DNA of 64,000 bases, from assembly GCA_947501445.1 (NCBI GenBank), contig CANMVS010000002.1:496001-560000 (forward strand), given 5' to 3'. A program made the position numbers and the translations under genes. Within the stretch, counting starts at the first letter, position 1, and each line of letters opens with the position of its first letter. This document shows positions 1 through 64,000 of the stretch, piece by piece. This DNA is from an uncultured Rhizobiaceae group bacterium. GTDB taxonomy: Bacteria; Pseudomonadota; Alphaproteobacteria; Rhizobiales; Rhizobiaceae. Below the pieces are notes generated by a model, which saw only the letters and a program-made list of their open reading frames with translations, made no database searches and was not told the origin of the DNA.

Positions 1-9
1 TAAACGTCA

Positions 10-1023
10 ATGGTAGGTTCAACCGACCTGACAAATGTGAGCAAAATTACAATGGACAATAATGTGAATGCTCAAATGAGCGCAAAGACCGCGTCACAGC
101 AAAGCGGGAAATCCGGTGCCGGCAATAGCAAGGCGGATGGAGCAATCATTGAATCCAACATTCAGTTCACGACCGAAGACAATTTTCCGCTGGCCGGAAC
201 CCTGTTCACAGCAGCAACGACGTCATCGCCACAGAATGACGGACCGCTCGTCCTGATTTCATCAGCGACGGGTGCACCGAGGGGATTCTACCGGTCATTT
301 GCCCGTTACCTTGTGGAAAGCGGCAGCCGTGCGGTGTTAACCTACGACTACCGCGGACTCCCAGCCTCCCCTCCTCCTGCCGGGTTTTCCGGGCGTCTTA
401 ATATGCGCGATTGGGGACAGCAGGATATGCCTGCAGCCATTGAAAGGTTGAATTCTGAAGCTCCCGGCCATTTGATGGTCGGCGTCGGACAATCATTTGG
501 CGGTCAGGCGCTCGGTCTTTGTGGTATGGCGGATCGGTTCGAGCGCTACTGCATGGTCGCCAGCCTGTCCGGCTATTGGCGCAATACGAATACGCCATGG
601 CAAAATCTGATCAAAATGAACCTGATGGGGCTGCCGGTTACAGCACTGCTTGGGCGTACTGCAACGTGGATGGGGTTGGGCGAACCCATCCCGGCCAGCG
701 TGTTCCGGGATTGGACAAAATGGTGCAATCATCACGAGTACTTCTTTGACGATCCCCTTGTCGCCGCCCGAGAGGGTTATGCCCGGGTCAAAACGCCAAT
801 TTTATCCTTGGGCATGCGTGATGATCCATGGGGTACGCCAGCAGCAATCAATGGATTGATGAAACACTATGTCAACGCGGAAATTATCCAGCGCTGGTTT
901 TCATCTGACGATACCGCAGGACTGAAAATTGGGCATTTGGGATTTTTCCGATCGCGATTCCGCGACACATTGTGGCCGGATGTCGGCAACTGGCTGTTGG
1001 CGATCAGCCACAAAAACACATAA
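10..1023 (+). CDS. alpha/beta hydrolase (COG4757-like), copy 1
   Basis: This is a predicted cytoplasmic alpha/beta-fold hydrolase with unknown substrate. The nucleophile elbow is visible as GQSFGG (GxSxG). A later DDPWGTP segment fits the acid residue, and GHLGFFRS near the C-terminus fits the catalytic histidine. I see no signal peptide. The first 50 residues are polar, rich in N, S, A and K, and probably disordered. ATG at 52 and 76 are possible alternative starts, and no start has a strong ribosome binding site. The gene is followed by a clear paralogue in the same direction, so the pair looks like a tandem duplication. The family assignment comes from overall pattern; the substrate cannot be inferred. 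Confidence 0.8.
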   Translation: MVGSTDLTNVSKITMDNNVNAQMSAKTASQQSGKSGAGNSKADGAIIESNIQFTTEDNFPLAGTLFTAATTSSPQNDGPLVLISSATGAPRGFYRSFARYLVESGSRAVLTYDYRGLPASPPPAGFSGRLNMRDWGQQDMPAAIERLNSEAPGHLMVGVGQSFGGQALGLCGMADRFERYCMVASLSGYWRNTNTPWQNLIKMNLMGLPVTALLGRTATWMGLGEPIPASVFRDWTKWCNHHEYFFDDPLVAAREGYARVKTPILSLGMRDDPWGTPAAINGLMKHYVNAEIIQRWFSSDDTAGLKIGHLGFFRSRFRDTLWPDVGNWLLAISHKNT

Positions 1024-1143
1024 TTCCGGAAACCTGCCCCAAAAGATCCAATAAATATCGACGTGTAACTATTATTTGTTTTGCTATATACTATCAATTA
1101 TCGATATATATATCTTAATATTGATGAATGCACGGAAACCCAA

Positions 1144-2100
1144 ATGTACAATAGTTCCACCGTACAGACTGATGCAAATAAATCTGTAGAAAATCAGATC
1201 ACGCAGACGACTGTTAGTTTTCCGAGTACAGATGGTTTTCCACTGACCGGAACGCTGTTTACAGGCAGCGCCCCAAAAAAAAGTTCAGACGCACCGCTTA
1301 TACTGATTTCTTCAGCGGCCAGTACGTCTCGCGATATTTATAGAAAATTTGCCAGGGCACTTGTCGCCTCTGGTGGTCAGGCCGTAATGACCTATGACTA
1401 TCGAGGTCTGCCTGGAAGCCCAAAGCCCGGAAACTGGCGAGAACGAATATACATGGGTGACTGGGGCGTTAAAGATATGCCGGCTGCTGCAGAACGGCTG
1501 CAACAGGAATACCCGAAGCATCCTTTGGTGGGCATTGGACACAGTTTTGGTGGTCTGGCCATCGGGCTTTGCGGTGAGGCTCATCGATATGAGCGTTATT
1601 GCACGGTCGCATCGAGCCTCGGCCACTGGCGTCACACTGAATCGCCCTGGCAGGTATTTTTCATGTTGAATTTTTTTGGCTTGCCAATATCAGTCCTGTT
1701 CGGCACCTCTCCGCGATGGCTTGGCTTTGGTGTCCCCACGCCCGCCAGTGTTGTTTGGGACTGCACCCGATGGTGCAACAATCCGAACTTTTTCTTTGAA
1801 GACAAACAATTGCAGGCGGCAGAACGAATGGCCAGTGTCGAGATACCAATCCTGGGTCTTGGATTTAGCGACGACCCATGGAGTGGTCCGACTGCCATGG
1901 GCAAGTTCTTTCAACATATGACCAACGCCGACATAACCGCACGATGGTTAACCCCGGACGATGCCGGGGGCAAACCGATCAAACATCTGGGTTTTTTCAG
2001 GTCGCACTTCGAGGAAACGCTTTGGCCCAATGCAATTGACTGGTTGCTCGGCAGCAGCACGGGCCAAAGGAATGTCGCTGCAAATTCCTTTGACGCATAG
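1144..2100 (+). CDS. alpha/beta hydrolase (COG4757-like), copy 2
   Basis: This is the paralogue of the preceding gene and collinear with it from the GTLFT segment to the WLL motif near the end. It keeps the GHSFGG nucleophile elbow, the DDPWSGP acid-loop segment and the KHLGFFRS histidine segment, so the catalytic triad looks intact. I chose ATG at 1144 because GGAAAC lies just upstream; the longer reading frame from 1081 adds an AT-rich, unlikely leader. The 120-nt gap to copy 1 is AT-rich and may hold its own promoter. The gene ends 6 nt before the convergent gor stop codon. The function is an unassigned hydrolase. Confidence 0.8.
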   Translation: MYNSSTVQTDANKSVENQITQTTVSFPSTDGFPLTGTLFTGSAPKKSSDAPLILISSAASTSRDIYRKFARALVASGGQAVMTYDYRGLPGSPKPGNWRERIYMGDWGVKDMPAAAERLQQEYPKHPLVGIGHSFGGLAIGLCGEAHRYERYCTVASSLGHWRHTESPWQVFFMLNFFGLPISVLFGTSPRWLGFGVPTPASVVWDCTRWCNNPNFFFEDKQLQAAERMASVEIPILGLGFSDDPWSGPTAMGKFFQHMTNADITARWLTPDDAGGKPIKHLGFFRSHFEETLWPNAIDWLLGSSTGQRNVAANSFDA

Positions 2101-2106
2101 TGCTGT

Positions 2107-3498
2107 CTATTCGACCCTTTGGCCGTTCACAACGGTGTAGCTTGGCGAATACATGGTGACCAGTTCCTCCGCTGCAGTGGGGTGCACAGCCATTGTTCTG
2201 TCAAAGTCATCCTTTGTGCACCCTGCTTTCAGAGCAATCGCAAGAACCTGCGCCAGTTCGCCTGCGTCGGGTCCAAGAATATGGGCGCCAACAACACGTC
2301 TGTCAGCAGCGTTGACCACAAGTTTCATGACCATTTTTTCCTGTCGCCCGGACAAAGTATGTTTCATTGGGCGGAAGAATGCGCTGTAAATCTCCAATGT
2401 CTCGAATTTACCGGCGGCCTCGTCTTCTGACAACCCCACAGTACCGATTTCGGGCTGGGAAAAAACAGCGGTGGCGATCATATCATGATCCGGTGTGGCA
2501 GGGTTGTCGCGAAATGCGGTGTCAATCACGCACATCGCCTCATGGATAGCCACGGGGGTTAATTGCACCCGGTTTGTCACGTCCCCAACAGCAAATATGT
2601 GACCAACGCTCGTGCGCATATGTTCATCAACGACAATGCCACCGGCTTTGTCCACGTCGACACCGGCAGCCTCCAGACCAAGCCCCGCAGTATTGGGAAT
2701 ACGCCCGATTGCCATCATGGTCTGGTCAACCTTGAGGTTCTTGCCAGCAGAAGTGATGACGTCCAAACGGTCATCAGCAGAGCGTTTGACGCTGTTGATT
2801 ACTTCACCACAAAGTATTCTGATGCCTTTTTCTTCCATCGTCTTGTGCAGCGTCAATCGAAGGTCGCGGTCAAAGTTTTTCAATATTTCAACGCCGCGAT
2901 AGATCAGGGTCGTTTCCACACCCAGTCCATGAAAGATATTGGCAAACTCGACCGCAATATATCCGCCGCCGGCAATCAGAATGGATTTTGGCAGTTCGGC
3001 CAGATCGAACGCTTCATTCGACGTAATCGTCAGCTCATGGCCTTCCATCGCATCAGCCGGGTTGGCTTTACCACCCACTGCAATCAGAATTTTGTCAGCA
3101 GTTACAATTTGATTGGTACTTAAAATTCTGATTTTGTGATCATCGACCAATTCAGCACGGCTGTCAAAAATCTCCGCACCGGCATTGCCAAGCCCCTTGC
3201 GATACAGACCTTCAAGTCTGGCGATTTCCTTGTCCTTGTTTGCAACAAGCTTCTTCCAGTCGAATCGGCTTTGCCCGACACTCCAGCCATAGCCTTCCGC
3301 ATCTTCAAACTCTTCGGCAAAATGGGATGCATAAACAAACAGCTTTTTGGGAACGCAGCCCCGAATGACACAGGTTCCGCCGTAGCGGAACTCTTCAGCA
3401 ATACCGACTCTCTTACCCATTGCTGCGGCAAGACGGGCGGCACGAACACCGCCTGATCCGCCACCAATCACAAAAAAGTCATATTCAAAATCGGTCAT
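2107..3498 (-). CDS. gor: glutathione-disulfide reductase
   Basis: This enzyme reduces oxidised glutathione with NADPH in the cytoplasm. At 463 residues it has the normal family length. The FAD-binding motif IGGGSGGVRAAR is at residues 11-22, and the redox-active disulfide is in GGTCVIRGC (C43 and C48). A second GGGYIAVEF motif serves the NADPH domain, and the dimer-interface HPTAAEE, with the proton-relay histidine, is near residue 439. The start is preceded by GTGAGA. It sits downstream of rpiA and a DUF2059 gene on the same strand, an order I recall from rhizobia, but a hairpin terminator separates it from the DUF2059 gene, so it probably has its own promoter. Confidence 0.96.
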   Translation of the reverse strand: MTDFEYDFFVIGGGSGGVRAARLAAAMGKRVGIAEEFRYGGTCVIRGCVPKKLFVYASHFAEEFEDAEGYGWSVGQSRFDWKKLVANKDKEIARLEGLYRKGLGNAGAEIFDSRAELVDDHKIRILSTNQIVTADKILIAVGGKANPADAMEGHELTITSNEAFDLAELPKSILIAGGGYIAVEFANIFHGLGVETTLIYRGVEILKNFDRDLRLTLHKTMEEKGIRILCGEVINSVKRSADDRLDVITSAGKNLKVDQTMMAIGRIPNTAGLGLEAAGVDVDKAGGIVVDEHMRTSVGHIFAVGDVTNRVQLTPVAIHEAMCVIDTAFRDNPATPDHDMIATAVFSQPEIGTVGLSEDEAAGKFETLEIYSAFFRPMKHTLSGRQEKMVMKLVVNAADRRVVGAHILGPDAGELAQVLAIALKAGCTKDDFDRTMAVHPTAAEELVTMYSPSYTVVNGQRVE

Positions 3499-3570
3499 TT
3501 TATCTCACTCGGAATAGAGGCTGGAGGGGTCCCATGGAAAATCACAATTTAGGAACCATCCAGCAAAAGA

Positions 3571-3593
3571 AAAGCCCGGTTGAACCGGGCTTT
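3571..3593 (-). terminator. intrinsic terminator after DUF2059 gene
   Basis: A 10-bp perfect stem (AAAGCCCGGT / ACCGGGCTTT) with a 3-nt loop lies 23 nt beyond the DUF2059 stop codon. Read on the minus strand, the stem is followed by a T-rich run. It lies between that gene and the start of gor. Confidence 0.85.
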
Positions 3594-3615
3594 TTTCACG
3601 ACTGCGTGACAATCG

Positions 3616-4164
3616 CTATTGTGCGTCTTCGGTTTTTGCTTCGGCGGGAGTTTCGCCAATGCGGGCAACCAGCGCTTTTTCCGTTGCAGCCGACAGATCA
3701 CGCGATATCCCATTGGACCAGATTTCAGCCGCCTGAAGCAATTCGCGTGTTACAATCGGACCGGACTGAAGAAGTTTCTTGCCCGCCGGACTGTCGTAGA
3801 AAGTTTGAATCGCCGTCAGTTCTTCTTCACTGAAATTCTTGGCATAGATGGAAGCTGCCTCTCTTTCCAGGTCTGCGCGCCGCCCGGCCATTTCAATGGC
3901 CGTCTCATCAACAGTGACCGAAATGGCCTCCTGTAGATTTGGTGCGGTCTGAATGAGCGCGGTTTTAAGATTCTGGGCCGCATTTGGCAAAATGGCATCG
4001 AACTGATTTGTCGCACCGATCGCATTAATTGCACCGCGCGCAGCCGCCAGATGCTCGGCGGATGGCTCCTGCGCCATAGCGGGCGCCGAGAGACCTACCG
4101 TTGCCGTGGCAATCAACACCAATGCACACCGGTGAAACCCTTTGGCCATGCTCATCTGTCTCAT
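3616..4164 (-). CDS. DUF2059 domain-containing secreted protein
   Basis: This is a 182-residue protein of unknown role. A signal peptide is visible, with a hydrophobic core followed by APAMAQ, so it is probably periplasmic. The mature part is helical and matches the DUF2059 pattern, including a [12 protein letters not shown]-like segment typical of the family. The ATG overlaps the rpiA stop in ATGA, so the two are translationally coupled; AAGGAAG upstream supports this start. In-frame ATGs at residues 4 and 6 are alternatives. Transcription probably ends at the terminator at 3571-3593. No enzymatic motif is seen. Confidence 0.85.
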
Positions 4165-4871
4165 ATCTGCTGACTTCCTTTGTTATTCATTATCTTTATG
4201 CCAGACGGACCGGCAATAATCGCTTCGCATGCAACACCCAGAAACATGCCATGCTCTACGACACCTGGTATCGCATGCAGCGCATCAGACAGCGCTTCTG
4301 CATCTGGAATAAGGCTAAAAGATGCATCAAAAATAAAATGCCCGCCATCTGTTTCAAACGGCACTGTGCCATCCATCCGCAGGTTGATATCGCCGCCAAG
4401 ACCAAGACGAACAGCCGCCTTGTCAAGTGCCCTATGTGTTGCAGTCATGCCAAATTTGTTGATTTCAATGGGTAGCGCAAATGCGCCCAATGTATCAACA
4501 ACTTTGGACTCATCCGCTATGACGATCATCCTTTTGGATGCGGCAGCAACTATCTTTTCGCGCAAAAGTGCCCCGCCACCGCCTTTGATCAGCCGTAACG
4601 CCGCATCAACCTCATCTGTCCCATCAATTGTCAGGTCAAGTTCAGGTAGTTCTTCCAATGAAAAAAGAGGTACACCGAGTTCAACGCACAGGCCAGCTGT
4701 GCGCTCTGAAGTTGGAACGCCCTTTACCTCAAAACCGGATTCAACCTTTTCAGCCAGTAGACGCACAAATTCATCTGCTGTGCTGCCGGTGCCAATGCCG
4801 AGGCGCATGCCATTTTCAACACGCCCCAATGCAACGCGCGCGGCTTCAATTTTCAGTTGACGGGCGTCCAT
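4161..4871 (-). CDS. rpiA: ribose-5-phosphate isomerase A
   Basis: RpiA interconverts ribose 5-phosphate and ribulose 5-phosphate in the pentose phosphate pathway. Hallmarks are [11 protein letters not shown] near the N-terminus (phosphate loop), the DGTDEVD segment with the active-site aspartates, and [13 protein letters not shown] containing the catalytic Glu and Lys. I prefer ATG at 4871 over 4892 because GGGAGA lies between them at suitable spacing, giving about 236 residues, the usual size. It is followed by, and overlaps, the DUF2059 gene. It is divergent from gph; the roughly 220-nt gap must hold promoters for both. A short palindrome ATTGATCAAT lies at 5002-5011 but could be chance. 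Confidence 0.95.
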
Positions 4872-5093
4872 ACGCCAATTTCTCCCAGTCATTGTCTGTG
4901 CGCTGTTACCATGTCATTCGTCACAAGCATAGACGTAATTCTCGCATATCCGGATCAGGGGCGCTCCATCAACTGAAAATACCATTCCATCAATGTTTGA
5001 GATTGATCAATTGTTGCATCGGGGCAAAACTCCTTGCAATGGATCGGCCACTGGCCTACCGCAGATACATTCAATTTTTAAGACGGTTCCCCA

Positions 5094-5771
5094 ATGACAA
5101 CCCCACTCATCATATTTGATCTCGACGGCACCCTGCTCGACACCGCGCCGGATTTGATGACAAGCCTCAATCATGTGATAGGAACGCTCGATCTGGCACC
5201 GGTGGCCTATCCCGACATGACATTTCTTGTTGGGGCCGGCGCACGCATGATGATTTCACGCGCACTTGCGCTTCGCGAAACCACGATAAGTGAGACGGAA
5301 CATGAGCGCCTGTTTGACCTGTTCCTTGATCACTACAGTGCTGAAATGCCTGGAGCGTCTAGGCCTTATCCAGGACTTGACAATGCACTCGACAGATTGG
5401 CTGCAGCAGACATGAAATTGGCTGTATGCACCAACAAAGTTGAAGCGATGGCACTTCGATTGCTGGATTTGACTGGCCATCTGCCGCGGTTTGCCACGGT
5501 CACCGGCGGCGATACATTTGCGGTTAGAAAACCGCAAGCCGGGCACATTCTTGAAACAATCAAACGGGCTGGAGGAAATGCCTCCGCCGCCATCATGGTT
5601 GGCGATTCCATAAATGATATTGCTGCGGCCGCAAATGCGGGTATCCCGTCAATCGGTGTTCCATTCGGTTACACCGACAAGCCCATCGCAGAACTGAACC
5701 CGACCCGGGTAATCTCGCATTACGATGAGCTGACAACGGATCTGATCCACACCCTGTTAACAGCGCAATGA
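5094..5771 (+). CDS. gph: phosphoglycolate phosphatase, HAD superfamily
   Basis: This hydrolyses 2-phosphoglycolate or a similar small phosphate ester. HAD motif I is FDLDGTLLDTAP at residues 8-19 (nucleophile Asp and general acid Asp). Motif II is AVCTNK, motif III is the Lys in RKPQAGH, and motif IV is GDSINDIAAA. The cap is helical (C1 type), as in Gph. The length of 225 residues is normal. The gene is monocistronic, followed by a bidirectional-looking terminator, and divergent from rpiA; rpiA/gph neighbourhoods are common in alphaproteobacteria. The exact substrate among HAD phosphatases is inferred. Confidence 0.87.
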   Translation: MTTPLIIFDLDGTLLDTAPDLMTSLNHVIGTLDLAPVAYPDMTFLVGAGARMMISRALALRETTISETEHERLFDLFLDHYSAEMPGASRPYPGLDNALDRLAAADMKLAVCTNKVEAMALRLLDLTGHLPRFATVTGGDTFAVRKPQAGHILETIKRAGGNASAAIMVGDSINDIAAAANAGIPSIGVPFGYTDKPIAELNPTRVISHYDELTTDLIHTLLTAQ

Positions 5772-5825
5772 TCCGGCCGGAACAGTTCAGCCCTGTTTTG
5801 GAGCAAAACCCAGCGGATGGGATGA

Positions 5826-5870
5826 TGCGCGATCCGACCCGGGGCAGGCCCTGCCCGGTTCGCGCATTTT
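5826..5870 (+). terminator. terminator between gph and the L,D-transpeptidase gene
   Basis: The outer stem TGCGCGA / TCGCGCA encloses a GC-rich inner stem (GGGCAG / CTGCCC) and is followed by TTTT. It lies between two convergent genes. The adjoining GCATTTT / AAATGC hairpin may serve the minus strand. Confidence 0.7.
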
Positions 5871-5879
5871 CAAAAATGC

Positions 5880-7871
5880 CTAGCCTTTGGCACTTCTGGT
5901 TTTTTCGGTACGAGCAATCGCATCATTGAGGCGTTTGTCACGATCATACATGTCGGCGTAATAGCCAATTGTCCCATCTTCTTTCGGCCAGGCCGTAAAA
6001 TAGGACACGTAGACCGGAATATTACCCGGTACGGGTTCAGCAAGATTGCGTCCTTGTGCGATCTGCTGCGCGACATGTTCGCGGGTTGACCCGAGAACTG
6101 CCGCCGCCATACCCCGTGGATCGTGTAATCTCACACACCCATGACTGAGCGCACGTGAATCCCGATCGAACAGGTTCTTTGAAGGTGTGTCATGCATGTA
6201 AATCGCATGTTTGTTGGGAAAGAGAATTTTAAGTTCACCCAGAGCATTCTTCTTGCCGGGCGGCTGGCGCACATCCACCGGTATCGAATTGGGACCTACG
6301 CCATACCAATTGATATTTCTGGATGAAACACGTCTTCCCCTGCGATCTGTCAACTCATAGCCAAGACGGTCAAGATAAGAGGGGTCCTGGCGCAGCTTGG
6401 GAACCATTTCATTGACAATAATCGAGCCCGGCACGCCCCAGTAGGGATTGTATTCAATTCTCTCGATTTCGTCCTGAAAGAAACTTGTCTGGTTGGATTT
6501 TTTACCAACCACAACACGCATTGAAATGGCTTCCTTATCATTGTTGATATAGGCCGCGTTATAGGCTGGCTGATTGATGAAGACATGGCGTGAACCCAGA
6601 TTGCGCGGCAACCAGCGCAAACGTTCCATTGCCAATACCACCATGTCAATTTTACTGGCGTTCGACATGTCAGTCATCTTGCGGATTGTGTTTTTTCCCA
6701 CAATGCCGTCAGCAGACAATTTGTTTTCCCGCTGGAAATCCTTGACCAGCGCGACAAGTTCCGGCGAATAGGCATTACTTTCGCCATTTTTGAATTCGAC
6801 AAGCGTTATACCGTGATTGACAATAAGCTCGTCTGAACCCTTTTTGCGAATGGCTGCAACGACATTGCGCAGTTCCGGATTGGTAACCCCTGGTTTCAGG
6901 AAGGTTCCATCGGCAATCTCAATATTATTTTCAGCATCCGCAGTCCGCAATTGTGCAAGTTCAGCGGTCAGTGCCTTGAACTGCCGGTTCCCCGGGTTGC
7001 TGCCTGAAAGATAAACGCCGGTATCAGCGGTTGCGGCCAAATTGCCCAGAGCCGATACCAGGTCAACTTTCTTGCGTTTGAAATCGTGATACCCTGAAAG
7101 TCTGTTCGGATCGATCCGACCACGGGTGGCGTCAAGTACATAGCCAAGTGCTTTCGCACTCATATTCATTTCAAAAAGCACCAATGAGCGGGCAGCATCT
7201 TCCTGTACCCCATCATCAGACGCCTGTGCCGGCAATGTGACTTCGTAGTCTGACGGCGTCAGTCCGTAATCTTCGGCCTTGGCCATGGCCGCAATGGCCT
7301 GCTGCGCGCGTTCATTGACGGCGCCCTCACTCACCCAGATAAAAGCAGGGTTTTCGCTGTAATACTCGATGAGCGCCTTGCCGACTTCGGGAAGAGCGGT
7401 AATGCGAGCATCCTTCAAATACTGACGGGCAGCATCAAATGCAGCATCTTTGGGCGCAATTTCCGCCGCCGGCTCAACAGGCGGCAATGCAACGCTGACG
7501 GTAGGATCAGCACTAACCACTTCAACACTTGAGGTGATGGCGCTCTCATCAACCGTCTCAGGTGTAATCTCTTCAACAACGGCAAGAGAAGCCAGACTGA
7601 CTGATTTCAACAAATCCGGTTTATAGGTATAAAATCTGGGGCCACGCACTTTAGGCGCCGGTTGAGCGGCCTGGGCCGCCTGACGGGCACGCAGTTTTTC
7701 GATTTCGCGTTTACGATGGCGGGCACCACGATTCTTTTGCCCGAATATGACTTCAAACAGTGAACTTTGAGCATTGGCTGGTTGTGTTGTCGCCGGTAGC
7801 ACGGCCCCCAATGTGAATACACATGTCAGCGCTACCAAACTTGGTCGCATTCCCAATTTCCTGGACTTCAA
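5880..7871 (-). CDS. murein L,D-transpeptidase, YcbB/LdtD type
   Basis: This periplasmic enzyme forms 3-3 cross-links in peptidoglycan. It is 663 residues long. The N-terminus has a signal-like hydrophobic stretch ending ANAQ. Basic and Pro/Ala-rich sequence follows, then a YcbB-like scaffold domain around residues 150-350. A peptidoglycan-binding-like segment lies near 380-410 (VKDFQRENKLSADGIVG). The YkuD catalytic domain covers about 430-620, with the signature SHGCVRL at about 576-582, where C579 is the nucleophile, preceded by HDTP. All catalytic residues are present. Convergent with gph. Nothing in the sequence indicates its regulation. Confidence 0.92.
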   Translation of the reverse strand: MKSRKLGMRPSLVALTCVFTLGAVLPATTQPANAQSSLFEVIFGQKNRGARHRKREIEKLRARQAAQAAQPAPKVRGPRFYTYKPDLLKSVSLASLAVVEEITPETVDESAITSSVEVVSADPTVSVALPPVEPAAEIAPKDAAFDAARQYLKDARITALPEVGKALIEYYSENPAFIWVSEGAVNERAQQAIAAMAKAEDYGLTPSDYEVTLPAQASDDGVQEDAARSLVLFEMNMSAKALGYVLDATRGRIDPNRLSGYHDFKRKKVDLVSALGNLAATADTGVYLSGSNPGNRQFKALTAELAQLRTADAENNIEIADGTFLKPGVTNPELRNVVAAIRKKGSDELIVNHGITLVEFKNGESNAYSPELVALVKDFQRENKLSADGIVGKNTIRKMTDMSNASKIDMVVLAMERLRWLPRNLGSRHVFINQPAYNAAYINNDKEAISMRVVVGKKSNQTSFFQDEIERIEYNPYWGVPGSIIVNEMVPKLRQDPSYLDRLGYELTDRRGRRVSSRNINWYGVGPNSIPVDVRQPPGKKNALGELKILFPNKHAIYMHDTPSKNLFDRDSRALSHGCVRLHDPRGMAAAVLGSTREHVAQQIAQGRNLAEPVPGNIPVYVSYFTAWPKEDGTIGYYADMYDRDKRLNDAIARTEKTRSAKG

Positions 7872-8035
7872 ACCCGATCCCTCCGGTAATATCCCACGAA
7901 TCCGCCTTGTTTCATCGACAGATTCCTATGTCATTGCTACGACTTGTTACGGTCACAGCGCAACAGTCACGCTCATAATTTCACTAAAATACGGCGGATT
8001 TCCTAAAAAATTGATCAACAATTATGCCGTGTGAC

Positions 8036-8707
8036 TTATTTGTCAGTTTTTAATAACCAACCGCAGAACCACAGCGCAATCAATGCTGCCAGTATCTGTG
8101 CAACGATGAATGGGCCGACATCCTGCGGTCGAATTCCAGCGAAACTATTGGAAAACCCGCGTGCTATTGTAACCGCAGGATTGGCAAAAGATGTTGATGC
8201 GGTGAACCAATAGGCCGCCGTGATATAGAGCCCCACAGACATTGCCACTGCACTTTCGCGCGCCTTCAATGTAGCCAGAATTGTCAGCACCAGACCGAAT
8301 GTGGCAACACCTTCGGCAAACCATTGCGAGGACCCGGTTCGTGCTTTTTGTGAAAATTGCAGCACGTCCTGATCAAACATCAAATGCGCGGCCCAAACGC
8401 CGATAACCCCACCAATAATCTGCACCACAATATAGGCCACGGCTGATCTGCGCGCGATGTCACCGCGCACGGCAAAAACAATCGTCACGGCAGGATTGAA
8501 ATGAGCGCCGGAGATGGGGCCCAGCATGGTTATCAAAACGACCAGTATCGCACCTGTCGGCAAAGTGTTGCCCAGCAGTGCAATGGCGACATTTCCACCC
8601 GACAGGGTTTCAGCCATGATGCCGGATCCAACAACCGTTGCCAGCAAAAAGGCCGTACCGACCAATTCGGCGCCCAGTCGCCTTGCGATATTGCCAACCA
8701 TTTTCAA
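8036..8707 (-). CDS. aquaporin / aquaglyceroporin family channel
   Basis: This is a six-helix MIP-family channel of 223 residues. Both pore motifs are present: FNPAVT with N71, and FANPAVTIAR with N176 and the following arginine. It lies 37 nt downstream of an arsenate reductase gene on the same strand. In rhizobia an aquaglyceroporin (AqpS) replaces ArsB/Acr3 and lets arsenite leave the cell after ArsC has made it, and this pairing suggests the same role here. That role is inferred; a water or glycerol channel remains possible. No arsR is seen nearby, so control of the pair is unclear. Its start follows AGATTGAA, a weak ribosome binding site. Confidence 0.88.
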   Translation of the reverse strand: MKMVGNIARRLGAELVGTAFLLATVVGSGIMAETLSGGNVAIALLGNTLPTGAILVVLITMLGPISGAHFNPAVTIVFAVRGDIARRSAVAYIVVQIIGGVIGVWAAHLMFDQDVLQFSQKARTGSSQWFAEGVATFGLVLTILATLKARESAVAMSVGLYITAAYWFTASTSFANPAVTIARGFSNSFAGIRPQDVGPFIVAQILAALIALWFCGWLLKTDK

Positions 8708-8744
8708 TCTCCGTCCATCAATTCATAGTCCAGTCAATTGCCGG

Positions 8745-9275
8745 TCAAATAGCAGCCTGGGCAATCGCAACCTTTGTTGCACCCGCCATAGAGCCAATCT
8801 GTGCCAATGCGTGCTGAAGTTCGTCTTTGTTCATTGTCTGCAGGGGTAGTGCAATCATCGCTTTGATCCGGGCTTCGAGATTTTCATATGCATGCAAAAA
8901 GGCTGCGCGCTTCTGGGCGTCCGTCTCCCCAATGCCTGCCGGATCAGCAATACCCCAATGTGCTTTTACCGGTTGCCCGGGCCATAATGGGCAGCTTTCA
9001 CCAGCCGCCGAATCGCAAACCGTAATTACAATATCCATATGGGGTGCATCGTCTTTGGCAAATTCATCCCAGCTTTTGGACCGATACGTATCGACTGGAT
9101 AATCAAGGTCTGCAAGCAGTGAAATGCCATGGGGATTAGGGGTGCCCCTTGGGTATGACCCGGCGGAAAATCCGCGGACGCGCCCTTCTCCCAGCCGGTT
9201 TAGCAATGCCTCGCCAAGTATCGATCTGGCGGAATTGGCAGTACACAGGATCAGAACATTTATCGGCGTTTGCAC
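8745..9275 (-). CDS. arsC: arsenate reductase, low-Mr phosphatase fold
   Basis: This is an ArsC of the thioredoxin-coupled type that reduces arsenate to arsenite. The P-loop is LCTANSARS, with nucleophile C11 and R17. Two further cysteines in VCDSAAGESC (C87 and C95) match the relay pair of Staphylococcus-type ArsC, with spacing one residue longer. WPG follows, as is typical. I chose GTG at 9275 because GGGGAA sits at good spacing; the longer GTG frame from 9314 adds a non-conserved leader. The protein continues some 40 residues past the core with a helical tail. It is upstream of the aquaporin gene, and together they make a minimal arsenic detoxification unit. Confidence 0.9.
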   Translation of the reverse strand: MQTPINVLILCTANSARSILGEALLNRLGEGRVRGFSAGSYPRGTPNPHGISLLADLDYPVDTYRSKSWDEFAKDDAPHMDIVITVCDSAAGESCPLWPGQPVKAHWGIADPAGIGETDAQKRAAFLHAYENLEARIKAMIALPLQTMNKDELQHALAQIGSMAGATKVAIAQAAI

Positions 9276-9609
9276 TTTATCATTCCCCAACTTTGCCTTG
9301 GTCCAAGACCACACAATGTTTCATCCGGTCGGCCGGGTACAGACCGCCAACCTATCTAGACTTCTGGAAATCATGATTTATCGATGATTGCAAGCCAATC
9401 GTGGTGTAAAGTCCGATGAGACATCGGCTGTGGTCTGCAATTGTGTATACAGACACAAAAAATTCACAAAACGGCTCATTGCGATGCGGCCCGCAAATGT
9501 CGCGATTGGCGGCTGCTGCGTGGAATTCATACACAGGTCAGTTCACGGAAAATTTGACCTTATACGGGATAAACTCCAAAAATGACCGATGATTTGGGGA
9601 ATGAAACCT
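9276..9609. other. intergenic region between arsC and the anchor-ferredoxin gene
   Basis: About 330 nt between divergent genes. It holds a possible plus-strand promoter (TTGACC at 9555-9560 with TATACG and GATAAA downstream). Short reading frames on both strands lack ribosome binding sites and family resemblance. I see no convincing ArsR-type operator or RNA gene. Confidence 0.4.
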
Positions 9610-10788
9610 ATGATACGAAATCTGCGCATGCTTTCAGGAACGGTCCTGTTGATATTTGTGACCAGCCATTTGATGAATATGGCATTTGGCCTGATTTCAG
9701 TGAATGCAGTTGAAGAAGCGCGCCGGTATCTGACGGGACCATGGTCCTATTTTCCGCTTAGCCTCATTCTTTTTGCATCATTGCTGGTCCACCTGGCATT
9801 GGGATTGCAGTCGCTTTACAAGCGTAACACCTTGCGTATGTCCGGATATGATCGCCTTCAACTGATTTCCGGCCTGCTGGTTATTCCACTCCTGGCGGCC
9901 CATGTTGTGGGCATATGGGCAGCCAAAAACATCTACGGCTTTGATCCCACCTATCAGATTATTTTGAAGTACTTTTGGCTTGATGTGCCATTGGAAGGCC
10001 TGCGGCAGGTACTGGTCGTCGTGGTTGCATGGATTCATGGCTGTATCGGCATGTTCAGCTGGATGCGGATCAAACCGTGGTGGCGTCGTACATCATGGTT
10101 TGTCTATCCCTTTGTCGTTGCGGTTCCGGTTCTCTCACTGCTTGGGTTTGTCGATGCCGGTAATTCTGTCATCGCAGAACAGAACCGGATCATCGAGATG
10201 CAAATGAGTGATGAGACACCGGCTCAGGAAGAACAGCCTGAATTATCAGAGGCAGAGCTGGCCGCACAGGAGGAGGCAGCCAGAGATCAAACCGCATCCG
10301 TTCAGGCGAAAGTAGCGTTGCAAAAAACAATTCTTTGGTCAGTACTGGCTGTCTATACCGTACTGGTCGCGCTGACACTGATTGCCCGCGCGGTGCGATT
10401 GCGACACACGACAGGCGGCATAACAACCATTCGTTACCTTAAAGGCCCGCAATTCGATACACAGATTGGCGCCAGTCTGCTTGAAATTGCCCGGCTTCAT
10501 GACATACCACACGCAAATCTTTGTCGCGGACGCGGCCGCTGTGGCACCTGTCGACTGCGCATTCTCGAGGCCAGTCCTGCCTTGCCTGAGGTTGGCGAAA
10601 TTGAGAGAAAAACCCTGGATCGACTGAACTGCGGTCCCGACATACGTCTTGCCTGTCAATGCATTCCAACCGCTGGGGCATTGGCCATAGAAAGACTTGT
10701 GGCGCCCGATGTCACCCCGCTGGATTTGGCCGACCAGATCAGGGGAGACCAGCCAGAGGCTGCAGACGCGGAGCCTGCCAATGCATAG
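9610..10788 (+). CDS. diheme-type membrane anchor fused to 2Fe-2S ferredoxin domain
   Basis: The N-terminal 190 residues form about five hydrophobic helices resembling succinate dehydrogenase/fumarate reductase cytochrome b anchors. Four histidines inside or next to helices (H27, H68, H105 and H150, counted from the ATG at 9589) could bind two hemes. An acidic linker (about 205-235) and one more helix (about 245-265) lead to a plant-type ferredoxin domain with C312, C318, C321 and C356 (CX5CX2C, then a fourth Cys). The same architecture precedes the cyclase domain in rhizobial CyaC-type adenylate cyclases, but here the protein stops after the ferredoxin domain. GGGGA at 9596-9600 favours the ATG at 9610. 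The stop overlaps the MscS start. Role inferred: quinone/redox sensing or electron transfer. Confidence 0.8.
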   Translation: MIRNLRMLSGTVLLIFVTSHLMNMAFGLISVNAVEEARRYLTGPWSYFPLSLILFASLLVHLALGLQSLYKRNTLRMSGYDRLQLISGLLVIPLLAAHVVGIWAAKNIYGFDPTYQIILKYFWLDVPLEGLRQVLVVVVAWIHGCIGMFSWMRIKPWWRRTSWFVYPFVVAVPVLSLLGFVDAGNSVIAEQNRIIEMQMSDETPAQEEQPELSEAELAAQEEAARDQTASVQAKVALQKTILWSVLAVYTVLVALTLIARAVRLRHTTGGITTIRYLKGPQFDTQIGASLLEIARLHDIPHANLCRGRGRCGTCRLRILEASPALPEVGEIERKTLDRLNCGPDIRLACQCIPTAGALAIERLVAPDVTPLDLADQIRGDQPEAADAEPANA

Positions 10789-13147
10789 GGTGCTTCGGTT
10801 TCAACAGATCGTGGTGACAGCCATTTGTCTGTTTGCCCTATTGTTGGCGTGCCCTGTTGATCAGGCAGCAGCACAAATGCCATCGGGTGTTCTGACACCT
10901 GCACCGCAGGCACAGGAAACACCTACGCCAGCCCCCTCACCCAATGATATTCGCGAACTGATGCGCTTGTTATCCGACCAGAGCATGATTGAATGGCTGA
11001 AGACACAGGGACAGGATCAGGGCGCACTCGACGCGGATGGATCATTTGAGCAGGCTCCCGGTCTGCAGCAGGAATTTGCAAACCGTGTGGAGCGCATCCG
11101 CACCCGACTGCAAAACCTGGTCATAAGTTGGCGCAACGTAGCGACAGCGCCACAATATCTGGCCGATTCCTGGCGTGATCAAATGTCTGCCGGTGAAACA
11201 TTGCGCAGTATCACCTACGTATTGATATTTCTGGTGATTGGTGGCGGTCTTGAGTGGCTCTATCGCCAATATACCCAATATACACTGCTCAAATTGGAAC
11301 TTCGGCAAAGGGATACACTTTGGGGAAAATTTCAGGCTGCAGTCAGTCGTGCGTTGATCATCTCCGGCGGATTGCTGATATTTTCTGTCGGGACAATTGG
11401 CACTTTCCTCGGGTTTGAATGGCCACCCTTTGTAGAAAATCTTGTGTTGAATTTGCTGCTGATTGTCATCATCGTTCGTTTGACCTCTACAATCTCGTTG
11501 TTTTTGTTCGCACCGCGTGTCGCAGCACTGCGTCTGGTGCCATTGGACAATCACCTGGCCTATGCTGTGCATGGCTGGATCGTCGTTCTTGCCTGGTTTG
11601 CAACAATTGCATTTGCCCTGACAGATGTTTTCGAAAACCTTGCAGGCTCAACGGATGCCGTCGGGGCGACACTGGCCATTTCAGTCGAAGCTGTCGGCGT
11701 GTGTGTCCTGCTTCTGCTTCTGGCCGTCTGGCACATTGACAGGGGCATAAGATCCCGCAGCGAAACGATGCGAACAGGCGCTGAAAAACCAACGAACTTT
11801 TGGCCCGGATACCTGTCCGTTTTGATTTTGATCGCATTTGCACTGTGGGTGCTCAATGCGCCGGAAATCATGTGGACGGTTATCATTGCAGGTCTGGTTT
11901 ATCCTGCCACAAGCCTTTTCAACGGATGCATCAATCATCTGTTCGATCAGGCTGAAGATGCCAGCCGTCTGCTGGTGCGAAATAGCGTCGAACCAGATGC
12001 TGATGCTGTGGAAGATCCGGGCGAAGCTGAACAACCGCAGACATCACAGGCCGATCCCGCACTGGTCGAGGAATTAGAGGAGGAGGAAGCCGAGGCGGTC
12101 AGTTCACTGGAATTGTATCGACCGGTGGCGCGGCGGTTTGCCCGTTTTGTCGTTCTTCTGGGCGCCATCCTGGCGCTATTGAATACCTGGGGTGGAAACA
12201 TTTTCAGCCTTTCAGAATCACAAACATCGTCAGGCCGTCTGGTTGGCATCATCGCCGACATCGTAACGGCCATATTGATTGCCGATCTCGTATGGGTCTG
12301 GGCGAAATCAGCCATTGACCGACGTCTGGCAAACTATGTGCCGCCACAAGGCAGCGAAGCGCCGGGCCCGGAAGCGCGCATGGCGACGCTATTGCCCATT
12401 TTACGTGTCACACTCATGGTCTTTCTTATTGCCATCGTCTTTATGACAATGCTTTCGTCGATGGGTATCAATGTTGGCCCCTTGCTCGCCGGTGCCGGCG
12501 TGCTTGGCATTGCCATTGGCTTTGGTGCACAGGCTCTGGTCAAGGACATTGTGTCGGGTATTTTCTTCCTGATTGACGACGCCTTCAGGATCGGGGAATA
12601 CATTGAAGTCGGAAGCCTGCGCGGAACCGTGGAATCCATGTCTATCCGCTCGCTCAGGGTCCGCCACCATCTGGGTGCCATTCACACGATCCCCTTTGGC
12701 GAATTGACTTCGCTGACCAACTACAGCCGCGACTGGGTCATCATGCGCCTGGAGTTCCGTGTGCCTTTTGATACGGATGTGAAACTGATCAAAAAAATCG
12801 TCAAGAAAATCGGCGCTGAGCTCGAGGCTAACGAAACCTACGGCGATGGCATTTTGCAAACCCTGAAATCGCAAGGCGTACGCAGAATGGAAGAATTCAA
12901 CATGGTCATCGGGGTCAAATTCATGGCAAAACCCGGTGCGCAATGGCTCATTCGTCGTGACGCCTATCAAAAGCTGCGGGATGCATTTGAAGAAAACGGC
13001 ATAAGCTTTGCCCAGCGCAATGTCACCGTTGAAGTGGTCAGCGACAAGGAACTGGATGAAGAAGCACAAAAAGCCATAGCCGGAGCAGCACAGAACGCCG
13101 TTGAGGCTGCGGCCGGTGCATCAGTCCCGCCGCCGGATGAACCCTAG
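10781..13147 (+). CDS. MscS-family mechanosensitive ion channel
   Basis: This is a large MscS-like channel of about 788 residues. A signal peptide ends in AAAQ and is followed by a periplasmic proline-rich segment. Many transmembrane helices are followed by an acidic cytoplasmic or periplasmic loop, and then by the conserved pore helix GVLGIAIGFGAQALVKD and the beta domain (GTVESMSIRSLRVR, PFGELTSLTNYSRDW). I chose ATG at 10781; the longer frame from 10697 runs inside the upstream gene. It overlaps that gene by 8 nt, so the two are co-translated. The expected role is release of solutes on hypo-osmotic shock; the coupling to a redox-type protein is unusual. The C-terminus is Ala/Pro-rich. Confidence 0.92.
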   Translation: MHRVLRFQQIVVTAICLFALLLACPVDQAAAQMPSGVLTPAPQAQETPTPAPSPNDIRELMRLLSDQSMIEWLKTQGQDQGALDADGSFEQAPGLQQEFANRVERIRTRLQNLVISWRNVATAPQYLADSWRDQMSAGETLRSITYVLIFLVIGGGLEWLYRQYTQYTLLKLELRQRDTLWGKFQAAVSRALIISGGLLIFSVGTIGTFLGFEWPPFVENLVLNLLLIVIIVRLTSTISLFLFAPRVAALRLVPLDNHLAYAVHGWIVVLAWFATIAFALTDVFENLAGSTDAVGATLAISVEAVGVCVLLLLLAVWHIDRGIRSRSETMRTGAEKPTNFWPGYLSVLILIAFALWVLNAPEIMWTVIIAGLVYPATSLFNGCINHLFDQAEDASRLLVRNSVEPDADAVEDPGEAEQPQTSQADPALVEELEEEEAEAVSSLELYRPVARRFARFVVLLGAILALLNTWGGNIFSLSESQTSSGRLVGIIADIVTAILIADLVWVWAKSAIDRRLANYVPPQGSEAPGPEARMATLLPILRVTLMVFLIAIVFMTMLSSMGINVGPLLAGAGVLGIAIGFGAQALVKDIVSGIFFLIDDAFRIGEYIEVGSLRGTVESMSIRSLRVRHHLGAIHTIPFGELTSLTNYSRDWVIMRLEFRVPFDTDVKLIKKIVKKIGAELEANETYGDGILQTLKSQGVRRMEEFNMVIGVKFMAKPGAQWLIRRDAYQKLRDAFEENGISFAQRNVTVEVVSDKELDEEAQKAIAGAAQNAVEAAAGASVPPPDEP

Positions 13148-13169
13148 CAGAGTGTCCACTTCGTTTGGA

Positions 13170-13207
13170 TCAATACAGGTTTTGTCGGAATTGGTAAAAC
13201 CTGAATG
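13170..13207 (+). repeat. intergenic repeat, left module only (copy F)
   Basis: The hairpin CAGGTTTTG / TAAAACCTG (one mismatch), flanked by CAATA and AATGCA, matches the left half of the family described at 44598. It lies between convergent genes, 23 nt after the MscS stop. The right module is absent. Confidence 0.75.
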
Positions 13208-13220
13208 CACCAGCCGAAAT

Positions 13221-13931
13221 TCAGGTCGCATCATGAAAAATGATACCCAGGACATGACGTTGGCCATCCCTGACCCTGCTGACACCGTGGCGCATGCGCA
13301 CCCGGTATGTCCCTCGTGTCCCACGGACAGGGCGTTCATTCACGGCAAATATCACCGCTTCACCCTGGGCAAGTGACACAACTTCAGCCCGTGATTGCAT
13401 CCTTGGTCGCTGCTCTGTCAGAACAAATTCGCCACCGCTGAAATCCTCACCGGGTGATGACAGCATGATTGCCACCTGAAGCGGAAAAACATGGTCACCA
13501 TACAGGTCCTGATGAAGGCAATTATAGTCATCCTTTCCGTAACGCAGCATCAATGGCGTCGGGCGGGTTTGACCGGCCTTATGACAGCGTTCAACAAAGG
13601 CGTTATGCGCATCCGGAAACAGGATGTCCCGCCCAATCATGCTTTGCCAGTTGTTGGCCACAGGAACGAGCCTGGCGTAAAAAGCCCCCCGCAGAGCGCT
13701 GATCTTGTGCGGCAGCGGATAGTTGAAATATTTATATTCTCCCTTGCCAAAGCCGTGTCTCGCCATAACGATCTTTTTTCGAAATTGCGCCTCTTCATCA
13801 TAGGATTTGGCCAATTGCGCACATTCCTGTGAGGAAAAGACCGACCCCGTCACGGCGTAGCCGCGGGTATCGAGGTCGGTTGCGATCGCCTGCCAGTCAA
13901 ACGATCCTATCGTAGGTGTGTGATGCGTCAT
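13221..13931 (-). CDS. 2-oxoglutarate/Fe(II)-dependent oxygenase
   Basis: This is a 236-residue dioxygenase of the prolyl-hydroxylase-like double-stranded beta-helix fold. Iron ligands are H140 and D142 (LHQDLYGD) and H215 (RMRHGVS), and R225, ten residues after H215, would bind 2-oxoglutarate. The segment GEDFSGGEFVL is typical of the fold. Its ATG overlaps the ada stop by one nucleotide (TGATG), so it is translated together with ada. This suggests a part in the response to alkylation damage, possibly oxidative demethylation, but it is not a close AlkB by motif. Substrate unknown. Confidence 0.88.
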   Translation of the reverse strand: MTHHTPTIGSFDWQAIATDLDTRGYAVTGSVFSSQECAQLAKSYDEEAQFRKKIVMARHGFGKGEYKYFNYPLPHKISALRGAFYARLVPVANNWQSMIGRDILFPDAHNAFVERCHKAGQTRPTPLMLRYGKDDYNCLHQDLYGDHVFPLQVAIMLSSPGEDFSGGEFVLTEQRPRMQSRAEVVSLAQGEAVIFAVNERPVRGTRGTYRVRMRHGVSRVRDGQRHVLGIIFHDAT

Positions 13932-15007
13932 CAGGATGCCACCTCACGGGCCAACAATGCCTGTTTACGCTCCACGCCCCAGCGATAGCCTGACAGATTT
14001 CCATCCGTGCGAATAACCCGGTGGCACGGAATTGCGACAGCAATTGTATTGGCACCGCAGGCCTGCGCAACCGCCCGCACCGCCTTGGGACGTCCAATAG
14101 CAACGGCTATCTGCGCATAGCTGGCGGTGTCACCCGTTGGTATGTTGCGCAGTGCTTCCCATACTGCCTCCTGAAAGGCGGTGCCGCGAATATCCAGCGG
14201 CAAATCAAGACTGCCACGAGGGGTTTCAACGTATTGAATGACCGAAGCCGCAAGTGCCTCGAATTCAGGATCACCACCAACAAGTTCGGCATTTGGAAAA
14301 CGATCCTGCAGCTGGTTCACAAGCATTTCAGGCTCATCAGCAAAATCTATCGCACAAACCCCTTTTGTTGTGGCGGCAATCAAAATGCTGCCCAAAGTGC
14401 ACTCGCCGACCGCGAATTTGATCATCGTATCTTTGCCGCCATCGCGAAACTGCGTTGCCCGCATTCCAAGCCGTCGGCCCGATTCCTCATAAAAACGGCT
14501 GATTGCATTGTAGCCAGCATCGAAAATTGCACTGGTAACCGATGCCCCACCAGTCAGTTCCCCGCGTAGACGGGCTGCCCGATGCGCAGCGGCATAGGCT
14601 TTGGGCGTAATGCCGGTCACCTCTTTGAACAACCGGTGAAAATAAAAACGGCTGATCCCGGCATTTTTCGCCAACGCTTCAAGGCTTGGCGGCTCTTCCG
14701 CAGCTTCTATCATCCGGCATGCTGCAGCCACCAATTGCGCCCGCTGCTCCAAAGGTGCCTGTTTTTTCGGATTGCAACGCTTGCAGGCTCGAAAGCCCGC
14801 ATCTTCAGCGTCCACCGGTCCGGCGTAAAATTGCACATTTTTTCTGCGTGCCTGTCGTGAAGAACAGGACGGGCGGCAATATATACCGGTGGTTTTGACG
14901 GCAAAAACAAATTGGCCATCAGCCGCCGGATCGCGTGTTTCAACAGCGCGCCAACGGGCATCATCCGTTACACGGACATCACTTGAATTCATCGGCACTA
15001 AAGTCAT
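13931..15007 (-). CDS. ada: Ada: methylated-DNA methyltransferase and AraC-type regulator
   Basis: This is a bifunctional alkylation-repair protein and transcription activator. The N-terminal zinc-binding Ada domain has TGIYCRPSC and FRACKRC, whose four cysteines bind zinc, one accepting methyl groups from phosphotriesters. An AraC-type helix-turn-helix follows (GISRFYFHRLFKEVTGITP). The C-terminal methyltransferase domain carries IPCHRVI with the O6-methylguanine acceptor cysteine, then GYRWG. I chose ATG at 15007 because AGGGAGA lies about 6 nt upstream; ATGs at 15013 and 15028 are too close to or before it. The downstream 2OG-oxygenase overlaps. Methylated Ada probably activates its own promoter. 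Confidence 0.95.
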   Translation of the reverse strand: MTLVPMNSSDVRVTDDARWRAVETRDPAADGQFVFAVKTTGIYCRPSCSSRQARRKNVQFYAGPVDAEDAGFRACKRCNPKKQAPLEQRAQLVAAACRMIEAAEEPPSLEALAKNAGISRFYFHRLFKEVTGITPKAYAAAHRAARLRGELTGGASVTSAIFDAGYNAISRFYEESGRRLGMRATQFRDGGKDTMIKFAVGECTLGSILIAATTKGVCAIDFADEPEMLVNQLQDRFPNAELVGGDPEFEALAASVIQYVETPRGSLDLPLDIRGTAFQEAVWEALRNIPTGDTASYAQIAVAIGRPKAVRAVAQACGANTIAVAIPCHRVIRTDGNLSGYRWGVERKQALLAREVAS

Positions 15008-15259
15008 GGCCATTCTCCCTGCCCACATTGATATAATATCGATGGTGGGACTTTAGAACGACTTCACTTTGAACGCCGCCCGATCCTTGCTCTGTAATTC
15101 TAAACGTGCGTGTGACGGTCGTCACTATCGTTTATCGCAGCACTGCTGTAGAAAGGAATTGGCTTTATCTCGTCACACAATACTCATATCATCGTGAACT
15201 GCACTTTGTTTCAGAACATGTATGATAATGATCACAAGCAATAGACCAGAGGGATACTG

Positions 15260-15796
15260 ATGAAGGTTGCAATCGTTTCAGTCGCACTGCTTTTTTCCGC
15301 AGGAATGTTAACCACAACGCCGGTGTTTGCCGCAGGCGATAACTCCAATTCAAGCTCCAATACCTGCAACAATGGTTGGGTTTGGGACAAGAAAGCAAAA
15401 AAATGTGTCCGCAAAGACGCCAGCCTCGATCAGGACAGCCTCTATGAGGCGGGCAGAGATTTGGCCCATGCCGAACGTTTTGAAGAAGCAATTGAAGTGC
15501 TCAGTCTTGCTTCTGTAGACAATGACAAGCGGGTTTTGAATTATCTTGGTTATTCGAACCGCAAGCTTGGCCGCATCGAAGTTGGCCTGAAGTATTATCG
15601 CCAGGCGCTGGCACTTGATCCGGAATATACGCTGGTGCGTGAATATATGGGCGAAGCATTGCTGCAAAAAGGTGACCTGGAAGGCGCGTTGGAGCAGCTT
15701 GTGGAAATCAAACGGCTGTGCAAAGGCCGCGGCTGCAGCGAATATACGGATCTGGCTGGCCAGATTGCGGCATACGTCAAAAAGCAAAACAGCTAA
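15260..15796 (+). CDS. secreted TPR-repeat protein
   Basis: This is a 178-residue exported protein. A signal peptide ends TPVFAAG. A Ser/Asn-rich spacer and a small CNNGWVWDKKAKKCV motif follow, in which two cysteines could pair. Two to three tetratricopeptide repeats lie at about 60-150 (for example GLKYYRQALALDPEYT and YMGEALLQKGDLEGAL). Two more cysteines occur near the end (CKGRGC). Such small rhizobial TPR proteins are presumed periplasmic scaffolds; no partner is evident. AGAGGGAT precedes the ATG. The gene is monocistronic, ends in a strong terminator and is divergent from ada. Confidence 0.85.
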   Translation: MKVAIVSVALLFSAGMLTTTPVFAAGDNSNSSSNTCNNGWVWDKKAKKCVRKDASLDQDSLYEAGRDLAHAERFEEAIEVLSLASVDNDKRVLNYLGYSNRKLGRIEVGLKYYRQALALDPEYTLVREYMGEALLQKGDLEGALEQLVEIKRLCKGRGCSEYTDLAGQIAAYVKKQNS

Positions 15797-15817
15797 ATCA
15801 TAGACATTCATTCAGTA

Positions 15818-15850
15818 ACACCGGGCTGCACTCAACGTGCAGCCCGGTGT
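15818..15850 (+). terminator. intrinsic terminator after TPR gene
   Basis: A perfect 13-bp stem (ACACCGGGCTGCA / TGCAGCCCGGTGT) with a 7-nt loop, followed by ATTTGTA, starts 22 nt after the stop codon. Confidence 0.85.
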
Positions 15851-16082
15851 ATTTGTATGCATTGGTATCTGCAAACCGCGCTCTCGGTCTCATCACCCTG
15901 GAATTCAGCGCCTTTGACAAACGCGACCATGGGCCTGAAAACATTGCCGTCAATTCCTGGCATTTTTCATTTGATTGCTCGGACATCGCATTGCAATACG
16001 TCAGGCCTCGGCATAAACGGTTGGTTGAGATATTGTTGCATACCGTCGCCAGGATAGCCCAGCACAACAAGAGGAAATCTCC

Positions 16083-17702
16083 ATGTCCGATACGAGCCCC
16101 GCTGAATTATTTCCGCTGGAAACTGACAAGACACCCTACAAGAAGCTTAGCTCGGATTTCGTGACGAATGAAAAATTCCGCGGTCAGGACATACTGGTTG
16201 TTGAACCGGAAGGCATCCGTCTGCTCGCAGAAGCAGCCTTTGCAGATATCAATCACCTCCTGCGACCGGCGCACCTCAAGCAACTGGCTTCCATTCTTGA
16301 TGATCCGGAATCAACAGAAAACGACCGTTTCGTGGCCTACGACCTGTTGAAAAACGCTAATATTGCTGCCGGTGGCGTATTGCCCATGTGTCAGGATACC
16401 GGCACCGCCATCGTCATGGGCAAAAAGGGGCGTCGGGTCTGGACGGAAGGTGGCGACAAGGAAGCGATGGCCATGGGTGTGCGTGATGCCTATGAAAAGA
16501 AGAACCTGCGCTACTCCCAACTGGCACCCATCGCCATGTTCGAAGAAAAAAACACCCGCAATAATCTCCCTGCCCAGATCGATATTTACGAAGAAGGCAC
16601 CGACGCCTACAATTTTCTGTTTGTCGCCAAGGGCGGTGGTTCAGCCAATAAAACATTCCTGTACCAGGGAACCCCTTCTCTGCTTACCCATGACCGGATG
16701 ATTGAATTTTTGAAAGAAAAAATTCTGACACTCGGCACAGCCGCCTGCCCGCCCTACCATCTGGCAATTGTCATCGGCGGCACGTCTGCAGAAATGAACC
16801 TGAAAACGGTCAAGCTCGCATCCACCCATTATCTGGATGACCTGCCGACTGCCGGATCCGAACTGGGTCACGCATTCCGCGATCTTGAAATGGAAGCCGA
16901 AGTTCACAAGCTGACCCAGCAAATGGGTATTGGAGCACAGTTCGGCGGTAAATATTTTTGCCATGATGTGCGCGTTATCCGCCTGCCCCGCCATGGTGCG
17001 TCATTGCCGATTGGCCTTGGTGTCTCCTGTTCCGCAGACCGACAGGCCAAGGGCAAAATCACCCGGGACGGTATTTTCCTTGAAGCACTGGAAACCAATC
17101 CGGGCAACTATCTGCCGGAGATCGACGAGAAGGATCTTGCAGAACATGTTGTCAATATTGATCTGAACCAGCCGATGAATCAAATTCTTGAGGAACTCAC
17201 GAAACATCCTGTAAAGACTCGACTTTCCTTGAGTGGAACAATCGTTGTTGCCCGCGATCTGGCACATTCCAAAATTCGCGCCCGTCTCGAGGCGGGTGAA
17301 GAAATGCCAGCGTATTTCAAGGATCACCCGGTCTATTATGCCGGTCCGGCCAAGACACCACAGGGATATGCCTCTGGCTCCTTTGGACCAACAACCGCTG
17401 GCCGCATGGACAGCTACGTTGACCAGTTCCAGTCATTTGGTGGTTCGATGGTAATGCTGGCCAAGGGCAATCGCTCACGCGCTGTGCGTGAAGCCTGCAA
17501 GTTGCATGGCGGATTTTATCTGGGCTCCATAGGTGGCCCCGCCGCCAGACTGGCACAGGACTGCATCAAAAAAGTCGATGTGCTCGAATATCCTGAGCTC
17601 GGGATGGAAGCGATCTGGAAAATCGAAGTTGTTGATTTTCCAGCCTTCATCGTCATCGACGACAAGGGCAATGATTTCTTCCAGGAATTCAACCTGTCTT
17701 GA
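16083..17702 (+). CDS. fumA: fumarate hydratase, class I (iron-sulfur)
   Basis: This catalyses reversible hydration of fumarate to malate in the TCA cycle. At 539 residues it matches class I single-chain fumarases with a 4Fe-4S cluster. Candidate cluster cysteines lie in [23 protein letters not shown] and REACKLHGG. The N-terminal (alpha-type) and C-terminal (beta-type) halves are both present, the latter with GPTTAGRMD and GSIGGPAA. The ATG follows GAGGAAAT. Its stop overlaps the TTG start of a DUF2332 gene. A heat-stable class II fumarase gene is not in the window. Assignment is firm. Confidence 0.95.
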
Positions 17703-18772
17703 ATTTTGCAACGCCCGGACCGGAACTTGCTGACGCCTTCGCGCGGCAGCAGCAGGCGTGTGAAGATCTTGGTTCACCCTTTACCGCATTGATCTGCCGC
17801 CTCTTTGCAGAGCGGGGTCTGCCGCAGGGCCCCGTTCGCGATGTTCTGTTTGGTTGGCAGGGTGATCTTACAGCGGTCGGGGACGCTGTGCCCCTGCGTC
17901 TGTGCGCTGCCCTGCATGAACTGACAATACGGGGCAAAGCACCCGATCTTGCAAACCTGTATCCACCGCATCATGGCGAACCCGACCATACCCGGCTGCA
18001 TGAAAGATTGGCTGCAGCCATCACGCAGCATACAACGCACATTTGCCAACGCCTTACGCGGGCCCCGCAAACCAACGTTATTGGCCGCGCATCTGCCCTT
18101 TATGCAGGCCTGAAATACATTGCGCAATCTTGCGACCTTCCCATTGTTGTGTCCGAGCTGGGTGCAAGCGCCGGTCTCAATCTGCAGTTGGATCACTACC
18201 ACTACCAATTGGGTGAGCAAACCTGTGGGATGCAATCCTCCGATGTTGGCCTCAATCCCGAATGGCATGGCGAACAGGCACCAATTGCTGAACCCGTCGT
18301 GGCTGAGCGGGCCGGATGTGATCTCTACCCCTTTGATCTCACACAAGATCAAGAGCAGTCGAGATTACTATCATATATATGGGCCGACCAGACAGAGCGC
18401 CTCGAAGCAACCCGTACGGCACTTTCAATCAGGGCCAGATCATCGGGCAATGTCGATGTTGGTGATGCCGCAACATGGTTGGAAGACAGGCTTTCGTTCA
18501 CCCGCAAAGACCAGGCCCATGTCATCATGCATTCGATTGCATGGCAGTATTTTTCTGATGCAGACAAACAAAAAGCCAGAAGTGTCATTCATCAGGCCGC
18601 ACGCGGATCGACCACCAGCGCACCAGTTTTTCTGCTTGGTATGGAGGCTGACGGCAAGCACCCCGGCTGCGCGCTGACACTCTCATGCTGGCCGCAATAT
18701 ATCATGCTGGAGCTGGCCCGTGTTGATTTCCACGGGCGCTGGATACATTGGCAGCCACAGGCGGACAAATAG
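17699..18772 (+). CDS. DUF2332 family protein
   Basis: This is a 357-residue cytoplasmic protein of the DUF2332 family, whose function is not established. Family-like features are the [16 protein letters not shown]-terminus, the central [14 protein letters not shown] segment, which resembles a nucleotide-binding or methyltransferase-like glycine loop, and [10 protein letters not shown] near the C-terminus. The start is a TTG whose last two bases overlap the fumarase TGA; no in-frame ATG is available for nearly 200 codons, so the TTG is probably used by translational coupling. It may tolerate low expression. No further function can be claimed. Confidence 0.85.
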
Positions 18773-18914
18773 AGCGGCGCAGGTTTGAAACGGCGCCCCA
18801 GGTCATACAAACGCATCATTACACATTAGTAATATATTTCTCATTGAAACCCGCACCTTAACCACACACCTTGAAAGAGTAGGAAAATTCCAACTCATTC
18901 AAAAGGACAAGACA

Positions 18915-19079
18915 ATGAGCAATACAGCACAAACAGATCAAAGCGGATTTGGCAAAAATAATACAAACACTGCACAGATGCACGACAAACGTCTGTCAGA
19001 AAACGAAATGCATTTTTTTGCCGGGCTGACCTGCTATTTTTGCCCTGCAATGGCCACTGGCACCAATCAGGACAAGTGA
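18915..19079 (+). CDS. 54-residue protein with a CxxC motif
   Basis: This is a short gene easily missed by length cut-offs. The ATG at 18915 is preceded by AAAAGGAC at normal spacing, and the frame runs 54 codons to TGA. The first 30 residues are polar (Asn, Gln, Thr, Lys) with no signal peptide. The C-terminal half contains HFFAGLTCYFCPAMATG, a hydrophobic patch with a CYFC pair that could bind metal or be redox-active. It stands alone between DUF2332 (+) and phnM (-) with an AT-rich upstream region. I do not recognise a family. The good ribosome binding site and codon composition argue that it is real. Confidence 0.55.
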   Translation: MSNTAQTDQSGFGKNNTNTAQMHDKRLSENEMHFFAGLTCYFCPAMATGTNQDK

Positions 19080-19173
19080 TTGGGAGCTGCAGTTACATTG
19101 ATCAAATAAACCAATTCCTATCGGGGTTATATCATTCCAAGATACCCGAACCACGCAACCTTAAAATAACGGC

Positions 19174-20379
19174 TTAACGGGCCGCGTGATAAGCAACGCG
19201 GCCTGCTGCCATTGTCAGTGTTACTGCCGGTGGCGCACCCTGCGGCCAGTCAATCAGAACCAGATCAGCGCGTTTGCCGACAGCAATATCACCGCGGTCA
19301 CGCAAACCACTTGCCAGCGCAGGGCCTATCGATACCAACGACCATAGTTGATGAAGGGGCGCACGCTTCTCCTCTGCCAATCGTGCAACAGCTGCCAGCA
19401 TCGCCGGATAGAAGTAATCCGACGCCAGAATATCGCAAAGCCCGTCCTCAACCATATCCCCCGCATGAACCGATCCGATATGGCTGCCACCGCGCACGAC
19501 GTTGGGTGCACCGAATACAATGGCATCACCAGCGGTTTTTGCGGCCCGGGCAACCGAAATGCGCATCGGAAACTCGGATATGGTTGCGCCGAGCGAGCGA
19601 AAGTAATCACGTGTCTCATCCTGCGTATCGTCATGGGACAGCATCGGCGCTGATCTTGCCCGCGCTATGCCCGCCACCCGCTCGATCATGGCGGGTACCT
19701 CGGCGCGGCGATCCCAGATACTATTGATAAGATCACGATATTGATCCGTTTCCAGACCTGCCCGTTTGGCACTACTACTGATTCTGTTGGCAAATTTCGG
19801 GCTATGCGTGTCAGCAACGCCAAAAGCCGGGTTATGCTCGAACAGACGTTCCTGAACAGGCAGTTCCAGGCTGCGCATGGACATTGACGTATGATCATTG
19901 AATGCGAGGGATGGTGTAAGGCCGCCCTGAAGAACCCGTTCAATCAGATCAAAGGCTTCGAACGCAAAGGTCTCCCAGCGTAACTGAATACGGTTTTCCA
20001 CCGTTAGCCTGTGCTCCAGCTTGTCACGTGCATCAACAAAGGCCTCACCACGTTCAACGGACCTCAATCCGGGTTCCCAGCTCAAGGTCAATGCATGATA
20101 GGCCGTTGCAATGCCGTTTGTCGCCAGTTGGCGATCAGTTTCCAGCAGTGCCGCATCAAGCGGAAACAACACCCCTGGCCTGGGCATCATCTGGCGTTCA
20201 AACGCATCTCCATGAATATCCACAATCGCCGGTGCGAGCAGCTGTCCTTTGCCGTCGATGGTTCTGTCAGCAAGTACCGAACTATCCAGTTCGACGATTC
20301 GTTCTCCATCAACAAGCACATCCGTCTCAACGATATCGTCGGGAAACAGGACCCGCGCGCCGGTGATTTTCGTCAGCAT
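19174..20379 (-). CDS. phnM: alpha-D-ribose 1-methylphosphonate 5-triphosphate diphosphatase
   Basis: PhnM is an amidohydrolase-fold enzyme of the C-P lyase pathway that removes diphosphate from the ribosyl triphosphate intermediate. Hallmarks are PAIVDIHGDAFERQMMPRPG near residue 60 with metal-binding His and Asp, AYHALTLSWEPGLRS, SHDDTQDETRDY, and the later metal-site aspartate region ILASDYFYPAML. I chose ATG at 20379 (401 residues) because the longer frame adds a non-conserved 18-residue leader. No other phn gene is present nearby, so either the C-P lyase genes are elsewhere or this copy works alone. It is preceded on the same strand by a PPOX flavoprotein. Confidence 0.9.
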   Translation of the reverse strand: MLTKITGARVLFPDDIVETDVLVDGERIVELDSSVLADRTIDGKGQLLAPAIVDIHGDAFERQMMPRPGVLFPLDAALLETDRQLATNGIATAYHALTLSWEPGLRSVERGEAFVDARDKLEHRLTVENRIQLRWETFAFEAFDLIERVLQGGLTPSLAFNDHTSMSMRSLELPVQERLFEHNPAFGVADTHSPKFANRISSSAKRAGLETDQYRDLINSIWDRRAEVPAMIERVAGIARARSAPMLSHDDTQDETRDYFRSLGATISEFPMRISVARAAKTAGDAIVFGAPNVVRGGSHIGSVHAGDMVEDGLCDILASDYFYPAMLAAVARLAEEKRAPLHQLWSLVSIGPALASGLRDRGDIAVGKRADLVLIDWPQGAPPAVTLTMAAGRVAYHAAR

Positions 20380-20508
20380 ATTATTCTGTTTCCCAATGAA
20401 GACTTTTGAAACGAGGCGATACAGGTCGTTCATGCAGGTTTTGTGTCGCGCCGGATAGGCGCATCAACAGCTTGGACCCCATAGGAACCTGGAATGTCGG
20501 GATCCAAC

Positions 20509-21120
20509 TCACCACATGGTTTTTTCTGCCCGTTCCTGCCAGGCATCATCATAGGATTTTCCACCGACCTCACCTTTGGACATTGATGCAAGTATCTTGC
20601 CAGGTGTCGGCAGCGTTTTTGGGTCAACATGACTGTCAATCTTCCAAAGCGCCGAACGTATGAGTGCCCGTGCGCACTGAAAATAAATCTCGTCAATTGT
20701 TATGACCATGACCGACCGCGGGTTTTTGCCTTTTACCGCAAAGCTCTCTAATAATTGTGCATCAGCGGTTATCTGGGCACGACCATTAATTCGCAAGGCA
20801 TTGCCAGACCCCGGCACCAGAAACATCAGCGCAACACGCGGGTCGCGTACGACATTGCGCAGGGAATCGATACGGTTGTTGCCGCGTCGGTCCGGCAGCA
20901 ATAATGTTTTCGCATCATGTGTGCGCACAAATCCCTTCAAATCTCCGCGCGGGGAGCAATCCAGGCCCTCCGGCCCGACAGTTGCCAGAGCACAAAAGGG
21001 CGCGTGCTCGATAATACGCTGATAGGCATCGGTCAATGATGTTGCAACTTTGACCAGCGAGGCATCCCCCGGCACACCGTAGAGTGCTTCAAGAGCCTCG
21101 ATTGTTTCGATCATCTGCAT
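20509..21120 (-). CDS. FMN-dependent PPOX-type flavoprotein (MSMEG_1061-like)
   Basis: This is a 203-residue split-barrel flavoprotein of the pyridoxamine-phosphate-oxidase superfamily. The segments APFCALATVGPEGLDCSPRG, LLLPDRRGNNRIDSLRN and LRINGRAQI are characteristic of the MSMEG_1061 subgroup, where they line the FMN site. The KNPRSVMVITIDEIYFQCA segment is also typical. It is probably an oxidoreductase on an unknown small substrate. It may be co-transcribed with phnM, although a gap of about 130 nt separates them and a functional link is not evident. Assignment to the subgroup is from memory of the motif. Confidence 0.85.
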   Translation of the reverse strand: MQMIETIEALEALYGVPGDASLVKVATSLTDAYQRIIEHAPFCALATVGPEGLDCSPRGDLKGFVRTHDAKTLLLPDRRGNNRIDSLRNVVRDPRVALMFLVPGSGNALRINGRAQITADAQLLESFAVKGKNPRSVMVITIDEIYFQCARALIRSALWKIDSHVDPKTLPTPGKILASMSKGEVGGKSYDDAWQERAEKTMW

Positions 21121-21189
21121 GGTGTCCGTCCATTAAATTCGCGCAATGGTGAAAGGCCACAATTGCGCGATGACGACGCAATTTGACCG

Positions 21190-22095
21190 TTATGCTGCTT
21201 GTGCCGCAGGTTGCTGATCAACAAAATCCACAATTGAACTGACAACGCACGGTGCCCTTAGAATCCTGCGGTGACCATAGCCATCCGCCCATAGGACATC
21301 AACATGACATCCTGATGAAGCATAGTCACGTGCGTGATCGGCAGAGACTTCACGGTCTTCGCGCGCATGCACGACAAGCGTCGGTAGAGCAAGTTCGGCA
21401 ACCTGTCTGGCACCAATGAACTCTCGCAAGGGACGTCCGGTTACTTGCCCAACCCTGTCAAATAAAGCCTTGCGGCCATTGTCTCCCAACCCGAGCCAGT
21501 CGGCAAACTGCACAAATACGGCAGGCAGTGCACTGGGTGCAGAGATCAACACCAGCCTTTTTGGCCGACGGGCAGGTATGCCGCAGACAGATCCATAGGC
21601 GGCATTGACAACGACAGCGCCACCAAAGGAGTGACCAACCATCGTGGAAACTGGTCCAAATTGCCGCCATACCGCATCAACAGCCTGCACAGCCAAAGCC
21701 ATATCAAGCTTTCTGCCGGTAGAGTGGCCGTGCCCGGGCAGATCAAGCGCGACAACCGCATGGCCGGAATTTTGCAATCCCTGAATAATCGAAAGCATAT
21801 GTTCCGATCGCGAGCCCCATCCATGTGTGACAAGAGCCAGTGGCGCGTCCCTGCCCTTCGGCGACTTGAAATACCAGGCGCTCACTGCGCCCTTTGATAT
21901 TGTCAATACCGATCGGGTGGTCTGTGCCATCACCGGTGCTGCCGCAACAAGAACTTTTTGCGCATTTTCACTGCGTGGTTTGCGCCCAGGCGTTGTACAG
22001 AACAATCGAAAAGCCAGTTCCCCGGCAAATCCGGGTGCAAATCGATCTGTGATAACAAAGCTCAGGTGGATGACCTTTTGTATCAATGATGGCAT
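21190..22095 (-). CDS. alpha/beta fold hydrolase
   Basis: This is a 301-residue hydrolase. An oxyanion-type HGWGSRSEHM loop, the DLPGHGHS motif, the nucleophile elbow GHSFGG, an acid in VHAREDREV and a histidine in GYGHRRILR form a plausible triad. It has no clear signal peptide; the first 25 residues are amphipathic and may touch the membrane. It is divergent from a MarR-family regulator with only 47 nt between start codons, so the regulator probably controls it. The substrate, possibly an ester or phenolic compound as for many MarR-linked genes, is unknown. Confidence 0.82.
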   Translation of the reverse strand: MPSLIQKVIHLSFVITDRFAPGFAGELAFRLFCTTPGRKPRSENAQKVLVAAAPVMAQTTRSVLTISKGAVSAWYFKSPKGRDAPLALVTHGWGSRSEHMLSIIQGLQNSGHAVVALDLPGHGHSTGRKLDMALAVQAVDAVWRQFGPVSTMVGHSFGGAVVVNAAYGSVCGIPARRPKRLVLISAPSALPAVFVQFADWLGLGDNGRKALFDRVGQVTGRPLREFIGARQVAELALPTLVVHAREDREVSADHARDYASSGCHVDVLWADGYGHRRILRAPCVVSSIVDFVDQQPAAQAA

Positions 22096-22114
22096 AGTCA
22101 GAATCCATAAGTAA

Positions 22115-22128
22115 GTTCAACTATGAAC
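22115..22128. promoter_or_regulatory. candidate MarR operator
   Basis: Inverted repeat GTTCA-ACTA-TGAAC in the 47-nt gap between the divergent hydrolase and MarR genes. A further ATGAAC occurs at the MarR start. The position fits a site for autoregulation and control of the hydrolase; this is inferred from position and symmetry only. Confidence 0.45.
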
Positions 22129-22142
22129 ATAATTGTACAACC

Positions 22143-22601
22143 ATGAACGAAAATCAAGTCCTTCCGTGGGATAATCCGCGTTTTAAAAACTGGATTGCCG
22201 TGGCCAGAGCAAGCCAGCTGATACACCAAAAACTGGGTAGAGCGTTGGTATCATTGGATATTAAGGTGCCTCATCTCGATATCATGGCAAATATTTATCG
22301 CTTCGAGGGAATTTCGCAGCAGGATCTGGCCCACAAATTACTGGTCGGGCGATCGAATATCAGCATGCTGCTTCCGCAAATAGAGAAGCGCGGATTGATC
22401 GAAAGACGCAAGGATGAAACGGACAAGCGTATCTTGCGGCTCTATCTTACAGACAAGGGTCGCGAGGTTACATTAAAGGCTCTGGCAATCGAACTGGAAC
22501 TGATTGAGCATTCACTTTCAACGTCCAATCTGGACGAGTGCAACCAGGTTGGCAGAATCATGAACCGAATGATTGATCAGATGGATGCCTGGGGCAAATA
22601 G
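22143..22601 (+). CDS. MarR family transcriptional regulator
   Basis: This is a winged-helix regulator of 152 residues, the usual MarR length. The recognition-helix region is QQDLAHKLLVGRSNISMLLPQIEKRGLIER, followed by the wing RRKDETDKRILRLYLTDKGRE, which contains the conserved D-x-R. N- and C-terminal helices for dimerisation flank it. The ribosome binding site is weak, and the start lies next to the inverted repeat at 22115-22128, as expected for an autorepressed MarR gene. The divergent hydrolase is the obvious target. The ligand is unknown. Confidence 0.92.
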   Translation: MNENQVLPWDNPRFKNWIAVARASQLIHQKLGRALVSLDIKVPHLDIMANIYRFEGISQQDLAHKLLVGRSNISMLLPQIEKRGLIERRKDETDKRILRLYLTDKGREVTLKALAIELELIEHSLSTSNLDECNQVGRIMNRMIDQMDAWGK

Positions 22602-22622
22602 GAATTGAAAATGCTGTTGTGG

Positions 22623-23006
22623 TTATCTCGGCAAATCCGGCCGATCACGTGTCATGCCCTTATCTTCCAGTTCCTGCAGGTATCCAGTCCAGTGTTTTGT
22701 CAAATCACTGCCAAGCTCATGAAGGTAGGTCCAGGTGAAAATCCCGGTATCGTGCCCATCGTCAAACGTTATCTTGACGGCGTAGTTGCCAACCGGGTCA
22801 ATGCCGGCGATTTGCACATCACGTTTGCCCGGCACTGTCACTCTTTGTTCCGCAGAGTGCCCCTGCACCTCAGCCGACGGTGACAGGACCCTGAGCGCCT
22901 CGGCAGTCAGATCAAAAGTTCCGTCTTGCACGAATGATATTGTAAGGGTTTTGCGGTCCTTCGAAACGCGCAACTCTGTTGGTCGTCTGTCTATCAAATC
23001 AGCCAT
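22623..23006 (-). CDS. DUF971 / gamma-butyrobetaine-hydroxylase-like N-terminal domain protein
   Basis: This is a small 127-residue protein of the DUF971 (GBBH-like_N) family. The pattern ELRVSKDRKTLTISF and LRVLSPSAEVQGH near the N-terminus, then YAVKITFDDGHDTGIFTWTYL, is typical of the family. In eukaryotic dioxygenases this domain sits before the catalytic part, and stand-alone bacterial versions have been linked to iron-sulfur or molybdenum protein maturation by gene neighbourhood. It lies next to moaA, divergently, which agrees with such a link. No cysteine ligand cluster is seen. Confidence 0.85.
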   Translation of the reverse strand: MADLIDRRPTELRVSKDRKTLTISFVQDGTFDLTAEALRVLSPSAEVQGHSAEQRVTVPGKRDVQIAGIDPVGNYAVKITFDDGHDTGIFTWTYLHELGSDLTKHWTGYLQELEDKGMTRDRPDLPR

Positions 23007-23376
23007 TAAAAATCCTGTGCTGTGGCCTCTGTACTCTAACCCATCTATAAGCGGTCATTATCGTTGTGTGACACAGCCATAGGACAAGATCAGCATTATT
23101 GCCACGACTTTTAAGGAAGTGTCTGGTTTGCTGGCCACATGCGTATTCCAGCTGATCCCGGCCTCCATTTGTGCCGGGAACAGGCCTTTCGTCTGCAAAA
23201 TGGCAGTCCCGGATAACCGTTTTGCACCGTTGATCCGGACGCCAGCGACAAATTGCATCTTGACGAAGCCCTCCTGGAGCGCAACATATCATGTTTTCGT
23301 CTCGATACACGGTTGTCGAACGAAGGAGAGCAGATCAGGCACCCGCCTGCCATGCAGAGGTTTCGGGAGTTCTATA
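23007..23376. other. intergenic leader upstream of moaA
   Basis: About 370 nt between the divergent DUF971 gene and moaA. It is open in the moaA frame from 23119, but codon usage is poor and no family resemblance is seen before the GTG at 23377. The long leader could contain regulation; I could not fold a convincing Moco riboswitch from it by eye. GGGAG at 23365-23369 serves moaA. Confidence 0.4.
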
Positions 23377-24426
23377 GTGCAAAACAGTCCAGACGCGCAC
23401 GGCATTCAGGCCGAAGGCACGCAAAACGCTGCCCCCATGATTGACCCTTTCGGGCGTGCCATCAATTACCTGCGAGTCTCGGTGACGGATCGATGTGATT
23501 TTCGCTGCACCTATTGCATGTCCGAGAATATGACATTTTTGCCCAAGAAGGATCTGCTGTCTCTTGAGGAATTGGATCGGCTTTGCACTGTATTTGTCGA
23601 AAAGGGTGTCAAGCGCCTGCGGCTTACGGGCGGCGAGCCTCTTGTGCGCAAAAACATAATGCATTTCATGAAGGGTTTGTCCCGGCATTTGGATTCAGGA
23701 AAACTCGACGAAGTGACAATAACCACAAACGGTTCACAATTGGCCCGGGTCGCCGATGAGCTCGTGGATTGTGGCGTGCGTCGCATCAATGTTTCACTGG
23801 ATACGCTTGATGCCGACAAATTCCGAACCATCACCCGCTGGGGTAACCTGGACCGGGTTCTTGCCGGTATCGACGCAGCACGCAAAGCGGGCCTGAAACT
23901 CAAAATCAATGCCGTGGCCCTCAAAGGTTTCAATGATCAGGAAATTCCGGACATGATCCGCTGGGCCCATGGTCTGGGCATGGATATGACCGTCATTGAA
24001 ACCATGCCGATGGGTGAAATTGACGAGGACCGCACGGACAATTACCTACCGCTTTCCGTGTTGCGCGCGGATCTTGCCAATCAGTTCTCCATGCAGGAAA
24101 TAGCCTATAAGACAGGCGGGCCTGCCCGTTACGTGGAAATTGCTGAAACCGGTGGTAGACTTGGCTTCATCACGCCCATGACCCATAATTTTTGTGAAAG
24201 CTGCAATCGTGTACGCCTGACCTGCACAGGCACGCTATATATGTGCCTTGGGCAGGATGATGCCGCAGATTTGCGCAAACCATTGCGTGATTCGGAAGGC
24301 AACGAACTCTTGTCCACCGCAATTGATGAGGCCATTACCCGAAAGCCAAAGGGGCATGATTTCATCATCGATCGACGCAGCAGCAAACCGGCCGTTGCCA
24401 GGCATATGAGTGTGACGGGCGGCTGA
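23377..24426 (+). CDS. moaA: GTP 3',8-cyclase MoaA
   Basis: This is a radical-SAM enzyme that starts molybdenum-cofactor synthesis by converting GTP to 3',8-cyclo-GTP. The SAM cluster motif is CDFRCTYCM, in a [12 protein letters not shown] context. [12 protein letters not shown] follows, and the C-terminal second cluster is in [15 protein letters not shown] chose GTG at 23377, which has GGGAG 7 nt upstream and gives 349 residues, the normal length; the in-frame extension to 23119 would add 86 unlikely residues. The C-terminus ends in GG (VTGG), the double glycine needed for MoaA activity. It is the first gene of a Moco cluster. Assignment is firm. Confidence 0.96.
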
Positions 24427-24481
24427 CACTCAAAATGCTCCAGATTAAGTTCACGGAAATTTCCGATCGCGACAATAACTG

Positions 24482-25357
24482 ATGCTGCGCACAGCAAATA
24501 TGCGCAGCGCAGTTTACATGATGCTTGCCATGGCAGGATATGTCTTCAATGACGTCTTCATGAAAGACCTCGCTCAGGACATGAGCATGGGTCAGGCAAT
24601 CGTCATGCGCGGGGTTGTGGCCTCCGTTCTCATAACCCTTATCGCCTGGCGTAGCGGTGCGTTGCGTCCGATCAGGATTGCATTCAAACGCATGCCACTC
24701 CAGCGAACCATCGGTGAGTCGCTCGCCACTGTCCTGTTTTTGACCGCGCTGGCGCATATGCCATTGGCAAATGTCGCAGCCATTTTGCAGGCTTTACCGC
24801 TGGCTGTGACCGTCGGTGCCGCACTGTTTTTGGGTGAGGCTGTCGGATGGCGGCGCTGGGTTGCAATTCTGATCGGATTTACCGGCGTCCTTATTGTCAT
24901 AAGGCCGGGTATTGAGGGCTACACACCCTATGCGCTGCTGGTGGTGGCCGCGGTATTTTTTGCCGCGCTGCGTGATCTCAGCACCCGGGTTATGGATGTG
25001 GCAATACCATCCCTGTTTTTGTCCGCGCTCACGGCTGTTGCTGTTACATTCAGTGGGATGGTGATGTGGATCAGCAGCGGCGAATGGGCTGCGATTGACG
25101 CCACACATATTATCAAATCAGTGGCTGCATCGATCTTTATTCTTGTTGGATACCAGTTTATTGTGCTGGCGATGCGAGAGGGTGATATTTCGTTCGTGGT
25201 ACCGTTTCGCTACACCAGCCTGCTATGGTCCATTTTGCTCGGTGCCATTGTATTTTCCGACTTTCCAGACGTATTTACCGTGGTCGGAAGTGCGGTCATT
25301 GTCATTACCGGGCTATATACACTATACCGTGAACATGAGCTTCAAAAGCGCGCATAG
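24482..25357 (+). CDS. DMT/EamA family transporter
   Basis: This inner-membrane transporter of 291 residues has about ten helices arranged as two EamA repeats. The first half contains VMRGVVASVLITL and EAVGWRRWVAILIGFTGVLIVIRPG, the hallmark joining segment of the family. It is probably an exporter of a small metabolite. It sits 55 nt after moaA, inside the Moco gene cluster, and may be co-transcribed. The substrate is not deducible; the neighbourhood does not prove a molybdenum connection. A second ATG at codon 9 is a possible start. Confidence 0.88.
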   Translation: MLRTANMRSAVYMMLAMAGYVFNDVFMKDLAQDMSMGQAIVMRGVVASVLITLIAWRSGALRPIRIAFKRMPLQRTIGESLATVLFLTALAHMPLANVAAILQALPLAVTVGAALFLGEAVGWRRWVAILIGFTGVLIVIRPGIEGYTPYALLVVAAVFFAALRDLSTRVMDVAIPSLFLSALTAVAVTFSGMVMWISSGEWAAIDATHIIKSVAASIFILVGYQFIVLAMREGDISFVVPFRYTSLLWSILLGAIVFSDFPDVFTVVGSAVIVITGLYTLYREHELQKRA

Positions 25358-25425
25358 CGTGCAACAAATTACCGGCTTCGCTGGTATAAGGCCATTTAAA
25401 ACCACTCTGCGGCAGACAGCGCCCG

Positions 25426-26679
25426 ATGCGCACCTGCCTTAAGGATCCCATTTTGCGCCAGCGCAGCAACTTTCTGAACAGAAACACACCGCCCCACATC
25501 GCCACATTGGTCATCATTACCGGGGCCGGTGCCCTGAATATGAATATTGTATTGCCGTCCCTGCCCGGCATAGCCAGCTATTTTGATGTCAGCTACAGCT
25601 ACGTTCAATTGCTGATATCCGCCTATCTTGCAGCAACTGCCATCATGCAATTGATTATTGGCCCGCTATCTGACCGCTACGGCAGACGCCCGGTCATGAT
25701 CATCAGCATAAGCATTTTTCTGGCCGCGACACTGCTGTGCATTTTTGCAACAAGTTTTGAAATGCTGCTTGCAGGCCGCATGATCCAAACGGTGATTGTT
25801 TCCGGGCTGGCGCTGTCGCGGGCGGCCGTGCGCGATATGGTGGACACAGATGAAGCGGCCAGCATGATCGGCTATATTACCATGGGCATGGCGCTTGTCC
25901 CCATGGTCGGCCCAATGATTGGTGGTATTCTGGATGAAATATTTGGCTGGCAGGCCGCATTCTCGGTCTCACTGGTGTTTGGCGTACTCGTTTTGCTGCT
26001 GGTCGTACTGGACATGGGCGAAACGAACAAAAACCCGACAATGAGTTTCAAGGCGCAATTTGGTGCATATCCTGAGCTTGTTCGTTCACGGCGCTTTTGG
26101 GGTTATGCACTATCTGCCGCATTTACCTCCGGCTCCTTTTTTGCGTTTCTGGGTGGCGCGCCCTATGTGTCGATTAATATGCTTGGGCTCAGGCCATCAG
26201 AACTTGGTGCCTATTTTGCCCTTACGGCTGTCGGCTATATGGCAGGCAACTTTCTGTCGGGCCGATATGCAAAGCGCGTAGGTATCAACACCATGTTGTT
26301 GGCTGGCAATATCGTGGCTGGCTGCGGCATGATTGGTTCCATCATTACCTTTTCAATGGGTGCGACGCATCCGCTGGCGTTTTTCGGCTTTATGGCCTTC
26401 ATGGGACTTGGCAATGGCATCAGTTTGCCAAGTGCAAATGCCGGCGTGGTCAGCGTACGCCCTCACCTTGCTGGTTCAGCCGCCGGTTTGGGCGGTGCCC
26501 TGATGATTGGCGGCGGTGCGGTCCTGTCGGTTCTGTCCGGCGCCATGCTCGGGCCGCAGACAGGCCCCTACCCCATTTTGTATCTGATGCTTTTGTCATC
26601 TGTCTTTGGTGCAGGCATGGCGCTATATGTCATGCATGTGGCACGACAGGTCGCACTTGGTGAACTGAAACAGGTTTGA
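25426..26679 (+). CDS. Bcr/CflA-type multidrug MFS transporter
   Basis: This is a 417-residue drug:proton antiporter of the DHA1 family with twelve predicted helices. The motif A loop is GPLSDRYGRRPVM and motif C-like sequence is in GMALVPMVGPMIGGILDE, both as in Bcr/CflA. The N-terminus begins with about 25 polar residues before the first helix (HIATLVIITGAGALNMNIVLPSLPGI). It lies between an EamA transporter and fdhD, 6 nt ahead of fdhD, so is likely in the same transcript. The link to Moco biosynthesis is unclear; perhaps passenger genes in the operon. Confidence 0.9.
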   Translation: MRTCLKDPILRQRSNFLNRNTPPHIATLVIITGAGALNMNIVLPSLPGIASYFDVSYSYVQLLISAYLAATAIMQLIIGPLSDRYGRRPVMIISISIFLAATLLCIFATSFEMLLAGRMIQTVIVSGLALSRAAVRDMVDTDEAASMIGYITMGMALVPMVGPMIGGILDEIFGWQAAFSVSLVFGVLVLLLVVLDMGETNKNPTMSFKAQFGAYPELVRSRRFWGYALSAAFTSGSFFAFLGGAPYVSINMLGLRPSELGAYFALTAVGYMAGNFLSGRYAKRVGINTMLLAGNIVAGCGMIGSIITFSMGATHPLAFFGFMAFMGLGNGISLPSANAGVVSVRPHLAGSAAGLGGALMIGGGAVLSVLSGAMLGPQTGPYPILYLMLLSSVFGAGMALYVMHVARQVALGELKQV

Positions 26680-26685
26680 GATTGA

Positions 26686-27582
26686 ATGGACACGATGAGC
26701 AAGGCGAGTTTTCTGATTGGACCAGATCCGGACAATCCGCGCCTGTCGACGACAGTAGAGGGTATTGACCATGAGGGTCAGCCCGTTACGACGCGGGTCG
26801 TAACTGAAAAGCCCCTCACGCTTTACCTGAACCGTCAGGAAGTCGTCACCATGATGACCATCGGCGACTACCCGGACCTGCTCGCTGTCGGATATCTGCT
26901 TAATCAGAATATGCTTTCATCGGATGATGAAATCACCGGCGTCGATTACGACGAAGAGCTGGAAGTCGTGGTGGTTCGCACAAAACGTGAAACCAACTAT
27001 GAGGAAAAACTTCAAAAGAAGGTTCGCACCTCCGGCTGCGCACAGGGCACGGTGTTTGGTGACATGATGGACGGCGTCGATTCAATCAGTCTGAACCCGG
27101 ATGCGCGGCTGCTCACATCCTGGCTCTACACATTGACAAAGGCCATCAATACGGCCCCGTCGCTCTATCTGGAGGCAGGCGCAATTCATGGGTGTGTCTT
27201 GTGCCGTGAAGATCAGCCGCTGGCCTATATGGAAGATGTCGGACGTCACAATGCAGTCGACAAAATTGCCGGCTGGATGTTTATGAACAACGTTCCGGCA
27301 CATGATAAGATATTTTATACAACCGGCCGATTGACGTCTGAAATGGTCATCAAAACGGCAATGATGGGCATTCCGGTATTGATTTCCCGGTCCGGGTTTA
27401 CCGCTTGGGGTGTTGAGCTTGCCCGGTCCATTGGTTTGACGTTGATTGGTCGTGCACGCGGCAAGCGATTTGTCGCACTTGCAGGTTCTGAACGAATTGT
27501 ATTTGACATGGACCCGCAAGAGGTTGTCGATGAGGACCGAAAGCATCGTCGAAAAAGTGAGTCAAAACGGGAAACCGGATAA
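26686..27582 (+). CDS. fdhD: formate dehydrogenase accessory sulfurtransferase FdhD
   Basis: FdhD transfers sulfur from IscS to the molybdenum cofactor of formate dehydrogenase. At 298 residues, the conserved region EDVGRHNAVDKIAGW (about 183-197) and TGRLTSEMVIKTAMMGIPVLISRS are present. The usual CxxC loop is here RTSGCAQGTVFG, with a single cysteine (C118), while an extra CxxC (GCVLC, C170 and C173) occurs before the EDVGRH motif, so sulfur-relay chemistry may differ. Its stop and the mobA start overlap by one base (TAATG). No formate dehydrogenase genes are in the window. Confidence 0.92.
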   Translation: MDTMSKASFLIGPDPDNPRLSTTVEGIDHEGQPVTTRVVTEKPLTLYLNRQEVVTMMTIGDYPDLLAVGYLLNQNMLSSDDEITGVDYDEELEVVVVRTKRETNYEEKLQKKVRTSGCAQGTVFGDMMDGVDSISLNPDARLLTSWLYTLTKAINTAPSLYLEAGAIHGCVLCREDQPLAYMEDVGRHNAVDKIAGWMFMNNVPAHDKIFYTTGRLTSEMVIKTAMMGIPVLISRSGFTAWGVELARSIGLTLIGRARGKRFVALAGSERIVFDMDPQEVVDEDRKHRRKSESKRETG

Positions 27583-28217
27583 TGCCAACTGATATCGTCG
27601 GCTGCATCCTTGCAGGCGGCCAATCAAGGCGAATGGGTGGCGGCGACAAAGCCCTGCGCCTGCTGCAGAACCGCTCCATGCTTGATCTGGTGGTTGAGCG
27701 CATGAGGCCGCAGGTGCGTCATCTTGTGCTCAATGCCAATGGTGATCCTGCCCGGTTCTCCGATTATAATCTTGCCATCGTGCAAGACGACATAGACGGA
27801 TTTGCAGGCCCGCTTGCTGGCGTTTCTGCCGGACTGAACTGGGCGCGCCAAAATGTGCCAACCTGCACGCACATAGCCACTGCCGCAGCCGACACACCAT
27901 TTTTCCCGCACAATCTGGTGGATCAATTCATTTCCGGTAAACCGTTGAACGCCAATACAATCGTGATGGCGTCGTCACAGGGAAACAGGCACCCTGTCTT
28001 CGCACTTTGGCCGATAGACCTTGCAGACGACCTGTCACACTGGCTGCAGCACACAGACACCTACAAGGTCGTGGCATGGGCTCGTAATCATGAATTGAAG
28101 ATGGTCGATTTTCCGATGATCGAAACACCGCAGGAAATCTTTGATCCGTTTTTTAACGCCAACACACCAGAAGATCTGGTAGTTGCACAACGTTTGGTCG
28201 ATCAAATTGGTGTGTGA
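27582..28217 (+). CDS. mobA: molybdenum cofactor guanylyltransferase
   Basis: MobA attaches GMP to molybdopterin to give MGD for DMSO-reductase-family enzymes such as formate dehydrogenase. The nucleotide-binding signature LAGGQSRRMGGGDKAL is at residues 10-25, and ATAAADTPFFP carries the metal-binding Asp. The length of 211 residues is normal. The start overlaps the fdhD stop. mobB follows after 36 nt. The MGD form of the cofactor, together with fdhD, suggests that the organism has a molybdenum formate dehydrogenase elsewhere. Assignment is firm. Confidence 0.95.
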   Translation: MPTDIVGCILAGGQSRRMGGGDKALRLLQNRSMLDLVVERMRPQVRHLVLNANGDPARFSDYNLAIVQDDIDGFAGPLAGVSAGLNWARQNVPTCTHIATAAADTPFFPHNLVDQFISGKPLNANTIVMASSQGNRHPVFALWPIDLADDLSHWLQHTDTYKVVAWARNHELKMVDFPMIETPQEIFDPFFNANTPEDLVVAQRLVDQIGV

Positions 28218-28253
28218 GGACAATTGCCACATCGCAACAACGGAGGACAGTCG

Positions 28254-28790
28254 GTGAAGCGGAGAATATTTGGTTTTACCGGATGGAAGAATTCCGGCAA
28301 AACGGGCTTGACTGTGCGTGTGGTTGAAACTTTGACCAGGCGCGGCTGGCGTATCTCGACCATTAAACACGCGCACCATGCCTTCGATATCGACCATCCC
28401 AATACCGACAGCTATCGCCACCGTGAAGCGGGCGCGAGCGAAGTCGCCATTGTGTCTGGCGCCCGCTGGGCATTAATGCACGAACTTCGCGACGAAAAAG
28501 AACCGGATCTGGCATCCGTTATTGATCGGCTCGCACCTTGCGACCTGATCATCATTGAAGGGTACAAGGCACAAAACCACGCAAAGATGGAAACCCGTCG
28601 GTCCGGAGCCAACAGCGATGTACCATTGGCTGACAATGATTCCTCCATTGTCGCAATTGCGTCAGACCGAGCGATTGATCGTTCGACACTGCCTGTTTTT
28701 GATCTGGATGACACAGAAACTATCGCCGATTTCATCGAAACCTACACCGGTCTTAAGGACTGCACGCCGGCGCAAAGGGGGACGGTATGA
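28254..28790 (+). CDS. mobB: molybdopterin-guanine dinucleotide biosynthesis adapter MobB
   Basis: This is a GTP-binding protein assisting MobA. The P-loop is GFTGWKNSGKTGL near the N-terminus. STIKHAHHAFDIDHPNTDSY follows, with the conserved His and Asp residues, then LIIIEGYK. I chose GTG at 28254 because GGAGG lies 7 nt upstream; the longer TTG frame from 28224 adds ten unrelated residues. About 178 residues, normal. The stop overlaps the moeA start by 4 nt (ATGA), so the proteins are co-translated. Confidence 0.93.
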   Translation: MKRRIFGFTGWKNSGKTGLTVRVVETLTRRGWRISTIKHAHHAFDIDHPNTDSYRHREAGASEVAIVSGARWALMHELRDEKEPDLASVIDRLAPCDLIIIEGYKAQNHAKMETRRSGANSDVPLADNDSSIVAIASDRAIDRSTLPVFDLDDTETIADFIETYTGLKDCTPAQRGTV

Positions 28791-30070
28791 CACAGCCCCC
28801 TCGCCTGAAAGATGATTGTTTTTTGCATGACCGGGATCGGTTGAAACATGATGATGTCATTGCACAGCTGCAAGCCAGATTGACCCCGGTCGCCGGGCTG
28901 CAGGATGTGCCCCTCGAGGATGCGCTGGGCCTGCACATTGGCAAATCAGTGCGCGCACCGCGCAATGTTCCATTCAACGACAATAGCGCGGTGGATGGTT
29001 ATGCATTCAATCACGCCGACTACAGGAAATTGCCGTCTCTTCAGCTCGGTGGTCGTATTGCTGCAGGTGAAAGTGCACCCGCTGCCCTGTCCAGTGGTAT
29101 GGCAGTCCGCATATTCACCGGAGCAATGATGCCGCCAAATGCAGACACGGTCGCCATGCAGGAAGACTGCACGGTTTCATCTGATGGTTTGCGTGTGCAC
29201 ATACCAGACGGATTGAAACCGGGTGCGAACCGACGCAGATCCGGTGAAGATGTCCAATCGGGTGAGGAATTGTTCTATCGCGGGCAATTATTGCGTCCGC
29301 AGGACATCGCCGCGCTGGCCTCTCTTGGGTTTTCACGCGTTTCCACCTATCGCCGACTACGCATAGCAATCCTGTCCACCGGTGATGAACTCATTCGCCC
29401 GGGCGAAACCAACAGTCTGGCTCCTGGTGCGGTTTTTGATTCAAACCGATATATGCTGGCATCACTTTGCGCGGCGTTTCCGGTTGATTTTACTGATCTG
29501 GGCATTATTCCCGACAATGAAGCAGCCACCCACACGGCACTGGCTGAGGCGGCCCGGCACCACGACGTCATCCTGACAACCGGCGGTGCATCCAGAGGTG
29601 ATGAGGATCACGTCGTGCGGGCCATTGACCAGATCGGCAAACGCCATCTGTGGCAAATCGCCATCAAACCCGGACGTCCGATGTCTTTTGGCCAGATAGA
29701 CAATTGTGTCTTTCTCGGCCTTCCCGGCAATCCGGTCGCTGCCTTTGTTTGTTATCTGCTCTATTGCATACCGGCAATTCGTCTGCTGTCCGGCGGCCAC
29801 CACATCGAACCGACACGTTATCGTGTCGCTGCAGGCTTTGAAATCGCCAGCAAAAAAACGGATCGAAGAGAATTCCTTCGCGGGTGGCTGGAGCACGATC
29901 AGAGCGGCGGACAGGTTGTCCGCAAGTTCCCGCATGATGGATCGGGCCTGATATCCAGCCTGTGCAGAGCAAACGGATTTATCGAACTGGCAGAAGATAT
30001 ACGCGGGGTCGAACACGGTACCCTGGTCAATTACATTCCATTTACAGAATTTGGCATTCCTGCGAATTAG
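28787..30070 (+). CDS. moeA: molybdopterin molybdenumtransferase MoeA
   Basis: MoeA inserts molybdenum into adenylylated molybdopterin. The sequence has NVPFNDNSAVDGYAF in domain III, GAMMPPNADTVAMQEDC, STGDELIRPGE in the MPT-binding (MoCF) domain, TTGGASRGDEDHV, and the FLGLPGNPVAAFVCY loop. The length of 427 residues is normal. It is the last gene of the Moco run and overlaps mobB. About 240 nt without a gene follow before an ABC importer. moaBCDE and modABC are not in the window. Confidence 0.95.
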   Translation: MTQPPRLKDDCFLHDRDRLKHDDVIAQLQARLTPVAGLQDVPLEDALGLHIGKSVRAPRNVPFNDNSAVDGYAFNHADYRKLPSLQLGGRIAAGESAPAALSSGMAVRIFTGAMMPPNADTVAMQEDCTVSSDGLRVHIPDGLKPGANRRRSGEDVQSGEELFYRGQLLRPQDIAALASLGFSRVSTYRRLRIAILSTGDELIRPGETNSLAPGAVFDSNRYMLASLCAAFPVDFTDLGIIPDNEAATHTALAEAARHHDVILTTGGASRGDEDHVVRAIDQIGKRHLWQIAIKPGRPMSFGQIDNCVFLGLPGNPVAAFVCYLLYCIPAIRLLSGGHHIEPTRYRVAAGFEIASKKTDRREFLRGWLEHDQSGGQVVRKFPHDGSGLISSLCRANGFIELAEDIRGVEHGTLVNYIPFTEFGIPAN

Positions 30071-30308
30071 GCCTTTTATGCCCGGCCACATTGTCATTAG
30101 TCCGGCCTGCCCGCTGCCTCATCTCCCGGCATCCACCAATATTGAGATTTTCTGAGTAGTTTCTTCCGGTTCAGGCAAATTTTACGGTTGCATTTCCGTT
30201 GAAAACAATGGGAATATCGCCATCGGTGCGGGACAACACCTAAAGGGGGGGCACCAAAGTGCCAACAACACAATCAATCAATCAGGGCACGCCACAGGAA
30301 GGACAATC

Positions 30309-31097
30309 ATGCGAATCTCAAAGTATCTCACACTGGCCGCATCCGCGCTTGCGCTCACGGTATCCATGGGCATCGCCCATGCAGATGGCCATATCAAGAA
30401 AATCAAGATCGGCACTGAAGGCGCTTACCCGCCCTTCAACAATCTGACCTCTGATGGAAAGCTTGTAGGATTCGATATCGATATAGCAATTGCACTTTGC
30501 GCAGAAATGGACGTTGTGTGCGAATTTGTAACGAACGACTGGGATGGAATAATCCCCTCCCTGATAAGTGGAAAATTCGATGCAATTATCGCATCAATGT
30601 CAATCACCGATGAGCGCAAACAGAAGGTCGATTTCACCAACAAATATTACAATACACCACCGGCCATCGCTGTACCCAAGGATTCAGATATCACCGAAGC
30701 TACGGACGCAGCACTTGCCGGCCGTGTGCTTGGGGCGCAGGGCTCAACAACCCACTCAATTTATGCGGAAGAAAAACTCTCCTCCGCCGACGTTCGGCTG
30801 TACCCAACGCCTGATGAATACAAGCTTGATATTGTCAACGGTCGCGTAGACGGTGTTATTGATGATGTCATCGTCCTTGGCGAATGGCTCGAAACAGATG
30901 ACGGTGCCTGCTGCAAAATCCTCGGAACACTGACGCCCGATCCAGTCATCAATGGTGAAGGCGCAGGCATTGCCATTCGCAAGGGTGACAATGAACTGCG
31001 GGAGATGTTCAACGAGGCAATCGTCGCAATTCGCGCCAATGGAAAATATCAGGAAATCAACGACAAATACTTCGATGTTGATGTATACGGTGAGTAA
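30309..31097 (+). CDS. polar amino-acid ABC transporter, periplasmic binding protein
   Basis: This is a solute-binding protein of the lysine/arginine/ornithine or histidine type, 262 residues. The signal peptide ends IAHADG. The family signature is GAYPPFNNLTSDGKLVGFDIDIA, with later SMSITDERKQKVDFT and a two-lobe layout. A GCC-type pair of cysteines (DDGACCKIL) is unusual near the hinge region. The upstream 240 nt contain a GGCAC/GTGCC hairpin just before the gene. A strong terminator-like hairpin follows, which would make this protein more abundant than the permeases. AGGAAGGA is the ribosome binding site. Confidence 0.93.
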   Translation: MRISKYLTLAASALALTVSMGIAHADGHIKKIKIGTEGAYPPFNNLTSDGKLVGFDIDIAIALCAEMDVVCEFVTNDWDGIIPSLISGKFDAIIASMSITDERKQKVDFTNKYYNTPPAIAVPKDSDITEATDAALAGRVLGAQGSTTHSIYAEEKLSSADVRLYPTPDEYKLDIVNGRVDGVIDDVIVLGEWLETDDGACCKILGTLTPDPVINGEGAGIAIRKGDNELREMFNEAIVAIRANGKYQEINDKYFDVDVYGE

Positions 31098-31123
31098 TTC
31101 TCACAACATGTATTGACGTAATT

Positions 31124-31148
31124 CGGCGGGATCATTCCCGCCGTTTTT
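31124..31148 (+). terminator. hairpin and T-run between binding-protein and permease genes
   Basis: Stem CGGCGGGA / TCCCGCCG, 4-nt loop, then TTTTT, 27 nt after the stop. It probably works as a partial terminator or 3' stabiliser, giving more binding protein than membrane subunits. Confidence 0.85.
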
Positions 31149-31210
31149 ATAGGTGGTTGCCATAAGCAGATAATTGATCAGAATAGTTATCAAACCAAAA
31201 AAGAATATTC

Positions 31211-31924
31211 ATGGAACACACATTATCACTGCTGAGTTTTGGGCCTGACGGCTGGGGCGATCAGATAGCGACCGGCGTTCTGGTCACGATGGGGCTTGCA
31301 ATTTGTACATTGCCTTTTGGACTGGTGGCCGGGTTCTTTTTAGCGCTTGCCAAGCAGAGCAATGAAAAAGCGCTTAAATCTGCGGCTGAAATTTACACAA
31401 CAGTCTTTCGCGGCCTGCCGGAATTGCTGACCCTATTCCTGGTCTATTTCGGCCTGCAGATTGGACTGCGCCAATTATTGATTTTTCTGGGCGTTCCCGC
31501 AGAAGTCGAGATCAACTCATTTGTGGCTGGCATGATCGCACTTGGTGTCGTGTTCTCGGCTTTTTCAAGTGAAGTTTTCCTCTCCGCATTTCGCGCAATA
31601 CCTGCCGGACAATACGAGGGTGGTCATGCTCTGGGCCTGAGCAAGGCTCAAACAATGTACAAGATCATCTTGCCTCAACTCATCCGTATTGCCTTGCCGG
31701 GACTGGGTAATTTGTGGATGATCCTGCTCAAGGAAACAGCACTTGTGTCAGTGATTGGCCTGCCGGATATTTTGCGCCAGGCTGGCATTGCTGCCAGGGT
31801 CAGTAAAGAAGCGTTCCTGTTTTTTGGTATTGCCTGCCTGCTTTTCCTGGTGCTTGCTATCCTGTCTTCGATGGTGATCCGGGCAATCGAACAACAGGTT
31901 GAAAAATCGGGGATTCGCACATGA
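31211..31924 (+). CDS. amino-acid ABC transporter permease (HisQ/HisM type), first
   Basis: This is an inner-membrane subunit of a polar amino-acid importer, 237 residues with about five helices. The EAA loop is seen in EGGHALGLSKAQTMYKIILPQ, which would contact the ATPase. FRGLPELLTLFLVYFG is the family segment. It overlaps the second permease by 4 nt. No ATP-binding subunit is encoded next to these genes, so one must be supplied from elsewhere. Confidence 0.92.
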   Translation: MEHTLSLLSFGPDGWGDQIATGVLVTMGLAICTLPFGLVAGFFLALAKQSNEKALKSAAEIYTTVFRGLPELLTLFLVYFGLQIGLRQLLIFLGVPAEVEINSFVAGMIALGVVFSAFSSEVFLSAFRAIPAGQYEGGHALGLSKAQTMYKIILPQLIRIALPGLGNLWMILLKETALVSVIGLPDILRQAGIAARVSKEAFLFFGIACLLFLVLAILSSMVIRAIEQQVEKSGIRT

Positions 31925-32751
31925 GCGCGATAAAGCAGCTTGTCGAAGCACAGCGGCCACCGCCCCTTCCTCCTGCACCCTGGACGACGGCACGTATTGC
32001 CGGAATGGGTATGATGGCGCTGTGGCTTGTCATAGGCGTTGGCATCATCCTGTTTCTGACAACAGAATGGGACCCGGAAAAAATCGAAAAATACGGTCCA
32101 CGATATTTCTCGGGCCTCGGGGTTACGCTGTCGCTTGTCGGCATTTCGATCGTACTGGGCGCCATCGTTTCAATACCGGTTGCAATGGGACGCATGTCAA
32201 AACACATGCTGTTTTCGGGGCCCGCCTATTGTTACGTCTACTTCTTTCGCGGAACGCCGCTGATCGCACAGCTTTTCCTGATTTATTACGGTTTGGGTGA
32301 ATTTCGCGTCGAACTTCAGTCAATTGGTCTATGGGGGTTCTTTCGCGATCCTTGGAACTGCGCCATTCTTGCCTTCACACTGAATACCGCTGCCTATCAG
32401 GCAGAGATATTGCGTGGTGCTCTGCGCAGTGTTTCCACTGGTCAGTTTGAGGGTGCCGCAGCCTTGGGGCTGTCGCGCATTCAAACCTACCGGATGATCA
32501 TAATTCCGCAGGCGCTGATTGTCGCGCTTCGACCCTATGGCAATGAAATAATTCTGATGATCAAGGGTTCGGCTATTGTTGCAATTATTACCGTGTTTGA
32601 CTTATTCGGAGAAACACGCCGGGCATTTTCCAGGACCTTCGACTTTCAAGCCTATATCTGGGCGGCCATTTTCTATCTGACCATTGTCGAAATCCTGCGC
32701 AACCTGTGGAACATGATGGAAAAACGACTGACACGACACCTGAAACGATAA
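31921..32751 (+). CDS. amino-acid ABC transporter permease (HisQ/HisM type), second
   Basis: This is the second membrane subunit, 276 residues. FFRGTPLIAQLFLIYYGLG and the EAA loop FEGAAALGLSRIQTYRMIIIPQ mark the family. It has a longer proline-rich N-terminus (PPPLPPAPW) than its partner and an initial helix before the conserved core. It overlaps the first permease in ATGA. A partial intergenic repeat lies 30 nt downstream, then the convergent penicillin acylase gene. Confidence 0.92.
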   Translation: MSAIKQLVEAQRPPPLPPAPWTTARIAGMGMMALWLVIGVGIILFLTTEWDPEKIEKYGPRYFSGLGVTLSLVGISIVLGAIVSIPVAMGRMSKHMLFSGPAYCYVYFFRGTPLIAQLFLIYYGLGEFRVELQSIGLWGFFRDPWNCAILAFTLNTAAYQAEILRGALRSVSTGQFEGAAALGLSRIQTYRMIIIPQALIVALRPYGNEIILMIKGSAIVAIITVFDLFGETRRAFSRTFDFQAYIWAAIFYLTIVEILRNLWNMMEKRLTRHLKR

Positions 32752-32781
32752 TCAGGTGTTGCATCAACATTTCTGCCGGGA

Positions 32782-32823
32782 CAATTCAGGTTTTGACGGG
32801 ATCGGCAAAACCTGAACCGGTCT
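32782..32823 (+). repeat. intergenic repeat, fused short form (copy E)
   Basis: The hairpin TTCAGGTTTTG / CAAAACCTGAA is intact and followed directly by CCGGTCT, the end of the right module. The middle of the element is deleted. It lies between convergent genes. See copy A at 44598. Confidence 0.8.
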
Positions 32824-35284
32824 ACGGTGCCAGTAATTGCCACGATCCCGTTGCATCACCTTCATAGGCCGAGGGCACCGTCGGGATATTTATGGATTCA
32901 ACATTTGACCAGGGTTCTGCAAAGTCACGGTAGTGTTTTGAGAACGGGTTGCCTGATTGACCTGTTGTTTGAATATATTGCGATTTTTCCAGATCAGAAA
33001 AATCGTAGATGCCGCGAAAACTTGAGCCGTTCGTATTGATATACGGGGTTTGCGGATTGTTGATTTTGCTGACACCACGATCAATTGTGAATGGACCGCC
33101 CGCGCTTTCCACCTGAACATCAAAGAACCATTTCAGAACTGGAACATTGGAAAATGGCGCATGTGAACCCGATGTGAGATGGGCTTTCCCCCATTTCCAA
33201 TCCGCACGGTCTGTACCATATCGGCCCTCCAGATCAGCAATGGCCCGGTTCAGGGCGGCAGCAAACTGGTCGGCACAGGATTCGACACCCGGGGTATTTC
33301 TGTCATCACACCAGTCTCTGGCTGCCTTTGCATCCAGTATCCGCAACATCGACGTCACTCTGGCTCGAAACCACGGCTCGAAGGCTATGCCAAGATCATC
33401 GTGAAAAATACCAATCATGCTTTCGCGATACCAGGCAAGAAATATCAGCGGTGCAGTGCTGTCACGCGCCATCTGATAATCCCAGTTCTTTAACGTCTCC
33501 AAAGCGTGCGCATCAAGACCTGATTGGCCTTCAACAAGCGCAAGCATTTTTGGACCAACAGCAGCAAAGGCCATGGAGTAAACATCACCCTGAACATCCC
33601 TGGACATGGCAGCAGTCTGTGCCTGCGGATTGTCTATCACCAGTTTATCGATCCGCTCCTGTCGCCATGGCTCATCCCAATCAAAGGTCAGATGATAGGG
33701 GTAGTCTGGACCGACAATCTTTGTATTTGCAGTACCGATGGCACCAATTTGGGGATTGATCCGGCGCGGCAGACCCTCAAACGGAATTTGGCCGTTCCAG
33801 TCATAGGTTGCATCCCAACCGGGCACCGGTGCCCTGCCCATGACCAGATTTTGCGGTGCGCGCAACGGAACGCGCCCCGGTGCCAACAGACCGATATTGC
33901 CCTGAGTGTCGGCTGTTACGATCGACTGCATGGGACTTACAAAATCAGCCATAACACTTTGAAATGCATCCACTGTTTTTTGCTGGTTCATGGCCAGCGA
34001 ACTGTCAAACGTACGGTCATCGTGCGCCAGCGCAACCCATTGCAGCGCAGCCACGCTGCCGGGAGGAATATAGGCTCCAATATTCAGATAAGTCGAAGGT
34101 AATACCGGCCCGTGCCGTGTCCACCGCCTTTCAAAGGTAACCGCCTCACCGCCACGAATCTTGACGACTTCCTGCTTCGTTCCAAAGCTCTTCCAACCAT
34201 CGGGTGTCTGATATTGTGATGGATCCTGCGGATTTACCCGCTCGATGAATACATCCTGCACATCCGAGGCAGTATTGGTGAGCCCCCAGGCAATGTGATC
34301 GTTGCGCCCAAGAAAGATCAGAGGCAGCCCGGGATTGGTTGCACCAACCAGGTTAAGCTCCTCTGACGATCCATCGATTTTCAAATGCGCCAGATACCAA
34401 AGTGAAGGTGCAGACAGCGACAAATGAGGATCATTGGCAAGCAGGGGTTTTCCGGACTTGGCCCGATCACCCGCAATGACCCAATTATTCGAAGCACCCA
34501 TGGTGGCCGGCATTCCATCAAAAACCTGCCCACTGTTCAATGCAACATCATCATCGGTTGGTTGAATGGGGCCGGATTCAAGTCCCAGCAGGTTTGTGAG
34601 ATCAGGCAGTACTGGAGGATTATCCCCTGCGACATGCGGCAGGAGGTCATCCATCTCCGCTGCAGACAGGCCCAACCGGGCAAAGGACAATCGCATAACT
34701 TCCGCCTGCACATTTTTGCCAAGCGAAATTGAGAACATTTTGAGCGCCGCAACGGAATGAACAGGCTGCCATGGTTCCGGTTCGTGATTGAGGATCACAA
34801 ATTCCGGTGGCAACCGCGATGCAAAAGTTCTGCCATCACGCGACATCCATGCGTTGATCCCATCAGTGTAAGCCGCAAGGGCGCGCTTGGAGGGTTCAGA
34901 CAACTGCTTGTAGGAGGCTTCAGCGGCCTCAAAAAAACCCATACTGCGCAACCACTTGTCCGCATCAACAGTTGGTGTACCGAACAGTTCGGACAGTCGG
35001 CCCTGCGCAGCAAGGCGCGTCACCTCCATTTGCCAAAGCCGGTCCTGGGCGTGGGCAAAACCCAGCCCCGCGTAGACATCTTCCAAAGACGTGCCCGTAA
35101 TATGTGGGACAGCGTTTTTATCCCTTACAATACTGACAGAATCAGAAAGCGACGCAACATCCATCGTACCCGAACCAGGTGGCAATGAACGGGCCATCCA
35201 AACCAGTCCCGCCCCCGCAGCGATCAGAATAAGTGGCAAAGCCACAAAAATAAACCGAACCAGGGCTTTGATGATCCGCCGCAT
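32822..35284 (-). CDS. penicillin acylase family protein
   Basis: This is an N-terminal-nucleophile hydrolase of 820 residues, made as a precursor that cleaves itself. The N-terminus has one hydrophobic helix, so the protein is exported or anchored in the periplasm. The alpha part has FAHAQDRLWQMEVTRLAAQGRLSE. The cleavage and nucleophile site is GASNNWV with S265 as the new N-terminal residue. The beta part follows, with NDPHLSL and GATNPGLPL. The likely role is hydrolysis of acyl amides such as acyl-homoserine lactones or penicillins; the substrate cannot be told from sequence. Monocistronic; the gene starts after AGAGGAA-like sequence. Confidence 0.93.
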   Translation of the reverse strand: MRRIIKALVRFIFVALPLILIAAGAGLVWMARSLPPGSGTMDVASLSDSVSIVRDKNAVPHITGTSLEDVYAGLGFAHAQDRLWQMEVTRLAAQGRLSELFGTPTVDADKWLRSMGFFEAAEASYKQLSEPSKRALAAYTDGINAWMSRDGRTFASRLPPEFVILNHEPEPWQPVHSVAALKMFSISLGKNVQAEVMRLSFARLGLSAAEMDDLLPHVAGDNPPVLPDLTNLLGLESGPIQPTDDDVALNSGQVFDGMPATMGASNNWVIAGDRAKSGKPLLANDPHLSLSAPSLWYLAHLKIDGSSEELNLVGATNPGLPLIFLGRNDHIAWGLTNTASDVQDVFIERVNPQDPSQYQTPDGWKSFGTKQEVVKIRGGEAVTFERRWTRHGPVLPSTYLNIGAYIPPGSVAALQWVALAHDDRTFDSSLAMNQQKTVDAFQSVMADFVSPMQSIVTADTQGNIGLLAPGRVPLRAPQNLVMGRAPVPGWDATYDWNGQIPFEGLPRRINPQIGAIGTANTKIVGPDYPYHLTFDWDEPWRQERIDKLVIDNPQAQTAAMSRDVQGDVYSMAFAAVGPKMLALVEGQSGLDAHALETLKNWDYQMARDSTAPLIFLAWYRESMIGIFHDDLGIAFEPWFRARVTSMLRILDAKAARDWCDDRNTPGVESCADQFAAALNRAIADLEGRYGTDRADWKWGKAHLTSGSHAPFSNVPVLKWFFDVQVESAGGPFTIDRGVSKINNPQTPYINTNGSSFRGIYDFSDLEKSQYIQTTGQSGNPFSKHYRDFAEPWSNVESINIPTVPSAYEGDATGSWQLLAP

Positions 35285-35351
35285 TGATCTATTTCCTCCA
35301 GAGGAATTTCATATCAGATTTTAAACTGCACTTTGAAGAAGGGCACATGAC

Positions 35352-36218
35352 ATGGCAACAGTTGGATTTATCGGTCTGGGCGTTATGGGATATTTTATGG
35401 CTGGTCACCTGAAGGCAGGCGGCCATGACGTATGTGTCTACAACCGAACCACTGCAAAAGCTGAAAAATGGGTTAACCAGTTTGGCGGTCGCATGGCCCC
35501 AACACCGCGCGAAGCTGCTCTCGACGCTGATTTTGTTTTTGCCTGTGTCGGCAATGACGATGATTTACGCAGCATAACAACGGGCACCGAGGGTGCTTTC
35601 TCCGCCATGAAACCCGGTGCCATTTTCATAGACAACACAACAGCGTCGGCAGAAGTCGCGCGTGAACTTGATGCCATCGCCCGTACCAAACAAATTGGTT
35701 TTCTGGACGCGCCGGTATCCGGCGGACAGGCAGGGGCAGAAAACGGTGCCTTGACTGTCATGGTTGGTGGCGACAAGGCCTTGTTCGAACAGGCAAGGCC
35801 AGTCATTGACTGTTACGCAAAAATGGTAGGCCTGATGGGTGATGTTGGCAGTGGACAACTGACCAAAATGGTCAATCAGATTTGCATTGCAGGATTGGTT
35901 CAGGGACTGTCCGAGGGCATTCATTTCGGCAAGGCGGCCGGGCTTGATATCGAAAGTGTCATCGACGTCATATCAAAGGGCGCTGCCGGGTCATGGCAGA
36001 TGGATAACCGCCACAAGACAATGAACAGTGGCGACTACGAGCACGGTTTCGCTGTCGATTGGATGCGCAAGGATTTGTCCATTGTTTTGGATGAAGCACG
36101 GGTCAATGGCGCCAGTCTGCCTGTAACCGCGCTAGTGGATCAATTCTACCGCGAAGTACAAAAAATGGGTGGAAACCGTTGGGACACCTCCTCATTGCTG
36201 GCACGTCTGGAGAAATAA
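35352..36218 (+). CDS. NAD(P)-dependent oxidoreductase, 3-hydroxyisobutyrate dehydrogenase family
   Basis: This is a beta-hydroxyacid dehydrogenase of 288 residues. The Rossmann motif is GFIGLGVMGYFMAGHL, the substrate-binding segment is DAPVSGGQAGAENG, and the catalytic Lys lies in GSGQLTKMVNQ. Candidate substrates are 3-hydroxyisobutyrate, tartronate semialdehyde or similar. It precedes an AlkD-like gene with only a 1-nt gap but no obvious shared function. The ATG at 35352 has GGGCAC upstream, and spacing is acceptable. Confidence 0.93.
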   Translation: MATVGFIGLGVMGYFMAGHLKAGGHDVCVYNRTTAKAEKWVNQFGGRMAPTPREAALDADFVFACVGNDDDLRSITTGTEGAFSAMKPGAIFIDNTTASAEVARELDAIARTKQIGFLDAPVSGGQAGAENGALTVMVGGDKALFEQARPVIDCYAKMVGLMGDVGSGQLTKMVNQICIAGLVQGLSEGIHFGKAAGLDIESVIDVISKGAAGSWQMDNRHKTMNSGDYEHGFAVDWMRKDLSIVLDEARVNGASLPVTALVDQFYREVQKMGGNRWDTSSLLARLEK

Positions 36219-36219
36219 A

Positions 36220-36945
36220 TTGCACCCGGATGACCCCTGCCCCGATTGGGATAGCGAACGCATTGTTGCCTGGCTCAAGGCCAATGCATCTGCTGAAGTT
36301 GTCGCGGGTAAATCACGCTTTGGGATCGCCACCGACAAATCACTGGGCATTGCCAATGCCCGGTTGCGCCCCCTGTCCCGTCAGGTCAAACGCAACCATG
36401 AACGCGCGCATGCACTTTGGCTAACGGGCATCCGGGAAGCGCAACTTGTGGCGTGTTTCACCGAAGAACCAAGCAAGGTGAGCGCCGAACAGGCATGGAC
36501 ATGGTCAAAGGAATTTGATTCCTGGGATATCGTTGATCATGCTGCAGATTTGTTTGTCGAAGCCAGACTGCACGATGCGCTGGTTGTTCCCATGACATCA
36601 GATGAGCGGGAGTTTGTTCGCAGGTGCGGATTTGCCATGATCGCCTGGGGTGCCCTGCATCTCAAAAAAGAACCGGACGCAATGATCGCAGGTTGGCTCC
36701 CCCTGATCGAGCAGCACGCCCGTGATGAGCGCAATTTCGTCCGCAAAGCTGTTAACTGGGCGCTTCGGCAGATTGGCAAACGTTCATTGCTGCTGCACAC
36801 ACCGGCGTTGTCGCTCGCCAGGAAGCTTGAGCACAGTGACAATAAAACCGAGCGCTGGATCGGCCGCGACGCGGCAAAGGAACTATCCGGCGAAAAGGTG
36901 ATTGCGCGTCTGAACGCCAAGGCAGCGAAAAACGCGCTCAAATGA
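36220..36945 (+). CDS. DNA alkylation repair protein, AlkD-like HEAT repeats
   Basis: This is an all-helical protein of about 241 residues resembling AlkD/AlkC DNA glycosylases, which remove bulky or cationic alkylated bases. Visible family segments are WDIVDHAADLF, the RRCGFAMIAWGALH repeat, and RNFVRKAVNWALRQIGK. I chose the TTG at 36220, with GGAG 7 nt upstream; the ATG at 36169 lies inside the previous gene and adds unlikely residues. It immediately follows the dehydrogenase stop. Together with Ada, a UDG-like enzyme and UvrB it adds to the repair genes in this window. Confidence 0.85.
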   Translation: MHPDDPCPDWDSERIVAWLKANASAEVVAGKSRFGIATDKSLGIANARLRPLSRQVKRNHERAHALWLTGIREAQLVACFTEEPSKVSAEQAWTWSKEFDSWDIVDHAADLFVEARLHDALVVPMTSDEREFVRRCGFAMIAWGALHLKKEPDAMIAGWLPLIEQHARDERNFVRKAVNWALRQIGKRSLLLHTPALSLARKLEHSDNKTERWIGRDAAKELSGEKVIARLNAKAAKNALK

Positions 36946-36980
36946 TCCGTTAATTCAGCGGTTTGATATCGCTTGGACCT

Positions 36981-37010
36981 TTTCAGGTTTTGTCGATTCC
37001 AACAATTCCT
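36981..37010 (+). repeat. possible decayed copy of the intergenic repeat
   Basis: Only the left arm TTCAGGTTTTG and nearby TCGATTCC resemble the family described at 44598; the right arm is lost. Like the others, it lies between convergent genes after a plus-strand gene. This is a weak match. Confidence 0.35.
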
Positions 37011-37017
37011 AAATTGC

Positions 37018-37509
37018 TTAGTCGTGATCGCCGGAGCGGCCTCCATCAAGCACCATATAATCCAGTGGCAGCTGAGTGGTATATTTGATCTGTTCCATCG
37101 CAAAGGAAGAGGATACGTCACGGATTTCAATTTTCTGGATCAGCCTTTGATAGAAGGCATCATAGGCGGCGATGTCCGGAACGACGACACGCAACAGGTA
37201 GTCCACATCACCGCTCATGCGGTAGAATTCGACAACCTCAGGAAACTGGGTAATGACTTCGGAAAACCGCAGCAGCCATTCATTCGAATGCGAATTCGTT
37301 CGAATGGACACGAATACGGTCACATTGGCATTGATCTTGGATTGATCAAGCAACGCGACACGTCGCCGAATGACACCTTCCTCTTCAAGTTTTTGAATAC
37401 GGCGCCAGCAGGGTGTTGTGGACAGGCCGACTTTCTTGGCAAGATCAGCAACTGCAAGGGTGGAATCCTCCTGCAATAAACGAAGAATTTTTCGATCAAG
37501 CCGGTCCAT
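37018..37509 (-). CDS. Lrp/AsnC family transcriptional regulator
   Basis: This is a feast/famine regulator of about 163 residues. The N-terminal helix-turn-helix is MDRLDRKILRLLQEDSTLAV then DLAKKVGLSTTPCWRRIQKL, and the C-terminal RAM ligand domain is EFYRMSGDVDYLLRVVVPD. I chose ATG at 37509 because Lrp proteins begin just before the LDxxDxxIL helix. An inverted repeat lies 116 nt upstream. It is not next to an obvious target; amino-acid metabolism genes are likely. Confidence 0.93.
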   Translation of the reverse strand: MDRLDRKILRLLQEDSTLAVADLAKKVGLSTTPCWRRIQKLEEEGVIRRRVALLDQSKINANVTVFVSIRTNSHSNEWLLRFSEVITQFPEVVEFYRMSGDVDYLLRVVVPDIAAYDAFYQRLIQKIEIRDVSSSFAMEQIKYTTQLPLDYMVLDGGRSGDHD

Positions 37510-37624
37510 GTTCCGTACTCCAGGTCGCATGACAACACAATAAAACACAGACCATACCAGTTGTTCGGCAACGCCCTGTTGGTCAGGGTCAGCGCCTATG
37601 GTTCAGCGTTCAATTCTCACACTC

Positions 37625-37643
37625 TATGTTATGAGCCAACATA
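37625..37643. promoter_or_regulatory. inverted repeat upstream of the Lrp gene
   Basis: TATGTT and AACATA arms separated by 7 nt, upstream of the Lrp-family start codon and downstream of the UDG stop. Autoregulation is plausible but not shown. Confidence 0.35.
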
Positions 37644-37728
37644 AAAAATCAATCCCCAAAATTTACAAACGGAGAAATTATTTTCCACCGACACTTTCTC
37701 AAGCGCCATAATCGTAAACCTATTGCTG

Positions 37729-38346
37729 TCAGGTTGAAATAATATCCGCGATATCGCGGCGTAGTTCGGGCAATAATTCGGTCTCAAACCATGGGTTTTT
37801 CTTCAACCACCCACTGTTTCGCCAGGATGGGTGAGGCAACGCATAGATGACCGATTGATTGTTGTTGGCGCGGATCGAACGCCAGTTTGCAACCGTTGCA
37901 GTCAGGTTCTTTTCTCTCTGTTTGCCAAGATGATAGGCCTGCGCATATTGTCCGATGACAAGTGTCAGTCTGATCCCGGGTAATGCCTGCAGCAATTGAT
38001 CACGCCAAAGAGGTGCACATTCTTTTCGCGGCGGCAAATCTCCGCCCTTTGCATCAAGCCCGGGAAAACAAAACCCCATCGGTACAATGGCAATTTTTGA
38101 CGCATCGTAAAACGTATCGCGATCAACATTCATCCACGTTCGAAGCCGGTCGCCCGAGGGATCATCGAACGGAATTCCGCTTGCATGGACCCGCGTACCT
38201 GGAGCCTGTCCCGCTATAAGAATACCCGCAGTATCGGATGCCACGCACACCGGGCGCGGCTCATGGGACAAGGGTTGGCCAAATTCCGGGCTGTCCCTGC
38301 ACACACGGCACCGCCGAATTTTCTGTAACAATGGTTCCAACGTCAT
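37729..38346 (-). CDS. uracil-DNA glycosylase family protein
   Basis: This is a base-excision-type glycosylase fold of about 205 residues. The first motif is ILIAGQAPGTRVHASGIPFDD and the second is LPHPSWRN (the H-P-S motif). A pair of N-terminal cysteines (RRCRVCRDSP) and further cysteines (KECAPL) recall iron-sulfur UDGs, but the cluster set looks incomplete. I prefer ATG at 38346, since homologues begin near the LLQKIRRC segment; the longer frame to 38403 would overlap the GST gene. Substrate preference unknown. Confidence 0.87.
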   Translation of the reverse strand: MTLEPLLQKIRRCRVCRDSPEFGQPLSHEPRPVCVASDTAGILIAGQAPGTRVHASGIPFDDPSGDRLRTWMNVDRDTFYDASKIAIVPMGFCFPGLDAKGGDLPPRKECAPLWRDQLLQALPGIRLTLVIGQYAQAYHLGKQREKNLTATVANWRSIRANNNQSVIYALPHPSWRNSGWLKKNPWFETELLPELRRDIADIIST

Positions 38347-38365
38347 GCGGTAAGGTTCCAAAGCA

Positions 38366-38977
38366 TCATGCGGAAGCACTCGGTCTGCCGGAAACCGCTT
38401 CATACCAGCGCATCAGGTTATCCAGATGAAGTGGTTTATCAATCCGTGCCGGTTTCAGCATATCCATGGCCATCATGGCGGTAATATCAGCGATCGTGTA
38501 ACGCTCCCCAGCGATAAAGGTCCGCGCGCTCAATTCAACGTCCAAAAATTCCATCATCCTGAGTGCCTTCGGGCGGTTTGACTCGCCAAAGGCCTCTATC
38601 TGCGGCACTTCCCAATCCTTCATGGCCGGATGGGTGTGACGGAATGCCGATGCCACAAAGAGCAGAAACTGCAATTCCATTCTGCGGTTCCACATTTCAA
38701 CAACAGCACGGTCAACACTGTCAACGCCCAGCAATGGAGGCTCCGGATGCATTTCTTCAAAATATCGGCATATGGCGACAGACTCAGTTAACACGGTGCC
38801 ATCGTCCAGCTGCAATACGGGCAAACGCTGAAATGGATTGAGTGCCGTAATTTCGTCGGCGCGGTGCCCCATCTTGGTCATATCGACAGATTTTAAGGGA
38901 ACTTCAATTCCTTTTTCTGCCAAAAAAATGCGCACCCTGCGCGGGTTTGGCGCACGTCCACCGTCATATAGCAGCAT
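38366..38977 (-). CDS. glutathione S-transferase
   Basis: This is a cytosolic GST of about 203 residues. The thioredoxin-like N-terminal half has LLYDGGRAPNPRRVRIFLAE, with a candidate catalytic Ser/Asn region, the cis-proline motif RLPVLQL and the ESVAICRYFEE glutathione-binding segment. The C-terminal half is helical and has ERYTIADITAMMAMD, which holds the N-capping Asp. I chose ATG at 38977, with GGAGG 5 nt upstream. It may be co-transcribed with the downstream UDG gene, 19 nt away. Confidence 0.92.
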   Translation of the reverse strand: MLLYDGGRAPNPRRVRIFLAEKGIEVPLKSVDMTKMGHRADEITALNPFQRLPVLQLDDGTVLTESVAICRYFEEMHPEPPLLGVDSVDRAVVEMWNRRMELQFLLFVASAFRHTHPAMKDWEVPQIEAFGESNRPKALRMMEFLDVELSARTFIAGERYTIADITAMMAMDMLKPARIDKPLHLDNLMRWYEAVSGRPSASA

Positions 38978-39121
38978 AAATTCCTCCAATAGCCTTCATT
39001 TTCATTGCCTATCATGCGCGCCGGGCAGAAACGCCTGCACACAACAATGATCATGCATATAGAAGGTTCTTTTAATCATTCACGCCTAATGTCAAATCAA
39101 ACAGGATTTGTTCGGATTGAT

Positions 39122-40654
39122 ATGAGTTTGGCAACAAGCAGCGCTGACAAGAACATCGTCGACCGTTCGCGCAATCATCGCAACCCCGAGATTGCGCGCA
39201 CGGTGCGCACGACACGTGATCGTCTGCAATCAGATGGGACACACAACGCCCAATATGATCGTGAACTCATGGGCATGTTCATCAGCTCCGCCCTGCAAAG
39301 TGCTGCAGCAATGCCTGTCCTCGTGCTATTGGCCGCCGGTGTCAGTCTTGTGTTCTTCCACGGTTCCAATGTCTTCTTGTGGACGATTGTGACCCTCTTC
39401 GGTTATGCCGTTTCCGCCTATCTGGCGAGAAAGGCGTCAAAACAGAAACTCAGTTTTGACGATGCCAAGCGCTGGGAAAGACACTTTATTGCGGCACACG
39501 CACTGACCGGCTTTGGCTGGGCCATATTTGCCTATCAGTCCTGTGCCCTTTGTGACGGCCAGGAATATGCATTCTACAAGGGTGTTGTTCTTTTGGTGGC
39601 AATCGCCATCACTGCCATGTCCAGCTTCACGTTAAGACGCCTGCCGCTGCTGGTATTCTCAACACCAATCATGGTTTTTACCCTGCTTGGCGCGCCACCT
39701 GAAACACCATTTCAGGTATCGATCATTGCCATGTTGATGCTCACCCTGATATTTTTCCTGTTCGTATCGGGTCGCCTCTACAACGCCAACCTGATTATGC
39801 TGTCGGTTCAGGCCGAAAAGGACTGGCTGATCACCGAGCTGGAAATGGCCAATTCATCCTCGGATGAAGCGCGCCTGCGGGCAGAAGAGGCCAATCTTGC
39901 CAAATCGCGGTTTCTGGCATCCATGAGCCACGAATTGCGCACGCCGCTCAATGCCATTCTCGGGTTTTCGGAAGTGATGAAAAACGAGGTTCTTGGGCCA
40001 CTGGAAAATGACATGTATCGTGAGTATTGCGCGGACATCTACCGTTCTGGCGACCACCTGCTGCATCTGATCAATGAAATCCTGGACTTGTCTCGCATTG
40101 AAGCTGGACGATACGAACTCAATGAAGAGCCGATCAATATGCGCGATATTGCAGCCGACTGTATTGCCATGGTTGAACTGCGCGCCCAGAACAAAAACAT
40201 ATCCATCGCCGGTCAGTTCGAACAGGCCTTACCTCAGATATGGGCTGACGAGCGATCAATCCGTCAGGTTATCCTGAACCTGCTCTCAAACGCCGTGAAA
40301 TTTACCCCACAGGGCGGAAATGTCAGCCTGAAAGTGGGTTGGACAGCAGGCGGCGGGCAATATATTTCGGTCGCCGATGATGGTCCCGGCATTCCTGAAG
40401 ATGAAATACCGATTGTTCTGTCTGCCTTCGGTCAGGGGTCTATCGCGATCAAAAGCGCAGAACAGGGAACCGGCCTTGGCCTCCCCATTGTTCAGGCCAT
40501 CTTGGCAGAACACGGCGGCGAATTTGTACTGCGTTCGAAGCTGCGTGAAGGAACCGAAGCCATCGCCATAATCCCGCGCAACCGTGTTCTGGTCGAGGCG
40601 CCGAGCATCGAAACGCCCGAACCAGCGGCAAAAAGGCACCGCTCCTTTGCCTAG
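39122..40654 (+). CDS. membrane sensor histidine kinase (PdhS/DivJ-like)
   Basis: This is a histidine kinase of about 510 residues. About five to six membrane helices lie in the first 200 residues, then a coiled-coil linker (EEANLAKSR). The HisKA box is SHELRTPLNAILGFSEVMKN, with a phospho-acceptor His, and the GPLENDMYREYCADIYRSG region resembles alphaproteobacterial cell-cycle kinases. N, G1 and G2 boxes follow (NLLSNAVKFTPQGG, DDGPGIPEDE, GTGLGLPIV). The start is uncertain: earlier frames from 39005 use TTG or a poor ATG. No response regulator gene adjoins. A role in cell-cycle or stress signalling is inferred from motif resemblance only. Confidence 0.87.
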   Translation: MSLATSSADKNIVDRSRNHRNPEIARTVRTTRDRLQSDGTHNAQYDRELMGMFISSALQSAAAMPVLVLLAAGVSLVFFHGSNVFLWTIVTLFGYAVSAYLARKASKQKLSFDDAKRWERHFIAAHALTGFGWAIFAYQSCALCDGQEYAFYKGVVLLVAIAITAMSSFTLRRLPLLVFSTPIMVFTLLGAPPETPFQVSIIAMLMLTLIFFLFVSGRLYNANLIMLSVQAEKDWLITELEMANSSSDEARLRAEEANLAKSRFLASMSHELRTPLNAILGFSEVMKNEVLGPLENDMYREYCADIYRSGDHLLHLINEILDLSRIEAGRYELNEEPINMRDIAADCIAMVELRAQNKNISIAGQFEQALPQIWADERSIRQVILNLLSNAVKFTPQGGNVSLKVGWTAGGGQYISVADDGPGIPEDEIPIVLSAFGQGSIAIKSAEQGTGLGLPIVQAILAEHGGEFVLRSKLREGTEAIAIIPRNRVLVEAPSIETPEPAAKRHRSFA

Positions 40655-40763
40655 GCACAATTGTCGAAAATTCGTTTTCCAGCGGGTGGCCCGGGTGTTC
40701 AATACCGCTGCTTGACCCATCTGGCACAACATGACAAACGGACGTTCTGTCAGGAGCTTCCCT

Positions 40764-41585
40764 ATGATCCCCTTTCATGAACTGGTCTGGTTTGTTGTCA
40801 TTTTGGCAATGGCTGCATCGATTGCCGGCTTCCTGGCGGGAATGTTTGGGATCGGTGGTGGTGCCATTCTCGTACCGGTGCTTTATCAGGCGTTCACACT
40901 GCTTGATACGCCGGATTCGGTACGCATGCATCTGTCCATCGGAACGTCACTGGCGGTCATCGTGCCGACGTCCATTAGCTCTTTTCGCGCCCATTACCGC
41001 AAGAATGCGCCGGATCTGGCGCTGTTGAATGGCTGGATCATTGTCGTCCCGCTGGGTGTCATCATCGCGTCCGTTATCGTTGCCGAGACATCAAGCTCGG
41101 TTCTACGCGGGATATTTGCCTGTATCGCTGCCCTTGTTGGGCTGCGCATGGTTTTCAACAGGGACAGCTGGCGTCTGGGCGATGATCTGCCCAAAAACCC
41201 GATAAGAGGAATTGTTGGATTTGGCATTGGCCTGCTGTCAGCACTGATGGGTGTTGGCGGCGGCGTCCTGAATAATACATTCATGACCCTGTTCGGACGT
41301 CCGGTTCATCAGGCCGTTGCAACATCTGCAGGTGTTGGCATTCTGATCTCATGGCCAGGGCTGATCGGATATCTGTGGGCTGGATGGGGTGACCCGGGTT
41401 TACCGATATATTCGACGGGTTACATCAATTGGATTGCTGTTGCCCTCACGGTTCCCATCACACTTGTGGTCGCCCCTCTCGGCGCACATGCCGCCCACAA
41501 ACTGGACAAAAGACAACTGGAAGTGGCCTTTGGCATCTTCTTGCTGATGGTTGCAGGGCGGTTTGTCTGGAGCCTGTATTTTTAA
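40764..41585 (+). CDS. sulfite exporter TauE/SafE family protein
   Basis: This is an inner-membrane protein of about 273 residues with eight predicted helices. GFLAGMFGIGGGAILVPVLY near the N-terminus and GIGLLSALMGVGGG in the second half are the two family repeats. Members export sulfite, sulfoacetate or related anions. I chose ATG at 40764, which has AGGAG 7 nt upstream; a longer frame begins at 40731. Single gene; a truncated copy of the intergenic repeat follows. Confidence 0.9.
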   Translation: MIPFHELVWFVVILAMAASIAGFLAGMFGIGGGAILVPVLYQAFTLLDTPDSVRMHLSIGTSLAVIVPTSISSFRAHYRKNAPDLALLNGWIIVVPLGVIIASVIVAETSSSVLRGIFACIAALVGLRMVFNRDSWRLGDDLPKNPIRGIVGFGIGLLSALMGVGGGVLNNTFMTLFGRPVHQAVATSAGVGILISWPGLIGYLWAGWGDPGLPIYSTGYINWIAVALTVPITLVVAPLGAHAAHKLDKRQLEVAFGIFLLMVAGRFVWSLYF

Positions 41586-41617
41586 TGAAAATCTGCTCGT
41601 CGGGATCGACGCCAAAG

Positions 41618-41690
41618 CAATTCAGGTTTTGACGGATTCAGCAAAATCAAAGATCGACACTATTGTCCCGTTTCTGACAGAACGCGATCC
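41618..41690 (+). repeat. intergenic repeat with internal deletion (copy D)
   Basis: Starts with CAATTCAGGTTTTGACGGA and ends with CCCGTTTCTGACAGAACG. Compared with copy A, it lacks about 20 nt between two CAAAA sequences, consistent with deletion between short direct repeats. This removes the right arm of the first hairpin. Located between convergent genes. Confidence 0.85.
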
Positions 41691-41693
41691 ATG

Positions 41694-42398
41694 CTAATCA
41701 CGCAGAACCAGTTCATCTCTGCTCATCTGGAATGAACCGAGTGTTTCCAGAAAACTCATGCCAAGCAGACTTTCTGAAAGTTTGCCGCGCTCCAATACGC
41801 CAGCCCTGACGTTGCTGCGGCTGATCTGGCCAATGGTCACCTCGGGAAGGATCACAGGCGCCGCCATGGCTGTTCCGTTGGCGGTCCGCACCGGCTGTAT
41901 AAAGCGCAGGCTGCCCATATCCAATCCGATCCGTTCCGCATCGACATAGGACAGCGCAATTGTGCTGGCACCGGTATCCACGAGCATGTTCAGTTTTTGA
42001 CCATTGATGAGTGTACGTGCCTGAAAATGACCACCCTGCCCCTTTGCCAAAACGACCTCGACGTCACCATTGGAAGCCACGCGGGAGATCGGTGTCCCGG
42101 GAACAAGTCCGCTGGCAAGGCGCATCCCGACATCCTGCAGTTCATACCGATAAACATAGACGGTACACAGAACAAGGATGGCTATCAGCCAGATTATTGC
42201 ATTTCGGGCCATTTCGCCAAGACGGTTTCTTGATCCAAGCACTGCAACTGAAACAACTGTACCAAGCACGCCGAGATACAGAAGACTGGCAAATCTGTCA
42301 TTGGGAAGACCCAGGGTCTGGCCCGATTCATGATTGATAAGCAGAAGAATCAGACCGAAGCCAATGACACCGAATATGATCCAAAGGAGACGCCCCAC
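41694..42398 (-). CDS. retropepsin-like aspartic protease (TIGR02281 type)
   Basis: This is a membrane-anchored single-domain aspartic protease of 234 residues. Three hydrophobic helices lie in the first 90 residues, followed by a periplasmic retropepsin domain. The catalytic motif is LVDTGASTIALS, with one Asp per monomer, so dimers are expected. LLGMSFLETLGSF is the conserved flap-distal segment. The function of the family is poorly known, possibly envelope proteolysis. It follows DUF1289 and cobS on the same strand with a 2-nt gap. Confidence 0.88.
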   Translation of the reverse strand: MGRLLWIIFGVIGFGLILLLINHESGQTLGLPNDRFASLLYLGVLGTVVSVAVLGSRNRLGEMARNAIIWLIAILVLCTVYVYRYELQDVGMRLASGLVPGTPISRVASNGDVEVVLAKGQGGHFQARTLINGQKLNMLVDTGASTIALSYVDAERIGLDMGSLRFIQPVRTANGTAMAAPVILPEVTIGQISRSNVRAGVLERGKLSESLLGMSFLETLGSFQMSRDELVLRD

Positions 42399-42400
42399 AA

Positions 42401-42670
42401 TCAGCTCTCCTGGCTTTCACGTGCCATCCTTTTTCGGCGGGTCTCACGCCGTGGTTTACGCTCGATCAACGTCATGCGCTCGCGCAGTTCATCCATGAGC
42501 ACATGGCGCTCATCGGCGGAATAGGTCATCCAGGAGGCGATTTCATCACTCGTGCGTCCACAGCCGAAACAATAGCCGGTCTTCATGTCGATCGAGCATA
42601 CCAGGATGCAGGGCGATTCAATGTTGCTCATTCTATTGGCCATTCCAGGAACTGAAGGTTCAAAGTGCAT
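42401..42670 (-). CDS. DUF1289 domain-containing protein
   Basis: This is an 89-residue protein with a short zinc-ribbon-like motif: SPCILVCSIDMKTGYCFGCGRTSDEIASW. The four cysteines (C..C..C..C) are in the family's usual spacing. A basic C-terminus (RKPRRETRRKRM) follows. Function unknown; family members are often small and near cobS or other genes in alphaproteobacteria. It lies between cobS and the retropepsin gene with gaps under 12 nt. Confidence 0.85.
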   Translation of the reverse strand: MHFEPSVPGMANRMSNIESPCILVCSIDMKTGYCFGCGRTSDEIASWMTYSADERHVLMDELRERMTLIERKPRRETRRKRMARESQES

Positions 42671-42679
42671 ATTGTCGCC

Positions 42680-43456
42680 TTATAGCCAAACGGCAAGAGC
42701 AAAAAGTGCTGCAATCTCGCAAATCTGCTGTGTCGCGCCAATTGTATCGCCGGTGTGACCATCAATTCTGGCTCGAACGGTCCGTGTGAAAACAACACAT
42801 GCAATGGTCGTCAAAACAAGAAATGCGACAACACCGGTGATACCGACAATGGGCAGGCACAGCGCTGCGGATATCAAGCCGCCGGAAACAAGGGCCATTT
42901 GAGTGACCGACCAATCGGGTGTGCCGGCCGTTGCGGCGACTCCATCAGATTTGGCTGCCGGAAGGCTATACCAATGCCACACCATGGCCGCACGACTGAT
43001 AACCGCAACGGACACAAAGGCCATTGCAGCCACTAGAGGCCCCGATGCTGTGGCAATGGCGGCAAGGCCCGAGACACGCAAAACCAGAACCATCACCAGC
43101 GCAATTCCCCCATAGGCGCCGATTGTACTGTCTTTCATGATGTTTAATGCGGCAGTGCGATCCCTGCCTCCACCAAGACCATCGGCGCAATCGGCCAAGC
43201 CATCCTCGTGCAATGCACCTGTTGTCAGCAACTGACAAACAACAGACAGGGCGGCGGCGAATAGCGGGTCAAGACCGGCACCAAGAAGCATCACCAGTAC
43301 GATGGCACCGGGCACACTGACAATGATACCGGCCAAAGCATAGGCACGCGCCGATCGGGCAGGTGTCGTATCCTGTTTTGAGAAAAAACGATCAGGAACC
43401 GGAATGCGGCTCAAAAACGCCACGGCGCGGCCAGTATCAAGAACAAGTTCGTTCAT
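42680..43456 (-). CDS. cobS: adenosylcobinamide-GDP ribazoletransferase
   Basis: CobS is an inner-membrane enzyme that joins adenosylcobinamide-GDP and alpha-ribazole to make adenosylcobalamin. Family motifs are FLSRIPVP near the N-terminus and the metal-binding region HEDGLADCADGLGGG. Five or more helices follow. I chose ATG at 43456, with GGGGA 5 nt upstream; the longer TTG frame starts at 43468. About 258 residues, normal. It is divergent from cobT, so the last two nucleotide-loop steps share a promoter region of about 110 nt. Confidence 0.94.
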   Translation of the reverse strand: MNELVLDTGRAVAFLSRIPVPDRFFSKQDTTPARSARAYALAGIIVSVPGAIVLVMLLGAGLDPLFAAALSVVCQLLTTGALHEDGLADCADGLGGGRDRTAALNIMKDSTIGAYGGIALVMVLVLRVSGLAAIATASGPLVAAMAFVSVAVISRAAMVWHWYSLPAAKSDGVAATAGTPDWSVTQMALVSGGLISAALCLPIVGITGVVAFLVLTTIACVVFTRTVRARIDGHTGDTIGATQQICEIAALFALAVWL

Positions 43457-43569
43457 GGTTATCCCCAAGCGTCAATTTACGGCGGTCCAGGCATGGCAAT
43501 CAATGAGATTTGCAATTATGCACGTATATCCTATTGCCAGACTGCTTTTGCAACACAAGGACATAATTG

Positions 43570-44586
43570 ATGGCGCACACCGGCCTTCCCTTCGATGACT
43601 TTCGAGAATTACTTGCCAATTTGCCCGGCCCGGACGCGGCTGCGGTCAAGGCCGTACGCGATCGCGATCAGTTTTTGACCAAACCACCCGGCGCACTTGG
43701 CAGGCTGGAAGATATCGCCGAGTGGCTTGCCGCCTGGACAGGGCGTCCACCGGCGGTAACCCGGCCACTTGTCGCTGTATTTGCGGGTAACCATGGTGTC
43801 ACACGGCAAGGTGTTTCGCCTTTCCCTTCAGATGTCACGGCCCAGATGGTAGCCAATTTCTCTGCTGGTGGCGCTGCGATCAACCAGATTTGCATTACCA
43901 ATGACCTGGGCCTGAAAGTCTTTGACCTGGCGCTCGAATTACCCACCGGAGACATAACCGAAGAACCGGCAATGGATGAGCGTGCTTGCGCGGCCACGAT
44001 GGCATTTGGCATGGAATCAATCGCCGGTGGCACAGACCTGCTTTGTATCGGCGAAATGGGTATCGGCAATACAACGATCGCCGCGGCAATATTCTATGCC
44101 CTGTACGGTGGCGCTGCGCAGGACTGGACTGGTCCGGGTACCGGTGCTCATGGCGAAGGCCTGCAACGTAAAATCGATGCCGTTGAAAGGGCAGTCACGC
44201 TGCACAAGGCGCACCTGGGTGATCCGCTGGAAGTATTGCGGCGACTGGGTGGCCGGGAGATTGCAGCCATGGCCGGAGCGATACTGGCTGCACGCGTGGA
44301 AAAGATCCCGGTAATCGTGGATGGCTATGTGGCAACCGCTGCTGCCGCCGTTTTACATGCGGCCAATCCTTCTGCATTGGATCATTGCATGATCGGACAT
44401 GTTTCTGCCGAACCCGGTCACATCAAGGCAGTCGAAAAACTGGGCAAAACGCCCTTGTTATCTTTGGGGATGCGCCTTGGCGAAGGCACCGGTGCCGCCT
44501 TGGCCGCAGGTATCGTCAAGGCAGCTGCCCAGTGTCATACAGGCATGGCAACCTTCGAGCAGGCTGGCGTCAGCGACAAATCTTAG
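43570..44586 (+). CDS. cobT: nicotinate-nucleotide--dimethylbenzimidazole phosphoribosyltransferase
   Basis: This transfers phosphoribose from nicotinate mononucleotide to dimethylbenzimidazole to give alpha-ribazole phosphate for cobalamin. The sequence shows KPPGALGRLEDIAEWLA, GNHGVTRQGVSPFP, GEMGIGNTTIAAAI, and the C-terminal catalytic glutamate region RLGEGTGAALA. At 338 residues the length is normal. I chose ATG at 43570, with AAGGA at 9 nt. It is divergent from cobS. No cobalamin riboswitch fits the short gap. Confidence 0.95.
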   Translation: MAHTGLPFDDFRELLANLPGPDAAAVKAVRDRDQFLTKPPGALGRLEDIAEWLAAWTGRPPAVTRPLVAVFAGNHGVTRQGVSPFPSDVTAQMVANFSAGGAAINQICITNDLGLKVFDLALELPTGDITEEPAMDERACAATMAFGMESIAGGTDLLCIGEMGIGNTTIAAAIFYALYGGAAQDWTGPGTGAHGEGLQRKIDAVERAVTLHKAHLGDPLEVLRRLGGREIAAMAGAILAARVEKIPVIVDGYVATAAAAVLHAANPSALDHCMIGHVSAEPGHIKAVEKLGKTPLLSLGMRLGEGTGAALAAGIVKAAAQCHTGMATFEQAGVSDKS

Positions 44587-44597
44587 CCCGTACCAGA

Positions 44598-44697
44598 GCA
44601 ATTCAGGTTTTGACGGAGACGGCAAAACCTGAATGCATCAACAAAATCAAAGGCCGACACCATTGTCCCGTTTCTGACAAAACGTGAAACGGTCTGG
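44598..44697 (+). repeat. intergenic repeat, full-length reference copy (copy A)
   Basis: This is the full form of a family of about 100 bp. The left module is an 11-bp stem, TTCAGGTTTTG (44602-44612) / CAAAACCTGAA (44623-44633), loop 10 nt. A linker with ATGCATCAACAAAA follows, then the right module CCCGTTTCTGACAAAACG with flanking ACC...T/AAACGGTCTGG. Other copies are at 50060, 56529, 41618, 32782, 13170 and 56031. It lies between convergent genes, 12 nt after the cobT stop. Confidence 0.92.
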
Positions 44698-44730
44698 TTT
44701 GAAAACCGGGGGTATCGCTTATGGCAGAGG

Positions 44731-45477
44731 TCACCTGCAGTAGCGATACCCGCGCCGGCGCTTGGCAATGTCGAAATGGAAGTGGTCGTTGTGGAATATA
44801 TCACTCCCTGGTCCAAGGACCGTGGTGAAATAGCTGCAAGCCGCATCGCGTATTGATTTCATGAATTTTTTTTGTGCCTTGCCCTTTACCGAGCCAACCT
44901 CGAGTTTGTCTCCGCCTGCCAGGTGAAAACGACCAATATCGATCGCATTCCCCTTTGCGTGTTCAGACAATTTCGTTCCGGACTGAGAATTACGGGACCG
45001 GCAATCATAAGTGGCGTATTGATCGATGCCGGTCAGTTCCTTTTTGAGATATTTTTTTGCCGCTGGCACGACCGATTTTGTTGTCCAGTCCGACAATGCC
45101 AGCCCTGTTGCACAGGCCACAACGGTCTTTCCGGACAATTTCGTACCACCTGGCAGACCGGTAATTGATATCGGATGTTTGATACCGCAACCGCCCTTGC
45201 CATGGATTGGTTTGACCGGTTTGAATTTAACTCCCGCACGGCGCAATTTGCTGCGGCAAGTCAATTCTTCCGCAGACATTTTCTCCGCTTTTTCGGCTTT
45301 CTTCTTCTCTGCCTTTATTTTGTCAGCCGTTGGACGCGGTCGCGGAACCGGGATCTTTGTAAGAACTGGACGGGCTTTTGGAACGGGTATCTTCGTCTCA
45401 GCGTATGCTGACCCGATGTTGCCTGTTGCCTGTGCGATCACAACAAGACCGGCAACCATCATCAATATCCGTTTCAT
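44731..45477 (-). CDS. extensin-like C-terminal domain protein
   Basis: This is a secreted protein of 248 residues. A signal peptide (MKRILMMVAGLVVIAQATG) is followed by a Lys/Pro-rich stretch with repeated IPVPKARP. The conserved domain follows, with CGIKHPISI, TYDCRSRNSQSGTKLSEHA, GNAIDIGRF and FHNDHFHFD. The His and Asp residues and paired cysteines recall zinc peptidases of the LAS/VanY-like group, so a peptidoglycan role is possible. Monocistronic on the minus strand, convergent with cobT. Confidence 0.88.
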   Translation of the reverse strand: MKRILMMVAGLVVIAQATGNIGSAYAETKIPVPKARPVLTKIPVPRPRPTADKIKAEKKKAEKAEKMSAEELTCRSKLRRAGVKFKPVKPIHGKGGCGIKHPISITGLPGGTKLSGKTVVACATGLALSDWTTKSVVPAAKKYLKKELTGIDQYATYDCRSRNSQSGTKLSEHAKGNAIDIGRFHLAGGDKLEVGSVKGKAQKKFMKSIRDAACSYFTTVLGPGSDIFHNDHFHFDIAKRRRGYRYCR

Positions 45478-45577
45478 GTGGAAGCGATATCATGTCGTCA
45501 TCGGCATTGGGAATATTTTTTGCACATTTCGGGCAGTCGACACATTTTCTTTTTCAATGAGGCATCAGCAGTGATGT

Positions 45578-46261
45578 TCAGGATTCAACATTTGTGGCAA
45601 CCCATTGATTGAGTGGAGCAAGTGACCGCATGATTCCGACAAGATAATCCGTCGCAGAAGGGCCAAACAGCCGTTCATCAAACCCGTTACCGTCAGGCGT
45701 GCGTGCCACCAGTCCTTTGCGTCTCAGCAAATCAGCCACCATACCCTCAGCTTCAATACCTCTTGGTACTTTTCGCAGTTCCGGTTCTCCGGGCAGACAT
45801 CCCAGTTCAGCAGCGCTATTCAAAGCCTGTTCCAGCTTCTTTCGTGTCGCCGGCTGCTGAACAGCAGCCCTATATCGATCCAGCCCATCGCCGGCAAAAG
45901 CCCAGTGCCCGCCACCGAATCCAAAATGATCGTGCGCCATGACAAAATGAATCCCGGCTGATCGATTGGGATGGTCACCGGTCCACAAAACAATATGGAT
46001 GCGCGCGTGGTAGGGGGTCTTGTCCTTTGAAAAGCGGGTATCGCGATTAATACGGCGCAGAGACTTATTGAGTTTGGGAACCGCCTGATGCGGTGGTTCA
46101 AGTGTCAAGGCAGCCGGTGCGAGCGCCTCGATCAGCTGAAGTGCAGGCTCCAAATAATAGGTTTCATAGTCTGAACGATGCGCTTCAAACCATTCCCGAT
46201 TATTGTTGTTGTTCAAAGCCTTGAGATATTCAACGGTCTGCTTGGGGAAACCCTGAAACAT
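45578..46261 (-). CDS. DUF2461 (TIGR02453) family protein
   Basis: This is a cytoplasmic protein of about 227 residues. The family pattern is FPKQTVEYLKALNNNNNREWF near the start, then SLRRINRDTRFSKDKTPYH and GIHFVMAHD. No function is established for the family. I chose ATG at 46261, with AGGAGA upstream; the longer frame overlaps the TfoX gene. It is the last gene of the sigma-factor operon, 13 nt after the TfoX-like gene. Confidence 0.87.
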   Translation of the reverse strand: MFQGFPKQTVEYLKALNNNNNREWFEAHRSDYETYYLEPALQLIEALAPAALTLEPPHQAVPKLNKSLRRINRDTRFSKDKTPYHARIHIVLWTGDHPNRSAGIHFVMAHDHFGFGGGHWAFAGDGLDRYRAAVQQPATRKKLEQALNSAAELGCLPGEPELRKVPRGIEAEGMVADLLRRKGLVARTPDGNGFDERLFGPSATDYLVGIMRSLAPLNQWVATNVES

Positions 46262-46274
46262 AAATATTCTCCTG

Positions 46275-46604
46275 TCACTTTGGTGGCAATCCACCAACGA
46301 AGCCTGCAGTAAACTCTATCCAATCTTCAAGACCGGTTTCCAGTGCTGCATCGGCCTCAACCCAGATCATTCCACCCATTTTGCGCCCGGTGAAATCCAT
46401 CGGCAATGCGCCCGGCCTGGAGAGTGCTTCCTGTTCCAGCGCTTTGCCAACCCGAAACATGAACTTGTCATGATTTGCCACCCCGCCCAACATATTGCCG
46501 TTGAGCATGAAGCAGACGCCGCCAAACATTCTTTTCTCTGTAACACCCATGCGACCGGCCAAAGCTTCACGCATCAATTCAGCCAGATGCGGATCATGTG
46601 CCAT
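46275..46604 (-). CDS. TfoX N-terminal-domain family protein
   Basis: This is a 109-residue protein with the TfoX/Sxy N-terminal fold. The segments EKRMFGGVCFMLNGNMLGGV, RVGKALEQEAL and GGMIWVEADA are typical. Full TfoX regulates competence in some gammaproteobacteria, but stand-alone small members have no known role. It is co-directional with the VOC gene (56 nt upstream) and the DUF2461 gene (13 nt downstream), so part of the operon headed by the YciI/sigma pair. Confidence 0.87.
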   Translation of the reverse strand: MAHDPHLAELMREALAGRMGVTEKRMFGGVCFMLNGNMLGGVANHDKFMFRVGKALEQEALSRPGALPMDFTGRKMGGMIWVEADAALETGLEDWIEFTAGFVGGLPPK

Positions 46605-46660
46605 TTCAAACCTCCCAATTCCAAGACAGGGCGGCGAAATAAATTACGCCGCCCATAAGA

Positions 46661-47044
46661 TCAGCCCTGCATGCTTTCATAGGTTATTAGAGCAATGGAG
46701 GCGCCAAAGGGATCGCGAATTGTGGCCATGCGCCCAACACCGGGGAAATCAGCAGGTCCCTCGACACTTTCACCGCCATTGTCGAGCGCTGACTGGTAGC
46801 GTGCATCAACGTCGTCAACCGTGATGTAAATGGTCCATCCTCCTTCGGGCACAGGATGCGGCATGAAGCCGCCAATCGGACCCTCACCGACCATGATTCC
46901 CGCATAGGATGAACCATCTTTCATCGGCATATCAGCAACATGCCAGCCAACAACTGACTCGTAAAACTTGCGTGCCGCCGCCGGATCTTTGCCACTGTGT
47001 TGAATCCAGCTCGCCGCGCCATGTGTTTGCATTGGATTATCCAT
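46661..47044 (-). CDS. VOC family (glyoxalase-like) protein
   Basis: This is a 127-residue glyoxalase/bleomycin-resistance-fold protein with two beta-alpha-beta-beta-beta modules. The segments FYESVVGWHVADMPMKDGS, GGFMPHPVPEGGWTIYITV and RDPFGASIALI are typical. Possible metal ligands are at the usual strands but one is not obvious. It follows the sigma-factor gene by 60 nt. VOC proteins are common partners of ECF42 sigma factors, so it may belong to the regulon. Confidence 0.88.
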   Translation of the reverse strand: MDNPMQTHGAASWIQHSGKDPAAARKFYESVVGWHVADMPMKDGSSYAGIMVGEGPIGGFMPHPVPEGGWTIYITVDDVDARYQSALDNGGESVEGPADFPGVGRMATIRDPFGASIALITYESMQG

Positions 47045-47104
47045 CTCATTCTCCCTGTTTAAATCAGTTGCGATAAACCAAGGACGAACGGGAATATGGA
47101 TTCC

Positions 47105-48388
47105 CTACACAGTCACAATATTTTTTTCAGATTTTTTACATGACCCAATTTGCTGGTGAATATGCTCCCTCTCCTGCCCCGTCGGACCGAGCAGCAAAGC
47201 CTGCTCATAGGCGGCAATGGCCTGCTCGAATTGTCCGGCACTTTGCAGCAGGGACGCACGGGTCGCGTGGAAATAAAGATAATTGTCCAACGTTGTTGCA
47301 TGGGAGGCAAGGTAGGCAAGTCCGGTTTGCGCATCGCTGGTTTTTGAAAGTGCCACCGCCCTGTTCAGGGAAACAACGGGAGATGGCTGTACCTGTTCGA
47401 GCGCGGCATAGAGCCTTTCAATCTCTGCCCAGTCAGTGTCTTCAGCCTGTTGTGCCCTGCAGTGAGTTGCCGCAATAGCAGCCTGTATCTGATAGGGTCC
47501 TGCACGCCCGTGACGCAGCGCCTTCTCAAGCAAGACACGCCCCTCGGCAATCTCGATCTGGTCCCACAACGTTCTGTTCTGATCCTCCAGAGCAACCAGG
47601 CGACCATCAGAAGTCAACCGCGCCCCGCGGCGTGAATTTTGAAACAGACACAGTGCCAGCAGACCCATGACCTCTGCTTGCGAAGGAAACAATCTGATAA
47701 GAAGGCGCACCAGCCGGATGGCTTCATCGCATAGTTCTTCGCGAATATGAACATCGCCGCCACTTGCCGAATAGCCTTCGTTGAAAAGCAGATAAGCCAT
47801 GACGCAGACCGCCTTCAATCGAGCCGCCCGCTCCTGCAGCGTGGGACTTTCCAGCTGGGTTGCAATGGCCGCCGCTCTTTTCTTCGCTCTGGTTATCCGT
47901 TGTTCCATGGCCTTGGGTTTGACAACAAAGGCCCGGGCAATTTTATCCACCGAAAATCCACCAATGACTTTCAGCGCCAACGCCAACTGATCCTGTAGGG
48001 CTAGATCCGGATGGCAACACATGAACATGAGCCGCAGCACATCATCACGCAGCTCCGCCGTGTCAATCAACTCGGCAATATCGGCCTCAATATTTCCACC
48101 CTCAACAGGCACATCCGGCAATGCGTCCTTGAACACGAGCCGTTTGTCCTTTCGCAGCCGATCTATTGTCGCATTGCGGCCGGTCAGCAGCAGCCAGGCT
48201 GTCGGATCGCGCGGAATGCCCTGTAATGGCCAGCGCTCGAGCGCGCGTTTGCAAGCCTCCTGATAGGCCTCCTCCGCCATATCCAGATCGAAAAACTGAC
48301 GCGTAAGTGCAGCCAGAACACGCGTTCTGGCTGCGGAAAAATGTGCGGCTATGGCCCCGGATTCATCCAACGAATCAGCTATCAGCAT
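47105..48388 (-). CDS. ECF42-type RNA polymerase sigma factor
   Basis: This is a sigma-70 family protein of about 427 residues with region 2 (RQFFDLDMAEEAYQEACKRAL, GIPRDPTAWLLLTGRNATID), region 4 (VIGGFSVDKIARAFVV, MEQRITRAKKRA), and a long C-terminal TPR-like extension of over 200 residues. This layout and the neighbouring DGPF-type gene match the ECF42 group, which lacks a classical anti-sigma factor and needs the C-terminal extension. The ATG at 48388 overlaps the YciI gene by 14 nt. The TTG frame from 48421 is less likely. No anti-sigma gene is present. Confidence 0.88.
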   Translation of the reverse strand: MLIADSLDESGAIAAHFSAARTRVLAALTRQFFDLDMAEEAYQEACKRALERWPLQGIPRDPTAWLLLTGRNATIDRLRKDKRLVFKDALPDVPVEGGNIEADIAELIDTAELRDDVLRLMFMCCHPDLALQDQLALALKVIGGFSVDKIARAFVVKPKAMEQRITRAKKRAAAIATQLESPTLQERAARLKAVCVMAYLLFNEGYSASGGDVHIREELCDEAIRLVRLLIRLFPSQAEVMGLLALCLFQNSRRGARLTSDGRLVALEDQNRTLWDQIEIAEGRVLLEKALRHGRAGPYQIQAAIAATHCRAQQAEDTDWAEIERLYAALEQVQPSPVVSLNRAVALSKTSDAQTGLAYLASHATTLDNYLYFHATRASLLQSAGQFEQAIAAYEQALLLGPTGQEREHIHQQIGSCKKSEKNIVTV

Positions 48389-48752
48389 CTTCAACGGCGA
48401 TCTTGCCACCGCCCCAGCCAATCGGTCTCACTTCGTAGGCTGCTATGCCCTGCGGCAGTTTCTTTGCCTGTTCAATCGCTGCATCGATTGTTTCGCATTC
48501 GATCACATAGATACCAAGCAGCTGTTCCTTCGTTTCGGCAAAGGGGCCATCAAGCACAAGCAGATTTTCACCAGTTTGACGCACAGTCATTGCCGATGAT
48601 GTATCCATCAGTTTTGCAACCGCATCAAGCGTACCGCTGCCGGTGAGTTCCTGTTGCAAGGCCCGATGCTTGTCCAGCGCCTGCTCCTGTTCTTCATCCG
48701 TGAGGCGGCCAAAAATATCTTCAGAAGAATAAATCAGAATTGCATATTGCAT
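48375..48752 (-). CDS. YciI-like DGPF-domain protein
   Basis: This is a 125-residue protein with the DGPF motif (VLDGPFAETKEQL) and the ferredoxin-like YCII fold. AILIYSSEDIF at the N-terminus and CETIDAAIEQAKKLP are typical. ECF42 sigma factors are usually encoded next to such genes and drive them. I chose ATG at 48752, with AGGAG upstream. Function unknown; YciI relatives have weak hydrolase/lyase-like chemistry. It is first in the operon and overlaps the sigma gene. Confidence 0.9.
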   Translation of the reverse strand: MQYAILIYSSEDIFGRLTDEEQEQALDKHRALQQELTGSGTLDAVAKLMDTSSAMTVRQTGENLLVLDGPFAETKEQLLGIYVIECETIDAAIEQAKKLPQGIAAYEVRPIGWGGGKIAVEDADS

Positions 48753-49211
48753 AAATTGCTCCTGATCACGACACTCGGTGCCCATGATCTGATTTCAAAA
48801 CCGGCGAAAAACCGGCACGCCGTAAACTGCCACCGGTTATTATTTATTTGTATCAATTCAACTGGTTACACATTTTTTACGCTCAAGAATCTTCTGACGA
48901 TAGCTTGAAGTCATTGCATATTGCAAGATCAACACCGCATACATCTGGTTGTGATTTACATCCTGATCCAGCCAAATCCCTATCATTTGAATTGACAAAT
49001 CAGGGCACAATTCCGGTGACAATCGAGATGAAATCCATTTCATGTTGACAATTTGCATCATCAACAACAAAGCATTCTCACATTATTGTAATCTGGATGC
49101 ATGGGCCGGTAGAATTCGCGTGATTGCCTCTTTTCAACCGTCTGATCTGCTATAGTTCCTTTGAAGGTTACTGAACTGTTATTTTATCGTCAGCATCTGG
49201 AGACTTTCGAC
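48753..49211. other. intergenic region upstream of the DGPF/sigma operon
   Basis: AT-rich region of about 460 nt between divergent genes. It should hold the promoter of the ECF42-type operon (left) and of the small secreted protein (right). A GC-rich repeat, AACCGG...CCGGTT, occurs at 48799-48836. Small reading frames here lack ribosome binding sites. No RNA gene recognised. Confidence 0.4.
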
Positions 49212-49520
49212 ATGAAAAGAGCCCTTCTCACGCTTTGTATAGTGGCTGTCAGCTTCCCGGCTCTCGCCATCAATCGCTACAATGTCCAAACCATGACCTG
49301 CAGTGCTGTACAATCAGCGGTCAAACAGGATGGTGCGGCCATATTGCGTTATCGCTCAGCGCGTAATCCTTCCCTGCCGCTCTATGATCGATATGTTCGC
49401 AACGCCAATTTTTGTGACATCAATGAAACGGCGCAAATCTCCTTTGTGCCTTCAAAAGACAACCCAAACTGTCGCGTTCGTCGTTGTGAATCAGTCAATT
49501 ATAATGATTTCGGCGACTGA
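49212..49520 (+). CDS. small secreted protein, uncharacterised
   Basis: This is a 102-residue protein with a signal peptide (MKRALLTLCIVAVSFPALA). The mature part contains four cysteines spread as TMTCSAVQ, FCDIN, NCRVRRC, probably forming two disulfides. The QDGAAILRYRS segment is reminiscent of a small family in Rhizobiales with no known function. I chose ATG at 49212 with GGAG upstream; the longer frame from 49161 lacks signal-peptide logic. Stand-alone gene. Confidence 0.75.
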   Translation: MKRALLTLCIVAVSFPALAINRYNVQTMTCSAVQSAVKQDGAAILRYRSARNPSLPLYDRYVRNANFCDINETAQISFVPSKDNPNCRVRRCESVNYNDFGD

Positions 49521-49649
49521 GTTTATCGAAACGATCATCTGGCCTCGCATTGTCGTCGGCAAGTCGTTATGACGGCTGTACCGACCACAATTGGATTTTA
49601 CTCTTATCCGGATCACGGTATTGGGTAAAATACCTGAAACGAGGCCAGT

Positions 49650-50045
49650 ATGACCGACACCCAGCCCCCTTGTCCCAATGGCACGCTAACCCTGCGCACA
49701 CTGGCCATGCCGGGCGATGCGAATGCTGCCGGCGACATTTTTGGCGGTTGGGTCATGGCCCAGATGGATCTGGCCTGTGGGATTCGTGCGGCAGAACATG
49801 CCGGAGGCCGTGTTGTAACCGCAGCCGTCAATGAAATGGTTTTTGAAAAACCGATGCACGTTGGCGATACGCTCTGCGTCTACATAGAAATTGAAAAAAC
49901 CGGGCGCACGTCGATGACCCTCCTGGTCGAGGCCTGGGCGCAACGTTATCTCAAGCCGATCCGGGAAAAACTTATTGTTGGTCGATTTGTTATGGTTGCC
50001 CTTGATGATGATGGAAAACCTACGCCCATCAGCACGATGGGCTGA
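49650..50045 (+). CDS. acyl-CoA thioesterase, YciA-like
   Basis: This is a 131-residue hotdog-fold thioesterase. The conserved GDANAAGDIFGGWVMAQMD holds the catalytic-helix Asp region, followed by AVNEMVFEKPMHVGDTLCVY and EKTGRTSMTLLVEAW. It would cleave short or medium acyl-CoAs in the cytoplasm. The start at 49650 has AACGAGG upstream. A full copy of the intergenic repeat follows 15 nt later. Confidence 0.92.
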   Translation: MTDTQPPCPNGTLTLRTLAMPGDANAAGDIFGGWVMAQMDLACGIRAAEHAGGRVVTAAVNEMVFEKPMHVGDTLCVYIEIEKTGRTSMTLLVEAWAQRYLKPIREKLIVGRFVMVALDDDGKPTPISTMG

Positions 50046-50059
50046 TCAGATACACAAGA

Positions 50060-50158
50060 GCAAATCAGGTTTTGATGGAATTGGCAAAACCTGAACGCAT
50101 CGATAAATTCAGGGACCGACACCGTTGTCCCGTTTCTGACAAAACGTGAAACGGTCTA
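50060..50158 (+). repeat. intergenic repeat, full length (copy B)
   Basis: Full-length copy between the convergent thioesterase and MFS genes. The left hairpin is TCAGGTTTTG / CAAAACCTGA (50065-50094). The right module has outer arms ACCGTT (50121-50126) and AACGGT (50150-50155) enclosing CGTTT / AAACG. It ends 2 nt before the MFS stop codon. See copy A. Confidence 0.92.
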
Positions 50159-50159
50159 A

Positions 50160-51695
50160 TCACGCCGGTTGTGTCTTGCGCTTGGGTTCACCCAGAAAAA
50201 TCGCAAAGAACGCCAGCACAACACTTGCAACCGCTATTGTTTCTGCAATCTGCAATATCGTCTGGATTTGTGCCTGCCTATCAAGCAATTCTGCCACATA
50301 GGCGATTTTGGTTTCATAGGAGATATTGTCTCCCATATCGGCCAGATATTGGGTCAATGCCGGATTGGCGTTGGAAATATTGCCAACATAGCGGGACCAG
50401 TTTGACAAAATACCGTCATAATACAGCACGCCGACAGCAGTTGTGCCAAATGAAAATCCCAGTGTTTTTACCAGGTTGAACATTCCAGCGCCCTCATCGC
50501 GCTTGTGTGCGGGAATAAAGGCAAATGCGCGTGCGGCCAGAAGCGGGAATGCCAGCATCATGCCAAATTCAATGATCACACCGGGCGGCACCGCCTGCCA
50601 CATGCCAATATCCTGATCCAATCGACTAAACCAGAACCAGCCAATAGCAAATAATAGGCATGCAATGATAAATGACTGGCGTATTGTCAGTATCGTCGTC
50701 AGCCGGCCGGCAACAAAGCTGCCCACGACGGCGCCCACACCATAGCAGCCGATGACAATGCCTGCCGTTGACGGCTCCCACCCCAAGGCATCAACAAACA
50801 ATTGCGGCGTCAGGATCATCAGTGCCAGAAATCCACTGCCGAACGTCGCGATCAATATGCAGCAAATACTGAAGTTGAAATCCGCAAAAAGGGTAATGTC
50901 GATAATGTGGCGTTCTCCCAACAAAATGCCACGACAAACAACAACAATGGCCGCAGTAAAGGAAATGAGCAGCAAAATGACAATCGTGCTTGAAGAAAAC
51001 CAATCAAGATTATCTCCCTTGTTCAGCGCGATTTGCAGACTGCCCAACATTATGGACAGGACCAAAAGGCCAAACCAATCAGTTTTGACCGGTTTTCGTA
51101 CCGTCTGTCTGACAAATTGAAGGATCATCATCAATGCCAGTGCACCGACCGGAACGTTAACCCAAAAATTCCACCGCCAATCCAGATGCTGAGCCAGATA
51201 ACCGCCCAATAGCGGCCCGATTGCCGGACCACCCATCACGCCAATCACCCAGAACGACAGGATTTTCGCCCGTTCCTTTTCCTCCACCGCATCCATCAGC
51301 ATGGCTTGAGACAGCGGGATCAACGGTCCGGAAAACAGCCCCTGGATGAAGCGAAAAAATACGATCATCTCCAGATCTTCAGATAGGCCGCAGGCAACCG
51401 ACGACAGGGTAAAACCGATAACCGAGGTGAGCACCAGAATTTTGCGTCCGAGCAGGCGTGAAAGATGGCCGGTTATGCCAATGATGATTGCCTGCCCGAC
51501 AGCAAACATGGTGACAACCCAGGTAATTTCATCGGCTGTCGCGTTGAGGTTCCCCGCCATATAGGGAAGAGCCACCGTCACAATAGTAAGATCGATTGAC
51601 GCCATCAGAGCAACGAACAAAGTCGTCGCAATGATCATATTCCGCTTGAAACCGGGCGGTATTGGCTTGATGGCACCTGCCACGTCTTCAGCCAT
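50160..51695 (-). CDS. EmrB-type (DHA2) multidrug MFS transporter
   Basis: This is an inner-membrane drug:proton antiporter of about 511 residues with fourteen predicted helices. IDLTIVTVALPYMAGNL (motif D1), GHLSRLLGRK (motif A) and GVMGGPAIGPLLGGYLA (motif C) are visible. The ATG at 51695 has GGAGA 5 nt upstream; the longer TTG frame to 51707 is unlikely. It partners the upstream HlyD/EmrA-like gene, 23 nt away, as a tripartite pump. Confidence 0.92.
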   Translation of the reverse strand: MAEDVAGAIKPIPPGFKRNMIIATTLFVALMASIDLTIVTVALPYMAGNLNATADEITWVVTMFAVGQAIIIGITGHLSRLLGRKILVLTSVIGFTLSSVACGLSEDLEMIVFFRFIQGLFSGPLIPLSQAMLMDAVEEKERAKILSFWVIGVMGGPAIGPLLGGYLAQHLDWRWNFWVNVPVGALALMMILQFVRQTVRKPVKTDWFGLLVLSIMLGSLQIALNKGDNLDWFSSSTIVILLLISFTAAIVVVCRGILLGERHIIDITLFADFNFSICCILIATFGSGFLALMILTPQLFVDALGWEPSTAGIVIGCYGVGAVVGSFVAGRLTTILTIRQSFIIACLLFAIGWFWFSRLDQDIGMWQAVPPGVIIEFGMMLAFPLLAARAFAFIPAHKRDEGAGMFNLVKTLGFSFGTTAVGVLYYDGILSNWSRYVGNISNANPALTQYLADMGDNISYETKIAYVAELLDRQAQIQTILQIAETIAVASVVLAFFAIFLGEPKRKTQPA

Positions 51696-51718
51696 GGCGC
51701 TCTCCAATCACCGCAATC

Positions 51719-52783
51719 CTACTGTCCTCCAGATGGCGGGTCTGTATTGACTTCCACCTGTGCACTTGCACCCAAACGATAGCGAAAGTCCTTGTTCTCG
51801 GCTTCCAGTTCAATACGAACCGGAATGCGCTGGGTTACCTTGACCCAGTTTCCCGTCGTGTTTTGAGGCGGCAACAGAGCAAACGATGCTGCCGAACTGG
51901 AACCGATACTCTCAACCGTTCCGGAGAATTTTTTGCCTCCATACATATCGATCGTGATATCAACCTTTTGACCTGGTCGGATGCGATGAACGCCCGTCTC
52001 CTTGAAATTGGCATCCACCCACCATTTGCCAGACTCAACAAATGGAAAAAGCTGCGACTGTGCCTCAACAACATCGCCGACGCGGAGCACAAAATCCGTC
52101 ACATAGCCATCGGCAGGTGCGACAACACTGGTCCAGTCCCTGTTAAGCTGCGCCAGCTCCACCTTGGCCGTTGCCAGTTCAATTTTTGCCTTGATGGATG
52201 CCTCTGAGCCATATTCTGCCTGTGTGACCTTCAACGCCGCCTTTAGCGCTTCCAGCTTCGATCTTGCCTCCGCAAGGCTGTTTTCAAGTTCAATGCCCTG
52301 AACCACGGGTGATACATCATCGCGTACAAGGGGTTTGTTGCGATCAGCCAATTCCTTAGCCGTATTCACAGCCACGACCTGCTGCGCCACAGCGGCCTGC
52401 GCTGCCACGACTTTCGCCTTTCCAGCCGTCACTTCCTGATGAATAAGCACCAGAGCCGCCTGCGCCGCTGCAAGGTCGGCATCATAGGAACGCGTATCAA
52501 TTTCAAACAGCAAATCGCCTTTTTTTACAAAACTGTTGTCCGTGACAGCGACTTTAGTCAGCGGCCCACTGACCATGGGTGAAATCCAAACATAATTGGC
52601 CTGAACATAGGCATTGTCGGTTGCCGGGTGATCCCGCTCAAAATTCCAATAGGCATAAATGCCAAACAACAACACAGCACCAACAGCCAACGCGCCAATG
52701 ACGACAAATATTTCCCGCATTTTGCTGGTATTGTTTTCTTCATCCTGGTTTTTTTCTACACGGTCATGAGAGTTGTCAGTCAA
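51719..52783 (-). CDS. HlyD/EmrA family membrane-fusion protein
   Basis: This is a periplasmic adaptor of an EmrAB-type pump, about 354 residues. One N-terminal helix is followed by biotinyl-lipoyl-like halves (YVQANYVWISPMVSGPLTKV and DWTSVVAPADGYV) around a coiled coil (about 100-190), then a beta-barrel domain with GQKVDITIDMYG. I chose TTG at 52783 because AAGGGGA lies 5 nt upstream; the longer frame starts at another TTG (52798). The downstream gene is the EmrB-like transporter; an outer-membrane partner is not in the window. Confidence 0.9.
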   Translation of the reverse strand: MTDNSHDRVEKNQDEENNTSKMREIFVVIGALAVGAVLLFGIYAYWNFERDHPATDNAYVQANYVWISPMVSGPLTKVAVTDNSFVKKGDLLFEIDTRSYDADLAAAQAALVLIHQEVTAGKAKVVAAQAAVAQQVVAVNTAKELADRNKPLVRDDVSPVVQGIELENSLAEARSKLEALKAALKVTQAEYGSEASIKAKIELATAKVELAQLNRDWTSVVAPADGYVTDFVLRVGDVVEAQSQLFPFVESGKWWVDANFKETGVHRIRPGQKVDITIDMYGGKKFSGTVESIGSSSAASFALLPPQNTTGNWVKVTQRIPVRIELEAENKDFRYRLGASAQVEVNTDPPSGGQ

Positions 52784-53110
52784 ACCATTCCCCTTCAATC
52801 ATCAGAACCGCCAATCCGGCAAAAGACATCCTGCAAATACTGATCTCAACCCACCATATGTCTAATAAAAACAAGTGCAAGCCGCAAAAAAACGAATGTT
52901 TTGATACCGCCGTTTTTTGCCCATCATGGCTTCCAGCAATTTGGCTGCCAAAATTGGTACATTTGAACCATTTTCAGATTATAACTGCCGTTCAATCCAT
53001 GCGGACACCATGCCAAATTAAAAATCATCCTGACAAAAGGGTGTCAGCAGGATCGCAAATTCCACGCAATTGCCCTTTCCCTTTGGGCAATCTCTCTCCA
53101 TATTCGCCCT
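52784..53110. other. intergenic region upstream of uvrB
   Basis: About 330 nt, AT-rich, between divergent EmrA-like and uvrB genes. It should contain promoters for both. A LexA-like box (GTTC-N7-GTTC) was sought and not found. A CCCTTTCCCTTTGGG sequence lies at 53071-53085, near uvrB. Confidence 0.4.
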
Positions 53111-55927
53111 ATGAGCAAAAACGATGAAAAATCCCGGCCGGCTGGCTTCGCAGAGGCACCGCAAAAACCGCTTGATGGCGCGCCTGTAAGCGGGCCAATC
53201 GGTGATTGGGCAAATGAGATATCACGTCAGGCTTCCAAGTCCAAAGAGCCTGCGGTTAAAAAGGCTGCCAAAGGTGTGACCGCAGGACGCACGGCGCGTG
53301 GTACCTCAATTGGCGGCAGCAATGATCCGAAAACCCGGGCAGCGGCCGGTTTGAACCCGGTTGCGGGTTTGGATATGAGTCTGGAAGAAGCCCAGGCGCT
53401 GCAGTTGAAGGCCAAGAAAAAGGCTAAATCGAATAGCAGGTCCGCGAAAAAAACCGATGCGAATGCTGACGCCGACTTTGAAGGCTCAGGCGTCACTGCA
53501 ACCGTTGATGCCCTGTCAAAACTGATTGAATCAGGCAACCCCCTGTTCAAGGATGGCAAGGCCTGGCTGCCCCACCGTCCTTCCCGTCCGGACAAGTCTG
53601 AAGGCGGCATTAAAATTCAAATGGAAACCGAATTTGAACCCAGCGGCGATCAGCCCACTGCGATTGCGGATCTTGTATCGGGGCTTGAGGACAATGACAG
53701 GACCCAGGTTCTGTTGGGCGTGACCGGATCGGGCAAGACATTTACCATGGCCAAGGTGATTCAGGAGACACAACGTCCTGCGCTTATCCTAGCCCCCAAC
53801 AAGACGCTTGCGGCGCAGCTATACGGTGAATTCAAGAACTTCTTCCCCAATAATGCCGTTGAATATTTCGTGTCCTATTACGACTACTATCAACCGGAAG
53901 CCTACGTCGCAGGCTCTGACACCTATATAGAAAAAGAATCGTCCATTAACGAGCAAATTGACCGGATGCGCCACTCGGCCACCCGGTCTCTCATGGAACG
54001 CGATGACGCCATTATTGTCGCATCAGTGTCGTGTATTTATGGTATTGGCTCTGTCGAAACCTATACTGCAATGACGTTTCAAATGGCGCTCGGGGACCGG
54101 ATCGACCAACGACAGCTTCTGGCTGATCTTGTTGCCCAACAATACAAACGCTCTGATCTGAATTTCGTGCGCGGTACCTTCAGGGTCCGTGGTGACACCG
54201 TTGAAATATTCCCGGCTCACCTTGAAGACAGAGCCTGGCGCATATCACTATTTGGCGACGAGATTGACACGATTACCGAATTCGACCCGCTTACCGGTCA
54301 CAAGACGGATGAATTGAAATCAGTCAAGATCTACGCAAATTCGCACTATGTAACACCCAGACCAACGCTCAATCAGGCCGCCAAATCCATCAAGGAAGAG
54401 CTGACACACCGCCTGGCTGAACTGGAAAAGGCCGGGCGCCTGCTCGAAGCCCAGCGGCTTGAACAGCGGACCCGATATGACCTTGAGATGCTGGAGGCCA
54501 CAGGCTCGTGCCAGGGGATCGAAAACTATTCACGCTATCTGACGGGACGCGCGCCAGGTGAACCACCGCCGACACTTTTCGAGTACATCCCGGACAACGC
54601 ACTGATTTTCCTGGATGAAAGCCATGTGACAGTACCCCAGATCGGCGCGATGTACCGCGGTGACTTTCGCAGAAAAGCCACCCTTGCTGAATATGGCTTT
54701 CGCCTTCCCTCCTGCATGGACAATCGTCCTTTGCGTTTTGAGGAATGGGATGCAATGCGGCCACAGACGGTCGCCGTTTCAGCAACACCGGGTGGCTGGG
54801 AAATGGAACAGTCTGGCGGTGTGTTCGCTGAACAGGTCATTCGTCCCACAGGCCTCATTGACCCGCCGGTCGAAGTTCGCCCTGCAACAAGTCAGGTGGA
54901 TGATGTTCTCGATGAAATTCGCAGCAAATCCAAGGAAGGCTATCGTACCCTTGTCACCGTACTGACAAAACGCATGGCGGAGGATCTGACTGAATATCTG
55001 CATGAACAGGGCATACGTGTTCGTTATATGCACTCCGATATTGATACGCTTGAGCGTATCGAAATCATACGGGACTTGCGGCTTGGTGCCTTTGATGTGC
55101 TCGTGGGAATCAACCTGCTTCGCGAGGGACTGGACATCCCCGAGTGCGGACTCGTGGCCATTCTTGATGCTGACAAGGAAGGTTTTCTGCGCTCGGAAAC
55201 ATCACTGGTACAAACCATCGGACGCGCGGCACGTAATGTCGATGGCAAGGTAATCCTCTACGCGGATCGCATTACCGGCTCGATGGAACGCGCCATGGGT
55301 GAAACCAGCCGCCGTCGTGAAAAACAGGTCGCATGGAATACCGAGAACGGCATAACACCGGAAAGCGTCAAATCCCGCATCGCAGATATCCTCGACAGCG
55401 TCTACGAAAAAGATCATGTACGTGCAGACATTTCAGGCTTCAAGGAAAGTGGCGAGATGATTGGCAACAATCTGGCTGCCCATCTTGAGAGCCTGGAGAA
55501 ACAAATGCGCGATGCTGCGGCTGATCTGGACTTTGAAGAAGCCGCCAGGCTGCGCGATGAGGTTAAAAGACTGCGGGAAACCGAGCTTGCAATCATGGAT
55601 GATCCACTGGCACGCCTGCAAAACGATATGGACGCCAGCCCCCGGGCGCGTCGCGAGAAAAAAGGCAAACCCAGAGGGCCGCTTCCGCGCAGCGAAAGAG
55701 ACCCCGGATACTTTCAAAAACCGACACTGGATGACATGGGACCAGGCACAGATATGGCGCGACCGGTCGGCTCGGCGAAACGCCCGGCAAAGCCTTCCGG
55801 CACGGATAGCCACTCAGATACCGGCCCGACAAAGCGCGGGAAAATTGGCGCTGGATCCTATGAGGACCCTGCTGAACAAAAGCGCAAGAAAATGACACGC
55901 GGGAAAACCGGCAGGCCGGGTCATTGA
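53111..55927 (+). CDS. uvrB: excinuclease ABC subunit UvrB
   Basis: UvrB is the damage-verifying helicase of nucleotide excision repair. Canonical sequence starts near residue 170 ([12 protein letters not shown]). Walker A is GVTGSGKT, the beta-hairpin is [14 protein letters not shown], the DEAD-like box is FLDESHV, and the helicase C motifs include LREGLDIPE and [13 protein letters not shown] domain ([18 protein letters not shown]) near the C-terminus would contact UvrC. A basic, low-complexity N-terminal extension of about 165 residues is typical of alphaproteobacteria. The C-terminal tail is also low-complexity. Single gene; no SOS box was seen upstream. Confidence 0.97.
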
Positions 55928-56030
55928 TGTTCTGAAATTTGGTGCGTGCCCGGCATTCACCATTGGTGTTCACGTTGGTGTAACACCATCGTGACGCGCA
56001 TCGGTGCATCCGTTTTGGCACAATAGCCCC

Positions 56031-56080
56031 ATAGGCCAACACCGTTCACCCGTTTCTGACAAAACGTGAAACGGTCCTGG
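56031..56080 (+). repeat. intergenic repeat, right module only (copy G)
   Basis: This has outer arms ACCGTT (56041-56046) and AACGGT (56070-56075) around CCCGTTTCTGACAAAACG, matching the right half of copies A-C, preceded by the matching AGGCC...ACACC. The left hairpin is absent. It lies between uvrB and the cytochrome c gene. Confidence 0.85.
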
Positions 56081-56103
56081 CAAAATTATGGGGATATGGG
56101 ATC

Positions 56104-56526
56104 ATGAAACGAGCGCTTCCCTGGACGATCGTTGTCCTGTCCGTGCTGGCAACAGCCTTTCCGGCACTTGCGCAGGATGTCACTGCTGGTGAAACGGTCT
56201 TCAAGAAATGCAAGGCCTGCCACAAGGTGGGCGATGATGCGAAAAACGGCGTAGGACCGCATTTGAACAATGTGGTTGGCCGCGCCGCCGGATCTGTCGA
56301 CGGATATAAATACGGCAAAGGCATGAAACAGGCCGGGGCAAACGGCCTGATTTGGACGGATGAGTTAATCATCGACTATATTACTGATCCAAAAACCTTT
56401 TTACGCACTTATCTTGATGACCCCAAGGCCAAAGCCAAAATGACCTTCAAGCTCAAAAAAGAGCAGCAACGCATCGATGTACTTGCCTATGTGAGAACCT
56501 TTTCTCCGGATGCACCAGCCGACTAA
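56104..56526 (+). CDS. cytochrome c, class I
   Basis: This is a periplasmic mono-heme cytochrome c of 140 residues. The signal peptide ends PALAQD. The heme motif CKACH is near residue 38 and the Met axial ligand is probably in KAKMTFKL. GVGPHLNNVVGRAAGS is the typical family segment (cytochrome c2/c550 type). It probably shuttles electrons between the bc1 complex and oxidases. Intergenic repeat copies flank it on both sides. Confidence 0.93.
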   Translation: MKRALPWTIVVLSVLATAFPALAQDVTAGETVFKKCKACHKVGDDAKNGVGPHLNNVVGRAAGSVDGYKYGKGMKQAGANGLIWTDELIIDYITDPKTFLRTYLDDPKAKAKMTFKLKKEQQRIDVLAYVRTFSPDAPAD

Positions 56527-56528
56527 AA

Positions 56529-56627
56529 CAATTCAGGTTTTGACGGAATCGGCAAGATCTGAATGCATCAACAAAAACAAAGGCCGACACTGTTGTCCCG
56601 TTTCTGACAAAACGTAAAACGGTCTGG
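56529..56627 (+). repeat. intergenic repeat, full length (copy C)
   Basis: Begins 3 nt after the cytochrome c stop. The left hairpin is TTCAGGTTTTG / CAAGATCTGAA (one mismatch), with the same linker (ATGCATCAACAAAA) as copy A and the right module CCCGTTTCTGACAAAACG, ending GGTCTGG. Confidence 0.92.
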
Positions 56628-56841
56628 ATCGATTCTTGTCGATACGGAAACACGTGAGCCCTCTGAGACCCAGCAGACACAGGTAATTCTCACGCGCATT
56701 GGCCAGCTGCGCCCTGTGGTTAAAAGCCACCTCCGATCATAAATGCAAAAAACGGACCCGCGATGAACAGCTCCGTATTTCTAATCATGATTCATTTTGC
56801 AGGTGCCGCATCATTTCCTGCGGCACCTGCAATTTCAAATG
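56628..56841. other. intergenic region with a 12-bp hairpin
   Basis: Between the end of repeat copy C and the CNPC gene. The perfect stem GCAGGTGCCGCA (56799-56810) / TGCGGCACCTGC (56819-56830) with an 8-nt loop lies 12 nt beyond the CNPC stop and may end or protect that transcript. It has no T-run on either strand. Another possible structure at 56653-56694 (GTGAG...CTCAC arms) is noted without a family. Confidence 0.45.
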
Positions 56842-58221
56842 CTAGCGTCGCACCTCTTCGGGGAGGAAGAACATATAGTCCGTCTCCTCGGCCCCGAGGT
56901 GGCAATCATGGCAGAATGTCATTGCAGCACTGCCAGCACCGCCGGTCAGACCAACAGTTGTTCCGCCCGGCATAACCATCGCGTAACGCCAGTCTGCCGT
57001 CTCGGCGTTAAAGCCACGGGTCATTTTTTCCATGATGAACAACGGGCCTATAGAAGCCTGTCCTTTGGCATCCACCACAAAACTGGCCTTGGCTGCCGTC
57101 GTTCCGATTGGCATAACAGGTTCTTCACCATATTTGCCGTAGGCAGCAGAGCCAATCTTGTTGGTGTAATTCACCACGAACCTGTTGCCGTGTGTTGCGC
57201 TCGGATAGGCATGTTTTGAGAAGTGGTCAAAACCCTGCCACTTGTTGACAGCCCAATGTCCACCGCCCTTGTACTGAGCGCCCATTTCGGACTTCAGACA
57301 ATCGTATAGGGCAATGACTTCTTCCGGTCCCAGATTCAGATCATCCGGGTCAGCTGCCGCTGAACTCGCTCCACACGGATTGCAGGGGTTGCAAGGATTG
57401 CAGGCACCTGCCGCGCATGGATTTTTTGCTGCGCAAGGGTTGCATGGATTACAGGCAGACGCCTTTTTGGCAGCACATGGATTGCAGGGATTGCAAGCTC
57501 CGCAGGCTGACTTTTTGGCCGCACAAGGGTTGCACGGGTTGCAAGCCGATGCCTTTTTGGCGGCGCAAGGGTTGCATGGATTGCAAGCTGAGGCCTTTTT
57601 GGCAGCACAGGGGTTGCATGGATTGCACGCACCGCAGGCTGATTTTTTCGCTGCACAGGGGTTGCAAGGACTACAGGCCGAAGCCTTCTTCGCTGCACAG
57701 GGATTGCAGGCTGATGCATTCCAAAGCCGTGGAACGTAGCATTCGGTTGCGCCCAGTCCGGCACTTGCACCACAAGGGTTGCAGGGATTGCACGGGTTAC
57801 AGGCTGACGCTGCGCAAGGGTTGCATGGGTTACAGGCACCACAGGCTGATTTCTTGGCTGCACATGGGTTACATGGATTGCAGGCCGAAGCCTTTTTGGC
57901 CGCACAGGGATTACATGGATTGCAGGCACCACAAGCGGATTTTTTGGCTGCACATGGATTGCAGGGGTTACAGGCCGAGGCCTTTTTGGCTGCGCAGGGG
58001 TTGCACGGGTTACAGGCACCGCAGGCTGATTTCTTGGCTGCACACGGGTTACATGGATTGCAGGCCGACACTTTCTTTGCCGCACATGGATTTGCCGTGC
58101 ATGCCGCGACACTTGGCGTTGCCACGCCTGCCGAAAGCATGAATGCCGCGCCGGCTGCCCCTCCCAGAGCAAGCGGCATAATCGCCACCGTCGTTAATAA
58201 TTTTGATTTGAATGTTGCCAT
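56842..58221 (-). CDS. CNPC-repeat protein with C-terminal cytochrome P460 domain
   Basis: This is an exported protein of about 459 residues in three parts. A signal peptide runs to about residue 38 (ATPSVAAC). A repeat region from about 40 to 300 is made of about 15 blocks of [11 protein letters not shown] alternating with SACGA or ASA spacers, about 55 cysteines in all, broken once by the unrelated [13 protein letters not shown]. The last 150 residues resemble cytochrome P460, with FCHDCH (CxxCH heme motif) near the end and DYMFFLPEE after it. I chose ATG at 58221, with GGAGGA upstream. The N-terminal repeats could bind metals, form disulfides or cross-link; this is inference. The domain call is from motif shape, not a search. 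Confidence 0.75.
57370..58100 (-). repeat. tandem CNPC coding repeats inside the P460 gene
   Basis: In-frame tandem array of about 15 units of 33-48 nt, with codon variation between units, encoding [11 protein letters not shown] plus either SACGA or ASA. The array is interrupted once by a non-repeat segment around 57710-57760. Regular GC-rich repetition also creates long spurious open frames on both strands. Confidence 0.9.
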
Positions 58222-58308
58222 GAAATCCTCCGTCCTCCGGGCCTGAACCAATTGTCAGCCAACGAAACAACATTAGAATGTATCTAAAGCTCCGGTTCTC
58301 ACAATCAC

Positions 58309-58421
58309 TTGATCACCGGGTCAACATTTTGAGAGGTTGATGTTATCGCTCGAACCAGCACCCATATTGGTGGGTTGATCACTTTGCCGACCACGGCGTG
58401 CAGGCCCGTCAGGTTGATCAC
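58309..58421. promoter_or_regulatory. three copies of the octamer TTGATCAC upstream of the CNPC gene
   Basis: Exact TTGATCAC at 58309-58316, 58375-58382 and 58414-58421 (GTGATCAA on the CNPC coding strand), within the 231 nt between the DUF6969-like gene and the CNPC gene. The first copy is followed by GGGTCAA, giving an imperfect TTGA...TCAA pair. It may be a regulator site; no known box fits exactly. Confidence 0.5.
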
Positions 58422-58452
58422 CTACAATTCGCCAGACAGGTAACCCTTGCAA

Positions 58453-59196
58453 TCAGTGTTTATTGCGTTGTCTGATTGCCTTTTTTACCGCCGTCAGCTG
58501 GCGCTCAATATTGATATCCACAATCGAGGTTATTTCCAACTCACGGTCTTCATAGATATCGCGGTCCGGATGAAGCGTCGCCCAGGCAGACAGGGTCTTG
58601 TCCCGTTGTTCCAGCAGAGCAACCACCTGCGGCCTGAATAGTTGCATCAGTGACGAAATGGTCCGGTTTGTCGCCAGGCACGGGTAGCTTTGTTCAATGC
58701 TGAAGCGGTCAATCATGTTAATGACATCATCGGCCCGGTAGAACGTCTCACCGGTGACCCAGCGGTTTGTCGTAAACATGCCGACTGGCATTCCCGGTCG
58801 GTTCATTGATATGGCTACAATATGCGACAGCGCATCCTTGCCGGATGGCCGTTTGGTTTTGCCCGAATACGGAACCGGCTTGACCATTCTGCGCATGCCA
58901 GCAGCACGCAGAAAAGTATGAAAATGGCCATGTTCGCCGCTTTCAGGCCGGTGTGCATGATAATAATATTGCGCGTGCGACTCCCGATCAAACACATCCC
59001 CTTGCGGGTAATGTTCTTCTTCAAAAAAAGTACCCTGATTGGCAAGGCACTGGCCAACCACATTCTGTTCGGATTTCTTGAGCAGGCGCAGGTATTCGTT
59101 GGCTGTCTCACCTGCCGCAATTATGCGATCCAGTTCTTCCAGCGAAAGTGCAGCAAGGGCCGCAGCGAGATCGAACTTTAACGGTGTGCTATCCAT
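58453..59196 (-). CDS. DUF6969-like protein, histidine-rich segment
   Basis: This is a cytoplasmic protein of about 247 residues with no signal peptide. I recall a DUF6969 family with this layout, but the assignment is from memory. Notable is YYYHAHRPESGEHGHFHTFL (residues about 90-110), which is rich in His and could bind metal, then the KRPSGKDALSHIVAISMNR segment. A pair of cysteines is present in the last third. It is upstream of the CNPC-repeat gene on the same strand, with a 231-nt gap containing three octamers. The two genes may work together. Start chosen at ATG 59196; a longer frame adds 20 residues. Confidence 0.6.
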   Translation of the reverse strand: MDSTPLKFDLAAALAALSLEELDRIIAAGETANEYLRLLKKSEQNVVGQCLANQGTFFEEEHYPQGDVFDRESHAQYYYHAHRPESGEHGHFHTFLRAAGMRRMVKPVPYSGKTKRPSGKDALSHIVAISMNRPGMPVGMFTTNRWVTGETFYRADDVINMIDRFSIEQSYPCLATNRTISSLMQLFRPQVVALLEQRDKTLSAWATLHPDRDIYEDRELEITSIVDINIERQLTAVKKAIRQRNKH

Positions 59197-59378
59197 GGGA
59201 TTTCCGTATTTCTGTTGTGGCGCAGCTTGTGACCTGTTTTTGACCTGAACCGGCAATCCATATCAAGAGACATTCAATAAAACATTCGTGTTCTGACCGC
59301 CGTCAAATCAATCGGGTCCGCCTGGTTGGCTGTTCCTGGTCTGCTGCCGGCTGTTCATTGTTGCAACGAACCCAACAG

Positions 59379-60104
59379 TCAGATCGATACTGTCCCGATG
59401 CTGGCCCCCCCACACACATAGAGTGTTTGACCGGTGACGAAACCATTGGCTTCGTCAGCAAAAAACAAAAACGCATTGGTAACATCTTCAACAGTACCCA
59501 ACCGTCCGACCGGCAGACGATTGGCCAGTTCCTCTTCCCGTTCGCTGCCTTTTGGGACAATGCCCCAAAAATTATCAGTCAATATGGGTCCCGGCGCCAC
59601 AACATTGACTGTAATCCCGTGGGGGGCGAGCTCAAGAGCCCAGGTGCGGGCCATGCCAATCATACCGGCTTTACTGGCACTATAGGCCGTGCGGGTCGGA
59701 ACCCCCAGAGCCGCGCGGGAGGCATTGAACAGCACACGACCAAATTGCCTTTGTTTCATATTTGGCAATACCGCCTGGAGTAGTGTCAGCGCCGATCCCA
59801 GATGCAATTGCGCCAGCCCGGTGATATCAGATGGTTTTGCATCCTCCACCAGATTTGGCCAGATGAGGCCGGCATTGTGTATCAGGTGCGTTACCTTATA
59901 GCGTTCGGCAATCTCACGGCCTGCAGCTTCGACCGCTGCGGGATCAAGCAGGTCGGCTTCCACACTTGAAAGCATCGGATGCTGCTTCGCGGGGGCATGT
60001 CGTGCAACGGACACAACCCGGTAACCCTTGTCGAGCATGCGTGCGGCAAGATCCTCACCAATGCCTTTGTTGCCGCCGGTGATGACCGCTGTGAAATCAC
60101 TCAT
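59379..60104 (-). CDS. SDR family oxidoreductase
   Basis: This is a short-chain dehydrogenase/reductase of about 241 residues. The cofactor motif is TGGNKGIGEDLA near the N-terminus, LIHNAGL the NAG motif, and the catalytic Tyr-Lys lie in RTAYSASKAGM (YxxxK), with Ser in the FNASRA segment. I chose ATG at 60104 with GGAGG upstream; it overlaps the cyclase stop by 4 nt. It is the last gene of the overlapping operon. Substrate unknown; likely a beta-hydroxyacyl or related alcohol. Confidence 0.9.
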   Translation of the reverse strand: MSDFTAVITGGNKGIGEDLAARMLDKGYRVVSVARHAPAKQHPMLSSVEADLLDPAAVEAAGREIAERYKVTHLIHNAGLIWPNLVEDAKPSDITGLAQLHLGSALTLLQAVLPNMKQRQFGRVLFNASRAALGVPTRTAYSASKAGMIGMARTWALELAPHGITVNVVAPGPILTDNFWGIVPKGSEREEELANRLPVGRLGTVEDVTNAFLFFADEANGFVTGQTLYVCGGASIGTVSI

Positions 60105-60889
60105 CCGTTTTCCTCCACCAAAGCAAGAACGCGCAACGGACTGCCGGTTCCATTTCTGATTTTCAAAGGCGCTGCCATCAAAATGGCGCCGGTCGCTGGC
60201 AATTGATCCAGATTGTTCAAACATTGCAGCCCATATTTACCCGCGCCATGCAGAAAATAGTGCGCCGGATAGGGTGGGATGAAATCGCTGGCCTGCCCGG
60301 CATCTGTGCCGATGGTCTCTGTTCCGAACCCGCGAATATTACGCTCATTGACCAGCAGTTGCACGGCCTCGACACCGGGGCCCGGAGAATGGGCACCATC
60401 ATCGCGCATATTCAGATAGGCGGCACCGCGTCTTTTTGACCAATCCGTGCGCAACAGGACCCAGCTGTCAGCGGGTATGGCACCATGGAGCGCCTCCCAG
60501 GCGATGACATGATCGACTGTTAAGATAAAATCCTCATCTGCGCGTGTTTCTTCGACACAATCGATGACAACGACAGGGCCAACAAAGGCCGCAGGATCAA
60601 TTTCATCCACACTTGAATGGGGTAAATCCTTACCTGAAATCCAGTGATTGGGGGCGTCGAAATGAGTTCCCGTGTGTTCACAGCAGGTAAAATTGTGCCA
60701 TTTCCATGCCGGCCCCCTTTCGTCATAGGCTGAAATTTCCTCCATGCGAAAACGCCCGCATTGCCCAAATTCGGGAGGCAGGACGATGACCGGAAAATCA
60801 GGATCCAGCGTGTGGGTCAGATCCACGACCCTGATAGCTCCGCTGGCCAATTTTACAGCCATATCCGACAGCACGGTTGCGTTCATCAT
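60101..60889 (-). CDS. cyclase/kynurenine-formamidase-like metal hydrolase
   Basis: This is an enzyme of about 262 residues of the 'putative cyclase' family, whose members hydrolyse amides or lactones. The signature HTGTHFDAPNHW holds the metal ligands, with VVDLTHTLDPDFPV at the N-terminus. DSWVLLRTDWSKR lies in the middle. I chose ATG at 60889, overlapping the previous gene's stop in ATGATGA, with AGGGAC upstream. The neighbours are CoA-linked, so a ring-opening or ring-closing step is possible; this is an inference. Confidence 0.88.
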   Translation of the reverse strand: MMNATVLSDMAVKLASGAIRVVDLTHTLDPDFPVIVLPPEFGQCGRFRMEEISAYDERGPAWKWHNFTCCEHTGTHFDAPNHWISGKDLPHSSVDEIDPAAFVGPVVVIDCVEETRADEDFILTVDHVIAWEALHGAIPADSWVLLRTDWSKRRGAAYLNMRDDGAHSPGPGVEAVQLLVNERNIRGFGTETIGTDAGQASDFIPPYPAHYFLHGAGKYGLQCLNNLDQLPATGAILMAAPLKIRNGTGSPLRVLALVEENG

Positions 60890-62133
60890 CCTGTCCCCTG
60901 CCCCAATTCTATTTCGAGGACCTTTGCGTCCCTGCACCAACGCTCGAATATGTCCTTGGCAAAATCGCCGCAAAACACATCTTCCGAGCCGTCAACCAGT
61001 CCCTGCACAATCGACCGGGCGAGGGCCTGAGGTGCCACTTTGGGGGATGGCAGCGGTTGATGCCATTCATCGTCCGTGGGACCGGCATAGACATTCATGA
61101 CCCGAATACCGCCAGAACGCATTTCGGCGCGCAATGATTGCGAAATTGACAGGGCCGCGGCCTGCGAAGCATTGAAACTGCCAAAAGCCGGATCATTGGC
61201 AATCGCATGAATTGACAGAAGATTGACAAACGCAACAGCGCTTCCATCACCATCAGCGCCGCGCATCATCATGGCAGGCCCAAAGGATTGCGCCAGACGC
61301 ATCATGCCCATTGCGTTGACCTCCATCTCATCACTTGAGAAAACCGTATCCCGGCGATCAAGTATGCCTCCGGGTCGAACGAAACGGGCGGTATTGATCA
61401 ATATATCAACCTTGCCACCGATTTCACCGGCCATGCGCCTGATTGATGACGTATCGGTCACATCCATCGGCAGGAGCGTTACGCCCTGCCTGTCTCTCAG
61501 GGCCTGCCCATTGGGTTCGGGCCGCCAGTCCTCTGGCAATCCGACAAATATCATACCGGCACCAGCTTCCTGAAGCGCCTCGACCAGAAATGGCACCACA
61601 CCGGCCCGGCCATCTGAGATCAATATTCGCCTGTGTTTGGGGTGTGCTGTCAGTTCACGCAATTGCGGGTCATCATCCATGTTGGGTGTCACCTTCTGTG
61701 GCAGAGCCATGAGAACCCCCTGCCCGGCCTTATCAAGTCGATTGATCATCTGCACGCGCGCACCTGCTTCACAATCCGCATGGACATGGCAGATGATCGA
61801 CGGCCCCGCATCCATGCGCACCGTTGCCACACGCAATGGCGCGCGTTCGCGAAAATAAGTGTTGGTCGATATGTGCACATTTGTCTGCGCAAGCAGGGTG
61901 CCGAGCGCAGAGACTGCCTGCCATGACAGATCCACACTCAGACAGGAGGAGCAGGCGTCACGCGGAGGATAAAGCACACTGCCGCAATCATCACATTGTT
62001 GCAGCCTGAGCTCGGACCGGCTGGCTGCGGCTGTCAAACCAAGCGCCGCGCGTGAACGCATCAACGGCGGTAATGTCGGCACTTTGGTGCGCCGCTGGGT
62101 ATTCTTTTTGGGTGGGGGTGGCAGCGCTCTCAT
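60886..62133 (-). CDS. OB-fold (DUF35-type) domain fused to SDR domain
   Basis: This is a 415-residue fusion. The N-terminal part (about 40-135) has a zinc-ribbon CDDCGSVLYPPRDACSSC followed by a short OB-fold, like DUF35 partner proteins of thiolases. The C-terminal part (about 165-400) is an SDR-like Rossmann domain with ILISDGRAGVVPFLVEALQE, DVTDTSSIR, LINTARF and FNASQAAALSISQSL. The usual SDR YxxxK is here FNASQ, with Tyr and Lys replaced, so dehydrogenase activity is doubtful. It overlaps both neighbours by 1-4 nt. The fusion suggests that it docks the upstream thiolase-like enzyme. Confidence 0.82.
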   Translation of the reverse strand: MRALPPPPKKNTQRRTKVPTLPPLMRSRAALGLTAAASRSELRLQQCDDCGSVLYPPRDACSSCLSVDLSWQAVSALGTLLAQTNVHISTNTYFRERAPLRVATVRMDAGPSIICHVHADCEAGARVQMINRLDKAGQGVLMALPQKVTPNMDDDPQLRELTAHPKHRRILISDGRAGVVPFLVEALQEAGAGMIFVGLPEDWRPEPNGQALRDRQGVTLLPMDVTDTSSIRRMAGEIGGKVDILINTARFVRPGGILDRRDTVFSSDEMEVNAMGMMRLAQSFGPAMMMRGADGDGSAVAFVNLLSIHAIANDPAFGSFNASQAAALSISQSLRAEMRSGGIRVMNVYAGPTDDEWHQPLPSPKVAPQALARSIVQGLVDGSEDVFCGDFAKDIFERWCRDAKVLEIELGQGTG

Positions 62134-63299
62134 CAGGTCAATGCCTCAAGCACACCGGCTGCAGAACAGACACCGCGGTCATAATTGATCATGCCAAAGC
62201 CAGAAACCAGTGCTCGTTTTGCGCCAGGAACCTGTGTGCTTCCAGCCTGGCCGGTAACCTGGCGAACAGCTTCTGTCAGCCCCAGGAAACCACCTGCGGC
62301 CCCGGCCTGCCCTACCGATAGCTGACCACCGGATGTATTGTGCGGAAAATCGCCTTCGATGCGCAGATCCCTGTCGCGCAGAAAATCTGCCGCACCACCC
62401 TTGTCGCAATAACCCAGATCCTCCAGCTGCATGAAACTGATGACCGGATAATCATCATAGGTCTGAACAAGATCCATATCATGCGGCCCACAATCCGCCA
62501 TGGCGTAAAATTCGTCCATATCAACGCTCCAGCCACCGCGCATCTGGATAGCATCATCGCTGTGCGCATTATGCCGTTCAATCGTGGACGCCATACGGGC
62601 AGATTTAAGCCCGCGCGCACTGGCATCATCCTCGCGCATGACCAGATATATTTCGGCCCCTGCGACCGGCATGACGCAATCATAAAGGGCAATCGGGTCG
62701 CTCACCATGCGGGCGGCCAGATAGGCCTCCAGTGTCAGTGGTTTTTTCATGATTGCATCGCTGTTGCGCAGGGCATTATCACGCTGGGCCACACACAGCC
62801 GTCCAAAGTCTTCGCGTGTCGCACCATATGTTTTCATATAGTGGTCCGTCAGAAGCGCAAAACATGCATTCGGTCCGCCAGCGCCATAGGGATAGGTTGC
62901 ATCCATGGCAAAACGGCTGAAGCCCGACAGCATTTTGCGAAAGCTGTCTATGCGATTGGTGTCTCCTGCAACACAGGCAACAACATCTGCATCTCCCGCC
63001 TGAACCGCACGCGCCGCCCGGCGAAACGCCGTGATACCGCTTGCACCACCCGTAACAATCTGATCAAGCCAACGCGGTGACAGACCCAGATGCTGGACAA
63101 GTCCAACGGCAGTATCAGGAACCATCGAGAAACTGGCAACAGACAGCCCATCCAATTGCTGTGGTTTCATCTGCGCCAAAGACAGAGCCTCACGCAGCGC
63201 CCGCGCAATCCACCAATGGGCCGTTTCATTGGAATAGCGCTGATAGGGGACCGTGACAGGCGCGGTCAAGACAACGCCATCATAGGCACGGCGCGCCAT
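62133..63299 (-). CDS. thiolase-like (SCP2/Ltp2-type) protein lacking usual Cys
   Basis: This is a 388-residue thiolase-fold protein. The nucleophile-loop position, normally GxCxSG, reads VTGGASG, with Ala86 where Cys is expected. The later GHPxG-type motif reads NTSGGQLSVGQAGAAGG, with Q331 in place of His. A tyrosine-rich YDDYPVISFMQLEDLGYC segment (about 281-298) remains. These features match non-acyl-transferring lyases such as Ltp2, which act with DUF35 partners. It overlaps the fusion gene by one base and the ligase gene by one base. Function inferred: carbon-carbon cleavage, not Claisen thiolysis. Confidence 0.8.
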   Translation of the reverse strand: MARRAYDGVVLTAPVTVPYQRYSNETAHWWIARALREALSLAQMKPQQLDGLSVASFSMVPDTAVGLVQHLGLSPRWLDQIVTGGASGITAFRRAARAVQAGDADVVACVAGDTNRIDSFRKMLSGFSRFAMDATYPYGAGGPNACFALLTDHYMKTYGATREDFGRLCVAQRDNALRNSDAIMKKPLTLEAYLAARMVSDPIALYDCVMPVAGAEIYLVMREDDASARGLKSARMASTIERHNAHSDDAIQMRGGWSVDMDEFYAMADCGPHDMDLVQTYDDYPVISFMQLEDLGYCDKGGAADFLRDRDLRIEGDFPHNTSGGQLSVGQAGAAGGFLGLTEAVRQVTGQAGSTQVPGAKRALVSGFGMINYDRGVCSAAGVLEALT

Positions 63300-64000
63300 C
63301 AGCTTGCCTGCCTTCGTTTGAGATGGGTTGTGTTGATGGTCTTTTCATCATCAAGCAGTTCCAGTGCCAGCGACTTCATGACGCCACGCTGGATTTTTTG
63401 TGTGGAGGTCAGCGGAAGTGCTTCCACAAAGGCGATAAAACCTGGGACCTTGTAATAGGCCATCTGATCGAGGCACCAAATGGCAATTTCATGAGCCATC
63501 GCTTCACCCGTATCGCCATTTGTGCACAAACAGGCAAAGACCTCATCTCCGCGCACGGCATCCGGAACGGCGGCAACTGCAGCAGCTGTAATGGCCGGAT
63601 GACGCATCAATACAGATTCCACTTCCACCGCAGCAATGTTTTCTCCTGACCGGCGAATGACATTCTTCTTGCGATCCACAAAGAACATATTGCCGTCCGT
63701 CTCCTGGCGGACAATATCACCGGTATGAAACCACCCACCGGCCCAGGCTTTTTCTGTCTCAAGCGGGTTCTTCCAATAGGCGCTGAAAAACCCGTCCCTG
63801 GGGTTATCGCCGCCGTGGCGCACCAGCAATTCGCCCTCGTGACCAACCTTAACATCACTGCCATTATCATCAACAATACGCACTTCGACACCGGCTTCAA
63901 CCCGGCCCAGACAGGCTTCCCCGACACGGCGCGGCAGTTGGTTGGCGCAAATCACCGCACCACAACCGGTTTCCGTCATTGCCCAGGCCTCTACCAGTGG
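63299..64000 (-). CDS. acyl-CoA synthetase / AMP-dependent ligase (partial, C-terminal part)
   Basis: The gene runs off the right end of the window; only the C-terminal 230 or so residues are seen. GWFHTGDIVRQETDGNMFFVDRKKN holds the adenylate-forming A8-like hinge (TGD and DRKK), and TSTQKIQRG holds the A10 lysine. It would activate a carboxylic acid with ATP and CoA. Its stop overlaps the thiolase-like start by one base, so it is probably the first or an early gene of the operon. The N-terminus and substrate pocket are not in the window. Confidence 0.92.
   Translation of the reverse strand, partial: PLVEAWAMTETGCGAVICANQLPRRVGEACLGRVEAGVEVRIVDDNGSDVKVGHEGELLVRHGGDNPRDGFFSAYWKNPLETEKAWAGGWFHTGDIVRQETDGNMFFVDRKKNVIRRSGENIAAVEVESVLMRHPAITAAAVAAVPDAVRGDEVFACLCTNGDTGEAMAHEIAIWCLDQMAYYKVPGFIAFVEALPLTSTQKIQRGVMKSLALELLDDEKTINTTHLKRRQAS

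Follow-up and report, generated by a model that had tools for sequence, protein, structure and literature searches.

A cytochrome P460 with a cysteine-repeat arm and the linkage of exported Cys-repeat proteins to DUF6969

The window (the whole stretch of 64,000 nucleotides that was analysed, from an uncultured Rhizobiaceae group bacterium) encodes a protein, here called CNPC-P460, in which an arm of CNPC-type repeats precedes a cytochrome P460 domain with conserved active-site positions. CNPC-P460 is a member of a widespread, modular set of Cys-repeat proteins that are exported, some with a heme domain and others without, and that are strongly linked to genes for DUF6969 (PF22308). The pairing holds across the class and has a sharp distance profile, and in the genus of the window two Cys-repeat genes each have a separate DUF6969 copy. 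Our tentative reading, held with somewhat less than even confidence, is that DUF6969 may help exported Cys-repeat proteins to mature, following a logic like that of bufferins but without MNIO, and that the arm would bind a soft metal.

The cysteine-repeat arm and the P460 domain

The following features could be assigned to CNPC-P460:
56842..58221, minus strand: CNPC-P460 gene, 459 aa (open reading frame and translation; purifying selection in congeners)
58102..58221, minus strand: N-terminal hydrophobic export signal, about residues 1-40 (sequence judged by eye)
57763..58101, minus strand: Cys-repeat array 1, including SACGACNPC units (translation and counts)
57724..57741, minus strand: CYVPRL, the conserved C-x-[VI]-P-R break between the two arrays (motif counts in P460 ORFs)
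57352..57714, minus strand: Cys-repeat array 2 (translation; TRF arrays span both repeat blocks)
56845..57324, minus strand: cytochrome P460 domain (PF16694 and profile matches to PDB)
57088..57090, minus strand: Lys that aligns with Lys70, the residue crosslinked to heme in N. europaea P460 (2je2 alignment, E 0.02)
57028..57030, minus strand: Glu aligned with the distal Glu96 of N. europaea P460 (2je2 alignment, E 0.02)
56899..56913, minus strand: CHDCH heme c attachment motif (sequence)

The reading frame opens with an ATG at 58221, with GGAGGACGGAGG immediately upstream, and closes with a stop at 56842-56844. From the N terminus, the hydrophobic leader is followed by array 1, CYVPRL, array 2 and the P460 domain with CHDCH; the by-eye signal suggests that the protein is exported. 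A preliminary description had proposed this architecture of signal, Cys-repeat arm and P460 domain, and translation, Pfam and the PDB profile matches bear it out. The gene coordinates given there were right, and the strand, left unstated, is minus. The estimate of about 15 repeat blocks and 55 cysteines agrees with our count of 15 CNPCNPC, next to 30 CNPC and 12 C[NS]PCAAK, and with the 55 of 58 cysteines that fall in the arm of about 250 residues (residues 40-290). The repeat codons are mixed, as had been described (32 TGC and 23 TGT for Cys, all four codons for Pro). At the DNA level the CNPCNPC pattern was found 15 times in the 6.8-Mb genome, always inside this gene, and gave zero matches in the reversed control, so the repeat does not arise by chance.

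The possibility of an assembly artefact, raised in the same description, was ruled out by relatives in independent genomes and by purifying selection. Comparison of the P460 domain between the window gene and four congeners yielded dN/dS of 0.024-0.176 for 8 of 10 pairs, with dS not computable in the other two and above 1 in six of the eight; these low values indicate that the protein is maintained. The cysteine arm had no match in Pfam, NCBIfam or PDB. Pfam on the whole protein returned P460 and one chance match outside the arm (E 0.29), with no metallothionein-like family, and a BLAST search of the protein against 72,556 plasmid records, with the low-complexity filter on, gave no match.

The family check that had been suggested for the C-terminal domain was positive: PF16694 (Cytochrome_P460) scored 28.7 bits on the domain alone, above the curated cut-off of 27, and 26.6 bits (E 8.6e-6), just under it, on the whole protein. 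All 15 aligned relatives matched the family at E 0.01 or better. With the whole protein as query no PDB sequence was found at E 1; a profile of the 15 relatives retrieved five PDB sequences, all labelled as P460 or as a P460 domain, at E 1e-4 to 1, namely 7ead and 7s5o (E about 1e-4), 8gar and 2je2 (E about 0.02) and 9hrk (E 1). In the active P460 of N. europaea, Lys70 forms the crosslink and Glu96 is the distal residue (available text of PMC11928373). The aligned Lys and Glu are each invariant in 15 of 15 relatives, as are C138, C141 and H142 of the CxxCH motif, and K[ADP]SF is present in 45 of 48 Cys-repeat P460 ORFs. The window domain is thus likely to have Lys and Glu where active enzymes have them, likely rather than proven because the 2je2 match is weak (E 0.02), and it may itself be active.

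With the known cytochromes P460 (PF16694; 2je2 of N. europaea, McP460 of M. capsulatus) the protein has in common the CxxCH motif, the family match and the positions of the crosslinking Lys and distal Glu; it differs from them by the 250-residue Cys-repeat arm placed in front and by the linkage to DUF6969. Cytochromes c'-beta share the fold superfamily but lack the crosslinking Lys, whereas the window protein has Lys at that position. The c'-beta TtCP-beta (7ead) shows Phe there in our alignment, and Phe61 is given for it in the available text of PMC11928373.

Linkage of exported Cys-repeat proteins to DUF6969

Two further genes flank CNPC-P460:
58453..59196, minus strand: DUF6969 (PF22308) gene, 247 aa from the first ATG, upstream and co-directional with a gap of 231 bp (251 bits against 27; conserved neighbour)
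56104..56526, plus strand: c550-like mono-heme cytochrome c, convergent, with an export signal by eye (PF00034, 35 bits)

The preliminary description treated CNPC-P460 as a single oddity. This part did not stand, as the protein is one of a widespread set of exported Cys-repeat proteins linked to DUF6969; its interpretation was sound for the architecture and the P460 identity and missed the DUF6969 partner. For the repeats it had proposed metal capture, disulfide-locked fibres or a redox handle for the heme domain, each of which is conceivable from the sequence. Across 24 DUF6969 sequences the residues H62, D67, D70, H80, H82, E88, H91, H93, H125, E150, D199, E216 and D217 are invariant. In the fold search DUF6969 matched a single PDB entry, at E 0.14; its matches to other Pfam families were weak and scattered, the best being GGACT in 3 of 24 members (E 0.03).

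Among the 47 loci compared first, the window included, 24 have DUF6969, and in 23 of these 24 a CNPC-type gene lies in the same stretch. The class was then represented by one set of 385 genomes used for both searches, 90 of which have PF22308. DUF6969 was present in 34 of the 37 genomes with at least two NPCNPC matches versus 56 of the 348 others (Fisher 5e-21, a p value that treats genomes as independent and ignores kinship). The threshold of two was picked after the counts had been seen; without it, DUF6969 is present in 38 of the 50 class genomes that match, and among those with a single NPCNPC match it is found in 4 of 13. The exceptions among the 37 are G184 and G356 (93% and 91% complete), in which CNPC-P460 fusion genes are present and DUF6969 was not found, and G218, with two matches far apart.

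Within the genus, CNPC-P460 occurs in five of eight genomes (G000, G002, G003, G006, G007) with arms of differing length, 22-32 NPC. One DUF6969 copy, A, is confined to these five and is adjacent to CNPC-P460 in each. A second copy, B, occurs in all eight, and a CGAC repeat lies beside it in 4 of 4 cases among the matches listed: an exported CGAC-repeat peptide in G000 and CGAC-coding runs in G005, G006 and G007. As the degenerate Cys pattern used in the genus is mostly background, only runs beside copy B were considered. The peptide in G000 (contig C10; L172:5629-5844) has 72 residues and lies 179 bp before the second DUF6969 (L172:6023-6757). Plasmids carry similar pairs. In Skermanella mucosa DUF6969 is paired with an ANPCAAK peptide, with a sigma factor and NrsF nearby, and in Burkholderia glumae a KCGAKC peptide lies 100 bp upstream of DUF6969, with a sigma factor and zf-HC2 nearby. 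On two Azospirillum plasmids DUF6969 is located beside Mla genes, with no Cys-repeat peptide annotated.

The distance profile was obtained for 95 DUF6969 loci drawn from 100 stretches, the other five of which have CNPC but no DUF6969 ORF; the set leaves out at least G419 and three places with DUF6969 of fragment length. Genes were called as longest ORFs. Cys repeats were recognised by home-made strict and lenient tests, the lenient one devised after the misses of the strict one had been seen, and its matches L174 and L258 look false. The 359 kb that lie within 2 kb of DUF6969 contain 53 exported Cys-repeat ORFs; there are 2 in the 168 kb between 2 and 3 kb away and 7 in the 710 kb between 3 and 9.5 kb, so that the density in the nearest zone is about 15 times that at 3-9.5 kb. 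At 47 of the 95 loci such an ORF is found in the nearest zone, two of the 47 being doubtful. For P460 the counts are 27 up to 2 kb, 1 between 2 and 3 kb and 4 farther out; for FGE-like (PF03781-like) genes they are 26 in the first kilobase, none in the second, 1 in the third and 1 farther out. When the three kinds of gene (Cys-repeat, P460 and FGE-like) are taken together under the strict rule, 50 of 95 loci have at least one within 2 kb and 45 have none. On a DUF6969 tree of 100 rows, built by a quick method, partner labels cluster (32 changes versus 51 when shuffled), and partners have been gained or lost many times, from which it follows that the pairing is not one inherited block.

DUF6969 might also be no maturation factor at all, being a co-regulated cytosolic stress protein next to an arm that works alone. 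Its frequent occurrence without a visible Cys-repeat gene and the existence of Cys-repeat cytochromes without DUF6969 would fit such a role; the tight adjacency and the pattern of one copy per partner in the genus do not, and we consider it improbable.

Other neighbours of DUF6969 recur less often. The c550-like cytochrome c of the window is a possible electron partner of CNPC-P460. In 17 of 98 loci a cytochrome c cluster lies no more than five genes from DUF6969, and no kin of the window cytochrome was seen beside CNPC-P460 in four congeners (L145-L148). TRAP-type transporter genes, named by eye, form a cluster near DUF6969 in 15 of 98 loci (for example L211, L219 and L223). The product of L121:6258-6722 is an exported protein of 155 residues, cupredoxin-like by eye and with no Pfam match, look-alikes of which are found near DUF6969 in 6 of 98 loci.

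Cys repeats as modules on several heme proteins

The preliminary description had suggested a search for CNPC-repeat proteins across genomes with a comparison of repeat number. The scan of named genomes gave at least 116 stretches with CNPCNPC, many of them single, chance-like matches. Named and other genomes together supplied 48 P460 ORFs in which the domain is preceded by five Cys or more (L276 repeats the window gene); the number of these Cys ranges from 6 to 60, with a median of 32. Named carriers include genomes or MAGs of Aestuariispira, Kiloniellaceae, Rhodospirillales and Sneathiellales. The C-x-[VI]-P-R motif is present in 36 of the 48 versus 2 of 84 NPC ORFs without P460, where the window gene is counted twice, the 84 are not freed of duplicates and some of the 12 P460 ORFs without the motif are truncated by contig ends. 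In L095, L115, L121 and L122 an exported CNPC-only gene adjoins the fused gene. In two ORFs (L204:4215-5162 and L310:9308-10210) a CNPC repeat interrupts the P460 domain itself, separating the Lys position from that of the Glu.

The repeats could, on the other hand, be structural, a disulfide-linked coat or tether that keeps the heme domain in the envelope. Such a role would be compatible with the free variation in repeat length (6-60 Cys), with the Lys-rich AAKK linkers and with CNPC proteins such as those of L133 and L309, which contain no further domain and start, by eye, with a lipoprotein-like signal. It leaves unexplained both the conserved CxVPR motif and the separate DUF6969 copy for each Cys-repeat gene, and appears rather improbable to us.

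A survey of the phylum (299 genomes) detected PF22308 in 11 genomes and NPCNPC in 52. Family f206, outside the class of the window, accounts for 41 of the 52 and gave no DUF6969 match. In the eight f206 stretches that were read, NPC repeats stand in front of a cytochrome c in seven and a small NPC-only exported protein is present in seven, with a multiheme cytochrome close in most. The f206 repeats show that Cys repeats can work without DUF6969, and the NPC-cytochromes that they are modules placed on several heme proteins. In L038:4080-4994 (Marinobacter) and L302:6268-7113, a cytochrome c with CNPC-type repeats at both ends adjoins DUF6969; in L302 a DUF3179 neighbour was typed as well. NPC-repeat cytochromes in L294, L295 and L300 adjoin a methyltransferase and a DUF3641 radical SAM protein (typed in L300, by eye in the others), neighbours that we take to have an arsenosugar role. 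The DUF6969 of B. glumae (L316) is near genes annotated as arsenosugar glycosyltransferases.

The main rival to a metal-binding arm matured by DUF6969 is a thiol or sulfane-sulfur arm, in which the CxxC repeats would either bear persulfide or switch between the thiol and disulfide states, and the heme domain (of P460 type in this protein, of SoxA/TsdA type elsewhere) would oxidise or reduce the cargo. Both NPC-repeat cytochromes c that were typed, those of L293 (f206) and L302, are of the SoxA/TsdA type. A cluster of membrane proteins resembling the Sulf_transp protein (PF04143) of L082 occurs near DUF6969 in 9 of 98 loci. L304:4080-7388 offers a sulfur context, with sulfur-transporter-like membrane proteins (by eye), a small NPCGPKK peptide, DUF6969, a rhodanese (typed) and an ArsR-type regulator (by eye) in one direction, the last two adjoining DUF6969 and the small NPC protein. 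Against this, P460 is known for hydroxylamine and NO chemistry and not for sulfur, no sulfur gene was noticed adjoining the window gene, and most of the 98 loci are without one. We regard the sulfur arm as unlikely.

Comparison with bufferins and a possible role of DUF6969

Bufferins are exported Cys-rich precursors modified by MNIO; precursors with EGKCG repeats reach up to 58 Cys, and fusions to cytochrome c or FGE domains are reported in a few cases (available text of PMC12452194). The window system resembles bufferins and Buf_EGKCG/oxazolins, which are MNIO-modified RiPPs, in that a Cys-rich precursor with an export signal (by eye in CNPC-P460) has a neighbouring partner gene and a few cytochrome c or FGE-like fusions (same source, available text). 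It differs in having DUF6969 as the partner instead of an adjoining MNIO, and CNPC instead of EGKCG as the motif. Among 23 chosen CNPC genomes, 12 have MNIO (PF05114), on a different contig from the CNPC gene or separated from it by at least 0.5 Mb; the search gave no match in the remaining 11. MNIO was therefore rejected as the partner at the window locus, and CNPC-P460 is not a member of the bufferin family.

As a further comparison, FGE/SUMF1 (PF03781) was considered. Of the 95 DUF6969 loci, 26 encode a PF03781-like protein no more than 2 kb away; its Cys pattern is CGxC in 8 of 9, and no such protein was noticed in the window neighbourhood. The sulfatase motif is CxPxR. The conserved motif of the arm is C-x-[VI]-P-R, and the idea that FGE acts there on a canonical CxPxR is unsupported.

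For a role of DUF6969 in maturation, the following sequence of events can be envisaged. DUF6969, encoded next door and placed in the cytosol by eye, would act on the arm there before export, as an enzyme that modifies its cysteines or as a chaperone that loads or protects them. Once exported, the arm would bind soft metal in the manner of bufferins, Cu(I) being the most likely ion, and the attached P460 heme may carry out redox chemistry on hydroxylamine or NO, perhaps handing electrons to a soluble cytochrome c. The evidence that we count for such a role comprises the pairing across the class, the distance profile, the genus copies, the plasmid pairs, the invariant His, Asp and Glu of DUF6969, the Lys and Glu of P460, and the FGE-like neighbours together with the bufferin fusions. 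Counted against it are the fusions without DUF6969 in G356 and G184, the 4 of 13 single-match genomes, family f206, the 45 of 95 bare loci and the Mla context in Azospirillum; the sulfur-transporter-like genes (9 of 98 loci) fit a sulfur role equally well, and the cytochrome c neighbour is not conserved in the genus. A more specific form, which is possible though doubtful, would make DUF6969 the founder of a new class of enzymes that work in the cytosol, independently of MNIO, to modify Cys-repeat proteins exported by Sec, with one copy per substrate, and CNPC-P460 a heme enzyme with such a modified, metal-loaded arm.

The P460 domain is of a known kind; the arm and the pairing with DUF6969 were not found in the literature searched, in part as partial listings. 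No paper joining cytochrome P460 and a cysteine-rich repeat was retrieved, the letters of the repeat gave irrelevant matches only, and the name DUF6969 appeared in no paper found. In the available main text of a 2025 P460 review (PMC11928373), 'cysteine-rich' and 'fusion' had no match.

The P460 family gains an architecture with a Cys-repeat arm, and DUF6969 gains a hypothesis for its function and a link to a large set of exported Cys-repeat proteins. That DUF6969 repeatedly travels with these proteins suggests that cysteine-rich proteins outside the cell membrane may be made or used in a way not recognised so far, and points to a non-MNIO route for periplasmic Cys-rich metal or redox buffers. 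If DUF6969 is indeed an enzyme, this would be a new maturation system.
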